The notes under the pieces: generated by a model | What the model was told of the DNA's origin: nothing | The model's input: the letters and a program-made list of their open reading frames with translations, nothing else | Databases searched by the model: none | Position numbers and translations under genes: made by a program | IMG/VR virus record: IMGVR_UViG_3300002835_000393 | Location: 1 to 41,903 of that record | Direction: 5' to 3' (one strand) | DNA length: 41,903 bases | Source: a virus | Part shown: positions 1 through 41,903 of the stretch, one piece after another | How the letters are laid out: every line of letters begins with the position of its first letter | How positions within the stretch are numbered: position 1 is the first letter of the stretch

Positions 1-164
1 GCTTTCATGCTAGCTTCTTGAGTAACGACATCACCAGTCTGATCCAGGTTATCTAATGTTGCGAATCCTGAGACTGTTCTTTTTTCTCTATTGACCTTCG
101 TAAATGGAACTGATAAATTAATAGCATTTCCATTAGAAGACCAATGTGACTTTTCTATGATCAT
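1..164 (-). CDS. Prohead protease (HK97/XkdF-like), N-terminal fragment
   Basis: The gene starts with ATG at 164 (complement) and runs off the left edge, so only about 54 residues are visible. They read like the start of phage prohead proteases: a short N-terminal strand, then RTVSGFATLDNLDQTGDVV, the typical opening beta-strands with the GxAT..D..GDVV signature of the S78/XkdF-type fold. The enzyme would cleave scaffold and capsid precursors during head maturation. It follows the portal gene on the same strand, the standard portal-protease order. The catalytic residues lie outside the window. Confidence 0.75.
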   Translation of the reverse strand, partial: MIIEKSHWSSNGNAINLSVPFTKVNREKRTVSGFATLDNLDQTGDVVTQEASMK

Positions 165-220
165 ATGTTATATATTATAGAGATTGTTGTATCAAAAGGC
201 AAATAACTAGTTGAGTAGGA

Positions 221-1801
221 CTAGTTGACTTGTCTTCCATCTCCCTTTGAATTTCTACCCTCCCCAGATTTATCTGGGGAATTTGCAGATCTTTCTTGGT
301 CACGTGTTCTACTTTGGTTGGCTTGAGCCTTAATTTCGGCTGCCTGGGCTGCAAGGTCTACTGGGACATCCCCACCATCTCTTGGAACCATTCCCATTCT
401 AACTCTAATTTCATTTGGAGTTATTACCTGGAATCTAAGATATCTTTCATCAATCTTTGATTGAGTGTCTGCATCTGTAAGACTTAATTCATTAAATTTA
501 AGCTCTAGCGCATCCGTCATTTCTTGAATAATCTTATTTAATTTCTTTTCTAGGTTTTCTTGGGCTGGTCTGCAGACCTGCTCTTTAAATGTTTTGTCTG
601 CATCTCTGGCTGCCGCAAGGTTGATACCTGCTGGTGTGCCAATTTTATTAATTGGGACTCTGTGAGCCATTAATATTTCATCTCTATTAGATTGACGATA
701 TATATTAAATGAAGACTCCTGAGAGCCCGCTTCAATTGGCTCCATTTTAAATTCAGTTTTTGAGTCTGGAGAATCTGGAGGAAGTGGAATATATAGTGAT
801 CTATGGTTCTTTCCTCTTAATCCTACCTGGAAAAATTCAAGCAATTTTCTTTCTGATTCGGTAGAAAGCTTTGCGCCCTTTACTGTAATAATGTATCTTG
901 GAACCGCCTTGTTTTCAAAATAGTCCAGGTTATACTTACCAGCAAATTCGTTTCCAGCCATAGCATTTTGTGCAGCAATAATATCTGGAATTCCATAATA
1001 ATTATTCTTAGGAGTGTACTTCTTTAAATGAATAATTTCGTTAGGTCTATCTTCTTGACCAGCAATTGGGTTTACAGTTTCTGTATCTCCAAAGTTTCTA
1101 AAGAAGACAGCCTTTCCATAAAGAAGCTGGATAAAACCGTCTCTGAGGCGTCTCACACGCATTGTCTTCGAAGGTATATGACCGATGTACCCTATCTTGC
1201 CAGTTGTTGTTCTGCCGACCTCCAGATAGCCATTACCAGTAGCCTCTATGTCGGTGTAGAACTTTATAAGCGTTTCTTTAAATGTTTCATCTTCATTACA
1301 ATCTTCTAGCCAACGATGTAGATCTTGCTTAATTCTATTTAACTTCTTACGTGCTCTTTCTAGCTGCTTTTCATCTTCTATATCTTCAAGGGTGTCTGTA
1401 GTTTTTTTTGATTCAATAAAGTCAAATCCTAGGCCTACAATGTTAGCAACCTTTGCATTTATTGCTGCATAGTTGTAAGGCGAAATTTCATAAATTGTTG
1501 AAAGATAATCTAAGTTATATTCTGGTTGGATTAGATCAAATGTAGCGTATCCGCTAACTGCCTGTTGGTGTTGAAGTTGCTGGCTTACGGCACCATCTTT
1601 ACCAGTAAAAGCTTTTTGTAGGTCTCTAGACACTTTTCTTCTAAATGAAGCGCCAAGTCCTGAAAGCTTTAATATCTCTTCAGCATCTATATCAAATAGA
1701 TCGTCAGATTTTTGTGTTGTAGGATTATTAAATCTCATCCAATCTGCAACATTGGATATCTCTACATTATCCTGAACTATGTCTTCGTCGTATTCAATCA
1801 T
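221..1801 (-). CDS. Phage portal protein
   Basis: This 526-residue protein forms the dodecameric ring through which DNA enters and leaves the head. It has the features of HK97/PBSX-type portals: an acidic, variable N-terminus, a core from about residue 90 with PYNYAAINAKVANIVGLGF, the GNGYLEV strand near 190, the YGIPDIIAAQNAM helix near 270, and a C-terminal charged tail (residues about 485-526) that looks disordered. Length is usual for the family. Its ATG overlaps the stop of the 114-residue gene upstream by four bases (ATGA), which suggests translational coupling. No large terminase gene lies beside it, which is unusual. Confidence 0.85.
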   Translation of the reverse strand: MIEYDEDIVQDNVEISNVADWMRFNNPTTQKSDDLFDIDAEEILKLSGLGASFRRKVSRDLQKAFTGKDGAVSQQLQHQQAVSGYATFDLIQPEYNLDYLSTIYEISPYNYAAINAKVANIVGLGFDFIESKKTTDTLEDIEDEKQLERARKKLNRIKQDLHRWLEDCNEDETFKETLIKFYTDIEATGNGYLEVGRTTTGKIGYIGHIPSKTMRVRRLRDGFIQLLYGKAVFFRNFGDTETVNPIAGQEDRPNEIIHLKKYTPKNNYYGIPDIIAAQNAMAGNEFAGKYNLDYFENKAVPRYIITVKGAKLSTESERKLLEFFQVGLRGKNHRSLYIPLPPDSPDSKTEFKMEPIEAGSQESSFNIYRQSNRDEILMAHRVPINKIGTPAGINLAAARDADKTFKEQVCRPAQENLEKKLNKIIQEMTDALELKFNELSLTDADTQSKIDERYLRFQVITPNEIRVRMGMVPRDGGDVPVDLAAQAAEIKAQANQSRTRDQERSANSPDKSGEGRNSKGDGRQVN

Positions 1802-2142
1802 TTTTTACCACCATTAAGTTTAGCCATTTCTTCTTTGTGAACACCGATGTCTAGTGGATCTGGAGTTAGACCCCACCTTAATCTTTGCTTTTGATACTCA
1901 AATTCTTCATCATCAATTTGTCGGCTTCCCTCAATAAACTTAGGCTGACCAACATCAATTCCATAGTGTGCTACGGCTGCTGCAAGCAAAGCAATTCTTT
2001 CTTTGTTTCCAATCATGGACTGTATAGATAAAAAGTTATTGTCTTCATCGCCAACCCATCTTCCGTCAGGCATCTCCCACACGTAGACTCCTAGCCTGGT
2101 TTCACCAGACTTCATTTGGGCATTAATTCTTTTTATATCCAT
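1798..2142 (-). CDS. Hypothetical protein next to portal
   Basis: A 114-residue soluble protein with no motif I can name. It has a strand-rich N-terminal half (RLGVYVWEMPDGRWVGDEDNNFLSIQ) and a charged, helical C-terminal half. Its stop overlaps the portal start by four bases, so it is probably made together with the portal and belongs to the head module. Proteins of this size and place occur in other actinophages without known function. Confidence 0.75.
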   Translation of the reverse strand: MDIKRINAQMKSGETRLGVYVWEMPDGRWVGDEDNNFLSIQSMIGNKERIALLAAAVAHYGIDVGQPKFIEGSRQIDDEEFEYQKQRLRWGLTPDPLDIGVHKEEMAKLNGGKK

Positions 2143-2182
2143 AGTTAATTATTTTACCATCTTTGTGTGCTTAAGTCCAGCT

Positions 2183-2205
2183 TTTTGTCACTTAGTATGA
2201 CAAAA
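2183..2205 (-). terminator. Hairpin directly after LamG gene
   Basis: An 8-bp perfect inverted repeat, TTTTGTCA / TGACAAAA with a 7-base loop, ends one base from the stop codon of the LamG gene. It sits in the only gap between that gene and the 114-residue gene, so it may end or stabilise the message. A run of U after the stem is lacking on the minus strand, so classical termination is uncertain. Confidence 0.4.
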
Positions 2206-3969
2206 TTATATAATCTGCAACACAACTCTGTCTCTAGAGTAGGTAGATACCGACTCTTCTGTCACTTCCATTGACGAACCTTGGCCAATAGATGCAGATT
2301 TGCCTGTATACAGGTCATAATGATCTTGATGGCTAATGTCTGGATTTGAGTATAGGGCAATATTCTGATACATATTGTCATCAAGGACATTAGATCTTAC
2401 TCCTAAAATCTGCTTTCCATTAAACCAAATAGGGCCAGATATTATGCTAGATGTTTTTATCAATATATAATTTGGCTCATCTATATATAAGTAGGATGAT
2501 ATGTTAGTTGCTGAGGATATATCCTGACCATTTATATATATGTTGCTAATGTTAGATTTTGATATCCCTCCGCCTGCCGCCCAAGAAAGAGATGTCTCTA
2601 CTGCGCCAGTCTTATTAAATATTAGGTTTCCGCTAGAAAGCGTTTTTGGAGTAAATATCATCTCAATATTCCGAACATCATTTACTGAGTCTATAAAGAA
2701 TGCTGAAGATTTTGGTCTTATTCCGTTATGGTAGTTTCTACTTCTAACTGGGTAGCTGTTGTTAGAAACATCAAAATCCCAAGTTGATCCAGAGGTTGGT
2801 TGAGATACTGAAAGCGTACTTCCTCCATTATGTGCAAACATTTTCTTTTCAGAATGAAAATAAATCTTTAAGGAGTAGAGTTCTGGAATGTAAAGATCTG
2901 GATTTGATGAATCAAAGACTACTCTAAAGTAAAGTATCTTTTGTGAAGAAAAGCTAGAACCTTGTGTAAATTCTGGAATAGAAGATCCGTTTGAACATAT
3001 TCTCCACGGGCCAAGTGATGATGTTTCTGAGACATATACTGAAACCCCTTTAGATGACACCCATTCTATTTTTGAAGATACGTATTGCTTTGTAATATTT
3101 AAAACCAGATCTTCTACAAACTCTCCATTGGAGAATCCTGAATTTAAACGTATGCTATTATTGCTTGGGTTGTATGACAAAGCCTCATTATCATAAATCA
3201 AAGTTTCCCAGGACTGCTGAACTGGATAAACATATTTTGTCTCTATATCTTGATATTTTTCTGCAGCCCTAAAAAGTTCTCCCAAATCTGGAACAGACAC
3301 CTGCTCGTCATTGTTTAAAAACAAATTATTGTAATGTGAGGATATAGCTCTTTGTGAAATAGAGTATCTGTATACTGCTGGACAATCTATCAAAAAGTGC
3401 TCTGTGTTAGATGCTGGTCCAGAATAAAGAGTCACACTAGTATTTGTAAACTTAAAGTCTACTGCTTTAGATGCAACCAAGACACTATCTACATATAGCA
3501 ACATGGAGTTGACTGAGTAAACTCCAACTGCATGTATTACTCTGTCTGGGTTTGGAACTGAATAATCAATTCTTTCATTTTCTAATTTAAATACCACATT
3601 ACCTTTATCCCAATATAAACCTATACCGCTTGAGTCTGCAAGTATAGGAGTTAGGGATGTTAAAGTTTTGGGGTGAAACCATACCTCTAAACTAAAATCG
3701 TTATCATATGTATCGATAGTTGCAAAGCCACCAGTACCATCTGTACCAGAAAAATCTTTTGATAAAGTAAATTGTAAATAGTTGCTGCTATCTACTTTGG
3801 TTGAGTGTAAGCCACCAGAAACAATTGGCATTCCAGATTTAATAATTTGTCCAACATAAGACCCATTATTACCACAGCCAGATATATCATACGCTACTGA
3901 GCCAGATAGCTCATCTAGTTTCCACATTCCAATTGGAAAATCTTTTATAGCTGATAAATAGTACGACAT
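2206..3969 (-). CDS. LamG/concanavalin-like domain virion protein
   Basis: A 587-residue protein with two jelly-roll (LamG/concanavalin A-like) regions. The first covers about residues 13-225: it begins MWKLDELSGSVAYDISG, the classical LamG opening, and contains FSLEVWFHPK and VHAVGVY-type strands. The second covers about 430-560, with RNIEMIFTPKTLSSG and LYIDEPNYILIK. Such proteins bind carbohydrate or decorate tails and heads. The start codon overlaps the stop of a 55-residue gene by one base (TAATG). It lies between the oxygenase block and the portal. A virion or host-glycan-binding role is inferred. Confidence 0.75.
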   Translation of the reverse strand: MSYYLSAIKDFPIGMWKLDELSGSVAYDISGCGNNGSYVGQIIKSGMPIVSGGLHSTKVDSSNYLQFTLSKDFSGTDGTGGFATIDTYDNDFSLEVWFHPKTLTSLTPILADSSGIGLYWDKGNVVFKLENERIDYSVPNPDRVIHAVGVYSVNSMLLYVDSVLVASKAVDFKFTNTSVTLYSGPASNTEHFLIDCPAVYRYSISQRAISSHYNNLFLNNDEQVSVPDLGELFRAAEKYQDIETKYVYPVQQSWETLIYDNEALSYNPSNNSIRLNSGFSNGEFVEDLVLNITKQYVSSKIEWVSSKGVSVYVSETSSLGPWRICSNGSSIPEFTQGSSFSSQKILYFRVVFDSSNPDLYIPELYSLKIYFHSEKKMFAHNGGSTLSVSQPTSGSTWDFDVSNNSYPVRSRNYHNGIRPKSSAFFIDSVNDVRNIEMIFTPKTLSSGNLIFNKTGAVETSLSWAAGGGISKSNISNIYINGQDISSATNISSYLYIDEPNYILIKTSSIISGPIWFNGKQILGVRSNVLDDNMYQNIALYSNPDISHQDHYDLYTGKSASIGQGSSMEVTEESVSTYSRDRVVLQII

Positions 3970-4136
3970 TATTTTTTAAACCAGATTCTTTGAAAAAACT
4001 TAATTACAGATCTCAAGTCTTCTTTATTTTTTTTATCTACTTTCTCCTGCTTTTCCAAAAACCCATGACTTTGAAAGTATGGGTTAAATTGAAGATCTGT
4101 AAAATGTCTTCTGGGGATTCTTTTATAAGGAGTCAT
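3969..4136 (-). CDS. Small basic hypothetical protein (55 aa)
   Basis: A short open frame, MTPYKRIPRRHF to FQRIWFKK, rich in Lys and Arg. It fills the gap between two neighbours and its TAA overlaps the ATG of the LamG gene by one base, the same TAATG coupling seen often in this operon. A TATAAT box ends seven bases before its ATG, so it may be read from a leaderless message. No family recognised. The coupling and the gap-filling are the main support. Confidence 0.55.
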   Translation of the reverse strand: MTPYKRIPRRHFTDLQFNPYFQSHGFLEKQEKVDKKNKEDLRSVIKFFQRIWFKK

Positions 4137-4143
4137 ATTCAAT

Positions 4144-4149
4144 ATTATA
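4144..4149 (-). promoter_or_regulatory. -10 box, leaderless-type
   Basis: A perfect TATAAT on the minus strand whose expected start point falls within one base of the ATG at 4136. No good -35 box is seen, so support is mainly the spacing shared with four other genes here. Confidence 0.35.
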
Positions 4150-4165
4150 CTACATAATCATAAAA

Positions 4166-4630
4166 TTAGCAGTCTAGCTTTTTTTCAATACCCAAATTCA
4201 AAAGGAATCTTTCTGGGTCAAATCTCCAGTTATCTTTGGCAAATGATGTCATTATTTCCATACAGGTATTTTCGTATGCCTGATCTGAAATTAAAGGCTT
4301 TAGACCCAATAACGTTTCTGTGACATCTATATAGTTTGTTCTAAGAAATGTTGGATCCCCCGCCTGATTTCTCTTAAACACCTTTTCATTTACTTTTCCT
4401 GTAGGCTCATATAATCTTACTGTAAGGTATTGCTTTGCAAAGCCCCAGTCATTGTACATGTTATATGCTTCTGCTGCCTCAATCGCATTTGGGAAAAATA
4501 TAATTGATCTCGCTGGCTCTTCCCCATCCCTTGCAATTGTAAGCATGTAAGCGTCGCTTATTTTTTCATTAACTGAATTAACATACTCTTTAACTACATC
4601 ATGATGCTCTTGCTTTAGTTGCCCACTCAT
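4166..4630 (-). CDS. Two-part hypothetical phage protein (fused form)
   Basis: 154 residues from an ATG that overlaps the upstream TAA by one base; an earlier GTG at 4639 is possible. The N-terminal half (YMLTIARDGEEP ... YNDWGFAKQYLTVRLYEPTGKVNEKVFKRN) matches the 67-residue protein at 30724-30927. The C-terminal half (SFAKDNWRFDPERFLLNLGI) matches the 63-residue protein at 30924-31115. This one gene therefore carries as a fusion what the early region carries as two overlapping genes. The second half has the FAxDNxRFDxxRF motif common in phage proteins of unknown function. Confidence 0.8.
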   Translation of the reverse strand: MSGQLKQEHHDVVKEYVNSVNEKISDAYMLTIARDGEEPARSIIFFPNAIEAAEAYNMYNDWGFAKQYLTVRLYEPTGKVNEKVFKRNQAGDPTFLRTNYIDVTETLLGLKPLISDQAYENTCMEIMTSFAKDNWRFDPERFLLNLGIEKKLDC

Positions 4631-5217
4631 TATGTCCACGCCATCTTAAATTTTTCTCTAAAATCCAAATACGGTATAGCATATGGATCTACCCACCAAT
4701 CTTCATGCCAATCTCTAACTACAAGCTTGTATCCAAGAGATGATAAAATTTCTCTTTGAGCTTCCCTCATTCCCTTATTATTGTACTCAATCTGCGAGTC
4801 ATGCTCAAAGGTAATTATTGAAAATCTATATTTGCTAAGAGGCACTGCTATTAATCCATGTAGTGTTAAATATGGATTCCCAACAGAATTTCCTTCTGGG
4901 GTGTAACCAGCATCTATATCAACTTGAAGATAATCTATTTGTTTTGGAAAGTTGTTTTCTTCAAAGTAAGATATATAGTTAAAGTGTGTAGCGTCTCCTA
5001 ATATACAAGGGTTCTTTCTGTTTGATACAAACTCCGCATGTCTTTCTGGATCTATCTCAAAGGATACCCCCTTCCAATTGTAATCTGTTTCTAGATGATA
5101 CGTGTTGCTTCCTTTTTTAGAGTCAAACGCTCCAAGCTCAACATAAAAACCATTTTCTTTATTTTTAAGAAGCTCAATAACAAATCTTTCTTGTCCACTA
5201 TTTCCCTTATACTCCAT
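4630..5217 (-). CDS. FkbM-like methyltransferase
   Basis: A 195-residue protein resembling FkbM-type S-adenosylmethionine methyltransferases. It has a motif I-like strand GFYVELGAFDSKKGSNTYHLE, then WKGVSFEIDP with the acidic residue expected at the end of strand 2, and DYLQVDID as the motif IV region. The ATG at 5217 is preferred over TTG at 5229 because a GGAG lies six bases upstream. It has a clear paralogue at 26880-27491 in this window. FkbM enzymes usually methylate sugars or small molecules. The substrate here is unknown, and the glycine-rich loop is degenerate, so catalysis is not certain. Confidence 0.7.
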   Translation of the reverse strand: MEYKGNSGQERFVIELLKNKENGFYVELGAFDSKKGSNTYHLETDYNWKGVSFEIDPERHAEFVSNRKNPCILGDATHFNYISYFEENNFPKQIDYLQVDIDAGYTPEGNSVGNPYLTLHGLIAVPLSKYRFSIITFEHDSQIEYNNKGMREAQREILSSLGYKLVVRDWHEDWWVDPYAIPYLDFREKFKMAWT

Positions 5218-5794
5218 GATATTCTCCAAAAATTTCTTTATTCAATGATATGCTATCATCAATATGATGTTTAATAAATACTGATGATATGTATCTAGTT
5301 ACATCATTTTTAACTGGCTTTGTTCCGTGTAAGACTTTACCACCATGTATAAGCAATGATCTACTTTTTGGCTTATGCACTATTTCTAACTCAGGATATT
5401 CTACTTCTCCTCCATCATAATTATCATTATAATAAAGAACAGCACCGTAAAATACCTTTTGATTAGATAGCCTGTGACCCTCATGATCATCAGTGTGAAG
5501 TCCAAGGAATTCATCAATTTTGTATCTTTGTAAGTTTATTCCAGTAACATCATGATTTCCAGAAAACAAATTAGAGATTCTAGAATGAAAGTCTAAAATC
5601 TTGCTATCTGGATAAATAAATTTTCTATTTAAAACCTTGGTGTCCCAAAATTCATACTGTACATCTTCTCCGTACCAGTCAGATTCGTTTCTTAATCCTA
5701 TAAACTGCATTACCTGATCAAGCTCATCTTGTGTTATAAAATTTTGTATTTCATAAACTTGATCAGATAACCTTACAATTTTATAGTCTGACAA
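5207..5794 (-). CDS. 2OG-Fe(II) oxygenase, prolyl-4-hydroxylase-like (P4H 6)
   Basis: This 195-residue protein has the full double-stranded beta-helix oxygenase signature: His100-Thr-Asp102 and His156 as the Fe(II) triad, Arg167 for 2-oxoglutarate, and YYNDNYDGGEVEYPE between them, typical of the P4H/PKHD group. Such enzymes hydroxylate protein side chains (often proline) using O2, with release of succinate and CO2. The start is TTG; no ATG occurs before residue 29. It is the last of six such genes in this minus-strand run. Confidence 0.85.
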   Translation of the reverse strand: MSDYKIVRLSDQVYEIQNFITQDELDQVMQFIGLRNESDWYGEDVQYEFWDTKVLNRKFIYPDSKILDFHSRISNLFSGNHDVTGINLQRYKIDEFLGLHTDDHEGHRLSNQKVFYGAVLYYNDNYDGGEVEYPELEIVHKPKSRSLLIHGGKVLHGTKPVKNDVTRYISSVFIKHHIDDSISLNKEIFGEYHGV

Positions 5795-5802
5795 GGATTA
5801 AA

Positions 5803-6561
5803 TCATTCCTGGTTTTGTTCGTGATAGGCTCTAATGTATTCTTCTGATGGTCCGCCTGGACCTCCAACAACATAACCGTCAACAAATATAAATCCAGGAG
5901 TAATAAACTTCTCTCCTGATTTCATTATATGAACTTGATGCTTGTATGGATCTGTAGACGGGAATATCAATGCGCTTCCAGCCTTTGGCTTTGCAGTAAA
6001 TGTAACCATGTCTTTTGTTCTTGGATCTAGCGCATCATCTGGTGGTCTAAGATGACCATTCATTTCTAATCTCAGATCTTCTGGTCTGATAACAAATGAT
6101 ATCTCTCCGCCTTCGTAGTTATCATTCCAATAAATAATAATTGACCATTCCAAGCTGTTGTCTCCAGCCTGTCTATCAAAGTGTGCGCCCATTGCACAAC
6201 CTTCAATATATTTTTGGATACCGACAAATGGTGATACGTTTGGTACTCCCTTAAGACCTCTATCAACAATAAAAGATTCTGATATATTTTTAATAGCATT
6301 TCTAATTGTTGATATAATAAAGTCTACATCTTTTCTTATGTCTTCATCTAAATTCTCTACCTCAGAAAGATTAAAGTCTTTTTTCTTTCCAAATATGTTT
6401 CCGTCTCTGCTACTTGAATTCCAGTTTTTCCAGCTTGGGATAACCTTATGAACTCTTTCATCAGAATCTAGCTTATTAATTAAATCAATAATTGCTTGGG
6501 GGTTCTCGATTACATCTGAGTACATGTAAACATTTTCATGTAATTTTTCTTCTAGCTTCAT
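5803..6561 (-). CDS. 2OG-Fe(II) oxygenase, prolyl-4-hydroxylase-like (P4H 5)
   Basis: A 252-residue oxygenase. Visible motifs are His127-Phe-Asp129, YWNDNYEGGEISF, the core KPKAGSALIFPS, the distal His208 and Lys218 ten residues later. Lys at this place is the 2OG ligand used by collagen-type prolyl 4-hydroxylases. There is an extra charged insert (about residues 160-188) between the two halves of the core. The ATG overlaps the upstream TAA by one base. Substrate unknown. Confidence 0.85.
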   Translation of the reverse strand: MKLEEKLHENVYMYSDVIENPQAIIDLINKLDSDERVHKVIPSWKNWNSSSRDGNIFGKKKDFNLSEVENLDEDIRKDVDFIISTIRNAIKNISESFIVDRGLKGVPNVSPFVGIQKYIEGCAMGAHFDRQAGDNSLEWSIIIYWNDNYEGGEISFVIRPEDLRLEMNGHLRPPDDALDPRTKDMVTFTAKPKAGSALIFPSTDPYKHQVHIMKSGEKFITPGFIFVDGYVVGGPGGPSEEYIRAYHEQNQE

Positions 6562-7304
6562 TAGTCGTTCTCCTCTATTTTATATTTATTGCCATCTAGA
6601 TCTATCTTATAACCTTCTTTTAATGCATCCTGCCATTCTGACTTTATAACCTCTTGCTCTTCTCTAATTTTTTTCATTTCTGCATCCCAGGCATCTATCG
6701 TTTCTTGAGGGTATGACTCTGGTGACCTATTATCCCAAAAGGATCCCAAAGTATATCTAATACCAGAAGTAATCATTGTAACCTCATGCGTATTATCAAA
6801 TCCGCCAGCAAAGGCTGCTAGGCAACCAGTTTCTGGAACAAGTGTGTGATTTTGCTTGTTAAATATTAATTGTCCGCCTTCAAACTCATCATTTAAATAC
6901 AAGAACGCTGCGTATCTACTTCTTTCAAACGGACCAGTATTTCCTTGCAAATCTGTATTGTCAGAGTGCTCTTTTGCAAATGCGCCTGGCTCCCATTTTT
7001 GAGCATGAAATCCAATCTTATGGATATCTGAAGAAGAGTGTCCATGAACCTCTGCTACTGCATCAATAATTTTATTTTGAAGTGTTGAAAAAAAATCTGA
7101 TGGCAATCCAAATTTTTCTAGCTCTTCGTCCCCATCTTGTGGAAGCACTGAAGAATATGATTCATAAAATGTAATTGGAGTCCAGGATAGCTTTTCATTT
7201 AATACCTGTTCTTCTAAAACTTTTATGATTGCAGAAGATTCTTCTTTTGTTAAAAAGTTTTTAAATACTAATATGTCTGACGTTAATCTTTCTGAAGTAC
7301 TCAT
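6561..7304 (-). CDS. 2OG-Fe(II) oxygenase, prolyl-4-hydroxylase-like (P4H 4)
   Basis: A 247-residue oxygenase with His113-Ser-Asp115, LYLNDEFEGGQLIFNKQ, His173 and Arg183 (GIRYT). It ends with a charged helical tail (about residues 205-247). The Arg at the 2OG site separates it from the Lys-type members of this block. Coupled to both neighbours: its ATG overlaps the upstream stop by four bases and its stop overlaps the next ATG by one. Confidence 0.85.
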   Translation of the reverse strand: MSTSERLTSDILVFKNFLTKEESSAIIKVLEEQVLNEKLSWTPITFYESYSSVLPQDGDEELEKFGLPSDFFSTLQNKIIDAVAEVHGHSSSDIHKIGFHAQKWEPGAFAKEHSDNTDLQGNTGPFERSRYAAFLYLNDEFEGGQLIFNKQNHTLVPETGCLAAFAGGFDNTHEVTMITSGIRYTLGSFWDNRSPESYPQETIDAWDAEMKKIREEQEVIKSEWQDALKEGYKIDLDGNKYKIEEND

Positions 7305-8032
7305 TTATTTATATCCTCATCCATAAGTGTTCTATAATATTTTTTATTTGGATCTGGCTGATTTTCTCCAGTATGCTCTAGTATTTCCCAAAAGAAAGGA
7401 CATGTGTATCTAATGGCACCCTTAATTTCTGTTACCCCGTGGATATAGTTCATATCTCCTGGGAAAAAATATGCTGCGCCTTTCTTGGGTTTAAACTGAA
7501 CATTTTGTAGTGGAAAGTAAAGCTCTCCGCCTTCATAGTCATCGTTTAAATAAAATAAGCTTGACAAATCATAATAAGGAAAATCATTTGGCATCCCAAT
7601 ATCTGGAAGCTCATGAAGTTCTTTGTCTGCGTGAGGTTTTTGAAACTGTCCAGGTAGCCATCTTACAATTGTCGTTCCCGTAGGGGTTACCTTAACCTTA
7701 TAAAAATCTTCAACGATTGGCTTTAGTCTTTCAAATAAACCCTGGAGCACTGGTCTAATTTCTGGGTCATTTTTATCTAAAGATGGGCTAGTGCAAACTC
7801 TATCTTTCCAATAGTTAGCATCGTATACGGTTGTACCATTTTCATTAACATGGCTTTCTGTTATATCCCATATAGTAATTTTTCTAGCAGCTGCTTCAAG
7901 GAATTCTATTTCTTCTTGAGTCATAAAGTTTTCAAGCTCGACAATCATATCTTTGCTTGTACCAAAAAAGCCAGATGGCGTAAGGGATGGAGTTTTGTAG
8001 ACTACTGTAGCGTCCTGATTTGTTTGATTCAT
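7301..8032 (-). CDS. 2OG-Fe(II) oxygenase, prolyl-4-hydroxylase-like (P4H 3)
   Basis: A 243-residue oxygenase with the iron site His134-Ala-Asp136 and His198, Arg208 for 2OG, and the loop YLNDDYEGGELYFP. The core strand KPKKGAAYFFPGDMNYIHGV is classical for the P4H fold. An extended -10 box (TGA-TATAAT) lies so that transcription would start at or beside the A of its ATG. It may therefore be expressed from its own leaderless message as well as from the long operon. Confidence 0.88.
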   Translation of the reverse strand: MNQTNQDATVVYKTPSLTPSGFFGTSKDMIVELENFMTQEEIEFLEAAARKITIWDITESHVNENGTTVYDANYWKDRVCTSPSLDKNDPEIRPVLQGLFERLKPIVEDFYKVKVTPTGTTIVRWLPGQFQKPHADKELHELPDIGMPNDFPYYDLSSLFYLNDDYEGGELYFPLQNVQFKPKKGAAYFFPGDMNYIHGVTEIKGAIRYTCPFFWEILEHTGENQPDPNKKYYRTLMDEDINK

Positions 8033-8038
8033 ATATTC

Positions 8039-8047
8039 ATTATATCA
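8039..8047 (-). promoter_or_regulatory. Extended -10 promoter, leaderless, overlapping a stop codon
   Basis: On the minus strand TGA-TATAAT gives an extended -10 box. The TGA is the stop codon of the 237-residue gene (AAGAAATGA), and the predicted start point is 8032, the A of the P4H ATG. The plus-strand P4H at 24303 has the identical arrangement. Confidence 0.6.
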
Positions 8048-8758
8048 TTTCTTGTTTTTGGAAGTAAGGTCTGTAATCTTTAACTTTAAAGACTTCAACT
8101 CATGCTTTCCTAGGCTTGTACCATCATATTCTACAGCATCTCTATAGAAATTAGTAAACTCGCCTCTTTTAGAAATCTCTTCCCAAACCTTTAGTCTTTC
8201 CGCCTTCATTTTTTGATCATCTACAAACACTTTGTCTTTAATTTCTAGGTCTATGTCCTGATACTGCTTTAAAGATATTGGAATAAATGTTGCTACTGGC
8301 ATTCCTGCTGGTATCTTTATTACTGTATTTGGTCTTGTTATTTTCCATGCAATTGGGATAGCTTCCTTTAAAACAGAAGTGGATATAATTGTTGTAAATG
8401 GCGTAGCTCCATCTACAAAGAAATTTGGTGGAACTATTTGAAGCATAGACATGTTTTCGTCTGACTCAAAGAAAAATCCAGAGTAAAAGCTAACAGTAGC
8501 ATTCGCTCTTTGGGTGGTGCATACGTTTCCTTCATCTTTTAATATAGTTACATGATCTGGAGTAGTATCAGATATACCGTCCCAAATAAACTCTATGTCG
8601 TGATCAAAGGAAATAGACCAACCAATTGTATTTGCTAAAGATACTGGGAAACATTTATATGCATGAGCATTTACTGTTTCATCCATCCAGTCTCTTTTAA
8701 CTTTAGTTTGTTCAATTTTTGAAGGGGTTACGCTATTTTTATAGACTGTTATTTTCAT
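8045..8758 (-). CDS. DUF6065-like beta-sandwich protein
   Basis: A 237-residue protein resembling what I remember as the DUF6065 family: CFPVSLANTIGWSISF near the start, then alternating strands with IVPPNFFVDGATPFTTII and AIPIAWKITRPNTVIKIPAGMPVATFIPISL. The pattern suggests an all-beta, cupin-like or jelly-roll fold. No catalytic residues can be named. It sits between two oxygenase genes and overlaps the end of the upstream one by 20 bases. Two more distant relatives (9464-10243 and 26219-26887) are also next to oxygenase or methyltransferase genes, so a shared role with them is likely but unknown. Confidence 0.65.
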   Translation of the reverse strand: MKITVYKNSVTPSKIEQTKVKRDWMDETVNAHAYKCFPVSLANTIGWSISFDHDIEFIWDGISDTTPDHVTILKDEGNVCTTQRANATVSFYSGFFFESDENMSMLQIVPPNFFVDGATPFTTIISTSVLKEAIPIAWKITRPNTVIKIPAGMPVATFIPISLKQYQDIDLEIKDKVFVDDQKMKAERLKVWEEISKRGEFTNFYRDAVEYDGTSLGKHELKSLKLKITDLTSKNKK

Positions 8759-9467
8759 TTACTTCGTTATCCCACTTTGGATCGTACATGTCTGGAGTAT
8801 GAAACTTTTTGCTATAGTCAAGCATTGTGACAATAGAATATTTTATTCCATTTGTAACTGGTTTAGCCTGATGAGCGTACATAAAGTTAGATGGGAAAAC
8901 ATATAGGTCTCCAGCTTTTGGCTTAATGTTTAAATCCTGAAGTCTAAAATAAAGCTCTCCGTTATCATAATCATCGTTAATATATGCTACAAGGGAGACC
9001 ACGCAATTGTATGAGTACCCGTGATCCTGATGCTCCATAAAATGTTGATTTTCTCCATACTTGATAAAATTAAATGCTTCCCAATACTTTAGTTCCATCA
9101 AGTTATGTTCTTTGCAGTAATCAACAACTGCTGGATACTGTGCATCATAAACGTCTTGCCATAGTGCTTGTAACCTTAAAGACTCTTCACTTGTATCTTT
9201 GCTAATATCTGTTTTTTTAAATTTAAAATCTACACAATCTCTATAGTTTGGTATTAGTTGCTGGTATCCAACATATGCTGGCATCCAGTGATATCTTTTG
9301 CCTTCAGGAGACAATGATCCATATTCAGCTACTGATCCTAGGTTGCTCTCAAGTCTATTGATTACATCAAGATCTTTTTTAATTACATCTCTGTAAACAA
9401 TAATACCAGGCGCTAAGACCTCTTTGCTACTCCATGTTGGAGCTGTGCTTTTAGATTCTGTTGTCAT
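8739..9467 (-). CDS. 2OG-Fe(II) oxygenase, prolyl-4-hydroxylase-like (P4H 2)
   Basis: A 242-residue oxygenase counted from the ATG at 9467, which overlaps the upstream TGA by four bases and has AGAGGGA upstream; an earlier in-frame start at 9488 is less likely. Motifs are His146-Gln-Asp148 (EHQDHG), YINDDYDNGELYF, KPKAGDLYVFPSNFMYAH with the distal His199, and Lys209 as the 2OG ligand. It is closely similar to P4H 1 (10221-10925), especially EAFNFIKY and PSNFMYAH, so the two arose by duplication. Confidence 0.87.
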   Translation of the reverse strand: MTTESKSTAPTWSSKEVLAPGIIVYRDVIKKDLDVINRLESNLGSVAEYGSLSPEGKRYHWMPAYVGYQQLIPNYRDCVDFKFKKTDISKDTSEESLRLQALWQDVYDAQYPAVVDYCKEHNLMELKYWEAFNFIKYGENQHFMEHQDHGYSYNCVVSLVAYINDDYDNGELYFRLQDLNIKPKAGDLYVFPSNFMYAHQAKPVTNGIKYSIVTMLDYSKKFHTPDMYDPKWDNEVNENNSL

Positions 9468-10243
9468 TTGTAATCCCTCTTTATCCAAACTTTTGATTTA
9501 TAAACTCCACCATCAGGCTGACGGTAAAATTTTGCATTTTCAATTAATCTTTCTTGCATCTCTTTTATACTTAAGTATTCAACATTATGTTCCCAGTCTT
9601 CTCTTTTAAAGGGAAGAACTTGAAGGAAAGGAGTTCCTTTTGGAACTGTGCCCTCCCAATCTTTTGCAATAAAAAATGGGAATGTTCCCAAAAGGTGAAC
9701 CTTGTCATTATCAACAACACCACTGGTGTTTAAAAATGGAAGATCAAATCTGTTCATCGGTGTCATAAACAATGCGCTGTATCCTTCTGGAACCTGAATT
9801 CCCCATTCTGGATACCAGGCAAAATGCTCCTCATAGTATCCAATTGGAGATGGAAACTGATCCATTGGAGTCCTTGCTGTAACAAATCCAGTATGCTTTT
9901 TGTCTTTTATATCAACTGTAATCTTTCCATTTTTATCTTTTTTAAATTCTAAATCACATGGTGTGCTCAATACATATCCTGTCATAAAAGCATCTAGTAT
10001 AGCTGGACAAGCTTTCCATGTTGGAATTTTACCATAATCATTTGTTGTTCCTTCTCTTGGAACTGGACAAATCTCTTTTGTTGCCTTATAATATTCTCCA
10101 TTTGGCATTTTTGCAAATCTATCTGCTTCCTTATACCAGTCTGGAATTGAATTTTGTGTTGGTTTTGGTAAAGATGGACTGAACCTATTTAGCCATGGCC
10201 TAAAAGATTGAAATAGTATTTTAATACTTTTGGCCTTCCTCAT
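9464..10243 (-). CDS. DUF6065-like beta-sandwich protein
   Basis: About 259 residues. It shares with 26219-26887 the order PDWYK, CPA(I/F)xDAF, W(Y/H)PxW, PxGYSALFMTPMNRFDLPF, SGVV and PxGTPFLQVLPFKREDWE. The repeated strand pattern points to an all-beta fold. The function is unknown; similar proteins accompany 2OG oxygenases in other environmental phages. The ATG at 10243 lies inside the end of the upstream oxygenase gene; another ATG at 10261 is possible, and neither has a strong ribosome-binding site. Confidence 0.65.
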   Translation of the reverse strand: MRKAKSIKILFQSFRPWLNRFSPSLPKPTQNSIPDWYKEADRFAKMPNGEYYKATKEICPVPREGTTNDYGKIPTWKACPAILDAFMTGYVLSTPCDLEFKKDKNGKITVDIKDKKHTGFVTARTPMDQFPSPIGYYEEHFAWYPEWGIQVPEGYSALFMTPMNRFDLPFLNTSGVVDNDKVHLLGTFPFFIAKDWEGTVPKGTPFLQVLPFKREDWEHNVEYLSIKEMQERLIENAKFYRQPDGGVYKSKVWIKRDYK

Positions 10244-10925
10244 CTTTGTGATAAAGATCATTATAATCCATCATAACCACAACAGAATACTTTTGCCCAG
10301 ATGTAATATCTAATGATGCATGTTCATAAACAAAGTTCGATGGGAATAGGATTATGTCTCCAGCTTTTGGCTTTAGCTTAAAGTTATGTCTTGGGAACTC
10401 AATCTCGCCGCCCTCATAATCGTCGTTAAGATAAACAACTGCAGATACAGTGCATGTGTAGTATGGGCCGTGATCGGCGTGGATCTTAAAAAACTCTCCT
10501 GGCAAATATTTAACAAAGTTGAATGCTTCTTTGTAGTTAATATTAAAATTCCAAATAGATTCGTAATGCCTTAACGACTTGTTTAGTCCAACATCAACTA
10601 AATCATAACATTCTTTTAAGGCTTCGCTTTCGCCTATATATTTTCCAACATGATCTCTTTTAAATTTTAAGTCATAGCAGTTTCTAGCATGAGAAGTTCT
10701 TTTTTCTCCGTTAACTGTTGCACCATGCCAAGCAATGCCTCTTTTGCCCAGGGATATTTCTTTTTCTAAAAGGTCAATTATTTTTTTGCAGTCTTCTTGG
10801 CTTATAGCGTTTCGATATAGATTAATTCCATAATCAATATTCTGTACTTCAATATTTTCATTAATAACTATTGAATCAAGTCTTGAATTTGTTTTTTCAA
10901 TTCTTGGCAGGTCGTACCATTCCAT
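10221..10925 (-). CDS. 2OG-Fe(II) oxygenase, prolyl-4-hydroxylase-like (P4H 1)
   Basis: A 234-residue oxygenase with His149-Ala-Asp151 (KIHADHG), YLNDDYEGGEIEFP, KPKAGDIILFPSNFVYEH, distal His202 and Lys212. Lys is the 2OG ligand of collagen-type prolyl hydroxylases. It is the first gene of the oxygenase block and lies directly downstream of the gene for the Pro/Phe-repeat protein, only 79 bases away on the same strand. That makes the repeat protein an obvious candidate substrate (inference). Confidence 0.87.
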   Translation of the reverse strand: MEWYDLPRIEKTNSRLDSIVINENIEVQNIDYGINLYRNAISQEDCKKIIDLLEKEISLGKRGIAWHGATVNGEKRTSHARNCYDLKFKRDHVGKYIGESEALKECYDLVDVGLNKSLRHYESIWNFNINYKEAFNFVKYLPGEFFKIHADHGPYYTCTVSAVVYLNDDYEGGEIEFPRHNFKLKPKAGDIILFPSNFVYEHASLDITSGQKYSVVVMMDYNDLYHKDEEGQKY

Positions 10926-10955
10926 TTTTTCTCTTTTCGACTATGCAATCTTATC

Positions 10956-10980
10956 ATACTTTTCTAGAAAAGAAAAGTAT
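10956..10980 (-). terminator. Hairpin between Pro/Phe protein and oxygenase block
   Basis: A 10-bp perfect stem ATACTTTTCT / AGAAAAGTAT with a 5-base loop, in the only sizeable gap between the tail genes and the oxygenase block. It could end tail transcripts or attenuate reading into the block. No clear U-run follows on the minus strand. Confidence 0.4.
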
Positions 10981-11004
10981 TTATAATCATTAATTTATAA
11001 CTGA

Positions 11005-11931
11005 TTAGTAAGGTCCCCAGCCACCGAATGATGGGAAGGATGGTCCAAATGATGGTCCGAATCCTGGGAAGAACGGTCCGAATCCTGGGAAGTATGGTCC
11101 GAATCCTGGGAAGAACGGTGCTTTAAATCCTGGGAAGTATGGTCCAAATCCTGGGAAGAACGGTGGGAAGAATGGTGGGAAGAACGGGAAGAACGGTGGG
11201 AAGAACGGGAAGAACGGTGGGAAGAACGGTGGGAAGAACGGTGGGAAGAATGGTGGGAAGAACGGGAAGAACGGTGGGAAGAACGGGAAGAACGGTGGGA
11301 AGAATGGTGGGAAGAATGGGAAGAACGGTGGTAGAGTCATAACGCTTCCAGTGCTATTTGAAGCCAAAGACGGACCGTTGTCGTTTCTTGCTATAACAGA
11401 GTATGTCTGTGAAGTATTTGCTGTATCAGCTATTACTGCTGATGTTGCACTTCCAGCTAAGTTTCCAGAAGCTGATCCATCGGATCCAGTAACATTGTGC
11501 CGTGTTAACGGCTTGCCTCCGTTTGCTCCTAGTTGCCAGTTAATTGTATTTTGATTTACACCAGCTGTTGCTGAAGCAGATTGAGGTTGCTGTGGGACTG
11601 TTGTGACTGTAACTGGGCCTTTAGCATCTGAAACAAGGGAAGTTCCTGCAGCGTTTGAGGCTGTCATTGTAAATGTTGGAGTTGCACCAGATGCAAATCC
11701 TGTTATAACAATTGGAGAGGACGATCCTGTTCCTGTTTGTCCAGTACTTGCTGTTATATTATAAGATGTTGCTGGAGGGGAGCCTGCTGGCAAAGAAAAT
11801 GCTACTGTTACGGCACCATTATTATAAGGCCTATCTGTTCCAACGTCTGTGACGCTGTCAATTATTGGCTTATTTGGCTCCAAGAAATTATCTTGTGCTG
11901 ATGACCTCGTACCTATTCTTTTATTTGCCAT
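11005..11931 (-). CDS. Fibronectin III-like virion protein with Pro/Phe-only repeat
   Basis: 308 residues. Residues about 20-200 form two fibronectin type III-like domains (PIIDSVTDVGTDRPYNNGAVTVAFS; TSYNITASTGQTG; QTYSVIARNDNGPS). Residues 201-260 consist only of Pro and Phe in units PFFP and PFFPFFP. Residues 261-308 are FGPYFPGF-type repeats ending GGWGPY. It ends the tail-fibre gene run, so it is probably a minor tail or decoration protein. The C-terminus is extremely hydrophobic and Pro-rich and lies beside six prolyl-hydroxylase-like genes, so hydroxylation is a natural guess. The start ATG is clear: 26 bases after the fibre gene in transcription order. Confidence 0.75.
   Translation of the reverse strand: MANKRIGTRSSAQDNFLEPNKPIIDSVTDVGTDRPYNNGAVTVAFSLPAGSPPATSYNITASTGQTGTGSSSPIVITGFASGATPTFTMTASNAAGTSLVSDAKGPVTVTTVPQQPQSASATAGVNQNTINWQLGANGGKPLTRHNVTGSDGSASGNLAGSATSAVIADTANTSQTYSVIARNDNGPSLASNSTGSVMTLPPFFPFFPPFFPPFFPFFPPFFPFFPPFFPPFFPPFFPPFFPFFPPFFPFFPPFFPPFFPGFGPYFPGFKAPFFPGFGPYFPGFGPFFPGFGPSFGPSFPSFGGWGPY
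11008..11331 (-). repeat. Tandem 9/12-bp repeat coding for Pro/Phe and Gly/Phe/Pro units
   Basis: On the plus strand the units GGGAAGAAC and GGGAAGAACGGT follow one another from 11152 to 11331 (the Pro/Phe-only part). Related TGGGAAGAACGGTCCGAATCC-like units run on to 11008. Such repeats expand and contract easily, so the length probably differs between related phages. Confidence 0.9.
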
Positions 11932-11957
11932 TTATTAACCCCTATCCATTATATTTA

Positions 11958-14900
11958 TTATGCTGTTAAGTCTCCAGCTAGCAACCAAGTATTTGTTGCT
12001 ACCTTGGTAAGTGTTGCTGATGAGTGTGTTGTTCTTAGCTTTAATCCTGGTGTGCGTAAAATTGTAACTGTACCATCTGCTGCTACAAAGTTAGCTCCAG
12101 TTCCAGATGCTTGGTAAAAGCTTATTGAAGTTCCAACTGGGTATGCTGTTGTTGCATTTGTTGGAACTGTAATTGCCCGTGTTCCTGCTACTGGAATTAA
12201 CTGATCTCTTAGAGCAAGTCCACCTGTTGAAAGGTTATAATCTGCTGAAATTTCAGTTCCAATTACTGTTAGAGAAGGAACTCCTTGTTTTGTCTGTGCT
12301 CCATCTGTAAATGCTACTCCTGCTGCTGCAACTGTTACTGTACCAGTAAATGTTGGGCTAGCTATTGGAGCATAAGTTGATGCAGCTGTAGCAGAAGCTA
12401 GCTTCAAATCAAGTGCTGTTTGCTGTGCTGTTGAGACTGGCTTGCTTGCATCTGATGTATTATCAACATTTGCAAGGCCTACCATAGACTTTGTAATTCC
12501 GTTTACTGTACCAGTAAATGTTGGTGAGTCAGTTGGGGCTATTACATAATAATCTGATCCGTTAGTTGTAAACTCCCACTTATCGGTGGCTTCGTTCCAA
12601 CGCACCTGCACTGCATTAGAGTCTCCACGAATTACTCTGATTCCTGCATTTTCTGTAGGAGTACCAGTAGTATAATTGCTGTTTAGATCAATAATGTTAT
12701 CAGCTAAGCTAATTGTTTCGCTGTTAACAGTTGTTGTTGTTCCGCTTACTGTCAAGTTTCCGCCTACAACAAGGTTTCCATTTACTTCTGCATTATCATT
12801 TAAGTAAACTTTTCCTGTGCCATTTCCTGACAAAGAAAGGTCTGTGTTTGTACTTCTGCTTGTTAGAGTGTCAGACTTAAGTCCGTTGCTAAATCCAATT
12901 CCATTGCCGTCTGAGCTTGAGAAATTTGCTCCCGCTTCAACAACAACTGGGCCCTTGATATTGATAGAGCCAGCTCCTGTTGGATCAAACTCTATGTTAC
13001 CGCTGCCGCTTGTTCTTAGTCCTAGATTTTCATTAATGTCAGCAGAAACAACAATTGCTCCAGATTCATCCTGAAGAACCTTTTGTCCGTTAACATATAG
13101 AGATCCTGGACCTACGTAGATATCTTTCCACATGTTTGTAGGAGAACCTAAGTCAAATGTATTATCTGTTGTAGGAACTATACTTCCACCTGCTGTTACT
13201 GCTGGAAGAACTACTGTGCCAGTAAATGTTGGTGAAGCTTTTGGAGCCTTTAAATCAAGCTCTGTCTGAGTAGCAGTTGAAACTGGCTTATTTGCATCTG
13301 ATGTGTTGTCAACATTTGCAAGGCCTACTGAAGACTTTGTAAGTGCTGCTACTGCAGTTGACACCTTTGTGTCTGCTGCTGTTCCAGCTTCTGAAATTGC
13401 TTCCGATTTAGCTGTTGCAACATTTGTTGTAGTTGCTAGCAGTGAAGTGTCTGCAATACCGTGAATATTTGTTGTATCTGCTTCGTGATTTGAAAGTGCT
13501 GTTGCTGCTGCGCCAATCTGTGTTTGTACAGAAGATGTAATTCCATCAAGGTATCCTAACTCTGTTGAAGTAAGGTTTCCGATTGATGTTGTGCTTGGCA
13601 ATGTTACTGTTCCTGTGAATGTAGGAGATTCAGATGGTGCCTTAGCATCGATCTGAGTCTGTACGTTTGCTGTAACTCCGTTTAGAAGATCTAGCTCTTG
13701 GGAAGAAATATTTCCGATAGTTGTAGTTGAAGGAAGAACTACTGTTCCTGTGAATGTAGGAGAAGCAGATGGCGCCTTAGCATCGATCTGAGTCTGTACG
13801 TTTGCTGTAACTCCGTTTAGAAGCTCTAGCTCTTCGGATGATAGGTTTCCAATACTTGTAGTTGAAGGAAGAACTACTGTTCCTGTGAATGTAGGAGAAG
13901 CAGATGGCGCCTTAGCATCGATCTGAGTCTGTACGTTTGATGTAACTCCGTTTATCATTTGCATTTCATCTGCAGAAACATTTCCAATACTTGTAGTTAT
14001 TGGAAGAGAGAATGTTCCAGAAAATGCTGGTGCATCGATTACTGGACTATTAATTGTTTTGTTAGTTAGAGTTTGTGTTTCAGTTGTTCCAACAACTACT
14101 CCTGGAAGAGACTTTCCTAAAACTGTGCTTATTGTTAAGACATCAATGTTGTTTATCTTAATTGATTTGTCTCCAGGAATATTAATATTTTCTGATGACT
14201 CCCAAGCATCTTTAGCAACGCTGTATGTAATTGATTTATCTGTTGTTCCTTTTAGAACTATACCGCCGCCGTTAGCTCCAGCATCTGTTGGAGATGATGT
14301 TTGTCCAAGAACTATGTCTTTATCTTGAACTGTAAGTGTTGTTGAGTTAATTGTAGATGTTGTTCCATTTACGGTCAAGTTTCCAGAAATTGTAAGGTTG
14401 TTTGCTGTTGCAGTTCCAGTAAGAGCTGGTGACTCTAGTGGTGCTTTCAAGCCAAGTGCTGCAAGTGCTGCAAGAGAGACTGGCTTATTTTCATCTGAAG
14501 TATTATCAACATTTGCAAGACCTACATCTGACTTAACTAGGCCAGAAGGAGATGTAATTGTTTTATTTGTAAGTGTTTGAGTTCCATTGGTTGTTACAAG
14601 AAGGCTTGTATCTGCGATACCGTGAACAGATGTTGTATCTGCTTCGTGAGCTGCTACTGCAGCTGAAATTGCGGCTGTTGCAGAAATTTCTCTCCAGTTT
14701 CCATTAGTGCTTGCTGGTGAAGAAGATAGTACATATGTTGTTCCGTTGTCTGCCTGAATGGCAATATCTCCAGCTTCTGCTGTAAGGGCAAGTCTTGCTG
14801 CTTGATTAGCAACTGCACTAACTGTTACCTTTGCTAGGGGAGGTAGCTGAGATGCTGGGATAAATCCAGAAGAGTCAAGAGATGCGACTCCGTTTGCAGC

Positions 14901-15101
14901 TCCCTTTGTGGTTAGTAGAATATAATCGTCTACAGTTCCTGAAAGGGCATATTCAAGGCTGTTCCATGGAGTATTACCGTCACCAAATTTAAAGGTGTTA
15001 GTATCTGTTTCAATACCAATTTCTCCAGCTGCCAATGTTGGGTTTGCATCAAACCAATCGTCTGCTAAGCCTCTTCTTAATTGTAATCTTACTGTTGCCA
15101 T
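11958..15101 (-). CDS. Large tail fibre protein
   Basis: A 1047-residue fibre. Residues about 1-55 (LQLRRGLADDWFDANPTLAAGEIGIETDT ... FKFGDG, quoted in parts) match the N-terminal module found at the base of many receptor-binding fibres. The body is repetitive: GLANVDNTSDxNKPVS occurs three times, TQTLTNKTI twice, and a 45-residue unit with IGNLSSEELELLNGV about four times. Two GNLTVNGTT-type segments also occur. The C-terminus (about 960-1047) is a distinct beta-rich tip. It probably forms a trimer that contacts the host surface. Confidence 0.8.
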   Translation of the reverse strand: MATVRLQLRRGLADDWFDANPTLAAGEIGIETDTNTFKFGDGNTPWNSLEYALSGTVDDYILLTTKGAANGVASLDSSGFIPASQLPPLAKVTVSAVANQAARLALTAEAGDIAIQADNGTTYVLSSSPASTNGNWREISATAAISAAVAAHEADTTSVHGIADTSLLVTTNGTQTLTNKTITSPSGLVKSDVGLANVDNTSDENKPVSLAALAALGLKAPLESPALTGTATANNLTISGNLTVNGTTSTINSTTLTVQDKDIVLGQTSSPTDAGANGGGIVLKGTTDKSITYSVAKDAWESSENINIPGDKSIKINNIDVLTISTVLGKSLPGVVVGTTETQTLTNKTINSPVIDAPAFSGTFSLPITTSIGNVSADEMQMINGVTSNVQTQIDAKAPSASPTFTGTVVLPSTTSIGNLSSEELELLNGVTANVQTQIDAKAPSASPTFTGTVVLPSTTTIGNISSQELDLLNGVTANVQTQIDAKAPSESPTFTGTVTLPSTTSIGNLTSTELGYLDGITSSVQTQIGAAATALSNHEADTTNIHGIADTSLLATTTNVATAKSEAISEAGTAADTKVSTAVAALTKSSVGLANVDNTSDANKPVSTATQTELDLKAPKASPTFTGTVVLPAVTAGGSIVPTTDNTFDLGSPTNMWKDIYVGPGSLYVNGQKVLQDESGAIVVSADINENLGLRTSGSGNIEFDPTGAGSINIKGPVVVEAGANFSSSDGNGIGFSNGLKSDTLTSRSTNTDLSLSGNGTGKVYLNDNAEVNGNLVVGGNLTVSGTTTTVNSETISLADNIIDLNSNYTTGTPTENAGIRVIRGDSNAVQVRWNEATDKWEFTTNGSDYYVIAPTDSPTFTGTVNGITKSMVGLANVDNTSDASKPVSTAQQTALDLKLASATAASTYAPIASPTFTGTVTVAAAGVAFTDGAQTKQGVPSLTVIGTEISADYNLSTGGLALRDQLIPVAGTRAITVPTNATTAYPVGTSISFYQASGTGANFVAADGTVTILRTPGLKLRTTHSSATLTKVATNTWLLAGDLTA
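13576..13980 (-). repeat. Three near-identical 135-bp units in fibre gene
   Basis: The block containing CGCCTTAGCATCGATCTG recurs at a constant 135-bp spacing (anchors near 13636, 13771 and 13906), equal to 45 codons. Units two and three are almost identical at DNA level, which suggests recent duplication or gene conversion. A more diverged unit flanks each side. Confidence 0.85.
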
Positions 15102-15154
15102 TTTAGTACCCCTTATATATTTTATTTATACTGCTTATTGTATCACTTAATGAT

Positions 15155-15520
15155 TTAAGATATGACACCTGAGTCAAAAACCATTGAAACATCTGAATCT
15201 GTAGAATATGGAGATCCACCATCTACAAACTTGCTAGTTGGGCCAGGATTTACTCCATTTGCTTGAAGTGTATATATTGGCTGGCCATTATAATCTATTG
15301 CTAATCCAATATCCATAAATCCAACCTGAGCTGCTGGATCTGGAATTTCTGAATTAAAAGCTATTGGAACCCATGCTCCATTTAGCTGAATTTGTAGCTT
15401 ATTTGTTGCTGTATCAAATCGAAGGGGTGTTGTTCCTAAAACGACGTTAGACCCAAATGTGGCAGTACCTGCTACATTGAGTCCATTTTTTACTTTAAAA
15501 TTCTTATTATCTGTTGCCAT
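15155..15520 (-). CDS. Small fibre/structural protein
   Basis: 121 residues. The N-terminus DNKNFKVKNGLNVAGTATFGS matches that of the 341-residue neighbour (VNKNFRIKNGLIVEGGTATVGG), so both share an attachment module. The rest is a short beta-rich domain ending VSMVFDSGVIS. It is probably a virion protein that docks at the same site as its neighbour. No enzymatic motif. Confidence 0.7.
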   Translation of the reverse strand: MATDNKNFKVKNGLNVAGTATFGSNVVLGTTPLRFDTATNKLQIQLNGAWVPIAFNSEIPDPAAQVGFMDIGLAIDYNGQPIYTLQANGVNPGPTSKFVDGGSPYSTDSDVSMVFDSGVIS

Positions 15521-15550
15521 TTAAGTTCACATATCCCCTAAGTGTTTTGG

Positions 15551-15575
15551 TGGGGGATTTTTAAGGAATCCCCCA
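15551..15575. terminator. Strong GC hairpin between two fibre genes
   Basis: An 8-bp stem TGGGGGAT / ATCCCCCA with a 9-base loop, extended by a GTTTT/AAAAC pairing across a bulge. It lies in the 69-bp gap between two minus-strand fibre genes and may reduce reading into the downstream gene or protect the RNA end. Confidence 0.45.
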
Positions 15576-15589
15576 AAACCTTTATTTAA

Positions 15590-16615
15590 TTATTTAATTA
15601 GTGTTCCAACAACGACAACTTCTGTGTTGGCATTTGCTGGTGTTACTCTAACTCTTACATCTGTTCCAGAATAATCTGCTGTTACTGCAGCCAATTCTGT
15701 TCCGTTTGAATATGTAATTCCATATTCAGAAACTGCTACGTTGTTTGCAGTATCAAGTGTTATTACTAGGTCTGAAACCTGTGTATGTACACCGTTCTTT
15801 ACCTTGACTACAAGCTTAGCGCTTCTGTAGTCTACTGCTGTCCATGCGATAGCTGTTGTTTCTGCTGCCACTGCAATATTTCCAGTTGTTGCTGCAACTT
15901 GCTTAGCAACATCATTGTAATTAATTGCTGTGAATGCTGTAGTTCCATTTTGCTGTGCTGTGTTAGCTGCTGCTGCAGTTGCTTCTGCTGCTGCTTGAGC
16001 TGCGTTAGCCTTACCTGTTGCGTCTGTTGCTGCTGCTGAGATAGCTGCTGCTTGAGCTGCGTTGGCCTTAGATGTTGCGTCTGCTGCTGCAGTTGCTTCT
16101 GCTGCTGCTTGAGCTGCGTTAGCCTTAGATGTTGCGTCTGATGCTGCTGTTGCTACTGAAGCTGCGTCTCCTGAAACTCTAAGTGCTGCTTCTGCTGCTA
16201 CCTTAGATGTAGCGTCTGATGCTGCTGCAGAGATTGCTGCTGCTTGAGCTCCTGCTGCTGATCCTGCTGCATCGTATGCTGCTGATGTTGCTGAAAGTGC
16301 ACGAGCATTTGTAAAGTAAAGGTTTGAACCTTCTGCAAGGTCGTCTGTGTCATGATTTGAAAGGCTTGAAACAGTACCTGTTACGTTACCAACAAATGTT
16401 GCGGTAATTGTTCCTGCAGCAAAGTTTCCATTGGCATCACGCTTTACAACCTTGTTAGCTTCGTTAGCTGAAGTCGCTGTACCACCAATAAGACTTACAA
16501 TGTAGTCTTGGTCTGCTTGGGCTTTTGTTAATACACCAAAACCGCCAACGGTAGCGGTGCCACCTTCAACGATAAGCCCATTTTTAATTCTAAAGTTTTT
16601 ATTTACTGTTGCCAT
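15590..16615 (-). CDS. Ala-rich coiled-coil fibre protein
   Basis: 341 residues. It has the shared attachment N-terminus (residues 4-25), a strand-rich segment with LSNHDTDDLAEGSNLYFTNAR (in two parts, about 83-105), then an Ala-rich helical shaft (about 110-225) built of repeats such as SKANAAQAAAEATAAA. A C-terminal beta domain (about 240-341) ends VVVVGTLIK. This is the layout of a rod-like trimeric tail fibre. The shaft DNA is a GCT/GCTG-rich imperfect repeat. Confidence 0.75.
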   Translation of the reverse strand: MATVNKNFRIKNGLIVEGGTATVGGFGVLTKAQADQDYIVSLIGGTATSANEANKVVKRDANGNFAAGTITATFVGNVTGTVSSLSNHDTDDLAEGSNLYFTNARALSATSAAYDAAGSAAGAQAAAISAAASDATSKVAAEAALRVSGDAASVATAASDATSKANAAQAAAEATAAADATSKANAAQAAAISAAATDATGKANAAQAAAEATAAAANTAQQNGTTAFTAINYNDVAKQVAATTGNIAVAAETTAIAWTAVDYRSAKLVVKVKNGVHTQVSDLVITLDTANNVAVSEYGITYSNGTELAAVTADYSGTDVRVRVTPANANTEVVVVGTLIK

Positions 16616-16641
16616 TTATATGACTCCCTTTTACTGCTTTT

Positions 16642-17193
16642 TTATGCTTTTAATGCTGTTCTAAAATATCTTACTTTTACTGATCCTGAAACAGGAGTTA
16701 CACACAGACTTATTATACCGTTATTTTCTTCAAAAGTAACGTTAGCAAGTGTTTGATCTGTATTTGAAACCATATCTGATTCTGAAATGTAAACATCAGT
16801 TCCATCATTCAACAAAAGTATATTTGATGTAGATGTTAGGTTTCCAGCAGATTTATGGATCTGCAATGAATACTTAGCTGTCTTGTATACTGTCTTTGAG
16901 AATGAATCTATAGCTGTTTTGTTTTCTATTCCGTCTATTGTTAGATCGTTGTTTCCATCTAGCCCCAAAAGTTCTGAAGCGTTTTCTGCATCAAGGGTAG
17001 CCAAGTTAGCTTCTAGCTGAGAAACCTTGTAGTCTATTGAGTTTACATCTGTAGATCCATTTACACCAAGCTTGTTTTCAATTGCTTCAATTGCATCATT
17101 TACAGTACCATGCAGTGCTGCATGGCCTTCCATTGATTCAGTTGCGGCAGGATTGGTAAGATTGTCTTTCGATGTAGGGTAATTAGTCGCCAA
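16642..17193 (-). CDS. Virion structural protein, hypothetical
   Basis: 183 residues from a TTG start. That start is chosen because GGAGG lies five bases upstream and the protein then begins LATNYPTSKDNLTNP, a common opening for phage tail-associated proteins. An ATG at 17205 lacks a ribosome-binding site. Residues about 35-75 form a short coiled coil (VSQLEANLATLDAENASELL) and the C-terminus is a beta domain. It overlaps the stop of the upstream gene by 11 bases. Confidence 0.7.
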   Translation of the reverse strand: MATNYPTSKDNLTNPAATESMEGHAALHGTVNDAIEAIENKLGVNGSTDVNSIDYKVSQLEANLATLDAENASELLGLDGNNDLTIDGIENKTAIDSFSKTVYKTAKYSLQIHKSAGNLTSTSNILLLNDGTDVYISESDMVSNTDQTLANVTFEENNGIISLCVTPVSGSVKVRYFRTALKA

Positions 17194-17557
17194 TTTGGCC
17201 TCCATCCAACAATGTTAATTGCGTATAGTTTGCGTTTGCATACGATGATGTTGGAGTACCACCGTCTAGACCAATTATAACAGGAATTGTTTCTTCAACG
17301 CCAGAGTTTTGATTTAAATTATCAAAGTACACAGTCTCGTTTAAGTTAACAGTGTGAACACTTCCATCATAAGCATGAGTATGCATATAAAATGGAGCGG
17401 GATCTTTAGAAGCTGGAGTCAAGTCAACCCAAATTGCACCGTTGTATATTTTAATGTTTTTACTAGTTACATTAAAGTACACATCTCCAGTTAAGCCCAC
17501 AAGTGGGTCTTCTGGAAGTGTAAGAAGATTGAGTAGAGACTTAAACTTTTTAGCCAT
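17183..17557 (-). CDS. Virion structural protein, hypothetical
   Basis: 124 residues. It opens with FKSLLNLLTLPEDPLVGLTGDVYFN, then KNIKIYNGAIWVDLTP, a pattern seen at the start of many phage fibre and head-fibre proteins. A His-rich segment, FYMHTHAYDGSVHTV, follows. It sits in the middle of the tail-fibre run, with its stop inside the next gene. Exact role unknown. Confidence 0.7.
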   Translation of the reverse strand: MAKKFKSLLNLLTLPEDPLVGLTGDVYFNVTSKNIKIYNGAIWVDLTPASKDPAPFYMHTHAYDGSVHTVNLNETVYFDNLNQNSGVEETIPVIIGLDGGTPTSSYANANYTQLTLLDGGQIGD

Positions 17558-17566
17558 TTAAGATCC

Positions 17567-18862
17567 TTATCCTATTACAACTACTCTATATTCTCCAGAT
17601 GCTGGTGCAACTGCAAATTTAAGTGTAACAGATGTATCTGAAGTATGTTCAACATCTGTAAGAATTTCTGCAAATGGTGAAGCTACTTCATAAATAGAAA
17701 CTACTACATCTTTTGTGCCTAAATTATGGTCTACTGTATAAGATGTTGCTGAAGTATTAAGAGTAGTCTTATACTTTCTTGTTATCTCATGATAATTTGT
17801 GCCGTCATTTGTTAATGTCCATTGATCTGCTGTTTCATTCCATAGAATCTCTACATCTGCTGAGGTTCCACGATTTACTTTTAGTCCAGCATCTGCTGAT
17901 GGAGCTCCAGTAACATTTGTATTAAGTACAACTTTATTATCAACAATATTAACTTCTGTTGTGCTTATAGAGTTAATTGATCCTTGTACATCAAGGTTTC
18001 CGTTAACTGTAAGGTTTCCAGCAACTGTTACATCATCTGGCAAACCGATTGTTACTGCTGCAGACTCTGATCCAGATCCTGATACTGTAATTTCGCCAGC
18101 TGTTCCAGAAATTGTTGCAACATAGCTTCCAGTGGTATCTGTTCCAAGAGCTACAGAGTTTGGCTCAATAGTGGTTGATATTGTAACATCGCCCAGATTG
18201 GTCATTGTTGCAGAACCAGTTACATCTCCTGAGAGTGTAATTACTGGGTCTTTATTAAGAGATACAGCTCCTGCTGTTACTGTAAAATCTGTTGAGCTAA
18301 ATGATGCTACACCTTTATTGGTATATGTTGCGTCTTCTGCAGAAACTGTAATTGTGTTATCTGTTACCGATACATCAATACCTTCTCCGCCAGCAACTGT
18401 AAGTGTGTCTGTAAGAAGGTCAACCGTGTCTGTTCCAGTATCTCCAGCAACTGAAAGGTTAGTTGCTACGTCTACTGTTCCTGCTGCAGTTAAACGACCT
18501 TGTGCGTCAACTGTAAATGTAGGAATTGCTGTTGTTGATCCATATGAACCAGCAGTTACAGATGTATTATCTAAATCAATTGTTGTTGTTCCAGATGAAT
18601 CAACATATGTTGCTGTTAAACCAACTCCGCCAGCAATAGAAGAACCAATTACATCTTGTATAACCTCTGTAGAGCCAGACATTGGCATCCATGGACCGTT
18701 GGGTGCTGATAGTCCATTGTAGTAATACATTGTGCTATTTGATGTATCGTAGTAAATCTGTCCAACTACTGGGTTTGAAGGCGCTGAGCCTAAGTTTTGG
18801 ATTCTAGCATTGAGCAACTCATTCTTGTTGAGATCAACGCTAACTAAAAATTTTCTTGCCAT
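17567..18862 (-). CDS. Tail fibre-like protein
   Basis: A 431-residue beta-rich protein. The N-terminus KFLVSVDLNKNELLNARIQNLGSAPSNP resembles the 124-residue neighbour's GxIYY/GDVYF module. The middle is built of Ser/Thr/Gly/Val-rich strands such as TLSGDVTGSATMTNLGDVT, and DVTVAGNLTVNGNLDVQGSI recalls beta-helical fibres. The C-terminal domain (about 350-431, KTTLNTSATSYTVDHNLGTKD) is a compact beta module found at fibre tips. It probably binds the host surface. Confidence 0.75.
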   Translation of the reverse strand: MARKFLVSVDLNKNELLNARIQNLGSAPSNPVVGQIYYDTSNSTMYYYNGLSAPNGPWMPMSGSTEVIQDVIGSSIAGGVGLTATYVDSSGTTTIDLDNTSVTAGSYGSTTAIPTFTVDAQGRLTAAGTVDVATNLSVAGDTGTDTVDLLTDTLTVAGGEGIDVSVTDNTITVSAEDATYTNKGVASFSSTDFTVTAGAVSLNKDPVITLSGDVTGSATMTNLGDVTISTTIEPNSVALGTDTTGSYVATISGTAGEITVSGSGSESAAVTIGLPDDVTVAGNLTVNGNLDVQGSINSISTTEVNIVDNKVVLNTNVTGAPSADAGLKVNRGTSADVEILWNETADQWTLTNDGTNYHEITRKYKTTLNTSATSYTVDHNLGTKDVVVSIYEVASPFAEILTDVEHTSDTSVTLKFAVAPASGEYRVVVIG

Positions 18863-18873
18863 TTGCTATCTCC

Positions 18874-19314
18874 TTATGACAGGTATGCTGTCCCTGAAAA
18901 TGGTTGAGCCATAGTCAGTGTTATTTGATTAGTACTATTGTAGTCTATTCCAGTTTCCAAAATATCTCCAGCACTGGATTTAACCGTTACGTTTGGTTGA
19001 TATCCTAGTCCATGAGTAATAACAAGAGAATACACTCCCATTGAAGGGCCAGTTACTTGAGCTAGCTCCCATGAATAAGCTAATGTATTATTTGTTAAGA
19101 ATATTTTGCTTGCTCCCGACCAAGTTACGTCAGAAAGTTTTGGTCCGTGAAATGCAGCGGACAACATGTCAAAGTAAAAATCTCCAACTAGACCTAGATT
19201 TGCTGCTGGGTCTCCAGTGCCATTTAAAATGGTTCTTCCTCTTGGACCTTGTGGTCCAGGTGAAGAAATTACTACTTTGTTTATTTGCTCTCGAACAACT
19301 ACAGATTCAGTCAT
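18874..19314 (-). CDS. Virion protein with short collagen-like motif
   Basis: 146 residues. Residues about 19-27 read PGPQGPRGR, a short Gly-X-Y segment that can trimerise as a collagen-like knot. GDPAANLGLVGDFYFDMLSAAFHGP, in parts, is a common phage tail module, and the C-terminal domain is VITHGLGYQPNVTVKSSAGD. The Pro residues at X/Y positions are a second possible substrate for the prolyl-hydroxylase-like enzymes. The start overlaps the previous stop by one base. Confidence 0.7.
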   Translation of the reverse strand: MTESVVVREQINKVVISSPGPQGPRGRTILNGTGDPAANLGLVGDFYFDMLSAAFHGPKLSDVTWSGASKIFLTNNTLAYSWELAQVTGPSMGVYSLVITHGLGYQPNVTVKSSAGDILETGIDYNSTNQITLTMAQPFSGTAYLS

Positions 19315-19661
19315 TAAATAGTTACCGATCTATTTAGGGTCATAAACCCTTCAAGGAGCTTTATCTTATTACCATTAGAATCTATAACCATAACATCATA
19401 AGATGATTTTGGATAAAAGATTTTATTTGTTTGAGTTGGTGTAAGTGTTACAGTTAATTTACCAAGAGGACCATTTATTACTATACCGCCGCTTGGAGAT
19501 GTTAAAGTTACTGCTAACTTTGTTCCACCCTTTACATCACGAACCTGCATTTTTGCAGATGCGCCAGTTAAATCAATAGCATTATCATTTTGGTCTTTAT
19601 ATTCTACTACAAAGCTAAATGTTGCATTTTGATCTACTTCGAAATTCTTTTGTCCTGCCAT
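19314..19661 (-). CDS. Virion protein, Ig-like/baseplate-type domain
   Basis: 115 residues forming one beta-sandwich: FEVDQNATFSFVVEYKDQNDNAIDLTGASAKMQVRD (in parts) then LTVTLTPTQTNKI and YDVMVID. This is the arrangement of small BppU-like or Ig-like domains encoded near phage baseplates. It is the first of the fibre genes after the holin and is coupled to the next gene by TAATG. The assignment rests on pattern memory only. Confidence 0.65.
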   Translation of the reverse strand: MAGQKNFEVDQNATFSFVVEYKDQNDNAIDLTGASAKMQVRDVKGGTKLAVTLTSPSGGIVINGPLGKLTVTLTPTQTNKIFYPKSSYDVMVIDSNGNKIKLLEGFMTLNRSVTI

Positions 19662-19683
19662 TTGCCATAGTCTCCTAAATAGG

Positions 19684-19717
19684 AATACTCCTGTACTAAT
19701 TTTAGCACAGGAGTATT
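19684..19717. terminator. 11-bp perfect hairpin between holin and tail genes
   Basis: AATACTCCTGT / ACAGGAGTATT with a 12-base loop fills the gap between the holin stop and the first tail gene. It divides lysis from structural transcription on the minus strand. U-runs are short on either side. Confidence 0.5.
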
Positions 19718-19732
19718 TCTAATTGACTATTT

Positions 19733-19966
19733 TTAGTTTTTAGTGAATCCGAACGATGGCTCGTTTGGATTAAGTGCCTTCAAAATTACGGGTGCTGTGG
19801 CAGCAAATCCGCCCAACATTAGGTCTCTTGGACTAGTGTTGCCAGTCATATACAGAGCAATTGCTGCTCCTAGAAAATGACGTCCATAACTTGCCAGTGC
19901 TGCTAGAATTTTCTCTTGCATTGTAACCTTTCCATCTCCATTTAGATCTTCTTTAGCTTTTGCCAT
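19733..19966 (-). CDS. Holin candidate with EF-hand-like loop
   Basis: 77 residues. The N-terminus contains DLNGDGKVTMQE, a good match to a calcium-binding EF-hand loop (Asp, Asn, Asp, Gly, Val, Glu at the expected places). It is followed by two hydrophobic helices, about residues 27-43 (SYGRHFLGAAIALYMTG) and 49-65. Small size, two membrane segments and a charged tail fit a holin, which would open the inner membrane for the endolysin. The ribosome-binding site AAGGAGG is strong. The endolysin lies 2.2 kb away on the other strand, so this is not a classical lysis cassette. Confidence 0.65.
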   Translation of the reverse strand: MAKAKEDLNGDGKVTMQEKILAALASYGRHFLGAAIALYMTGNTSPRDLMLGGFAATAPVILKALNPNEPSFGFTKN

Positions 19967-19984
19967 TTTTGATCCTCCTTATTT

Positions 19985-20001
19985 CTAGGCGGGTAGCCTA
20001 G
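19985..20001 (-). promoter_or_regulatory. Hairpin in holin leader
   Basis: CTAGGC / GCCTAG with a 5-base loop lies just upstream of the AAGGAGG of the holin gene. It could end the reductase transcript or influence holin translation. Confidence 0.35.
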
Positions 20002-20038
20002 GAATTTTGAGCCTTAGCCCAATTCTATAATTGTACCA

Positions 20039-21973
20039 CTATGCGCTAATATCTACCAATTCGCAGTTACCATCAGAACTGCAGGCTAGAGTAGCGTTTA
20101 CAGAAGTTCCATCTTCTGTTTCATAAAAAGATAAATCTTCCCAACGAATAGACTTTGGCATTTTTGCAACAAGAGCCTCATACTCTTCTTTTGTTACTTC
20201 TTGGTATGGAGCTTGCTTGTATGTGTGATCTGAATGAGGAAGAAATGAAATTCCTGAAACCTCATCAAAGTTCTTATATACCCAGGCTCCAACTTCCATC
20301 CATTCCTCTTCTTTTACTGAAACGGTAATGGAAGGCTTATGTTCGCACCAAGCACGTTGATAAACAAGCCAAGTGTTTAGGTGATCCAAAGCTGTTAGAT
20401 CACTTCTTACAATAGCGCCATCTGGAGCTTTTACTGGAAATGAAAACACATAAGTTTCATTTGGTTTCATAACATCGTCTTCTACTGGAATTCCAACTTC
20501 CTTTAAAAACAAAGAAATTGGATCTCCCTTTGAGCCACGAACTGTACGGATATAGTATGGAGAATGCCATGGGTGCATTCCTGAAGACACTCCAACTAGT
20601 TGAGAAACTGTACCAGAAGGCTTTACACATGTAATAGCTGCAGACTCGGGAATCCCAATCTTTGCTGCCTCTTCTAAATTAGTTGCTCTTGCATATTCAC
20701 GAAGGCCTTCAAGTGTTTTTTCCAACTTATCAAGGCCTTGTTTACCTGAAAAGAACTTGTGCCCAAATTGTCCTGTTAGAGAAACTCCAAGCAAGCGCTC
20801 TTCTTCTGTGTTGTCTTTCCAAATCTTACGAAGATACTTAAAGTCTGTTAGCGTTGACTGCCAAGTTCCAAGAATTGTAGCAAGGCGTACTTTATTTGAT
20901 ACATCTTCAACCGTATCCTTTTCACGAAGTACGACTTCTGAAAGATTGCAAAACTGATAGGGTCTAAGAATAATTTCTGAACAAGGGTTCGTCCCATAAT
21001 GAATTTCTGGATCTCTTCTTCCATACTTTGCTGCTTGTGCTTGTGCTGCTGCAACATTGTATATACCACGTTCACCTGATTTTGAGTCATATAGATTCTT
21101 CCATTCTGCAATAAATTGTTCCATCTCTGGCTTGCGAGAATAAGCTACAGAGTTATTTGAAAGTGAACGTTGAGTATTGTTTTCCCACCAATTACCAGAT
21201 TTTGCTGCTGCCATTTCTATATCATTAATGTTTGAAAGAGAAATCATTGCAGATCTACGGACTCCTCCAACTACAACAACTTCTCCAATTTTACACATAA
21301 TGTCGTGTGCCTCAATTGGCTTTAGCTGACGGCCTGCAGCATTCTTAAACTTTGCAATTGTGAAATCAAACAGATTAACTAATGGTTGTGGACCTGAAGA
21401 CCTACCGCCCATAGTTTTAAGTCTTGCTCCTGCTGGTCTAACTTTTGAAACATCAATTGCTGGGATTTGGCCCGACCAAAGTAAAGCAAGAAGCTCTCTG
21501 TATGCTTTTGCCCAACCTTGTTTTGAATCTTCTACGATTATAACGGTAGTAGACTTTTCAAATGATTCTGGGACGGAAGGAAGCTTGTTAACATACTTGT
21601 ATTCAACAGAAAACCCAACACCTGTTCCACACATCAAAATATACATTGTTTCATCAAATGATCTTGGGCTATCCACTGGAACAAATGAACAATTATATCC
21701 AGCTACATTATCTCTTTCTAAAGCTGCTCCAGATGTCATCACGGAGCGCATTGAGGGCATGACATTTCTTTTAAATACACCGTCTTTTAATTCCGCTACA
21801 AGCTTCTCATCTGGAATATAATTATAGTTTTCTTTTAGGTGGTTTAACATAAAATCAAAATAACGATCTACTGTTTCACCCCACGTTTCACGACGATTCT
21901 CTTCTGGAATCCATCTAGCGTAACGAGATAACGCAATAAAATTTTCGTACGGGTTTTCAATAGTATTAGACAT
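20039..21973 (-). CDS. nrdJ: Ribonucleoside-triphosphate reductase, adenosylcobalamin-dependent (class II)
   Basis: A 644-residue monomeric class II reductase that makes dNTPs from ribonucleotides. Visible residues are Cys95 (YNCSF) and Cys342 (QFCNLSE) as the redox pair, Asn329-Pro-Cys331-Ser-Glu333 with the thiyl-radical cysteine and the general base, and a C-terminal Cys631/Cys637 pair for re-reduction. MCGTGVGFSVE and VKPSGTVSQL are diagnostic. Compared with the 739-residue Lactobacillus enzyme it is shorter. It needs coenzyme B12, so the host must make or import cobalamin. It has its own promoter (22027-22055) and lies at the start of the minus-strand block. Confidence 0.95.
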   Translation of the reverse strand: MSNTIENPYENFIALSRYARWIPEENRRETWGETVDRYFDFMLNHLKENYNYIPDEKLVAELKDGVFKRNVMPSMRSVMTSGAALERDNVAGYNCSFVPVDSPRSFDETMYILMCGTGVGFSVEYKYVNKLPSVPESFEKSTTVIIVEDSKQGWAKAYRELLALLWSGQIPAIDVSKVRPAGARLKTMGGRSSGPQPLVNLFDFTIAKFKNAAGRQLKPIEAHDIMCKIGEVVVVGGVRRSAMISLSNINDIEMAAAKSGNWWENNTQRSLSNNSVAYSRKPEMEQFIAEWKNLYDSKSGERGIYNVAAAQAQAAKYGRRDPEIHYGTNPCSEIILRPYQFCNLSEVVLREKDTVEDVSNKVRLATILGTWQSTLTDFKYLRKIWKDNTEEERLLGVSLTGQFGHKFFSGKQGLDKLEKTLEGLREYARATNLEEAAKIGIPESAAITCVKPSGTVSQLVGVSSGMHPWHSPYYIRTVRGSKGDPISLFLKEVGIPVEDDVMKPNETYVFSFPVKAPDGAIVRSDLTALDHLNTWLVYQRAWCEHKPSITVSVKEEEWMEVGAWVYKNFDEVSGISFLPHSDHTYKQAPYQEVTKEEYEALVAKMPKSIRWEDLSFYETEDGTSVNATLACSSDGNCELVDISA

Positions 21974-22026
21974 TTATGTAACCTGTTTCTCCGCCTGGCG
22001 GTTTAATTTAATTTAAGTAGAGTCTT

Positions 22027-22055
22027 ATTCTACCAAACTTTTTTAAGAAAGTGAA
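22027..22055 (-). promoter_or_regulatory. Promoter for the ribonucleotide reductase gene
   Basis: On the minus strand TTCACT, 17 bases, then TAGAAT preceded by TGG (extended -10). It is the only good candidate in the divergent gap upstream of the reductase. Confidence 0.45.
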
Positions 22056-22128
22056 GGGTGATTAATAAAAATGAACAATTAACCTATTATTATTAGTTAA
22101 CTAAAACACATATAATGATAAATACAAG

Positions 22129-22158
22129 TTGACATATTAGAGTTCTTAATGGTATTCT
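22129..22158 (+). promoter_or_regulatory. Promoter for endolysin operon
   Basis: TTGACA (22129-22134), an 18-base spacer and TATTCT (22153-22158) form a standard sigma-70-type promoter 34 bases before the endolysin ATG. Confidence 0.65.
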
Positions 22159-22191
22159 TATAGTTCGTTATCTCTATTGGAGGAAATGCCT

Positions 22192-22752
22192 ATGGAGAAT
22201 ATAAAAGAAAAACTTAGCGATGTTTTACATCACTATGTTGCAATATCAGTAGCTGTATTGTTTTTATTTACTGGTCAACCAGAAATGATTCAAACAGCTT
22301 CTGCTCTGGTTGTAAAGCCAGATGTAAAAACCGAAGCACAACTTAACAAGGAAAAGCTGGAGAAATTCAGCAATACTGTGTGGAAACCATCAGAGTCTTT
22401 AACAGACAAAGAATTGGTTGAACTTCTCAAAGCTGTAGGCTTTGAGGGTAGCGCCCTTAAAATGGCGTGGGCTGTAGCTAAAAAGGAGTCTAATGGACGC
22501 CCAATGGCTTATAACGGCAACAGGAACACTGGAGACAGCTCCTACGGAATTTTTCAGATCAACATGCTAGGAAACTTGGGTGATGATAGAAAAGAAAAAT
22601 TCAAACTGGATAGTAACTACTCGTTATTTGATCCAGCAATTAACGCAGAGATAACGTATTATATGACCAATGGCGGTCAAGATTGGTCGTCATGGAAAGG
22701 CTTAACACCTAGAACAAAAGAGTGGCTAAGCAAATTTCCATCTAAAAGTTAG
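22192..22752 (+). CDS. Endolysin, lysozyme-like transglycosylase domain
   Basis: 186 residues from ATG 22192, eight bases after GGAGG; the in-frame TTG at 22177 overlaps the ribosome-binding site and is rejected. Residues about 15-40 are hydrophobic, VAISVAVLFLFTG ... TASALV, suggesting a signal or signal-anchor segment. The catalytic domain (about 70-186) has AWAVAKKESNGRP with Glu99 as likely acid, then GDSSYGIFQINM, the hallmark of SLT/goose-type lysozyme folds. It would cut the glycan strands of the host wall. First gene of a five-gene plus-strand operon. Confidence 0.8.
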   Translation: MENIKEKLSDVLHHYVAISVAVLFLFTGQPEMIQTASALVVKPDVKTEAQLNKEKLEKFSNTVWKPSESLTDKELVELLKAVGFEGSALKMAWAVAKKESNGRPMAYNGNRNTGDSSYGIFQINMLGNLGDDRKEKFKLDSNYSLFDPAINAEITYYMTNGGQDWSSWKGLTPRTKEWLSKFPSKS

Positions 22753-22764
22753 AAAGGAGTTATC

Positions 22765-22986
22765 ATTAAGATACAATTAGTATCTCAATATTTAACTCTT
22801 TCGAGAGAAGGTCTTGTTCCAGAAATGGCTTGCCCATTAGATCAAGGCCTTCTCTTTTCTAATATTGACAACGAAGATAAAATTTTTATTTATTGTATTT
22901 CTTGTGAATACAAAATGCATATAGGATTATCCCTCTATAGCAAAATGATGAAAGAAATAGAAAATGTCCATGGAAAGCAAATTTGA
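22765..22986 (+). CDS. Hypothetical protein with ATT start codon
   Basis: 73 residues beginning at ATT (AUU). AGAAAGGAG, a near-perfect complement of the 16S rRNA end, lies five bases upstream; there is no ATG, GTG or TTG in frame until residue 22. The frame is open, Cys- and Met-containing (ACPLDQGLLF; IFIYCISCEYKMHIGL with a CxxC) and fills the gap between the endolysin and the next gene, which it overlaps. Function unknown; CxxC suggests metal binding. Confidence 0.6.
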   Translation: MKIQLVSQYLTLSREGLVPEMACPLDQGLLFSNIDNEDKIFIYCISCEYKMHIGLSLYSKMMKEIENVHGKQI

Positions 22987-23158
22987 TAAAGATCTAGTTT
23001 TAGACATGTCCTCAAGCATACCTTGTGCACATATACCAAGAGCATTCCTTGCTGAAAAGGCACTAACAACAATTCAATCATATTTAGAGCTTGCTAAAGT
23101 TAAAGGTTTAAATACAATTGATGAGGTCTTAGAAGACATGAAGGCAAAAAATGCCTGA
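22964..23158 (+). CDS. Hypothetical small protein
   Basis: 64 residues, predicted mostly helical (FLAEKALTTIQSYLELAKV). An in-frame ATG at 22970 is an alternative start. It overlaps both neighbours, so it is part of the endolysin operon. No known motif. Confidence 0.6.
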   Translation: MSMESKFDKDLVLDMSSSIPCAHIPRAFLAEKALTTIQSYLELAKVKGLNTIDEVLEDMKAKNA

Positions 23159-23354
23159 AAGCAATTCTAGCAATTTAGAGGATAATTTGCCTATGGTAAA
23201 TTATATAATGCTTCATAGAGTATATGACGTATTATGCCTAATTGCTAAGCAGCTAGGGGATGTTAAAGAAATAGAAAAAATGGTAGAATATCATAAAGAA
23301 GGATTTTTGCTGGGACCTGCCCCTGCATTTATTTCTGAGGAGAAAGATGAATAG
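23151..23354 (+). CDS. Hypothetical small protein
   Basis: 67 residues with a central helix (YIMLHRVYDVLCLIAKQL) and a charged C-terminus. It overlaps the upstream gene by eight bases and the downstream gene by eight, which indicates coupled translation. Function not recognised. Confidence 0.65.
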   Translation: MPESNSSNLEDNLPMVNYIMLHRVYDVLCLIAKQLGDVKEIEKMVEYHKEGFLLGPAPAFISEEKDE

Positions 23355-23532
23355 AGAAGAAGTAATAGACCTCATGGTTGAGGTTTTTAGTGAAATCAAT
23401 AAGAGCATGGCTCTAGCAAGCGGTATGGAAGAAACTGAAGTAAATAATTTCATGGAGCAAAGCACTCCATCTATCCATCACGCATTGAGTGCTGTTTACG
23501 ACGTACTTGCTGAAAAAGAACTTGTAAAATAG
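23347..23532 (+). CDS. Hypothetical small acidic protein
   Basis: 61 residues, acidic and helical (VIDLMVEVFSEINKSMALA; HHALSAVYDVLAEKELVK). Its C-terminal segment AVYDVLAEK recalls RVYDVLCLIAK of the preceding protein, so the two may be distant relatives. GAGGAGA upstream of its ATG is a good ribosome-binding site. It is the last gene before the terminator at 23611. Confidence 0.65.
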   Translation: MNREEVIDLMVEVFSEINKSMALASGMEETEVNNFMEQSTPSIHHALSAVYDVLAEKELVK

Positions 23533-23569
23533 TATTGCTTTCTAAAAAATCATGCAATACAATATAGTT

Positions 23570-23645
23570 GTGTAATATAAATTACACTATGCGGATATAA
23601 CGCAACAAATACCCTAAAGGATCCGCCTCCTTTAGGGTTTTTTGT
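23570..23645 (+). terminator. Rho-independent terminator with upstream hairpins
   Basis: ACCCTAAAGGA / TCCTTTAGGGT is an 11-bp stem (23611-23638) with a 6-base loop followed by a T-run: a textbook terminator for the endolysin operon. A hairpin GTGTAAT / ATTACAC lies at 23570-23587, and GCGGAT (23591-23596) can pair with ATCCGC in the terminator loop, so a pseudoknot or competing fold is possible. Confidence 0.85.
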
Positions 23646-23657
23646 TTAAGGGGTAAA

Positions 23658-24290
23658 ATGGACTCGTATTTAAGCAGATGGACAGAAGATTCTAATTTTG
23701 TAAAACTTCATAATGATTTTAATTTAATATGTAATATAAACAATGAAATGGATAACGCCTTGTATGGAAGAATTTATATTCTTAGACAACTTGCAAAGCA
23801 ACAGTCTATCATAAACCCTTATCTTGATTTTGCTGAATGCGGTGTTTATGCTGGAATGACAATGTTTTTTACAGCAGAGTTTTGTGACAAAAAGTTTATT
23901 GGAATAGATTCTTGGGAAGGAGTCTCGGAGCCAGGAGAATTTGATACAGACTATTTTAAAACAATAAAGCTAAAATCTGAAATGGCTTGGGCAAAAAACA
24001 ACTTGTCAAGATACGATAATGTGGTTTTAAAAAAGGGATGGATACCAGAAGTATTTTCTGACATAGATGAATCTACATACTCTTTTGTTCACATAGATGT
24101 TGATTTATACGAACCGACAAGAGACGCAGTTAAATACTTTTGGCCCAAAATTATTAAAGGCGGTGTATTAATATGCGATGACTATGGTTCGTTAAAAACA
24201 ATTGGCTCCAGAAAAGCAATAGATGAAGCATTTGAAAAGCACAATATACTTGAGCTACCTACTGGCCAAGCTATTATATGGAAGAAATGA
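23658..24290 (+). CDS. TylF/MycF-like O-methyltransferase
   Basis: 210 residues. It matches the macrocin O-methyltransferase family: FAECGVYAGMTMFF (SAM-binding motif I), FIGIDSWEGVSEPGEFDTD, DNVVLKKGWIPEVF, and FVHIDVDLYEPTRDAVKYF with the acidic metal-binding residues, then GGVLICDDYGS. Family members methylate sugar hydroxyls with SAM and Mg2+. AAGGGG five bases before the ATG is the ribosome-binding site. The gene starts just after a terminator and is followed by a 2OG oxygenase gene, so it probably belongs to the decoration set. Confidence 0.85.
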   Translation: MDSYLSRWTEDSNFVKLHNDFNLICNINNEMDNALYGRIYILRQLAKQQSIINPYLDFAECGVYAGMTMFFTAEFCDKKFIGIDSWEGVSEPGEFDTDYFKTIKLKSEMAWAKNNLSRYDNVVLKKGWIPEVFSDIDESTYSFVHIDVDLYEPTRDAVKYFWPKIIKGGVLICDDYGSLKTIGSRKAIDEAFEKHNILELPTGQAIIWKK

Positions 24291-24296
24291 TATAAT
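24288..24296 (+). promoter_or_regulatory. Extended -10 promoter, leaderless, overlapping a stop codon
   Basis: TGA-TATAAT: the TGA is the stop of the methyltransferase gene and the predicted start point is the A of the next ATG (24303). The same AAATGATATAAT block precedes the P4H gene at 8032. Confidence 0.6.
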
Positions 24297-24302
24297 TAAA
24301 TT

Positions 24303-24953
24303 ATGACTACATGGCTAAAAAAAGAATTTGAAGATAGCGGATATACAGTAGAATGCCCTATTGATGGGTTACTGGTTGTTAAAAACTTTATAACGGAAGA
24401 AGACATAGCAGAGTACTATAACATAATAAATAGAACCACTGAAGAAGAATGGGACAAGTGGTACACAGACCAATTAAAAGTTTTTACTAAGTCAAAGTTT
24501 GGAAGAGAAGATGTTGAAAATCTAGTTAAAGAAGGATTGTATGAAATAACATCTAACTGGAACGATAAAAATTTATCTTTTATTGATTCAAAGATACACA
24601 GGAGCGTAGACCAAAGATTTAACGATGTTCTTGCAAAATCTGGTGAGAATCTTGTTCTTAGTGGATTTTATTTTATCCAAAGAATGTACAACGGGATACA
24701 GCTAGTTTCTCATCATGATCAAAATACTGATGAATCGATTCAGCATGCTGCAGTCATATACATAAATGACGACTACAATGGTGGAGAAATATTTTGGGCT
24801 AAAAAAGAATTTGAAATGAAACCAAAAGCTGGCGACATGTTACTTTTTGGTGGAGATGCTGAATGGGAACATGGCGTAAGGTTTGTAACAGAAGGACCAA
24901 CACGATACGTTCTTCCAGGGTTTATAAAAATCCCAAACTTTTACAATAACTAA
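24303..24953 (+). CDS. 2OG-Fe(II) oxygenase, prolyl-4-hydroxylase-like (P4H 7)
   Basis: 216 residues: iron ligands His137-His-Asp139 and distal His190, Arg201 for 2OG, and INDDYNGGEIFWAKKEF with EMKPKAGDMLLFGG as the P4H core. Unlike the six minus-strand copies it lies on the plus strand beside the TylF-like gene. It has no ribosome-binding site in the expected place and is likely read from a leaderless message. Substrate unknown. Confidence 0.87.
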   Translation: MTTWLKKEFEDSGYTVECPIDGLLVVKNFITEEDIAEYYNIINRTTEEEWDKWYTDQLKVFTKSKFGREDVENLVKEGLYEITSNWNDKNLSFIDSKIHRSVDQRFNDVLAKSGENLVLSGFYFIQRMYNGIQLVSHHDQNTDESIQHAAVIYINDDYNGGEIFWAKKEFEMKPKAGDMLLFGGDAEWEHGVRFVTEGPTRYVLPGFIKIPNFYNN

Positions 24954-24959
24954 CTAATA

Positions 24960-25496
24960 TTAAGTTAAGCTAAAGCAAAGAAGAAGTAGGTCTTCGTTTC
25001 CAGAATGAGATATAGTCTCATTCTTTGGATCTGGAACTACAAAGTAACCGCTATTCTTTTCAAATGTATTTGCGGGGAAAATGCTGCTATTTAGATTACC
25101 ATCTAATACCATTGCAAAGTATGTGTTAGGTGCAGCGTCTTCTGAGCCATCAGATAAGCAAATATCATTTAAATACTCTGCCGCTTCTGATGATGAGATC
25201 AAAGTGGTGTAGTACTTTGTAATAAACACATTTGATTCTCTGTTATCTGCTTCTTTAATTTTTTGTCTGATATCCTGGAAGATTGCTCTTACTGGTACTC
25301 TTGCATGAGAGTAAAATGTCTTTGTTACGTTGCCGTCAACTACGACCTCTTTTTCTTCATCTAATGCTGCGCCTAGCCACTCTTTAATAGTAGCGTTTTC
25401 TTCTTCAGTAATAGTTAAAAATCGTGGTTCTTCAACAACACTACCAGAAACTTCTGGCTCGTCTCCAGCGTGAGTTACATCATCTAATATTCCCAT
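24960..25496 (-). CDS. Hypothetical protein
   Basis: 178 residues from ATG 25496, which overlaps the upstream TAA by one base and has GGAAGG upstream; GTG-type starts further up are less likely. The N-terminus is acidic and probably flexible; the remainder alternates helices (AIFQDIRQKIKEA) and strands (YFAMVLDGNLNSSIFP; LLLLCFSLT). No family recognised. It ends six bases from the convergent oxygenase gene. Confidence 0.7.
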   Translation of the reverse strand: MGILDDVTHAGDEPEVSGSVVEEPRFLTITEEENATIKEWLGAALDEEKEVVVDGNVTKTFYSHARVPVRAIFQDIRQKIKEADNRESNVFITKYYTTLISSSEAAEYLNDICLSDGSEDAAPNTYFAMVLDGNLNSSIFPANTFEKNSGYFVVPDPKNETISHSGNEDLLLLCFSLT

Positions 25497-25759
25497 TATT
25501 TTACTTCCTTCCATTTATTAAAAGATTCTATTTGTTCTTCTGTTCCAAAATTCAAAACAAGATACTCTTCTCGTTCTGATAATTCTAGATCTGTTTCCTC
25601 TTGCCATTTAATAGTTAAATTGCCATCTTTAATAGCAGAATTAACATCATCTTCTGGAAGATCTGCATTTTCTTTCTTAAACTCATCTATAAGGAAAACA
25701 TCAAATTTTCTCCACATAAGAGTTATTGCATCATCTTCCAGTGTTTGAAAAAAACTCAT
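25496..25759 (-). CDS. Hypothetical small acidic protein
   Basis: 87 residues, strongly acidic, with a helical N-terminus (FQTLEDDAITLMWRKFDVFL) and a beta-helix C-terminus. It has a GGAGATATTAA leader and a promoter -10 box at 25794. It is coupled to the downstream 178-residue gene by TAATG. No function can be assigned. Confidence 0.7.
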   Translation of the reverse strand: MSFFQTLEDDAITLMWRKFDVFLIDEFKKENADLPEDDVNSAIKDGNLTIKWQEETDLELSEREEYLVLNFGTEEQIESFNKWKEVK

Positions 25760-25793
25760 TTAATATCTCCTTTAATTTGTTAAGAGTAAGTAT

Positions 25794-25799
25794 ATTATA
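25794..25799 (-). promoter_or_regulatory. -10 box for the two-gene minus operon
   Basis: TATAAT on the minus strand, 35 bases before the ATG at 25759, followed by an AAAGGAG ribosome-binding site. No convincing -35 box. Confidence 0.45.
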
Positions 25800-25825
25800 C
25801 CCTACTTGTTACATGAACACGAAGC

Positions 25826-25852
25826 TAAAAAGTGCGGCGAAAAGTGAGCCGC
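25826..25852 (-). terminator. Terminator after the 56-residue gene/tRNA unit
   Basis: On the minus strand GCGGC / GCCGC with a 9-base loop, followed by ACTTTTT. It lies five bases after the stop of the 56-residue gene. Confidence 0.6.
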
Positions 25853-25856
25853 GAAA

Positions 25857-26027
25857 TTAGAGACCATCATTTTCATCTTCTATGATTTGGTTCATAATAG
25901 CTATGTACGCCTCTAATTCATCCCCTGTAGGCCCTTTTAGATCATACTCTGGTACACCAGCATATATGATATAAAGGAGGGCGGAAAGGGGAACATCATA
26001 AGCTCTCATATATGTATTATACTCCAT
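25857..26027 (-). CDS. Hypothetical small protein (56 aa)
   Basis: A 56-residue frame, MEYNTYMRAYDVPLSALLYI to IIEDENDGL. It fills the gap between the tRNA-Ile gene and the terminator on the same strand. It is Tyr-rich with an acidic tail; no motif. The ribosome-binding site is weak. A second ATG six codons later is possible. Support is the clean frame and the bracketing by tRNA and terminator. Confidence 0.5.
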   Translation of the reverse strand: MEYNTYMRAYDVPLSALLYIIYAGVPEYDLKGPTGDELEAYIAIMNQIIEDENDGL

Positions 26028-26042
26028 AATCATTAAACAAAG

Positions 26043-26117
26043 TAGGCCTATTGGGATTTGAACCCAAAGTCGCTTGTATATAAGACAAGTGCTTTAACCA
26101 GATTAAGCTATAGGCCC
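26043..26117 (-). tRNA. tRNA-Ile(UAU)
   Basis: A 75-nt cloverleaf without encoded CCA: acceptor GGGCCTA/TAGGCCT (G1.U72), D-stem GCTT/AAGC, anticodon stem CTTGT/ACAAG with loop CTTATAT, T-arm TTGGG-TTCAAAT-CCCAA, discriminator A. Anticodon UAU reads AUA. Most bacteria read AUA with a lysidine-modified CAU tRNA, so a UAU anticodon is rare. It probably offsets the heavy AUA use in this AT-rich phage. Confidence 0.95.
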
Positions 26118-26122
26118 TTATA

Positions 26123-26200
26123 TTAGCCTATTATCTGTATGAGTATACCAAGGATAAATGTAATGACAGCTACTATGGCTATTTGGCAAAGAAGTTTCAC
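26123..26200 (-). CDS. Possible 25-residue membrane peptide
   Basis: GTG start with GGGGG eight bases upstream; the peptide VKLLCQIAIVAVITFILGIL and five more residues is a single hydrophobic helix. It lies between the beta-sandwich gene and the tRNA on the same strand, a gap otherwise empty. Such single-helix peptides exist in phages, but chance cannot be excluded at this length. Confidence 0.35.
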   Translation of the reverse strand: MKLLCQIAIVAVITFILGILIQIIG

Positions 26201-26218
26201 TGTTTTACCCCCGTTTTT

Positions 26219-26887
26219 TTATTTAAAATTTTTTTTGATCCAATGTAATTTTTTATATCCACCAAAAGGATGTGATGCTATAGGATTTGTTATTTTACCT
26301 TGAGCATCTTTGTCGTACTCATTTAGCGAAGATTCCCAGGAATCTCTTTTGAATGGAATTATCTGATACATTGGTGTTCCTATAGGTATTATCCCAGAAA
26401 AATCTTTTTTTAGCAATAGTGGTAAATTTGATCCTGGCATCGCTTGTAAGTACGTATCATGCTCTACTATTCCACTTAAAGTATAGAATGGCAAATCAAC
26501 TCTATTGATAGGATGAGTAATTAATGCAGAGTATCCTTTAGGTAATTCTGGATTCCATCCTGGATGCCACACAAATTCCATATCTGTATAGTCATTTGGT
26601 ATTGAAAAACTATTGTCGACTTTTCCTCTTATTTCACACATGCTACTTTTAGATATTAGTCGACCAGAATTTATTTCAATCTCTTCCCATGTTTCTTGTA
26701 TATAGCCAAATCCAAAAGAGTCTGCAAATGGAGGACACATTTTAATTGTTTTGTCTGATTGCCTGCCGTCTCTAAATGCTGGTATATTTTTGTACCAATC
26801 TGGAGTATATGTTCTTGCAGGTTTTGGACATGGAATGTTTTTTTCTGCAAACTTGCTTACAGGGTTAAACTTTATAATATTATCCAT
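26219..26887 (-). CDS. DUF6065-like beta-sandwich protein
   Basis: 222 residues from ATG 26887. It shares with 9464-10243 the motifs PDWYKN, MCPPFADSF, WHPGWNPELPKGYSALITHP, NRVDLPFYTLSGIVEHDT and GTPMYQIIPFKRDSWE. These suggest the same all-beta fold, with function unknown. It follows and overlaps an FkbM-like gene, just as its relatives in the left block lie near one, so the pairing is conserved within the genome. Confidence 0.65.
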   Translation of the reverse strand: MDNIIKFNPVSKFAEKNIPCPKPARTYTPDWYKNIPAFRDGRQSDKTIKMCPPFADSFGFGYIQETWEEIEINSGRLISKSSMCEIRGKVDNSFSIPNDYTDMEFVWHPGWNPELPKGYSALITHPINRVDLPFYTLSGIVEHDTYLQAMPGSNLPLLLKKDFSGIIPIGTPMYQIIPFKRDSWESSLNEYDKDAQGKITNPIASHPFGGYKKLHWIKKNFK

Positions 26888-27491
26888 CAAATAGGTCGCT
26901 ATGCAGGATATCTTTGTTTATAAAATCCTTATAGTTGTCATATGGAACAACTCTTGGATCCACATACCAATCTTCATAAGCTTTACCGTTAAATATAACG
27001 TTTTCCGTTACTAATACATACCCAAGGTCTTTAAGCATCCTTTGAGATTCCCCCTGAATAAATTCTTTATGCCAACGGTCTTGATATCCATTGTGTTCAA
27101 AGGTAATTGTTGAAAATCTGTACTTTCTAAGTGGCATATTTTTTAGTGCCTCAAAAGTTGAGAATGCTGGATGCAGATCCATCTGTAAATAATCTATATG
27201 GATAGGGTAGTTGTTTTCTATGAAGTATCTTTCATAGTTAAACCATCTGGCATCTGTCTGTAGGGTTTTATTTTTTCTAGTTAGGTTGTAGTCATGTGCC
27301 CTACTAGGGTCATTTTCAAATGATAGGCCTTTCCAGCCATACCTAGTTTCTAGCAAATAAGTATTGCTGTTTCTTTCTGCCCATCCCCCACCTAATTCTA
27401 CATAGGTACCGTTATGTTTTTCTTTCAGCACATTTAAAACAAATGACTCTTGACTAGCTTGACTAGTGCTTCCTTTTATCAGTTTTGGCAT
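26880..27491 (-). CDS. FkbM-like methyltransferase
   Basis: 203 residues, paralogous to 4630-5217: TYVELGGGWAERNSNTYLLE, WKGLSFENDP, DYLQMDLHP, KYRFSTITFEHNGY and DWYVDPRVVPY all align. The glycine-rich LGGG fits motif I of SAM-dependent methyltransferases. It probably methylates a sugar or small molecule, perhaps on virion or host glycan; this is inference. A GAAAG lies upstream of its ATG. Confidence 0.7.
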   Translation of the reverse strand: MPKLIKGSTSQASQESFVLNVLKEKHNGTYVELGGGWAERNSNTYLLETRYGWKGLSFENDPSRAHDYNLTRKNKTLQTDARWFNYERYFIENNYPIHIDYLQMDLHPAFSTFEALKNMPLRKYRFSTITFEHNGYQDRWHKEFIQGESQRMLKDLGYVLVTENVIFNGKAYEDWYVDPRVVPYDNYKDFINKDILHSDLFDG

Positions 27492-27535
27492 CTGTTCTTT
27501 ACTTTCTTGTATGATTTATCTGGGGATATTAGATT

Positions 27536-27733
27536 TTAGGAAAGCCCCCCTACCCCCCAAATTTTAACTTTTTGGAAAGATAGAGAAGCGTTCCTGAAAT
27601 ACCCACAGATTACATCTGGTACATATTGAGTTTCAGGGTAAGCCCCCACAAAGCAAACTAAGTGTAGCATTTTGATTTTACCAAAGTCAATAGCTAATAT
27701 AAAAGCTATACTGATCAAGGAGTATCCTATCAT
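27536..27733 (-). CDS. Possible small membrane protein
   Basis: 65 residues with a hydrophobic N-terminus (SLISIAFILAIDF) and no known motif. GGCGG lies five bases before the ATG. The C-terminus, KIWGVGGLS, comes from a C-run on the plus strand and looks unlike a protein end. It may be real or a chance frame in the region that separates the minus and plus blocks. Confidence 0.35.
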   Translation of the reverse strand: MIGYSLISIAFILAIDFGKIKMLHLVCFVGAYPETQYVPDVICGYFRNASLSFQKVKIWGVGGLS

Positions 27734-27873
27734 AACACCGCCATATATTCCAGTCGACTAGGATTTCAGATTTATAAAAATGTTAATATATTTTTTACAT
27801 GTATGATACACACCCTGGACAAAACGGACATTTCGGATAGTGCGCCCATAATTCTTTTGGTCTTGAGCGTGAG

Positions 27874-27889
27874 TGTGAGCCTTATCACA
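27874..27889 (+). promoter_or_regulatory. CRP/GlxR-type palindrome (perfect)
   Basis: TGTGA-GCCTTA-TCACA. Its centre is 62.5 bp before the first base of the -10 box of the first early promoter. Confidence 0.75.
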
Positions 27890-27926
27890 AAGGTTTTTTT
27901 GCGACACGCCCGAGATTTGCGTAAAT

Positions 27927-27949
27927 TTGTCAGACCCCCATGCTATGCT
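27927..27949 (+). promoter_or_regulatory. TTGTCA-N11--10 early promoter 1
   Basis: TTGTCA then 11 bases (GACCCCCATGC) then TATGCT, with the extended TGC. It drives the 58-residue gene at 27982. Confidence 0.75.
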
Positions 27950-27981
27950 TAAGGTATAACAACAAGAAAGGAAGTTAAAAA

Positions 27982-28158
27982 ATGACTTCACTAACACTAG
28001 AGCAAAAAATTGCTAAGGCTGCTCACCTTATTGCTGAAGGAAAGGTCGTATCTTTCCGAGGCGCTTCATTTGATACATACATGAAGGTTGAGCGCCTTGC
28101 TAATCGTATCAAGCAAGAGCAAGAGTTTCCTCAATGCCCTTGCGGAGAGTGTGAGTAA
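27982..28158 (+). CDS. Small early protein with C-terminal CxCxxC
   Basis: 58 residues. A helical N-terminal part (SLTLEQKIAKAAHLIAEG) is followed by a basic helix, and the tail is CPCGECE, likely metal-binding. It has GAAAGGAAG ahead of the ATG. First gene of the early region; a CRP-type palindrome overlaps its stop codon. Function unknown. Confidence 0.7.
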   Translation: MTSLTLEQKIAKAAHLIAEGKVVSFRGASFDTYMKVERLANRIKQEQEFPQCPCGECE

Positions 28159-28165
28159 GGTCACA
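28150..28165 (+). promoter_or_regulatory. CRP/GlxR-type palindrome (perfect)
   Basis: TGTGA-GTAAGG-TCACA, overlapping the stop of the first early gene. The centre is 52.5 bp before the -10 of early promoter 2. Confidence 0.75.
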
Positions 28166-28192
28166 CCGACACACCTCTCCAACCTCCCCAAT

Positions 28193-28215
28193 TTGTCAGA
28201 CCCCTATGCTACACT
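28193..28215 (+). promoter_or_regulatory. TTGTCA-N11--10 early promoter 2
   Basis: TTGTCA, 11 bases, TACACT with extended TGC; the leader contains AACAACGAAAGG. Confidence 0.75.
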
Positions 28216-28246
28216 TACAACATAACAACAACGAAAGGTCAGAATA

Positions 28247-28360
28247 ATGACACTAGATGAATACAAGCAAATGGTAGAGGCGCAACGCCTTGCCTCCCTA
28301 GCAATCGCCCTAGAGGCACTAACTAAGTCAGAGGCTATCGCTAAGGAGATGAATAAATAA
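28247..28360 (+). CDS. Small early protein (37 aa)
   Basis: 37 residues, one long helix: LDEYKQMVEAQRLASLAIAL and on. GAAAGG ribosome-binding site; the stop overlaps the next ATG by one base. No family recognised. Confidence 0.6.
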   Translation: MTLDEYKQMVEAQRLASLAIALEALTKSEAIAKEMNK

Positions 28361-28545
28361 TGTCATACGCATACTCATACGAAACTAATAGCGTGTCTAA
28401 GTGGGATACTATCCAATCAGATGTCGCAGATGCATACTCATACCTAGATGAAGAAGAAGAAGCGCCAGCGCTTGACTTTGATGACTTTGATGATGAAGAT
28501 GATGAAGAACTAGCAAAACTATACCAACTAACATGGGAGAACTAA
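28360..28545 (+). CDS. Small acidic early protein
   Basis: 61 residues with an extremely acidic centre (EEEEAPALDFDDFDDEDDEE). Such DNA-mimic-like acidity is common in phage inhibitors of host DNA-binding proteins, but no specific match is seen. TAATG coupled to the gene before. Confidence 0.7.
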   Translation: MSYAYSYETNSVSKWDTIQSDVADAYSYLDEEEEAPALDFDDFDDEDDEELAKLYQLTWEN

Positions 28546-28547
28546 TA

Positions 28548-28715
28548 ATGACTATCACTTACTCAATTTGGCAAGGCTCTAAACTAATCTCAATCGACAA
28601 TGTAGCGCATGAGGCTAAGGCTATTGACAATGTAATACAATCGCTCAACGATAGCGAATTAGGCAAGGTTAAAAAGTTTACCGCTAATGTAATGGACATA
28701 AAGGTAACAGCATGA
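28548..28715 (+). CDS. Small early protein
   Basis: 55 residues from ATG 28548, nine bases after GGGAG; an earlier in-frame start at 28533 lies inside the upstream gene. It reads TITYSIWQGSKLISIDNVAH, then a helix DNVIQSLNDSELGKVKKF, suggesting a small alpha/beta fold. Overlaps the next start by four bases. Confidence 0.65.
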   Translation: MTITYSIWQGSKLISIDNVAHEAKAIDNVIQSLNDSELGKVKKFTANVMDIKVTA

Positions 28716-28834
28716 ATAGACTACTTACTACACTAGTGCAGTTATCCCTTGCCCTCCCCGCCCTATACATGGCGAGGATCGTATGGCATGACTTTAAAGC
28801 AGAGATGCGAGAGATGTGGCACGAATCACACTAG
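28712..28834 (+). CDS. Small membrane-associated early protein (40 aa)
   Basis: 40 residues: a hydrophobic helix LLTTLVQLSLALPALYMARI followed by a charged helix. Probably a single-pass inner-membrane peptide. It is the last gene of the first early operon, coupled by ATGA. Confidence 0.55.
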   Translation: MNRLLTTLVQLSLALPALYMARIVWHDFKAEMREMWHESH

Positions 28835-28869
28835 CCTAACGGCGTGTCGGCTTGACAATGTCAAGCTGG

Positions 28870-28918
28870 CCCGCAAAAGAGCGGGGTTATCCACAGGGTT
28901 ACGGGCATCTGTGGAAAA
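28870..28918 (+). other. DnaA-box pair, cassette A
   Basis: A hairpin CCCGC/GCGGG (28870-28885), then the perfect DnaA box TTATCCACA at 28887-28895 and, on the other strand, TTTTCCACA at 28910-28918. Confidence 0.7.
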
Positions 28919-28930
28919 CCCCAGAATTTA

Positions 28931-28946
28931 TGTGAGATTTATCACA
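28931..28946 (+). promoter_or_regulatory. CRP/GlxR-type palindrome (perfect)
   Basis: TGTGA-GATTTA-TCACA; centre 73.5 bp before the -10 of early promoter 3. Confidence 0.75.
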
Positions 28947-28994
28947 TAGGCTGAGCGTCTCACATCTTGGAATTACTGGCTAGTAAGTAGAGAA

Positions 28995-29017
28995 ATGTCA
29001 GACCCCCATGCTACAAT
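28995..29017 (+). promoter_or_regulatory. ATGTCA-N11--10 early promoter 3
   Basis: ATGTCA, 11 bases, TACAAT with extended TGC. Confidence 0.75.
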
Positions 29018-29049
29018 TCCACTATAACGAAAAAGAAAGGTGGTCTCAA

Positions 29050-29235
29050 ATGACTACACTAACAAATACACATACACATACTCCACACATGGAGAGCGTA
29101 TCTACTACCTATGGCATGGGCGTAGATGTCGAATACACTTTCTGCGAAACATGCGAGCAGAACATAGATAGAGTTTATTTCTATGATGACTATGACCGCT
29201 TACCATTTTACACCGATTGGAGTTTAACTAAATGA
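29050..29235 (+). CDS. Small early protein with CxxC
   Basis: 61 residues from ATG 29050, after GAAAGG; an upstream in-frame ATG at 29008 lies within the promoter. A His/Thr repeat near the start (THTHTPH) is followed by VEYTFCETCEQNIDRVYFYD, a likely zinc-binding CxxC. Its stop overlaps the next ATG. Confidence 0.65.
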   Translation: MTTLTNTHTHTPHMESVSTTYGMGVDVEYTFCETCEQNIDRVYFYDDYDRLPFYTDWSLTK

Positions 29236-29393
29236 AAAGTAATTTTGAGGTAACGCAAGAAATAACCGACCTTGCTAAAAAACACTATGGCGAAATGGAT
29301 TTAGCCTTTAAGTGGGGTTGTGCTCAAGCACTTCTTTCTACTAAACAATTAGAGATTATTCTAGGAATACTAAAAGATAAGGAAAATAACTAA
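29232..29393 (+). CDS. Small early protein (53 aa)
   Basis: 53 residues, mainly helical (FEVTQEITDLAKKHYGEM; ALLSTKQLEIILGILKDKE). Coupled to the previous gene by ATGA and directly abutting the next ATG. No known motif. Confidence 0.6.
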   Translation: MKSNFEVTQEITDLAKKHYGEMDLAFKWGCAQALLSTKQLEIILGILKDKENN

Positions 29394-29531
29394 ATGCCAA
29401 TTTTTAATTTTGAGTTATTTGTAGATGTAGAAGCAGATGATTTTGAGTCTGCTTACTCATGGCTAAAGGCTATGCCACTAGAAAGACAATTAGACTTTCA
29501 TGTAATTGATTACCGACAGATGGAGGAATAA
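29394..29531 (+). CDS. Small acidic early protein (45 aa)
   Basis: 45 residues, MPIFNFELFVDVEADDFESA then a helix. The strand-helix-strand order with VDVEADDFESAYSWL resembles phage proteins that have a small ferredoxin-like fold. Starts directly after the previous stop. Confidence 0.6.
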   Translation: MPIFNFELFVDVEADDFESAYSWLKAMPLERQLDFHVIDYRQMEE

Positions 29532-29535
29532 ATAA

Positions 29536-29754
29536 ATGACAACAGATTTCGAAATCGCTTTTGCGATTAAACAATTATTTGATGAAATGCTTGATGATTG
29601 TTATCCCGTGTATGAAATGGGTAACGCTGTTTTTTATCCGTCCCAAATTCTAAAAGATTGCGACCCTATTGCATACAATGAGGCACTTTTAGATTTCGAG
29701 GATAATTACTTAAAAGATAATGCAGACGATTTGGAAAGGCTAATGAATGAATGA
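29536..29754 (+). CDS. Small acidic early protein
   Basis: 72 residues, acidic and helical (IAFAIKQLFDEMLDDCYPVY; NEALLDFEDNYLKDNADDLE). GGAGG ten bases upstream decides the start. The end overlaps the next gene. Unknown function. Confidence 0.65.
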   Translation: MTTDFEIAFAIKQLFDEMLDDCYPVYEMGNAVFYPSQILKDCDPIAYNEALLDFEDNYLKDNADDLERLMNE

Positions 29755-29845
29755 CTTTTTTGGATTTGAGAAAGCGATTGAAATCGATCATCTTACAGAT
29801 GAGCAAATCTTAAAGCTTGAAGAAATTTTTAAGGATTTCGAATAA
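29747..29845 (+). CDS. Small early protein (32 aa)
   Basis: 32 residues, MNDFFGFEKAIEIDHLTDEQ then a helix LKLEEIFKDFE. Overlaps the previous gene by eight bases. Very short, so support is the coupling and the clean acidic helical sequence; last gene before cassette B. Confidence 0.45.
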   Translation: MNDFFGFEKAIEIDHLTDEQILKLEEIFKDFE

Positions 29846-29850
29846 GCAAC

Positions 29851-29949
29851 GGCGTGTCGACTTGACAAAAGTTGATGCGCCCGCAAAAGAGCGGGGTTAT
29901 CCACAGGGTTACGGGGGTTATCCACAACCCCTGGAATTTCCGACACGCC
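29851..29949 (+). other. DnaA-box pair, cassette B, bracketed by inverted repeat
   Basis: Two perfect DnaA boxes TTATCCACA at 29897-29905 and 29918-29926, same direction and 21 bp (two helical turns) apart. GGCGTGTCG (29851-29859) and CGACACGCC (29941-29949) bracket them. Confidence 0.7.
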
Positions 29950-29957
29950 CGAGATTT

Positions 29958-29973
29958 TGTGATTTTTATCACA
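29958..29973 (+). promoter_or_regulatory. CRP/GlxR-type palindrome (perfect)
   Basis: TGTGA-TTTTTA-TCACA; centre 72.5 bp before the -10 of early promoter 4. Confidence 0.75.
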
Positions 29974-30020
29974 TGACTTGAGCGTCTCATTATTTGGAAT
30001 TACTGGCTAGTAATTACCTT

Positions 30021-30043
30021 TTGTCAGTGCTATCCGCTATAAT
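30021..30043 (+). promoter_or_regulatory. TTGTCA-N11-TATAAT early promoter 4
   Basis: TTGTCA, 11 bases, perfect TATAAT; leader AACAAACGAAAGG. Confidence 0.8.
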
Positions 30044-30075
30044 TGCTACTATCAACAAACGAAAGGCGGACTCAA

Positions 30076-30288
30076 ATGTCAGCAAATGTCTATACAATCG
30101 AAAACCTACTTGTAGGAAAAACCTATCACTCAAAATCATTAAAGGGTGAAATCATCTCAGCGGAAAAAGATAATTCCGTATGGTATGCGGATTGCGAAAC
30201 TTATAAGGTTCAGGTTAGACCTCATTACTCAGCACCGCTAAATCTAAAAGATACTTATCGCTATTTAGCCGTAAAAACTTCCGATTAA
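30076..30288 (+). CDS. Small early protein
   Basis: 70 residues from ATG 30076 after GAAAGG. Beta-rich: VYTIENLLVGKTYHSKSLKG then VWYADCETYKVQVRPH. The fold may be a small barrel. Single gene between two early promoters. No motif recognised. Confidence 0.7.
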   Translation: MSANVYTIENLLVGKTYHSKSLKGEIISAEKDNSVWYADCETYKVQVRPHYSAPLNLKDTYRYLAVKTSD

Positions 30289-30358
30289 ATAAAATCGAAA
30301 CAGGGGCAGTTTAGAGGGAGTCCTCGCCCAATGTCGTAAGTAAGAACCCTCACAAAAT

Positions 30359-30381
30359 TTGTCAGTGCTACCTGATACAAT
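30359..30381 (+). promoter_or_regulatory. TTGTCA-N11--10 early promoter 5
   Basis: TTGTCA, 11 bases, TACAAT. No CRP-type palindrome upstream; a GAGG-GAGT-CCTC hairpin lies about 25 bases before it. Confidence 0.75.
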
Positions 30382-30410
30382 AACTAAATAAACACACGAA
30401 AGGAAAACTA

Positions 30411-30581
30411 ATGTTAGATACAAAATACATTGATGAAAACGAATTTTATTTCATCAAAGACGAACAGAGATTTTGTTGTGATGAGTCACAATTTAAGTAT
30501 GTCTGCAAGGCTCATGGCGAGGCTATGGGTTGCTACTATTGCGAATTCGATTACTCAAAAGATTGCGAGTGTGAAGGATAA
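30411..30581 (+). CDS. Cys-rich zinc-binding-type early protein
   Basis: 56 residues with eight Cys: FCCDESQFKYVCKAHGEAMG, then CYYCEF and DCECEG. Probably folds round one or two zinc ions. GAAAGG ribosome-binding site; TAATG coupled to the next gene. Confidence 0.7.
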   Translation: MLDTKYIDENEFYFIKDEQRFCCDESQFKYVCKAHGEAMGCYYCEFDYSKDCECEG

Positions 30582-30724
30582 TGATTAACTCAGTATTAGC
30601 AATAGATTGCCAAGATTGCCACGGACACGGAGTAATTTTTTTTGGTGATGATAATGATTTCGATTGCGAACCTTGCGATTGCGTAGATGACGGCTCACTA
30701 TTTTGGAACGGAGAAAATGACTAA
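30581..30724 (+). CDS. DnaJ-like zinc-finger early protein
   Basis: 47 residues with CQDCHGHGV, the CxxCxGxG pattern of DnaJ-type zinc fingers, then CEPCDC. An acidic linker lies between. Probably a small zinc protein. TAATG coupled on both sides. Confidence 0.7.
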   Translation: MINSVLAIDCQDCHGHGVIFFGDDNDFDCEPCDCVDDGSLFWNGEND

Positions 30725-30927
30725 TGTATAAATTAACTTGCGCCTATGACGGCAATGCACCACACTGGACGGCTGAATACGAAAAGGAATTCGGTGCTTG
30801 GGAAAGTTTCTTTCGCTTTACTGATTGGGGTATGGCTAACGAATTCTCAACAGTAAACATAATGACGCCAACTGGCAAAATGTACACCAAAGTATTTTAC
30901 AGAAATGGAATGGTATCAGTTAAATGA
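30724..30927 (+). CDS. Hypothetical protein, N-half of split pair
   Basis: 67 residues. It aligns with the N-terminal half of the protein at 4166-4630 (YKLTCAYDG ... DWGMANEFSTVNIMTPTGKMYTKVFYRNG, in parts). It overlaps the following gene by four bases. Function unknown; the fused relative implies that the two products act together. Confidence 0.75.
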   Translation: MYKLTCAYDGNAPHWTAEYEKEFGAWESFFRFTDWGMANEFSTVNIMTPTGKMYTKVFYRNGMVSVK

Positions 30928-31115
30928 TGACACGAAAAGATTATGTCGCGGTTGCAGAAATTCTAAAGTATGCAAGCGATAAAGCGCACCCAGCACTATT
31001 TTCTAAAATGGTAAATGATTTCGCTGAAATGTTTGCGAAAGATAATGACCGATTTGATGTAAATAGATTTCATGAAGCGAGTGGGTATCATGTCCCAAAA
31101 CTCACTACGAGATAA
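30924..31115 (+). CDS. Hypothetical protein, C-half of split pair
   Basis: 63 residues, DYVAVAEILKYASDKAHPAL then MVNDFAEMFAKDNDRFDVNRF. This is the FAxDNxRFDxxRF family frequent in phages, aligning with the C-terminal half of 4166-4630. It starts ATGATG, overlapping the preceding stop. Confidence 0.75.
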   Translation: MMTRKDYVAVAEILKYASDKAHPALFSKMVNDFAEMFAKDNDRFDVNRFHEASGYHVPKLTTR

Positions 31116-31221
31116 AGTAAAACGAATTCAGGAATTGCGCCGCAGTAATGCGGCGCAACCTGTTCGTAATAAGAAAAAATATTTTCGAAAGATCAAACAT
31201 AAAAATAAATATGCAGAGTGA
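31090..31221 (+). CDS. Small highly basic protein (43 aa)
   Basis: 43 residues, very rich in Arg and Lys: SLRDKVKRIQELRRSNAAQP then NKKKYFRKIKHKNKYAE. It overlaps the previous gene by 26 bases in another frame. It could bind nucleic acid. The mRNA contains a strong hairpin (31135-31158). The ribosome-binding site is poor. Confidence 0.5.
   Translation: MSQNSLRDKVKRIQELRRSNAAQPVRNKKKYFRKIKHKNKYAE
31135..31158 (+). other. 10-bp hairpin with GNRA-type loop
   Basis: TTGCGCCGCA / TGCGGCGCAA with loop GTAA, a very stable GNRA tetraloop, inside the basic-peptide gene. A 14-bp palindrome TGCATAGCTATGCA follows at 31222-31235. Confidence 0.7.
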
Positions 31222-31254
31222 TGCATAGCTATGCAGGCCCGCAATACTGCGGGG

Positions 31255-31284
31255 TTATCCACAGGGTTACGGGGGTTATCCACA
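31255..31284 (+). other. DnaA-box pair, cassette C
   Basis: Perfect TTATCCACA at 31255-31263 and 31276-31284, again 21 bp apart, after a CCCGC/GCGGG hairpin. Confidence 0.7.
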
Positions 31285-31297
31285 ACCCCTGGAATTT

Positions 31298-31313
31298 TGT
31301 GAGATTAATCACA
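31298..31313 (+). promoter_or_regulatory. CRP/GlxR-type palindrome (perfect)
   Basis: TGTGA-GATTAA-TCACA; centre 61.5 bp before the -10 of early promoter 6. Confidence 0.75.
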
Positions 31314-31349
31314 AAATAAATTAGATAAAGCTTGGGCGTGTTGCACAAT

Positions 31350-31372
31350 TTGTCAGTGGCCTAGTGTATAAT
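31350..31372 (+). promoter_or_regulatory. TTGTCA-N11-TATAAT early promoter 6
   Basis: TTGTCA, 11 bases, perfect TATAAT; leader AACAACGAAAGG. Confidence 0.8.
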
Positions 31373-31401
31373 ACTCTTATACCAACAACGAAAGGCAAAA
31401 A

Positions 31402-31605
31402 ATGATAGTAGAACACAATCTAAAGTTTGTAACAGAGTTTGCAGACAATCATCCAGTAACTCAACAGGTCATGGCACTTGATGAAAATACTCGTATCTTT
31501 ATGCTAGAGTCTATGCTAAAAGATTTAGTAGCACCACGCCTACAACCAATTCTTGATGAAATAAATGCTAATGGCTCTTACGCAATACTAAAGGTGGCAG
31601 AATAA
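31402..31605 (+). CDS. Small early protein
   Basis: 67 residues, helical (VTQQVMALDENTRIFMLESM; LVAPRLQPILDEINANGS). GAAAGG ribosome-binding site. TAATG coupled to the next gene. Unknown function. Confidence 0.75.
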   Translation: MIVEHNLKFVTEFADNHPVTQQVMALDENTRIFMLESMLKDLVAPRLQPILDEINANGSYAILKVAE

Positions 31606-31865
31606 TGGGATACAATACAGCATTAGATTTATCTGAGGAATTAGATTTAGAAGTAGCATTAGGCTATCACTTACAGGGTAATCATTACCCACCCGTCCCA
31701 CTTTCTATGGTGCCAGTATGTATCGAGGCAATTGACTTTGCTCATGATGACATGTGGGATGAAACTATTGAAATGCCTGATGGTATTACTTACAAGGGGC
31801 AGACATGTGCGCCAGTGTGGGCGATCATCGAGGCTCACCACTTACACGCTTGGCTACCTGAGTGA
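31605..31865 (+). CDS. Conserved actinophage-type hypothetical protein
   Basis: 86 residues, LDLSEELDLEVALGYHLQGN then PPVPLSMVPVCIEAID and WAIIEAHHLHAWLPE. The sequence reads as a compact conserved protein that I associate with actinophage early regions. His-rich end may bind metal. Function unknown. A CRP-like site overlaps its stop codon. Confidence 0.75.
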   Translation: MGYNTALDLSEELDLEVALGYHLQGNHYPPVPLSMVPVCIEAIDFAHDDMWDETIEMPDGITYKGQTCAPVWAIIEAHHLHAWLPE

Positions 31866-31876
31866 CTAAGGTCACA
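31861..31876 (+). promoter_or_regulatory. CRP/GlxR-like palindrome (one mismatch)
   Basis: AGTGA-CTAAGG-TCACA; centre 62.5 bp before the -10 of early promoter 7. Confidence 0.55.
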
Positions 31877-31913
31877 CAATAACTTTCTCAAATAATGAGA
31901 TAGGGCTAGACTA

Positions 31914-31936
31914 ATGTCAGACCCCAATGCTATAAT
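31914..31936 (+). promoter_or_regulatory. ATGTCA-N11-TATAAT early promoter 7
   Basis: ATGTCA, 11 bases, perfect TATAAT with extended TGC. Confidence 0.8.
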
Positions 31937-31966
31937 TACCAACCTAACAAAGAAAAGAGGCAATAA

Positions 31967-32149
31967 ATGACAATCAACGACAAGTTGTATCAGGTAGGCG
32001 ATTTATTCACTACCCTTAAGTCAAAGAAAACAGGTGTGATTAAAGAAATCCACCCACAAACATCTGGCTCGGTGCGTGTGCTACTAGAAATGCCCAACAA
32101 GGAAACTCGTTGGACTTCAGTATCCGCTCAAACACTACTAGGCGTTTAA
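31967..32149 (+). CDS. Small early protein, SH3-like beta
   Basis: 60 residues of alternating strands: YQVGDLFTTLKSKKTGVIKE, then VRVLLEMPNKETRWTSVSAQ. It looks like a small beta-barrel of the KOW/SH3 kind. AAGAGG ribosome-binding site. Monocistronic between promoters 7 and 8. Confidence 0.75.
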   Translation: MTINDKLYQVGDLFTTLKSKKTGVIKEIHPQTSGSVRVLLEMPNKETRWTSVSAQTLLGV

Positions 32150-32172
32150 TTTAATGGGAGGGGGGTCGCAGA

Positions 32173-32195
32173 AATGTCAGACCCCCCTGCTATAA
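32173..32195 (+). promoter_or_regulatory. ATGTCA-N11-TATAAT early promoter 8
   Basis: ATGTCA, 11 bases, perfect TATAAT with extended TGC; no CRP-type site seen upstream. Confidence 0.8.
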
Positions 32196-32235
32196 TTACT
32201 TAATCAAACCAACCAACAACGAAAGAAGGAAACAA

Positions 32236-32658
32236 ATGGCTAGAGGAAAAGCAATCAGCGTTAAAATCGCAACACCAAAGGTAATCAAGGCACTAGAAAC
32301 TGCACTAGCAAAACTAGAGTCAGATTATTCATCACAAGAAGCAAACGAAGCAAAGTATGAGAAGGCAAGACAAAAGTGGCAGAAGGAACTTAGTGACTAT
32401 GCCGTTGCCAACATCAAGAAGGCAGAAAACTTCCGTACATCTTATCGCTCATGGAACAATACACTAAACATTGACTATGACTTAACAGTTGCAGAAAAGG
32501 ACTTGCCTAAAGAGCCTCAGCGTGACTTTGTTGTTATGCACCAGCATACATACAATGACCAAAAAGAGGAAATGCTTAACGCAATTCGTATTCTCAAGAT
32601 GACAGATGAGGAAACAGTTTCCACATCAACTTATCAAGCGGTTGCTCGTTATCTGTAA
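32236..32658 (+). CDS. Coiled-coil hypothetical protein
   Basis: 140 residues. After a basic N-terminus (ARGKAISVKIATPKVIKALE) comes a long charged helix (about residues 15-75) likely to form a coiled coil, and then a C-terminal part ending TSTYQAVARYL. No known motif. GAAAGAAGG precedes the ATG. Codon use is less AT-rich than in the left block. Confidence 0.75.
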   Translation: MARGKAISVKIATPKVIKALETALAKLESDYSSQEANEAKYEKARQKWQKELSDYAVANIKKAENFRTSYRSWNNTLNIDYDLTVAEKDLPKEPQRDFVVMHQHTYNDQKEEMLNAIRILKMTDEETVSTSTYQAVARYL

Positions 32659-32729
32659 ATAATCCAACGACCTGAGTATGTCGCCAAACTGCTCTCCCTT
32701 TAGGGACAACTACTAACAAAGGCAACAAA

Positions 32730-32984
32730 ATGAAAAATCGTTTCAGAGTAGAAATCTATGATGCAAACAAAGCAAATGATTTAACAATTTATTCAGAGCA
32801 AGGCGTAGACAAGGAATACTTAACTGAGTTAGCATTCTCTAATAGAGGAAATTTCTTAGGGGATGTTCGTGCTTATGTCTATGATACATTGAAGAAGACT
32901 AAGACTACTGCTCTTTATCTCCCGTCCGAAGTTATCAACTTCAATCGCAAAAATCAATTGACTAGGGAAGAGTTAGGTCTGTAA
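32730..32984 (+). CDS. Hypothetical early protein
   Basis: 84 residues, RFRVEIYDANKANDLTIYSE then LGDVRAYVYDTLKKTKTTAL and YLPSEVINFN. Predicted alpha/beta. Two small hairpins (CGAC/GTCG and TCCC/GGGA) fill the 71-base gap before it; no TTGTCA promoter is present, so it is probably read from promoter 8. Confidence 0.75.
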   Translation: MKNRFRVEIYDANKANDLTIYSEQGVDKEYLTELAFSNRGNFLGDVRAYVYDTLKKTKTTALYLPSEVINFNRKNQLTREELGL

Positions 32985-33031
32985 AGATCTAACACCAGTT
33001 GCATATGCAGCTGGCCCGCAAAGCTAAGGGG

Positions 33032-33063
33032 TTATCCACAGGCTTACGACCACTTGTGGATAA
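33032..33063 (+). other. DnaA-box pair, cassette D (inverted)
   Basis: TTATCCACA at 33032-33040 and its reverse complement TGTGGATAA at 33055-33063: two perfect boxes facing each other. Confidence 0.7.
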
Positions 33064-33074
33064 CCCTGGAATTT

Positions 33075-33090
33075 TGTGAGATTAATCACA
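33075..33090 (+). promoter_or_regulatory. CRP/GlxR-type palindrome (perfect)
   Basis: TGTGA-GATTAA-TCACA; centre 62.5 bp before the -10 of early promoter 9. Confidence 0.75.
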
Positions 33091-33127
33091 TGGATCAATT
33101 CGGACATATTGTAACTAATCATAGACA

Positions 33128-33150
33128 ATGTCAGTGGGGTCTGTTATACT
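33128..33150 (+). promoter_or_regulatory. ATGTCA-N11--10 early promoter 9
   Basis: ATGTCA, 11 bases, TATACT; leader AACAAACGAAAGG. Confidence 0.8.
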
Positions 33151-33181
33151 TACAACTAATCAAACAAACGAAAGGTAAAAA

Positions 33182-34189
33182 ATGGCTCATAATCTAGAAA
33201 TGGAAAATGGCGAAGTTGCATTCGCACTTCGTGGCGCACCTGCATGGCACAACCTTGCAAATCGCATCTTTACACAAGATGAAGATGTTACAACTCAAAT
33301 GATGTTAGATGAGGCAAAACTTTCCAACTGGAATGTTCGCTTGTCTCCACTAACTGACCATATCTCAGATACATGGAATGATGTATCTAATGCTCAATTA
33401 GTTATTCGTGACAACCCATTCAACAATGGAACTGATGTTCTTGCAACTGTTGGAAAGCGTTACAAGCCTGTACAGAATGAGGAACTATTCGCATTCGCTG
33501 ATGCAATTCATGATGCTAATGCTGATTGCCGTTGGGAATCTGCTGGCTCACTTCGTAGCGGTAAGGTTGTATTCGGTACAGTGGATATTCCTCGCACAAT
33601 GGTGCTTGACCCACAAGGCGCAAATGATGCAACTAAGTTGTATCTAATTGTTTGGACATCTCATGACGGGTCAGTTGCTGTTCAGGCTGCTGTTACTCCT
33701 GTTCGTGTTGTATGCCAAAACACTCTTAACCTTGCAATGAAGAATGCCAAGCAATCTTTCAAGATTCGCCACACGCAATCTGTTGAAGGTCGCATCCAAG
33801 TTGCTCGTGAAACTCTTGGGCTTGCTCTTGGCTACTTTGATGAATTCGAGAAAGAGGCTCAGGCTCTTTATTCTCAATCAATCACTGATGCTGAATTCTC
33901 AAAGTTGATTCAGACAATTTATCCTAAGCCAGATAAGGATGCTGCTAAAGTTGCATTGACTAAGTGGGAAAACAAAGTCGTGCTCCTTGATGAGTTGTAC
34001 CATAACTCACCAACCAATGCTAATATCAAGGGAACAAAGTGGGGCGCATTCAACGCACTTACTGAACGCCTTGATTACTATCGTTCAGGTCGTGGCAATT
34101 CTGAAACACTTATGGCGGGTGCATCAGGCTTTGACCCAATTCTCACCGCAGAAAAAAATAAAATTAAAAAATTAATTTCTGCGTTCTAA
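33182..34189 (+). CDS. DUF932 family phage/plasmid-like protein
   Basis: 335 residues matching the DUF932 (phage/plasmid-like, TIGR03299) family: APAWHNLANRIFTQDEDVTT near the start, LSPLTDHI, NPFNNGTDVLATVGKRYKPV (in parts), a central VRVVCQNTLNLAM and a C-terminal helical end. The family is widespread on phages and plasmids; its role is not established, although links to DNA metabolism have been suggested. Largest early gene, with its own CRP-site/DnaA-box cassette. Confidence 0.85.
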   Translation: MAHNLEMENGEVAFALRGAPAWHNLANRIFTQDEDVTTQMMLDEAKLSNWNVRLSPLTDHISDTWNDVSNAQLVIRDNPFNNGTDVLATVGKRYKPVQNEELFAFADAIHDANADCRWESAGSLRSGKVVFGTVDIPRTMVLDPQGANDATKLYLIVWTSHDGSVAVQAAVTPVRVVCQNTLNLAMKNAKQSFKIRHTQSVEGRIQVARETLGLALGYFDEFEKEAQALYSQSITDAEFSKLIQTIYPKPDKDAAKVALTKWENKVVLLDELYHNSPTNANIKGTKWGAFNALTERLDYYRSGRGNSETLMAGASGFDPILTAEKNKIKKLISAF

Positions 34190-34237
34190 ATAAATAAATT
34201 CCTGAGCATGAATAAAAACTGCTCACAATTTTTTCCA

Positions 34238-34314
34238 GGTCCATTAGCTCAGTTGGTTAGAGCGCTACCCTGTCACGGTAGAGGTCGACGGTTCAAGTCC
34301 GTTATGGATCGCCA
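34238..34314 (+). tRNA. tRNA-Asp(GUC)
   Basis: A 77-nt cloverleaf including encoded CCA: acceptor GGTCCAT/ATGGATC, D-stem GCTC/GAGC, anticodon stem CTACC/GGTAG with loop CTGTCAC, T-arm GACGG-TTCAAGT-CCGTT, discriminator G. Anticodon GUC reads Asp codons. It sits alone in the gap after the DUF932 gene. Confidence 0.95.
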
Positions 34315-34343
34315 AGCGCCCTCAAAGCTAAGGGGGCAAAAAG

Positions 34344-34359
34344 TGTGTTACGACTCACA
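34344..34359 (+). promoter_or_regulatory. CRP/GlxR-like palindrome (one mismatch)
   Basis: TGTGT-TACGAC-TCACA; centre 51.5 bp before the -10 of early promoter 10. Confidence 0.5.
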
Positions 34360-34385
34360 TAAAAATCCCCTGGAAATCCTTGATA

Positions 34386-34408
34386 ATGTCAGTCGGATCC
34401 TGTATAAT
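34386..34408 (+). promoter_or_regulatory. ATGTCA-N11-TATAAT early promoter 10, leaderless
   Basis: ATGTCA, 11 bases, perfect TATAAT. The expected start point (about 34415) is one base from the ATG at 34416, so the message would lack a leader. Confidence 0.75.
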
Positions 34409-34415
34409 TCTACTC

Positions 34416-35033
34416 ATGACCAACGAACTAGTATCAAGTAAATATACCTTTGTCTGCGACCCAGACGAATGCGATTCATTAATAGAACTAACATCATCTG
34501 ATGGATTTGGCTTTCCTTCAGGTGTGACAACGCTCACATGCCCATGCGGACGCAAGACCACATTATTGTCAGTGGAGCATGCTACAATTACACCAACAAC
34601 AACGAAAGAGGATAAAATGGAAACAACAACAGACAATCACTACTTGACACGGGAATTTCTTGAGTCACAGTTAGTTGAAAATAAAGCCCGCATTGTGCAA
34701 TTAGAAGAGCACATCCAGCGTGTGACACAACGAGATTACAACACTGCAGGTGTTCTAAATCAGTTGCGTGACAACATGAAGGTATTTACATTAGAAGGTC
34801 TTGATGACGACTCATTGACTGAGTTTCAAGCAGAAGAGATTGCAAGCATTTGTGGATTTGAACTAACAAATGAATTTGAGTTAACCGTAACTGTACAATA
34901 TTCAGTTACAGTTAATGCTCGTGACGAGGAGTCTGCTATCAATGCAATTCATGAAACAGACTTTGACACAGTATCTTATGATGAGCCTATTACATACATG
35001 TCATCATCTATCGATTCAGTAGAGGTGGACTAA
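34416..35033 (+). CDS. Zinc-ribbon protein with internal second start
   Basis: 205 residues from ATG 34416. Residues about 8-50 form a Cys-rich domain (YTFVCDPDECDSLIE ... LTCPCGRKTTLLSVE). An internal TTGTCA promoter (34566-34588), a GAAAGAGG ribosome-binding site and ATG 34618 (METTTDNHY) lie in the same frame and would give a 138-residue short form without the Cys domain. The C-terminal part has a coiled-coil stretch (LVENKARIVQLEEHIQRVTQ) and a beta region FELTVTVQYSVTVNARDEES. Function unknown. Confidence 0.75.
   Translation: MTNELVSSKYTFVCDPDECDSLIELTSSDGFGFPSGVTTLTCPCGRKTTLLSVEHATITPTTTKEDKMETTTDNHYLTREFLESQLVENKARIVQLEEHIQRVTQRDYNTAGVLNQLRDNMKVFTLEGLDDDSLTEFQAEEIASICGFELTNEFELTVTVQYSVTVNARDEESAINAIHETDFDTVSYDEPITYMSSSIDSVEVD
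34566..34588 (+). promoter_or_regulatory. TTGTCA-N11--10 promoter 11, inside coding sequence
   Basis: TTGTCA, 11 bases, TACAAT with extended TGC; the leader ACAACAACGAAAGAGG precedes ATG 34618 in frame with the long gene. Confidence 0.8.
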
Positions 35034-35236
35034 TGTACTTTGAACTCACCGCTCCTGATAGGCTCTCCATGGAGAGGGCCTATTGGGATGCACAAATCAC
35101 AGGGCTCGACCCACAAGCAATGTCTCCATTGACATTCAACATTGGAACTGGTAGTATTGAGAAAGTAAGTAGACTTAGAGATAAGTATAACTTAACTGAA
35201 TCTTATGTATCAGACTACGAAACCACAGGTTATTAA
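35033..35236 (+). CDS. Conserved actinophage-type hypothetical protein
   Basis: 67 residues: FELTAPDRLSMERAYWDAQI, then LTFNIGTGSIEKVSRLRDKY. I associate this sequence type with environmental actinophages. No functional motif. TAATG coupled to the zinc-ribbon gene. Confidence 0.75.
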   Translation: MYFELTAPDRLSMERAYWDAQITGLDPQAMSPLTFNIGTGSIEKVSRLRDKYNLTESYVSDYETTGY

Positions 35237-35245
35237 GGAGAGATT

Positions 35246-35392
35246 ATGTCAGAGTATAAGGATGGATGGGATGACGGGTATAAGTTTGCCCGTGAAGAAA
35301 TAATGGAGAAGTTATCAGAAATTGATATCAACGATATTGATTCTTGGATTCTTGACCGTCTTTCTGAAATGATTGAAGGCGGTTCTCTATGA
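35246..35392 (+). CDS. Small early protein (48 aa)
   Basis: 48 residues, EYKDGWDDGYKFAREEIMEK then a helix SWILDRLSEMIEGG. The GWDDGY motif is common in small phage proteins. AAGGAGAG is a strong ribosome-binding site. ATGA coupled to the next gene. Confidence 0.7.
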   Translation: MSEYKDGWDDGYKFAREEIMEKLSEIDINDIDSWILDRLSEMIEGGSL

Positions 35393-35589
35393 GAGACAGA
35401 GAGTTCATTCCATGTGATGCATGTGGATCAGCAGATGCAATGTATCTAGTTAAACTAGTAGATGGTGAGTTAGCTTTTTGCGGTCACCACTACAATAAAA
35501 ATAAGGCAGGCCTAGACAAGGTAGCCTATGAAGTGATAGAATTAGACAAGATAGAACCAGCAATACCTACTTTAGAAACGGCGGAATAA
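35389..35589 (+). CDS. Zinc protein of actinobacterial CDxCG...CGHH type
   Basis: 66 residues: FIPCDACGSADAMYLVKLVD then LAFCGHHYNKNKAGL. The CxxCG-N-CGHH spacing is that of a small zinc protein family frequent in actinobacteria and their phages (DUF7455-like). It supports an actinobacterial host. Function unknown. Confidence 0.75.
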   Translation: MRDREFIPCDACGSADAMYLVKLVDGELAFCGHHYNKNKAGLDKVAYEVIELDKIEPAIPTLETAE

Positions 35590-35590
35590 A

Positions 35591-35956
35591 ATGGGAGACA
35601 GAGCAAACTTTGGGTTTAAAGACCAAAAGGGTGATACAGTATTTTTATACGGGCACTGGGCAGGATACGACATGCTAGCAAAACTAGCAAATGCTGTGCA
35701 GGCTGCAGAAACAAGATGGCAGGACCCATCATATGCAACACGCATTGCCATCTCACATCTAATTGGAGAAGACTGGAACCAAACATTATCGTGGGGTATC
35801 TATGTCAACCAATTGGGGGACAATGAGCACAAGGTGCCTGTAATTAATTGGGCTACCCAAACGTTTACATTATACGAGGAAGACTTAGAGACGGTTGTAT
35901 TTAGTTCATCCTTGGCATCATTTGTAGACAAATACAGTCGACTAGTTATGGTATAA
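35591..35956 (+). CDS. Conserved phage hypothetical protein
   Basis: 121 residues beginning GDRANFGFKDQKGDTVFLYG, with HWAGYDMLAKLANAVQAAE and a central ATRIAISHLIG. This MGDRANxxF family is found in many phages, often in early regions, without known function. GAAACGG-type leader. The gene end contains the -10 box of the following RNA. Confidence 0.8.
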   Translation: MGDRANFGFKDQKGDTVFLYGHWAGYDMLAKLANAVQAAETRWQDPSYATRIAISHLIGEDWNQTLSWGIYVNQLGDNEHKVPVINWATQTFTLYEEDLETVVFSSSLASFVDKYSRLVMV

Positions 35957-36110
35957 TTAGACTAGGACTAAGGTCCTGGTTTTAATAGGAAATATAATGG
36001 TGCGTCTATCAGTCTTAGGGCCAGGCGCTAAGTAAAGCGGGTTTATTTCTTTCGTTGGAAATCCAGGCAGCCATTATTCAATACCCCCAGGTAAGATCTG
36101 GGGGTTTTTC
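35952..36110 (+). ncRNA. Candidate structured small RNA
   Basis: A -10 box TATAAT with extended TGG (35952-35957) predicts a start near 35964. A clear terminator ends at 36110, giving about 147 nt without an open frame. Pairings seen: hairpin AGGAC/GTCCT (35964-35977), long-range stem ATAATGGTGC (35994-36003) with GCA-G-CCATTAT (36067-36077), and inner hairpin CGCT/AGCG (36026-36039). It matches no RNA family I recognise. Confidence 0.5.
36083..36110 (+). terminator. Rho-independent terminator
   Basis: CCCCCAG / CTGGGGG with a 7-base loop followed by TTTTT. Confidence 0.9.
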
Positions 36111-36178
36111 TTTGCCCTCAAAGACATGAGGGTAGCATATTGTCTTTACGACTGTCAATTATATTCGCTGGAATTTTC

Positions 36179-36221
36179 TGTGATGTTGACCACAAAGCTG
36201 AATCATGTGGCATGTATCACA
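36179..36221 (+). promoter_or_regulatory. Two CRP/GlxR-like palindromes (one mismatch each)
   Basis: TGTGA-TGTTGA-CCACA (36179-36194) and TGTGG-CATGTA-TCACA (36206-36221); centres 69.5 and 42.5 bp before the -10 of early promoter 12. Confidence 0.5.
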
Positions 36222-36238
36222 TGCCAATTCTATTCCAT

Positions 36239-36261
36239 TTGTCAGTGGTCCAATGTATAAT
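36239..36261 (+). promoter_or_regulatory. TTGTCA-N11-TATAAT early promoter 12
   Basis: TTGTCA, 11 bases, perfect TATAAT; leader ATCAACGAAAGG. Confidence 0.8.
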
Positions 36262-36288
36262 TATCACATATCAACGAAAGGATATAAA

Positions 36289-37014
36289 ATGCCAAATTGG
36301 GTATATAACGGTTTAACTATTGAGGGTAATCCTGAGCAAGTTAAATCTTTAATTAAACAAATGAATAAGCCATATGTAAGCAAAGTTCAATCTCGTGGTG
36401 ATTTAGCATTTGAGATTAAGCATATCAAGCATGTTAACCCTATCTTTAGTTTTCATAATATCTATAACTATATAGATGATAATGTTACTGACGAGGTTTA
36501 TCTTTCCCAGCCCGACTTTGGTACGGTTGGCGACAAGAATTGGTACAAGTTTGAAACTAATGACTGGTACAACTGGAATATCCGCAACTGGGGAACTAAG
36601 TGGGATGTTGCCGTAACAGAAGAAGAAACTAGTCCTACTACATATATGGAAGAGGCCGAGAATGGCGAGAACTATGTAGTCTATTACAACTTTGAGACGG
36701 CATGGTCAAGACCTCTTCCTGCTATATCTAAACTATCTGCACAATACCCTAATCTACTATTTACTTTAGTATATGAAGAAGAAACAGGCTGGGGTGGAGA
36801 AATGGAATTCCTCCGTGGAGAAGTTATTTCAGAATCATCATATGATACAAAATGTAACAACTGTGATGCAACAGATACATTTGAGTATTGCGACAATGAT
36901 TGTGGCGAGATATGTTCATCTTGTTTCTTTAGCCATGATGCTGACCTTGATGCTATGGCAATTTGTCAGACCCACATGGTATTATTACCTTCTATGGAAA
37001 AGGCGGATGCATAA
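36289..37014 (+). CDS. YubB/DUF1281-like protein with C-terminal zinc domain
   Basis: 241 residues from ATG 36289 after GAAAGG. The N-terminal 170 residues resemble the API92/YubB ferredoxin-like family: PNWVYNGLTIEGNPEQVKSL, WYNWNIRNWGTKWDV and FETAWSRPLPAISKLSAQYP, plus YEEETGWGGEMEF. Residues about 190-225 add a Cys-rich zinc module (CNNCDATDTFEYCDNDCGE then CSSC). The family lies on plasmids and phages; its function is unproven. An internal promoter lies near its 3' end. Confidence 0.8.
   Translation: MPNWVYNGLTIEGNPEQVKSLIKQMNKPYVSKVQSRGDLAFEIKHIKHVNPIFSFHNIYNYIDDNVTDEVYLSQPDFGTVGDKNWYKFETNDWYNWNIRNWGTKWDVAVTEEETSPTTYMEEAENGENYVVYYNFETAWSRPLPAISKLSAQYPNLLFTLVYEEETGWGGEMEFLRGEVISESSYDTKCNNCDATDTFEYCDNDCGEICSSCFFSHDADLDAMAICQTHMVLLPSMEKADA
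36963..36985 (+). promoter_or_regulatory. TTGTCA-N11--10 promoter inside coding sequence
   Basis: TTGTCA, 11 bases (GACCCACATGG), TATTAT; it lies within the end of the YubB-like gene and would drive the next small genes. Confidence 0.6.
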
Positions 37015-37226
37015 TGGAAGCATTTACAGATACAGTTGGAGAACATATCCTTGGAGCAATTCAAGTAGATATTGAGCAACATCTATTTGAGCAATGGAAC
37101 AATTCTAACTTAGAAGAAGGGGAGGCATATGCTGAATACAAGTTCATGCAATTTGCTCCTGATAACTTAAAACAATCATACAATGAATACTATGGTTATA
37201 TTGAAGGAGATGAGTTTTTACTATGA
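37014..37226 (+). CDS. Small acidic early protein
   Basis: 70 residues from ATG 37014 (TAATG overlap). EAFTDTVGEHILGAIQVDIE then AEYKFMQFAPDNLKQSYNEY. Helical and acidic; no motif. Read with the YubB-like gene or from its internal promoter. Confidence 0.7.
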   Translation: MEAFTDTVGEHILGAIQVDIEQHLFEQWNNSNLEEGEAYAEYKFMQFAPDNLKQSYNEYYGYIEGDEFLL

Positions 37227-37369
37227 TTACCAGCCAAGAACTAATTGATTATATCTATGATGACAACTTAATCCATTTTGATGACAGAGATACATCAGAT
37301 GATTGTGATTGTCACATTCATATAACACTTAATACTATGATTAAATATATGGAGGCAATTGAATGCTAG
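37223..37369 (+). CDS. Small early protein (48 aa)
   Basis: 48 residues, ITSQELIDYIYDDNLIHFDD then DDCDCHIHITLNTMI. The CDCHIH cluster could bind a metal ion. ATGA coupled to the gene before; the end overlaps the next start. Confidence 0.6.
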   Translation: MITSQELIDYIYDDNLIHFDDRDTSDDCDCHIHITLNTMIKYMEAIEC

Positions 37370-37512
37370 GTTATACAATGGATGATTTGGATGAAATGAG
37401 GGCTGTCGTTACTAAGGCTCTATATGATTCTAAAGGACTGCCGACTGAAAAAGGATTAGAAAAGACAGCAGACTTTTTAGACGGGCTTTGGTCGGAGGGC
37501 TACTTTGACTAG
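37363..37512 (+). CDS. Small early protein (49 aa)
   Basis: 49 residues, acidic and helical (MDDLDEMRAVVTKALYD; EKGLEKTADFLDGLWSEGYF). GGAGG eight bases upstream is an excellent ribosome-binding site inside the previous gene. No function assigned. Confidence 0.65.
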   Translation: MLGYTMDDLDEMRAVVTKALYDSKGLPTEKGLEKTADFLDGLWSEGYFD

Positions 37513-37711
37513 ATCATCACACTTCCTGGAATACATGAAGATACATTTAATTAGTCTTAATCAAGATTTAGAGGATGCTAGAAATAATGTACCTTTAAAT
37601 GAAGATGAGTATTTTGAATCAGATGCTTATTACACTGGTGCCATTGATACTATGGAACATATTTTGTCAGTGGCCAATGATATAATGATTGATAACGAAA
37701 GGGTATATTAA
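37505..37711 (+). CDS. Small early protein, TTG start
   Basis: 68 residues. TTG at 37505 is preferred because GGAGGG lies five bases upstream; ATG 37535 is the alternative. Helical with YYTGAIDTMEHILSVANDIM at the end. The final codons contain the TTGTCA promoter of the next gene. Confidence 0.6.
   Translation: MTRSSHFLEYMKIHLISLNQDLEDARNNVPLNEDEYFESDAYYTGAIDTMEHILSVANDIMIDNERVY
37664..37686 (+). promoter_or_regulatory. TTGTCA-N11-TATAAT promoter inside coding sequence
   Basis: TTGTCA, 11 bases, perfect TATAAT, entirely within the preceding gene; AACGAAAGGG follows before ATG 37711. Confidence 0.8.
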
Positions 37712-37980
37712 TGATTACTGCAGAAGATATTGGGCTCCCGCCCCATTTGCAACGCATGGTAAATGCAGGAGTATCAGGCCTTGATATCTTGCATGGAGAA
37801 CTAAAGAATCTAATGCTCATTGACGAGCAATTACTATCTGAATATACAAATCAGGATGATGAAGAGTACGACCAAACTGTTAATAGATTAAATCTTGAAG
37901 GACATCTTGACGCATTAGTAGAACTATATAATCTAACATACCAACTATCATTTGCGATTGGAGCACGGAATGAAGCCTGA
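37711..37980 (+). CDS. Hypothetical early protein
   Basis: 89 residues, helical throughout: LPPHLQRMVNAGVSGLDILH, ELKNLMLIDEQLLSEYTNQ, and LEGHLDALVELYNLTYQLSF. Three helices suggest a small bundle. TAATG coupled to the upstream gene and with its own promoter. Confidence 0.75.
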   Translation: MITAEDIGLPPHLQRMVNAGVSGLDILHGELKNLMLIDEQLLSEYTNQDDEEYDQTVNRLNLEGHLDALVELYNLTYQLSFAIGARNEA

Positions 37981-38284
37981 AGATAAAGATAAACTAAACG
38001 AATGTTTAAAGATTCTAGACAGCACTGACCTTGGTCTATCCCTGGTTTGGTTGTGGACTTGGTCAACAATCAACAACATCTTTGAGGATGAGACCTACAA
38101 GCAGAACTGCACCATAGATGAGATGTGGGACCACCTCTGCGAGGCTGTGGAGGCTGGCCAAGGGTTCTCTTTGGAGTGGGGTGCCGAACAACATCAAGAA
38201 GAAGTTTTAGATTGGATGTTAAGCAGGGACTACATCGTAGACCCTGAAGACGAGCAGGAGGAGGACGAAGATGAAGATGAGTGA
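37970..38284 (+). CDS. Hypothetical acidic early protein
   Basis: 104 residues from ATG 37970, six bases after GGAG. LDSTDLGLSLVWLWTWSTIN is Trp-rich, and the C-terminus (EDEQEEDEDEDE) is almost entirely acidic. Overlaps the end of the previous gene and the start of the next. Confidence 0.7.
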   Translation: MKPEDKDKLNECLKILDSTDLGLSLVWLWTWSTINNIFEDETYKQNCTIDEMWDHLCEAVEAGQGFSLEWGAEQHQEEVLDWMLSRDYIVDPEDEQEEDEDEDE

Positions 38285-38414
38285 TGAATATTTAAACGAT
38301 CAACTTAGTAAGGCCCAAGCCTTGCTATGGGGTGGCTCCGAAACAGAAAACATCGAAGCGCACAACATTATCTCTAAGTTAATTAAAGACAAGATAGAGC
38401 AGGTGGGACTATGA
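38271..38414 (+). CDS. Small early protein (47 aa)
   Basis: 47 residues starting inside the acidic tail of the previous gene; its GGAGGAGG ribosome-binding site doubles as Glu/Asp codons of that tail. Helical: NDQLSKAQALLWGGSETENI. A second ATG two codons later is possible. ATGA coupled to the next gene. Confidence 0.65.
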   Translation: MKMSDEYLNDQLSKAQALLWGGSETENIEAHNIISKLIKDKIEQVGL

Positions 38415-38593
38415 GCAAACAATATAAAGTCTATGGAGATATCATTCAGGATTACTACATTGTAGTAACTGCAGATGATAGCGATGACGCATGGTATAAG
38501 GCAGTATCAAGCCCGAAAAAGGAATGGGTAAAGGCTGCTGCTAAAAAGGATAAGATAGAGCCATACCAAGTAGAAGAACTAACAACTGAATAA
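38411..38593 (+). CDS. Small early protein
   Basis: 60 residues: QYKVYGDIIQDYYIVVTADD then a basic helix KEWVKAAAKKDKIEPYQVEE. The strand-helix order YxVxxxxxxxYxxxVxAxxxxxA is common in small phage proteins. Last gene before a canonical promoter region. Confidence 0.7.
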   Translation: MSKQYKVYGDIIQDYYIVVTADDSDDAWYKAVSSPKKEWVKAAAKKDKIEPYQVEELTTE

Positions 38594-38678
38594 AGATAGC
38601 TTTGGCCGTTATGGACAATTCGGACATAACGGTCATTAAGCTAAGGGACACGGGCAAAAATATTGCTTTACGACCCTA

Positions 38679-38707
38679 TTTACAAAACCCCGAAATTCGG
38701 ATATAAT
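38679..38707 (+). promoter_or_regulatory. Canonical sigma-70-type promoter
   Basis: TTTACA, exactly 17 bases, TATAAT. It differs from the TTGTCA-N11 family and drives the Lsr2-like gene. Confidence 0.7.
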
Positions 38708-38740
38708 ATATATAACAAAGATCTAGAAAGGATCAAACAA

Positions 38741-38893
38741 ATGACATCAACACCAACAACAACTCGTGAATACCTAAAGGCCCAGGGAATTACTGTAGGC
38801 AAGCGTGGTCGCTTTTCAGCTGCAGCTCTAGGCGTTATCAGCAAGGCAGCACAAGAGGGCGTAGTCTTCACAGACAAGAAGAACGTCAAGTAA
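38741..38893 (+). CDS. Lsr2 C-terminal-domain-like DNA-binding peptide
   Basis: 50 residues from ATG 38741 after AGAAAGG. TREYLKAQGITVGKRGRFSA then AALGVISKAAQEGV resembles the C-terminal DNA-binding domain of actinobacterial Lsr2 (REWAxxxGxxVxxRGRIPxxV...A). There the RGR loop enters the AT-rich minor groove. The N-terminal oligomerisation domain is absent. It could bind the same sites without silencing, or compete with host Lsr2; this is inference. It has a constitutive-looking promoter of its own. Confidence 0.65.
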   Translation: MTSTPTTTREYLKAQGITVGKRGRFSAAALGVISKAAQEGVVFTDKKNVK

Positions 38894-38905
38894 TAAGCTA
38901 AGTGT

Positions 38906-38950
38906 GGGGTTCCTCCTCTCTGTGGGAAAACGGGAAAGGGGAGGAACCTC
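38906..38950 (+). terminator. Large hairpin after the Lsr2-like gene
   Basis: GGTTCCTCC pairs with GGGAGGAACC-type sequence (38908-38918 with 38938-38948), a GC-rich stem with a long loop, between the stop at 38893 and the next promoter. Only a short T-run follows. Confidence 0.55.
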
Positions 38951-38963
38951 GCTTCATTTACAA

Positions 38964-38986
38964 ATGTCAGTGGTCAATGGTATAAT
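38964..38986 (+). promoter_or_regulatory. ATGTCA-N11-TATAAT early promoter 15
   Basis: ATGTCA, 11 bases, perfect TATAAT with extended TGG; leader AAACGAAAGG. Last of the family on the right. Confidence 0.8.
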
Positions 38987-39006
38987 CAAAACGAAAGGCG
39001 GAACTC

Positions 39007-39351
39007 ATGGCTAAGGCGAACGAATTCAAAGCGGCAGAAAAACTAACAGACTATCTAAATAATGCTAACTTCTCACCAGCAGTAATGGCTAATGTACTAA
39101 CAACTGAACATACCTTGTATACACAAGACAGGCTAATGGAACTAGTTAGATATATTATCCAATATAATTCCCTTAGATTAAAGTCAGAATGGGATAAAGG
39201 ATATACATCCGAAGGATTGCTTTTGGCTGATGCTCTTAACGATATGATTGAGGCAAAATACGGGGCGGTGGATAGAAACCTAACTATTAAATCCCTTGAA
39301 GAAACAAGAGTAAGAGATAGCAAATACATAATGGACTTAGATTCATTCTAA
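39007..39351 (+). CDS. Hypothetical early protein
   Basis: 114 residues, helical: FKAAEKLTDYLNNANFSPAV, RLMELVRYIIQYNSLRLKSE, and a C-terminal charged segment. No motif recognised. GAAAGGCGG ribosome-binding site. It is the last plus-strand gene. Confidence 0.75.
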   Translation: MAKANEFKAAEKLTDYLNNANFSPAVMANVLTTEHTLYTQDRLMELVRYIIQYNSLRLKSEWDKGYTSEGLLLADALNDMIEAKYGAVDRNLTIKSLEETRVRDSKYIMDLDSF

Positions 39352-39613
39352 GATAGCTTTCCCCTATGGGGCATATAGTAAATATACTATATGTCCCATT
39401 TTTGTATGCCCATCTTATGGGCCAAATTTCTTCTTTACGACGCATGTAAAAATACGCTGGAATTTGTAGCAAATCGAATAAAATCTGTCAATATCTGTAT
39501 AAAATATCTCATTATATGAGACAAATTATACAGAATTAGACATAATTTTTTGGCATAAATATGGGCCAAAATTGCTCTTTACGAACAAATAAAAAAATTT
39601 CCTGGAATATCTA

Positions 39614-39642
39614 TTGACATATATTGGCCAATATGCTTTATA
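39614..39642 (+). promoter_or_regulatory. Strong sigma-70-type promoter without a gene
   Basis: TTGACA, 17 bases, TTTATA with extended TGC. A second, TTGACA-N17-TATCGT, follows at 39652-39680. Neither is followed by an open frame on this strand. Confidence 0.6.
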
Positions 39643-39750
39643 TGGGCCCTATTGACATTATGATTACGAAATGATATCGTTTGTACCATTACACAGGTAT
39701 ATTTAACTATATATAATGATAGTATTTGAGCCTAAATTAATAGTATGATT

Positions 39751-39780
39751 CTCCACTTTACTCCACAATACTCCACTAAA
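39751..39780 (+). repeat. Three tandem 10-bp iterons
   Basis: CTCCACTTTA, CTCCACAATA and CTCCACTAAA in exact 10-bp register, so CTCCAC recurs on one face of the helix. Confidence 0.75.
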
Positions 39781-39782
39781 TA

Positions 39783-39797
39783 AGCCTCTAGGAGGCT
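39783..39797. terminator. Small hairpin between convergent units
   Basis: AGCCTC / GAGGCT with loop TAG, between the gene-free region and the minus-strand gene that ends at 39828. Confidence 0.45.
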
Positions 39798-39827
39798 CAT
39801 ACAAGGGAGATTAAAGGGAGGGGGATA

Positions 39828-40304
39828 TTAGGATATGGCAGCAAATCTGGTGGAAAATCTATCGACAACCTGTGGGTCCACAGGATTTGGTTTACATCCA
39901 CCAATAGGAAAATCTTTGCTTCTTGCCTTATTTTCAATTGCTTCATTGGATCTGATATTCATATTCCAATATTCTCCCATAGACTGAGAATCTCTCCAGT
40001 CTTTCATTATATTAGGGTCTATGTTGTATATGATATCTCTTTGCTTTCCCATGGTTGTAACTATCATGTATACGACATATGTCTTATCTTTATTGTCATA
40101 TATCCATTGTATTGGGCCTACTGAGGATTCCAGCTCCCCTTTGTTCCCGCCCATTGATAGGTAATTTTCAACATCATCGTCATCTACATCCCCTGGCTCT
40201 ACGCCAAGAGATTCTGCCACTTCTTCACGAATGGCTCTATCTTCTTCAGCTTCTATTTCTTCTGCAACTGCCTTGACAACATCAGCTATCATTATTTTCT
40301 TCAT
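39828..40304 (-). CDS. Hypothetical protein
   Basis: 158 residues. The N-terminus is strongly acidic and helical (VVKAVAEEIEAEEDRAIREE), followed by VGPIQWIYDNKDKTYVVYMI and a mixed C-terminal domain. The ESSVGPIQW and DKTYVVYMIVTTM strands suggest an alpha/beta fold. No family recognised. It is the last gene of the right-hand minus operon. Confidence 0.7.
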   Translation of the reverse strand: MKKIMIADVVKAVAEEIEAEEDRAIREEVAESLGVEPGDVDDDDVENYLSMGGNKGELESSVGPIQWIYDNKDKTYVVYMIVTTMGKQRDIIYNIDPNIMKDWRDSQSMGEYWNMNIRSNEAIENKARSKDFPIGGCKPNPVDPQVVDRFSTRFAAIS

Positions 40305-40311
40305 GAGTCTA

Positions 40312-40677
40312 TTATACCTCTTTCAATCCACAATTCTTGCATACATTATCTTTAAATAAATGTACTGCCAAGGAAGTATCCTCTTGTTTCTTATCTACTC
40401 TCTTGAATATATCTCTTAATAGGTCTATAGGGGAAGTCTTATCCTCTTCTGGTAGCCCGCCGTGTTTGTGCAATATCTTGAGTAGGATGCCTGCTATGAA
40501 TAGATCATCACTAAATGCCATCCAGGGAAATAGTATATCAAATGGGTCAATTGGGACAGATAGGTACATAACGCACAAAACGGCTATGATCTTGATGTGT
40601 AGGGGACATCTATCAAATTGAGCCTTATATGGCTTAAATACCTGGTTTAGATTCTTAATTAGTATCCACCCATGCAT
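40312..40677 (-). CDS. DUF1232-like membrane protein with CxxC tail
   Basis: 121 residues. Two hydrophobic segments, about 29-52 (IIAVLCVMYLSVPIDPFDIL) and 57-70 (DDLFIAGILLKIL), with PIDPFD and DDL, match the DUF1232 pattern (Y..SPIDLIPD...DD). The C-terminus ends VCKNCGLKEV, a half zinc ribbon. It probably lies in the inner membrane; role unknown. Its start lies 19 bases inside the previous gene. Confidence 0.65.
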   Translation of the reverse strand: MHGWILIKNLNQVFKPYKAQFDRCPLHIKIIAVLCVMYLSVPIDPFDILFPWMAFSDDLFIAGILLKILHKHGGLPEEDKTSPIDLLRDIFKRVDKKQEDTSLAVHLFKDNVCKNCGLKEV

Positions 40678-40868
40678 TCATTTCTAGTGTGATATAGTCT
40701 GATCTTAGTCAATATCTTTTTAGTTGGAGCGCTCAATGGCTCTTGGCATGCACCGCATGCCATATCCCATTCACCGCTAAAGAAGTCATATTTAGCTCCC
40801 TTAAAGTTGGCATATTTATGTGCCACAAAAGTAGCAAAGGGATCAGGTATTTCTAAGTTCTGCAGCAT
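40659..40868 (-). CDS. Small zinc-ribbon-type protein
   Basis: 69 residues: FATFVAHKYANFKGAKYDFF then MACGACQEPLSAP and RLYHTRNEC. CxxC and a distal His/Cys pair suggest one zinc site. The ATG coincides with the expected transcription start of the promoter at 40875, so a leaderless message is likely. Confidence 0.65.
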   Translation of the reverse strand: MLQNLEIPDPFATFVAHKYANFKGAKYDFFSGEWDMACGACQEPLSAPTKKILTKIRLYHTRNECMGGY

Positions 40869-40874
40869 GTATTT

Positions 40875-40903
40875 ATTATAACATTTATGTCAGGTACTGA
40901 CAA
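40875..40903 (-). promoter_or_regulatory. TTGTCA-N17-TATAAT promoter with TGTCAG dyad
   Basis: On the minus strand TTGTCA, 17 bases, TATAAT: canonical spacing. The -35 lies in a perfect 15-bp dyad TGTCAG-GTA-CTGACA (40888-40902). Its half-site equals the upstream box of the early promoters, so it may be the palindromic site of the same regulator. Confidence 0.7.
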
Positions 40904-40941
40904 GAGGTCTCTACTTTTCGACTTCACTTTTTCGATCTATA

Positions 40942-41109
40942 TTATGAAACTAATCCTTTATATGCATGACATGCACATACACCTACTATTTGATAGGTTC
41001 TATCTACTTCTGCTAGGTCATTATATGTAGCTATAGCTTGGCAGTAATGGCACTTTTCTGCCTCTTCCGCCGATTCTAAGTAGGCTTCAAGGTTATCTAA
41101 TATACCCAT
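40942..41109 (-). CDS. Small zinc-binding-type protein
   Basis: 55 residues from ATG 41109, nine bases after AAGGAA; the longer frame to 41154 starts inside the previous gene. LDNLEAYLESAEEAEKCHYC, then VGVCACHAYKGL: a CxxC and a CxC-H pair. Probably zinc binding. Function unknown. Confidence 0.65.
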   Translation of the reverse strand: MGILDNLEAYLESAEEAEKCHYCQAIATYNDLAEVDRTYQIVGVCACHAYKGLVS

Positions 41110-41110
41110 A

Positions 41111-41338
41111 TTACTTATTCCTTGGTATGAGCTTCTGAGGGCCTTCTGTGCCAAATAGGGACTTCTTTACAGGTACGCAGTTAGGGACTCTTCTTCCGCC
41201 CTTGTCCTTCATACCCACCTGCTTGTATCCGCTCCAGCAAGCCTTCTCAATGTTGTCCCACTTATCTTCATCTGGGTTCTCTGATTGATACCCTTTTGAG
41301 ATCTCTTCATCTGTTAATTCAATATTATCCATACTCAT
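41111..41338 (-). CDS. Conserved phage hypothetical protein (GYKQVGMKxKxGRxVPNCVP)
   Basis: 75 residues. IELTDEEISKGYQSENPDED is followed by CWSGYKQVGMKDKGGRRVPN and CVPVKK. The GYxQxGMKxKxGxxVPNCVP motif recurs in many phage proteins, often within larger virion or protease proteins, and its role is not known to me. ATGA coupled to the upstream gene. Confidence 0.7.
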   Translation of the reverse strand: MSMDNIELTDEEISKGYQSENPDEDKWDNIEKACWSGYKQVGMKDKGGRRVPNCVPVKKSLFGTEGPQKLIPRNK

Positions 41339-41583
41339 ATTTTACCATATCTTTCTGGATCATCTAGGATCTCGGCTAATAGCCCTATTGGTACATCGTG
41401 CCCTGCTTTAATATGCTCCCGTACATGAGCAATTAAATGTCCATCATCATGGATCTCTTCTGACATTGATAATAAAGAGTATTCATCTGAACGTTCATTT
41501 AACCAACATGCAGCACATTCTATCCATCCGCCTACATGAGCGTATATATAAATGTCGCTGTCTGTAAATCTAGAGTATGCCAT
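41335..41583 (-). CDS. Zinc-finger-like phage protein
   Basis: 82 residues: YIYAHVGGWIECAACWLNER then LIAHVREHIKAGHDVP. CxxC followed by H-x3-H, as in a C2H2-like finger, with the HxxxH...GHxVP end typical of a phage family. It could bind nucleic acid or act structurally. Confidence 0.7.
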   Translation of the reverse strand: MAYSRFTDSDIYIYAHVGGWIECAACWLNERSDEYSLLSMSEEIHDDGHLIAHVREHIKAGHDVPIGLLAEILDDPERYGKI

Positions 41584-41595
41584 TGGTTCCCCCTA

Positions 41596-41841
41596 TTAAT
41601 GTATCTTGTTTATTCCCTTTTTAGACCAGTGTAAATAAGATTTAACACCTACTATCCCATAAAGGATAGCGCCAAGAATAAAACCGTACTGCTTTGTTAT
41701 CAAAGCATATGCAGTCCACATAAATTCATTAAATATGAACCAGAGCCAACCAAATCTTTTCTTCCTGCCAATTACAAACATAGCTGCAGCACCGCTTAAA
41801 ACAAGCACGTATGAGGCGTAGCTATTTACCCACTGTTCCAT
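41596..41841 (-). CDS. Small membrane protein, PnuC-like segment
   Basis: 81 residues with three membrane helices, about 8-24 (YASYVLVLSGAAAMFVI), 30-47 (FGWLWFIFNEFMWTAYAL) and 52-67 (YGFILGAILYGIVGVK). WLWFIFNEFMWTAYALITKQ is similar to a membrane repeat of nicotinamide riboside transporters (PnuC), but the protein is far shorter, so transport is doubtful. AAGGG lies upstream of its ATG. Confidence 0.65.
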   Translation of the reverse strand: MEQWVNSYASYVLVLSGAAAMFVIGRKKRFGWLWFIFNEFMWTAYALITKQYGFILGAILYGIVGVKSYLHWSKKGINKIH

Positions 41842-41870
41842 ATTTAATATACCCTTATCGTTAGGTATCT

Positions 41871-41892
41871 ATTATACCATCAGTTGTGTCAA
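41871..41892 (-). promoter_or_regulatory. Promoter for the right-hand minus operon
   Basis: On the minus strand TTGACA, 10 bases, TATAAT with extended TGG. The short spacing resembles the TTGTCA-N11 family, and the box sits in a dyad TCAAC-GTA-GTTGA at the window edge. Confidence 0.55.
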
Positions 41893-41903
41893 CGTAGTTG
41901 ACT

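Follow-up and report, generated by a model that had tools for sequence, protein, structure and literature searches.

What does a virus gain from a protein in which 60 consecutive residues are proline or phenylalanine, and is it by chance that the gene lies directly ahead of one resembling a prolyl 4-hydroxylase (P4H)? The locus lies in an IMG/VR virus record of 41,903 bases, analysed here over its whole length and called the window. Few auxiliary genes are commoner in aquatic viruses than those for 2OG-Fe(II) oxygenases with a prolyl-hydroxylase annotation; in a Baltic virus survey, P4HA was present at 62% of water stations, and its viral use "remains cryptic" (PMC9301287). A preliminary description of the window had proposed that virion proline is hydroxylated after translation, perhaps to make an insoluble repeat soluble, and had drawn a collagen-like neighbour into the same scheme. 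Our comparison, in which all counts come from fragments of uncultured viruses, makes it probable that the tail prolines are hydroxylated by the neighbouring P4H-like oxygenases, and that these enzymes belong with the tail gene to a single late-gene cassette. The collagen link and the solubilising role fared less well.

The tail protein and its gene neighbourhood

Translation of the tail gene confirms the run of proline and phenylalanine described earlier at residues 201–260 (32 Phe and 28 Pro, 60 of 60 residues, with 11 PP and 16 FF pairs) and the FGPYFPGF repeats that come after it. The units beyond residue 260 are of the FGPYFPGF/FKAPFFPGF type, and DNA repeats of 12, 21, 33 and 45 bases identified by TRF match the Pro/Phe array. 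A Pfam search with the 308-residue protein returned no match, FN3 included, while fn3 (PF00041) matches several of its homologs with E values of 9e-13 to 1e-6. Relatives of residues 1–200 are encoded at 70 viral loci, and in the homologs the repeats are in frame with the FN3-like part. The segment that follows this part differs among them, being PFFPPFF, PPHFPPFF, SPPGFF, PFGFTPFGFT, or (AFG)n almost without proline. Many homologs carry a C-terminal Hint/intein-like domain, the match to PF14890 in one of them (L139) being below the cut-off at E 3e-6; the window protein has no such domain and ends in GGWGPY.

The position of the tail gene beside an Mtd_N-type fibre gene, in a gene run leading toward the portal, suggests that its product is a virion protein. 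As Table 1 shows, seven PF13640 oxygenases are encoded in the window, six of them behind the tail gene. The first starts 79 bases downstream of the tail gene on the same strand; the PF13640 genes are accompanied by a DUF6065 gene and a phrog_7084 gene, and LamG and portal genes come next. The predicted fold of the DUF6065 protein is weakly dUTPase-like. Among related loci, a sulfotransferase-type gene is seen in about ten cassettes, and genes of Asp/Asn-hydroxylase and HDH..H..R type also occur.

Table 1. Positions of the tail gene, the oxygenases and their neighbours in the window
Feature	Coordinates	Strand	Evidence or remarks
Pro/Phe-tail protein	11005..11931	-	308 aa: Ig/FN3-like residues 1–200 plus tail
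Pro/Phe run, residues 201–260	11152..11331	-	PFF and PPFF units; proposed hydroxylation target
Residues 261–308	11008..11151	-	GFGPYFPGF-type units, GGWGPY terminus
Lys-type P4H-like 2OG-Fe(II) oxygenase	10221..10925	-	PF13640 7e-12
phrog_7084 protein	9464..10261	-	PHROG assignment
Second Lys-type 2OG-Fe(II) oxygenase	8739..9488	-	PF13640 3e-12; H, D, H, K kept in alignment with the first
DUF6065 protein, cassette member	8045..8758	-	PF19541 1.6e-32
2OG-Fe(II) oxygenase	7301..8032	-	PF13640 2e-8; Arg-type by motif reading
2OG-Fe(II) oxygenase	6561..7304	-	PF13640 3e-8; Arg-type by motif reading
2OG-Fe(II) oxygenase	5803..6561	-	PF13640 6e-9; Lys-type by motif reading
2OG-Fe(II) oxygenase	5207..5794	-	PF13640 9e-6, at family cut-off; Arg-type by motif reading
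Seventh 2OG-Fe(II) oxygenase, outside cassette	24303..24953	+	PF13640 2e-10
Tail fibre with Mtd_N domain, directly upstream of tail gene	11958..15101	-	PF18454 2e-12; minor tail/fibre PHROGs

We also considered isolate phages and cellular genomes as sources of such tails and set them aside. No isolate phage searched encodes the tail protein, and a contig scan gave 12 matches, of which four (L377, L380, L385 and L387) resemble real Pro/Phe tails and are assembled metagenome contigs. The remaining matches look like chance open reading frames (ORFs).

The first oxygenase and its known relatives

The identification of the nearest downstream gene as a Lys-type P4H is borne out by its PF13640 match and by its active-site residues. 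H149, D151 and H202, which make up the HxD...H iron triad, are invariant in 28 sequences, the second Lys-type enzyme of the window among them. The 2OG-binding basic residue K212 is invariant in the same set, and the Lys-type label is therefore right. An AlphaFold2 model (mean pLDDT of 88) has a double-stranded beta-helix, and the PDB matches found by Foldseek are led by 2JIG, 5C5T, PHD2, 3GZE, 4IW3 and 5HV0. The best of these are Chlamydomonas P4H-1, also in its form with a Ser-Pro peptide, PBCV-1 vCPH, PHD2 and bacterial P4Hs, and nearly all of the top 50 hydroxylate proline in proteins. Since the identity to these structures is just 14–20% (query TM of 0.51–0.67), the choice of substrate cannot be read from the fold matches. 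A sequence comparison with solved proteins places the Bacillus anthracis P4H first and lysyl hydroxylases next, the PBCV-1 P4H coming lower in the ranking. On the basis of its site and its modelled fold, which is nearest to protein prolyl hydroxylases, we predict that the product is a protein prolyl 4-hydroxylase-like enzyme.

The closest viral precedent is vCPH (PDB 5C5T/5C5U) of Paramecium bursaria chlorella virus 1 (PBCV-1), which ranks second in Foldseek for the window enzyme; it is a virus-encoded protein P4H for which action on the virus's own proteins has been proposed. The enzyme and its peptide substrates are credited to Eriksson et al. 1999, as cited in PMC9301287, where evidence for hydroxyproline in viral proteins is also cited. 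PBCV-1 is, however, a eukaryotic algal virus, whereas the cassettes described here are in late regions of bacteriophage type, with two to nine oxygenases directly behind the gene for the candidate substrate. To our knowledge, no PFF/PPFF repeat substrate has been described for vCPH. The hydroxyproline-rich glycoproteins of plants and algae provide a second parallel, as Chlamydomonas P4H-1 (PDB 3GZE, with (Ser-Pro)5) belongs to the nearest solved fold family and P4Hs in that system act on non-collagen proline repeats. Those repeats are Ser-Pro-type motifs modified in the eukaryotic secretory pathway, while Phe-Pro repeats in a bacterial host would be the substrate here.

Among phages, the window enzyme matches PHROG 61 at 1e-32 and is of the same family as the 2OG-Fe(II) oxygenases of cyanophages and other aquatic phages, including the "P4HA" auxiliary metabolic genes. 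Its nearest matches in isolates, at 25–29% identity, are from Synechococcus phages. No substrate has been established for those enzymes, however, and the tail protein occurs in no isolate phage. The prolyl-hydroxylase likeness of phage 2OG oxygenases has been noted in structure-based annotation (PMC12774648). Pro-rich repeats are known from phage structural proteins in the form of collagen-like proteins, as in an E. coli prophage (PMC3368898); those are Gly-X-Y repeats, in contrast to residues 201–260, which contain no Gly-X-Y repeats and zero Gly. A literature search, with preprints and most subscription papers outside its scope, found no paper on P4H-modified Pro/Phe repeats in phages. The present comparison gives a specific candidate substrate, adjoining in the genome, for one large subset of viral P4H-type genes.

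Oxygenases and tail proline across related loci

If the oxygenases act on tail proline, their number would be expected to follow it. We compared 78 loci, each with an FN3-type tail gene followed by 4 kb or more of sequence and with FN3 parts that share <95% identity; many came from searches for a given tail type and none from an enzyme search (161 loci before removal of near-copies, enzyme-fetched ones included). For the oxygenase count, PF13640-type genes were detected by an HMM that we built on the enzymes of the window itself. With class limits chosen after the data were seen, and with a count that misses divergent oxygenases, all 58 loci with Pro-rich tails (at least 30% Pro) have 2–9 oxygenases within 8 kb downstream and all six with sparse-Pro tails (10–27% Pro) have 1–2, while none is found downstream at the 12 loci with Pro-free (AFG)n tails or the two without an aromatic tail. 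DUF6065 behaves similarly, with a homolog downstream at 53 of 58 Pro-rich loci vs 0 of 20 others. Genes of phrog_7084 type are found with Pro-rich (49/58) and Pro-free tails (12/12) alike and are therefore not specific to the former. A pair from an unnamed HDH..H..R family, which by motif reading may be oxygenases, is present at 10 of 10 sparse-Pro loci (near-copies included), at five or more Pro-rich loci, and at no Pro-free locus.

The reverse comparison gives the same result. Starting from the 80 best P4H homologs (42–100% identity), 51 loci had at least 2.5 kb upstream, and at 49 of these a Pro/Phe-tail gene lies upstream on the same strand, often about 50–200 bases away. L291 and L317, which at first seem to be exceptions, are truncated at a contig edge: one contig begins within the Hint domain of a gene of tail type and the other within the oxygenase cluster, so that the tail is present at 49 of 49 assessable loci. 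At one further locus, L246, a single oxygenase stands by itself and there is no tail.

We also examined phages with portals 75–100% identical to that of the window. Where a Pro-rich tail is present, 5–7 oxygenases lie upstream of the portal; where oxygenases are absent, there is no Pro-rich tail. Eight oxygenase-free records (seven over their full length, and the first 20 kb of a 22.2 kb record) retain RNR, several tail genes, the fibre, LamG and, where covered, the portal, and both the PF13640 genes and the Pro/Phe tail are absent from them. Of these eight, one encodes an FN3 homolog that lacks a tail, and another carries a Tyr-rich YYAAPQYY repeat in which Pro is sparse, again with no oxygenase. 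The portal tree shows three changes of the cassette, two of these forced by supported branches, and the tail goes with it: no discordant case is found among sufficiently long loci, the tail at a few cassette loci lying beyond the 10 kb flank or the contig. PFFP repeats and P4H genes thus co-occur as the preliminary description had anticipated, with the enzymes tracking tail proline, the tail preceding the P4H, and portal relatives having both or neither.

The same description had named repeats commonly present without a P4H gene as the observation that would speak against it, and this is not what we find. Of 60 PFFP ORFs followed by 4 kb or more of sequence, 52 have an oxygenase downstream on the same strand; upstream, the figure is 3 of 37. 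Oxygenase density is 0.338/kb at PFFP loci vs 0.005/kb at viral loci retrieved with a pattern of FG repeats. Pro/Phe ORFs outside the FN3 model have an oxygenase within 8 kb downstream in 28 of 38 cases. Several of the failures are large proteins with the repeat as an inner linker, or lie in records with oxygenases elsewhere; we checked 23 records, most of them with few oxygenases or none close to the repeat, and 17 of the 23 hold at least one PF13640 gene. L018 (37 kb) and L114 (38 kb), both fragments, have Pro/Phe proteins with no oxygenase nearby or in the record. By eye, some of the 38 ORFs are FN3-type fragments and others are short PASTA-like or large adhesin-like proteins.

Much of this counting is confounded by phylogeny, and the Pro-rich label is tightly clustered on the FN3 tree, where it needs seven changes, three of them forced by well-supported branches. 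The independent pairs on that tree agree almost always and are never opposite, with a median sign-test p of 0.25; the contrasts are not significant alone, as three pairs are too few for that. An alternative is that the oxygenase cluster and the tail are independent cargo, linked by shared history in the hypervariable late region of one aquatic phage group, and that the substrates of the enzymes are small molecules, nucleic acid or proteins of the host. Indeed, in cyanophages 2OG oxygenases are scattered and not associated with such a tail, the best match to the window enzyme lying beside DNA-metabolism genes, and the roles proposed for cyanophage enzymes are in DNA repair or in 2OG/N metabolism and nitrogen signalling (PMC3037559). 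We nevertheless regard this explanation as unlikely. Where the base protein is the same but its aromatic tail is Pro-free, no oxygenase of this kind lies downstream, and concordant changes recur on both the FN3 and portal trees (L159/L171 vs L164; L126 vs L394; L274 among cassette-less portals). The oxygenases near most Pro/Phe ORFs outside the FN3 model and the unbroken pairing of P4H with tail in the reverse comparison also argue against it.

A putative hydroxylated tail

Hydroxylation of the tail would proceed as follows. A single late-gene cassette would comprise the tail gene and the oxygenases that follow it, and the product of the tail gene would be adhesin-like, with an Ig/FN3-like base and an extended aromatic-proline repeat, probably in the tail tip or fibre complex. 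Many of its prolines would be converted to hydroxyproline in the host cell before assembly, using O2, 2-oxoglutarate and iron. The 10221–10925 enzyme may act first and the other 2OG oxygenases may help, each perhaps serving a different proline context (PFF, the first or second P of PPFF, or FGPYF). The hydroxylated chain could be stiffened as a polyproline-like rod, and hydroxyl groups dotting an otherwise greasy surface could serve adhesion or chain packing. If this is correct, it would represent prolyl hydroxylation of a bacteriophage structural protein and an unusual aromatic-proline material, with possible use as a hydroxylated adhesive or rod.

Solubilisation of the repeat, the benefit suggested earlier, is weakened as an explanation because the equally aromatic and also strongly hydrophobic (AFG)n tails lack these enzymes. 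Rod stiffening, adhesion and further decoration are the benefits that are left, and the sulfotransferase-type gene of some cassettes would fit the last of these. The PGPQGPRG motif of the neighbouring tail protein at 18874–19314 is indeed present, but as (P/S)GPQGP(R/A)G it is conserved in PF13640-free relatives (G064, G067, G073 and G076) and is therefore no evidence for hydroxylation. Longer collagen-like runs also occur in such relatives, and we rejected this neighbour as a P4H substrate.

More tentatively, and with considerable doubt, we suggest that aquatic phages carry exchangeable cassettes of a repeat and a matching oxygenase set. The enzyme set would read the tail repeat, and the hydroxyls may be capped in cassettes with a sulfotransferase, giving a swappable modified virion adhesive. 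A P4H battery and DUF6065 would go with PP-containing aromatic tails; sparse-Pro PFGFS/T tails would have the HDH..H..R pair besides one or two PF13640 enzymes, and Pro-free AFG tails would have no such enzyme.

Five to seven enzymes exceed what would be expected for one repeat, and some may therefore act elsewhere. The presence of both Lys- and Arg-type enzymes in one cassette, and of Asp/Asn-hydroxylase-type and HDH..H..R-type genes, likewise argues for more than one target, so that the oxygenases might instead hydroxylate the Phe beta-carbon, or Ig/FN3 or fibre residues, with proline content a mere correlate of tail type. As the main explanation this seems quite improbable to us. Phenylalanine and the Ig/FN3 part are kept at (AFG)n-tail loci that lack PF13640 oxygenases, the fibres are kept in oxygenase-free portal relatives, and the nearest folds to the first enzyme are protein prolyl hydroxylases. 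The comparison points to proline rather than phenylalanine of the tail as the likely target. Least probable by far is that the repeat is a neutral low-complexity expansion produced by slippage, as its tandem DNA array and its differing length in very close relatives (L147 and L149; L184–L187) might suggest; we rejected such an artefact in view of the kept reading frame, the different DNA of the PPFF, SPPGFF, PPHF, PFGFT and AFG repeats that occupy the same place in the same protein, and the enzyme set, which goes with the repeat type.

Genes that accompany the tail repeat

The DUF6065 gene follows Pro-rich tails: a homolog lies downstream of the tail gene in 53 of the 58 Pro-rich loci vs 0 of the 20 others. 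The predicted fold of the window protein is weakly dUTPase-like (best E 5e-4). An unnamed family with an HDH...GHPH...R motif occurs in 2–3 copies in every sparse-Pro (PFGFS/T) locus, in some Pro-rich loci and in none of the Pro-free loci. Its members have neither a Pfam match nor an informative PHROG match; by their motif they are probably divergent oxygenases.

Other candidate modifying genes stand behind Pro-rich tails. About ten Pro-rich loci have a cassette gene from the sequence cluster of the L083 sulfotransferase, an enzyme that could cap hydroxylated residues. In L138, a locus with two oxygenases only, a Radical SAM/SPASM gene may encode a further enzyme that modifies the tail.

Features of the window and of related loci (L handles)
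Feature	Location	Strand	Remarks
DUF6065 gene	window 8045-8758
HDH...GHPH...R family	L154 14625-15371 and 16141-16851; L194 11314-12689; also L161, L164, L394
Sulfotransferase	L083 2110-2940		PF03567, 1.6e-6
Radical SAM/SPASM gene	L138 3885-4955		behind Pro-rich tail
Methyltransferase-like gene	window 4630-5229	-	FkbM-like reading; no Pfam match
Methyltransferase-like gene	window 23658-24290	+	TylF-type, PF05711
Methyltransferase-like gene	window 26880-27491	-	FkbM-like reading
Hint/intein-like C-terminal part of tail protein	L138, L139, L142, L154, L159, L184 and others
(AFG)n-repeat tail proteins	L169, L395, L416, L466 and others
Long collagen-like GPVGPQGPQGPAGPTGATG run	L372 (record G076), ORF 96-1376	-

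Variation among tail-protein relatives

The same tail-protein family includes members with long (AFG)n repeats that are almost devoid of Pro. Many relatives end in a Hint/intein-like domain directly after the repeat, with motifs such as CIDQDTLI..HN; the window protein is without this domain. The match of the L139 end to PF14890 (3e-6) is below the cut-off. Such a domain might cleave itself off the tail protein, or join the tail to something. Finally, the 30 kb record of the phage relative with the collagen-like run contains no PF13640 genes.
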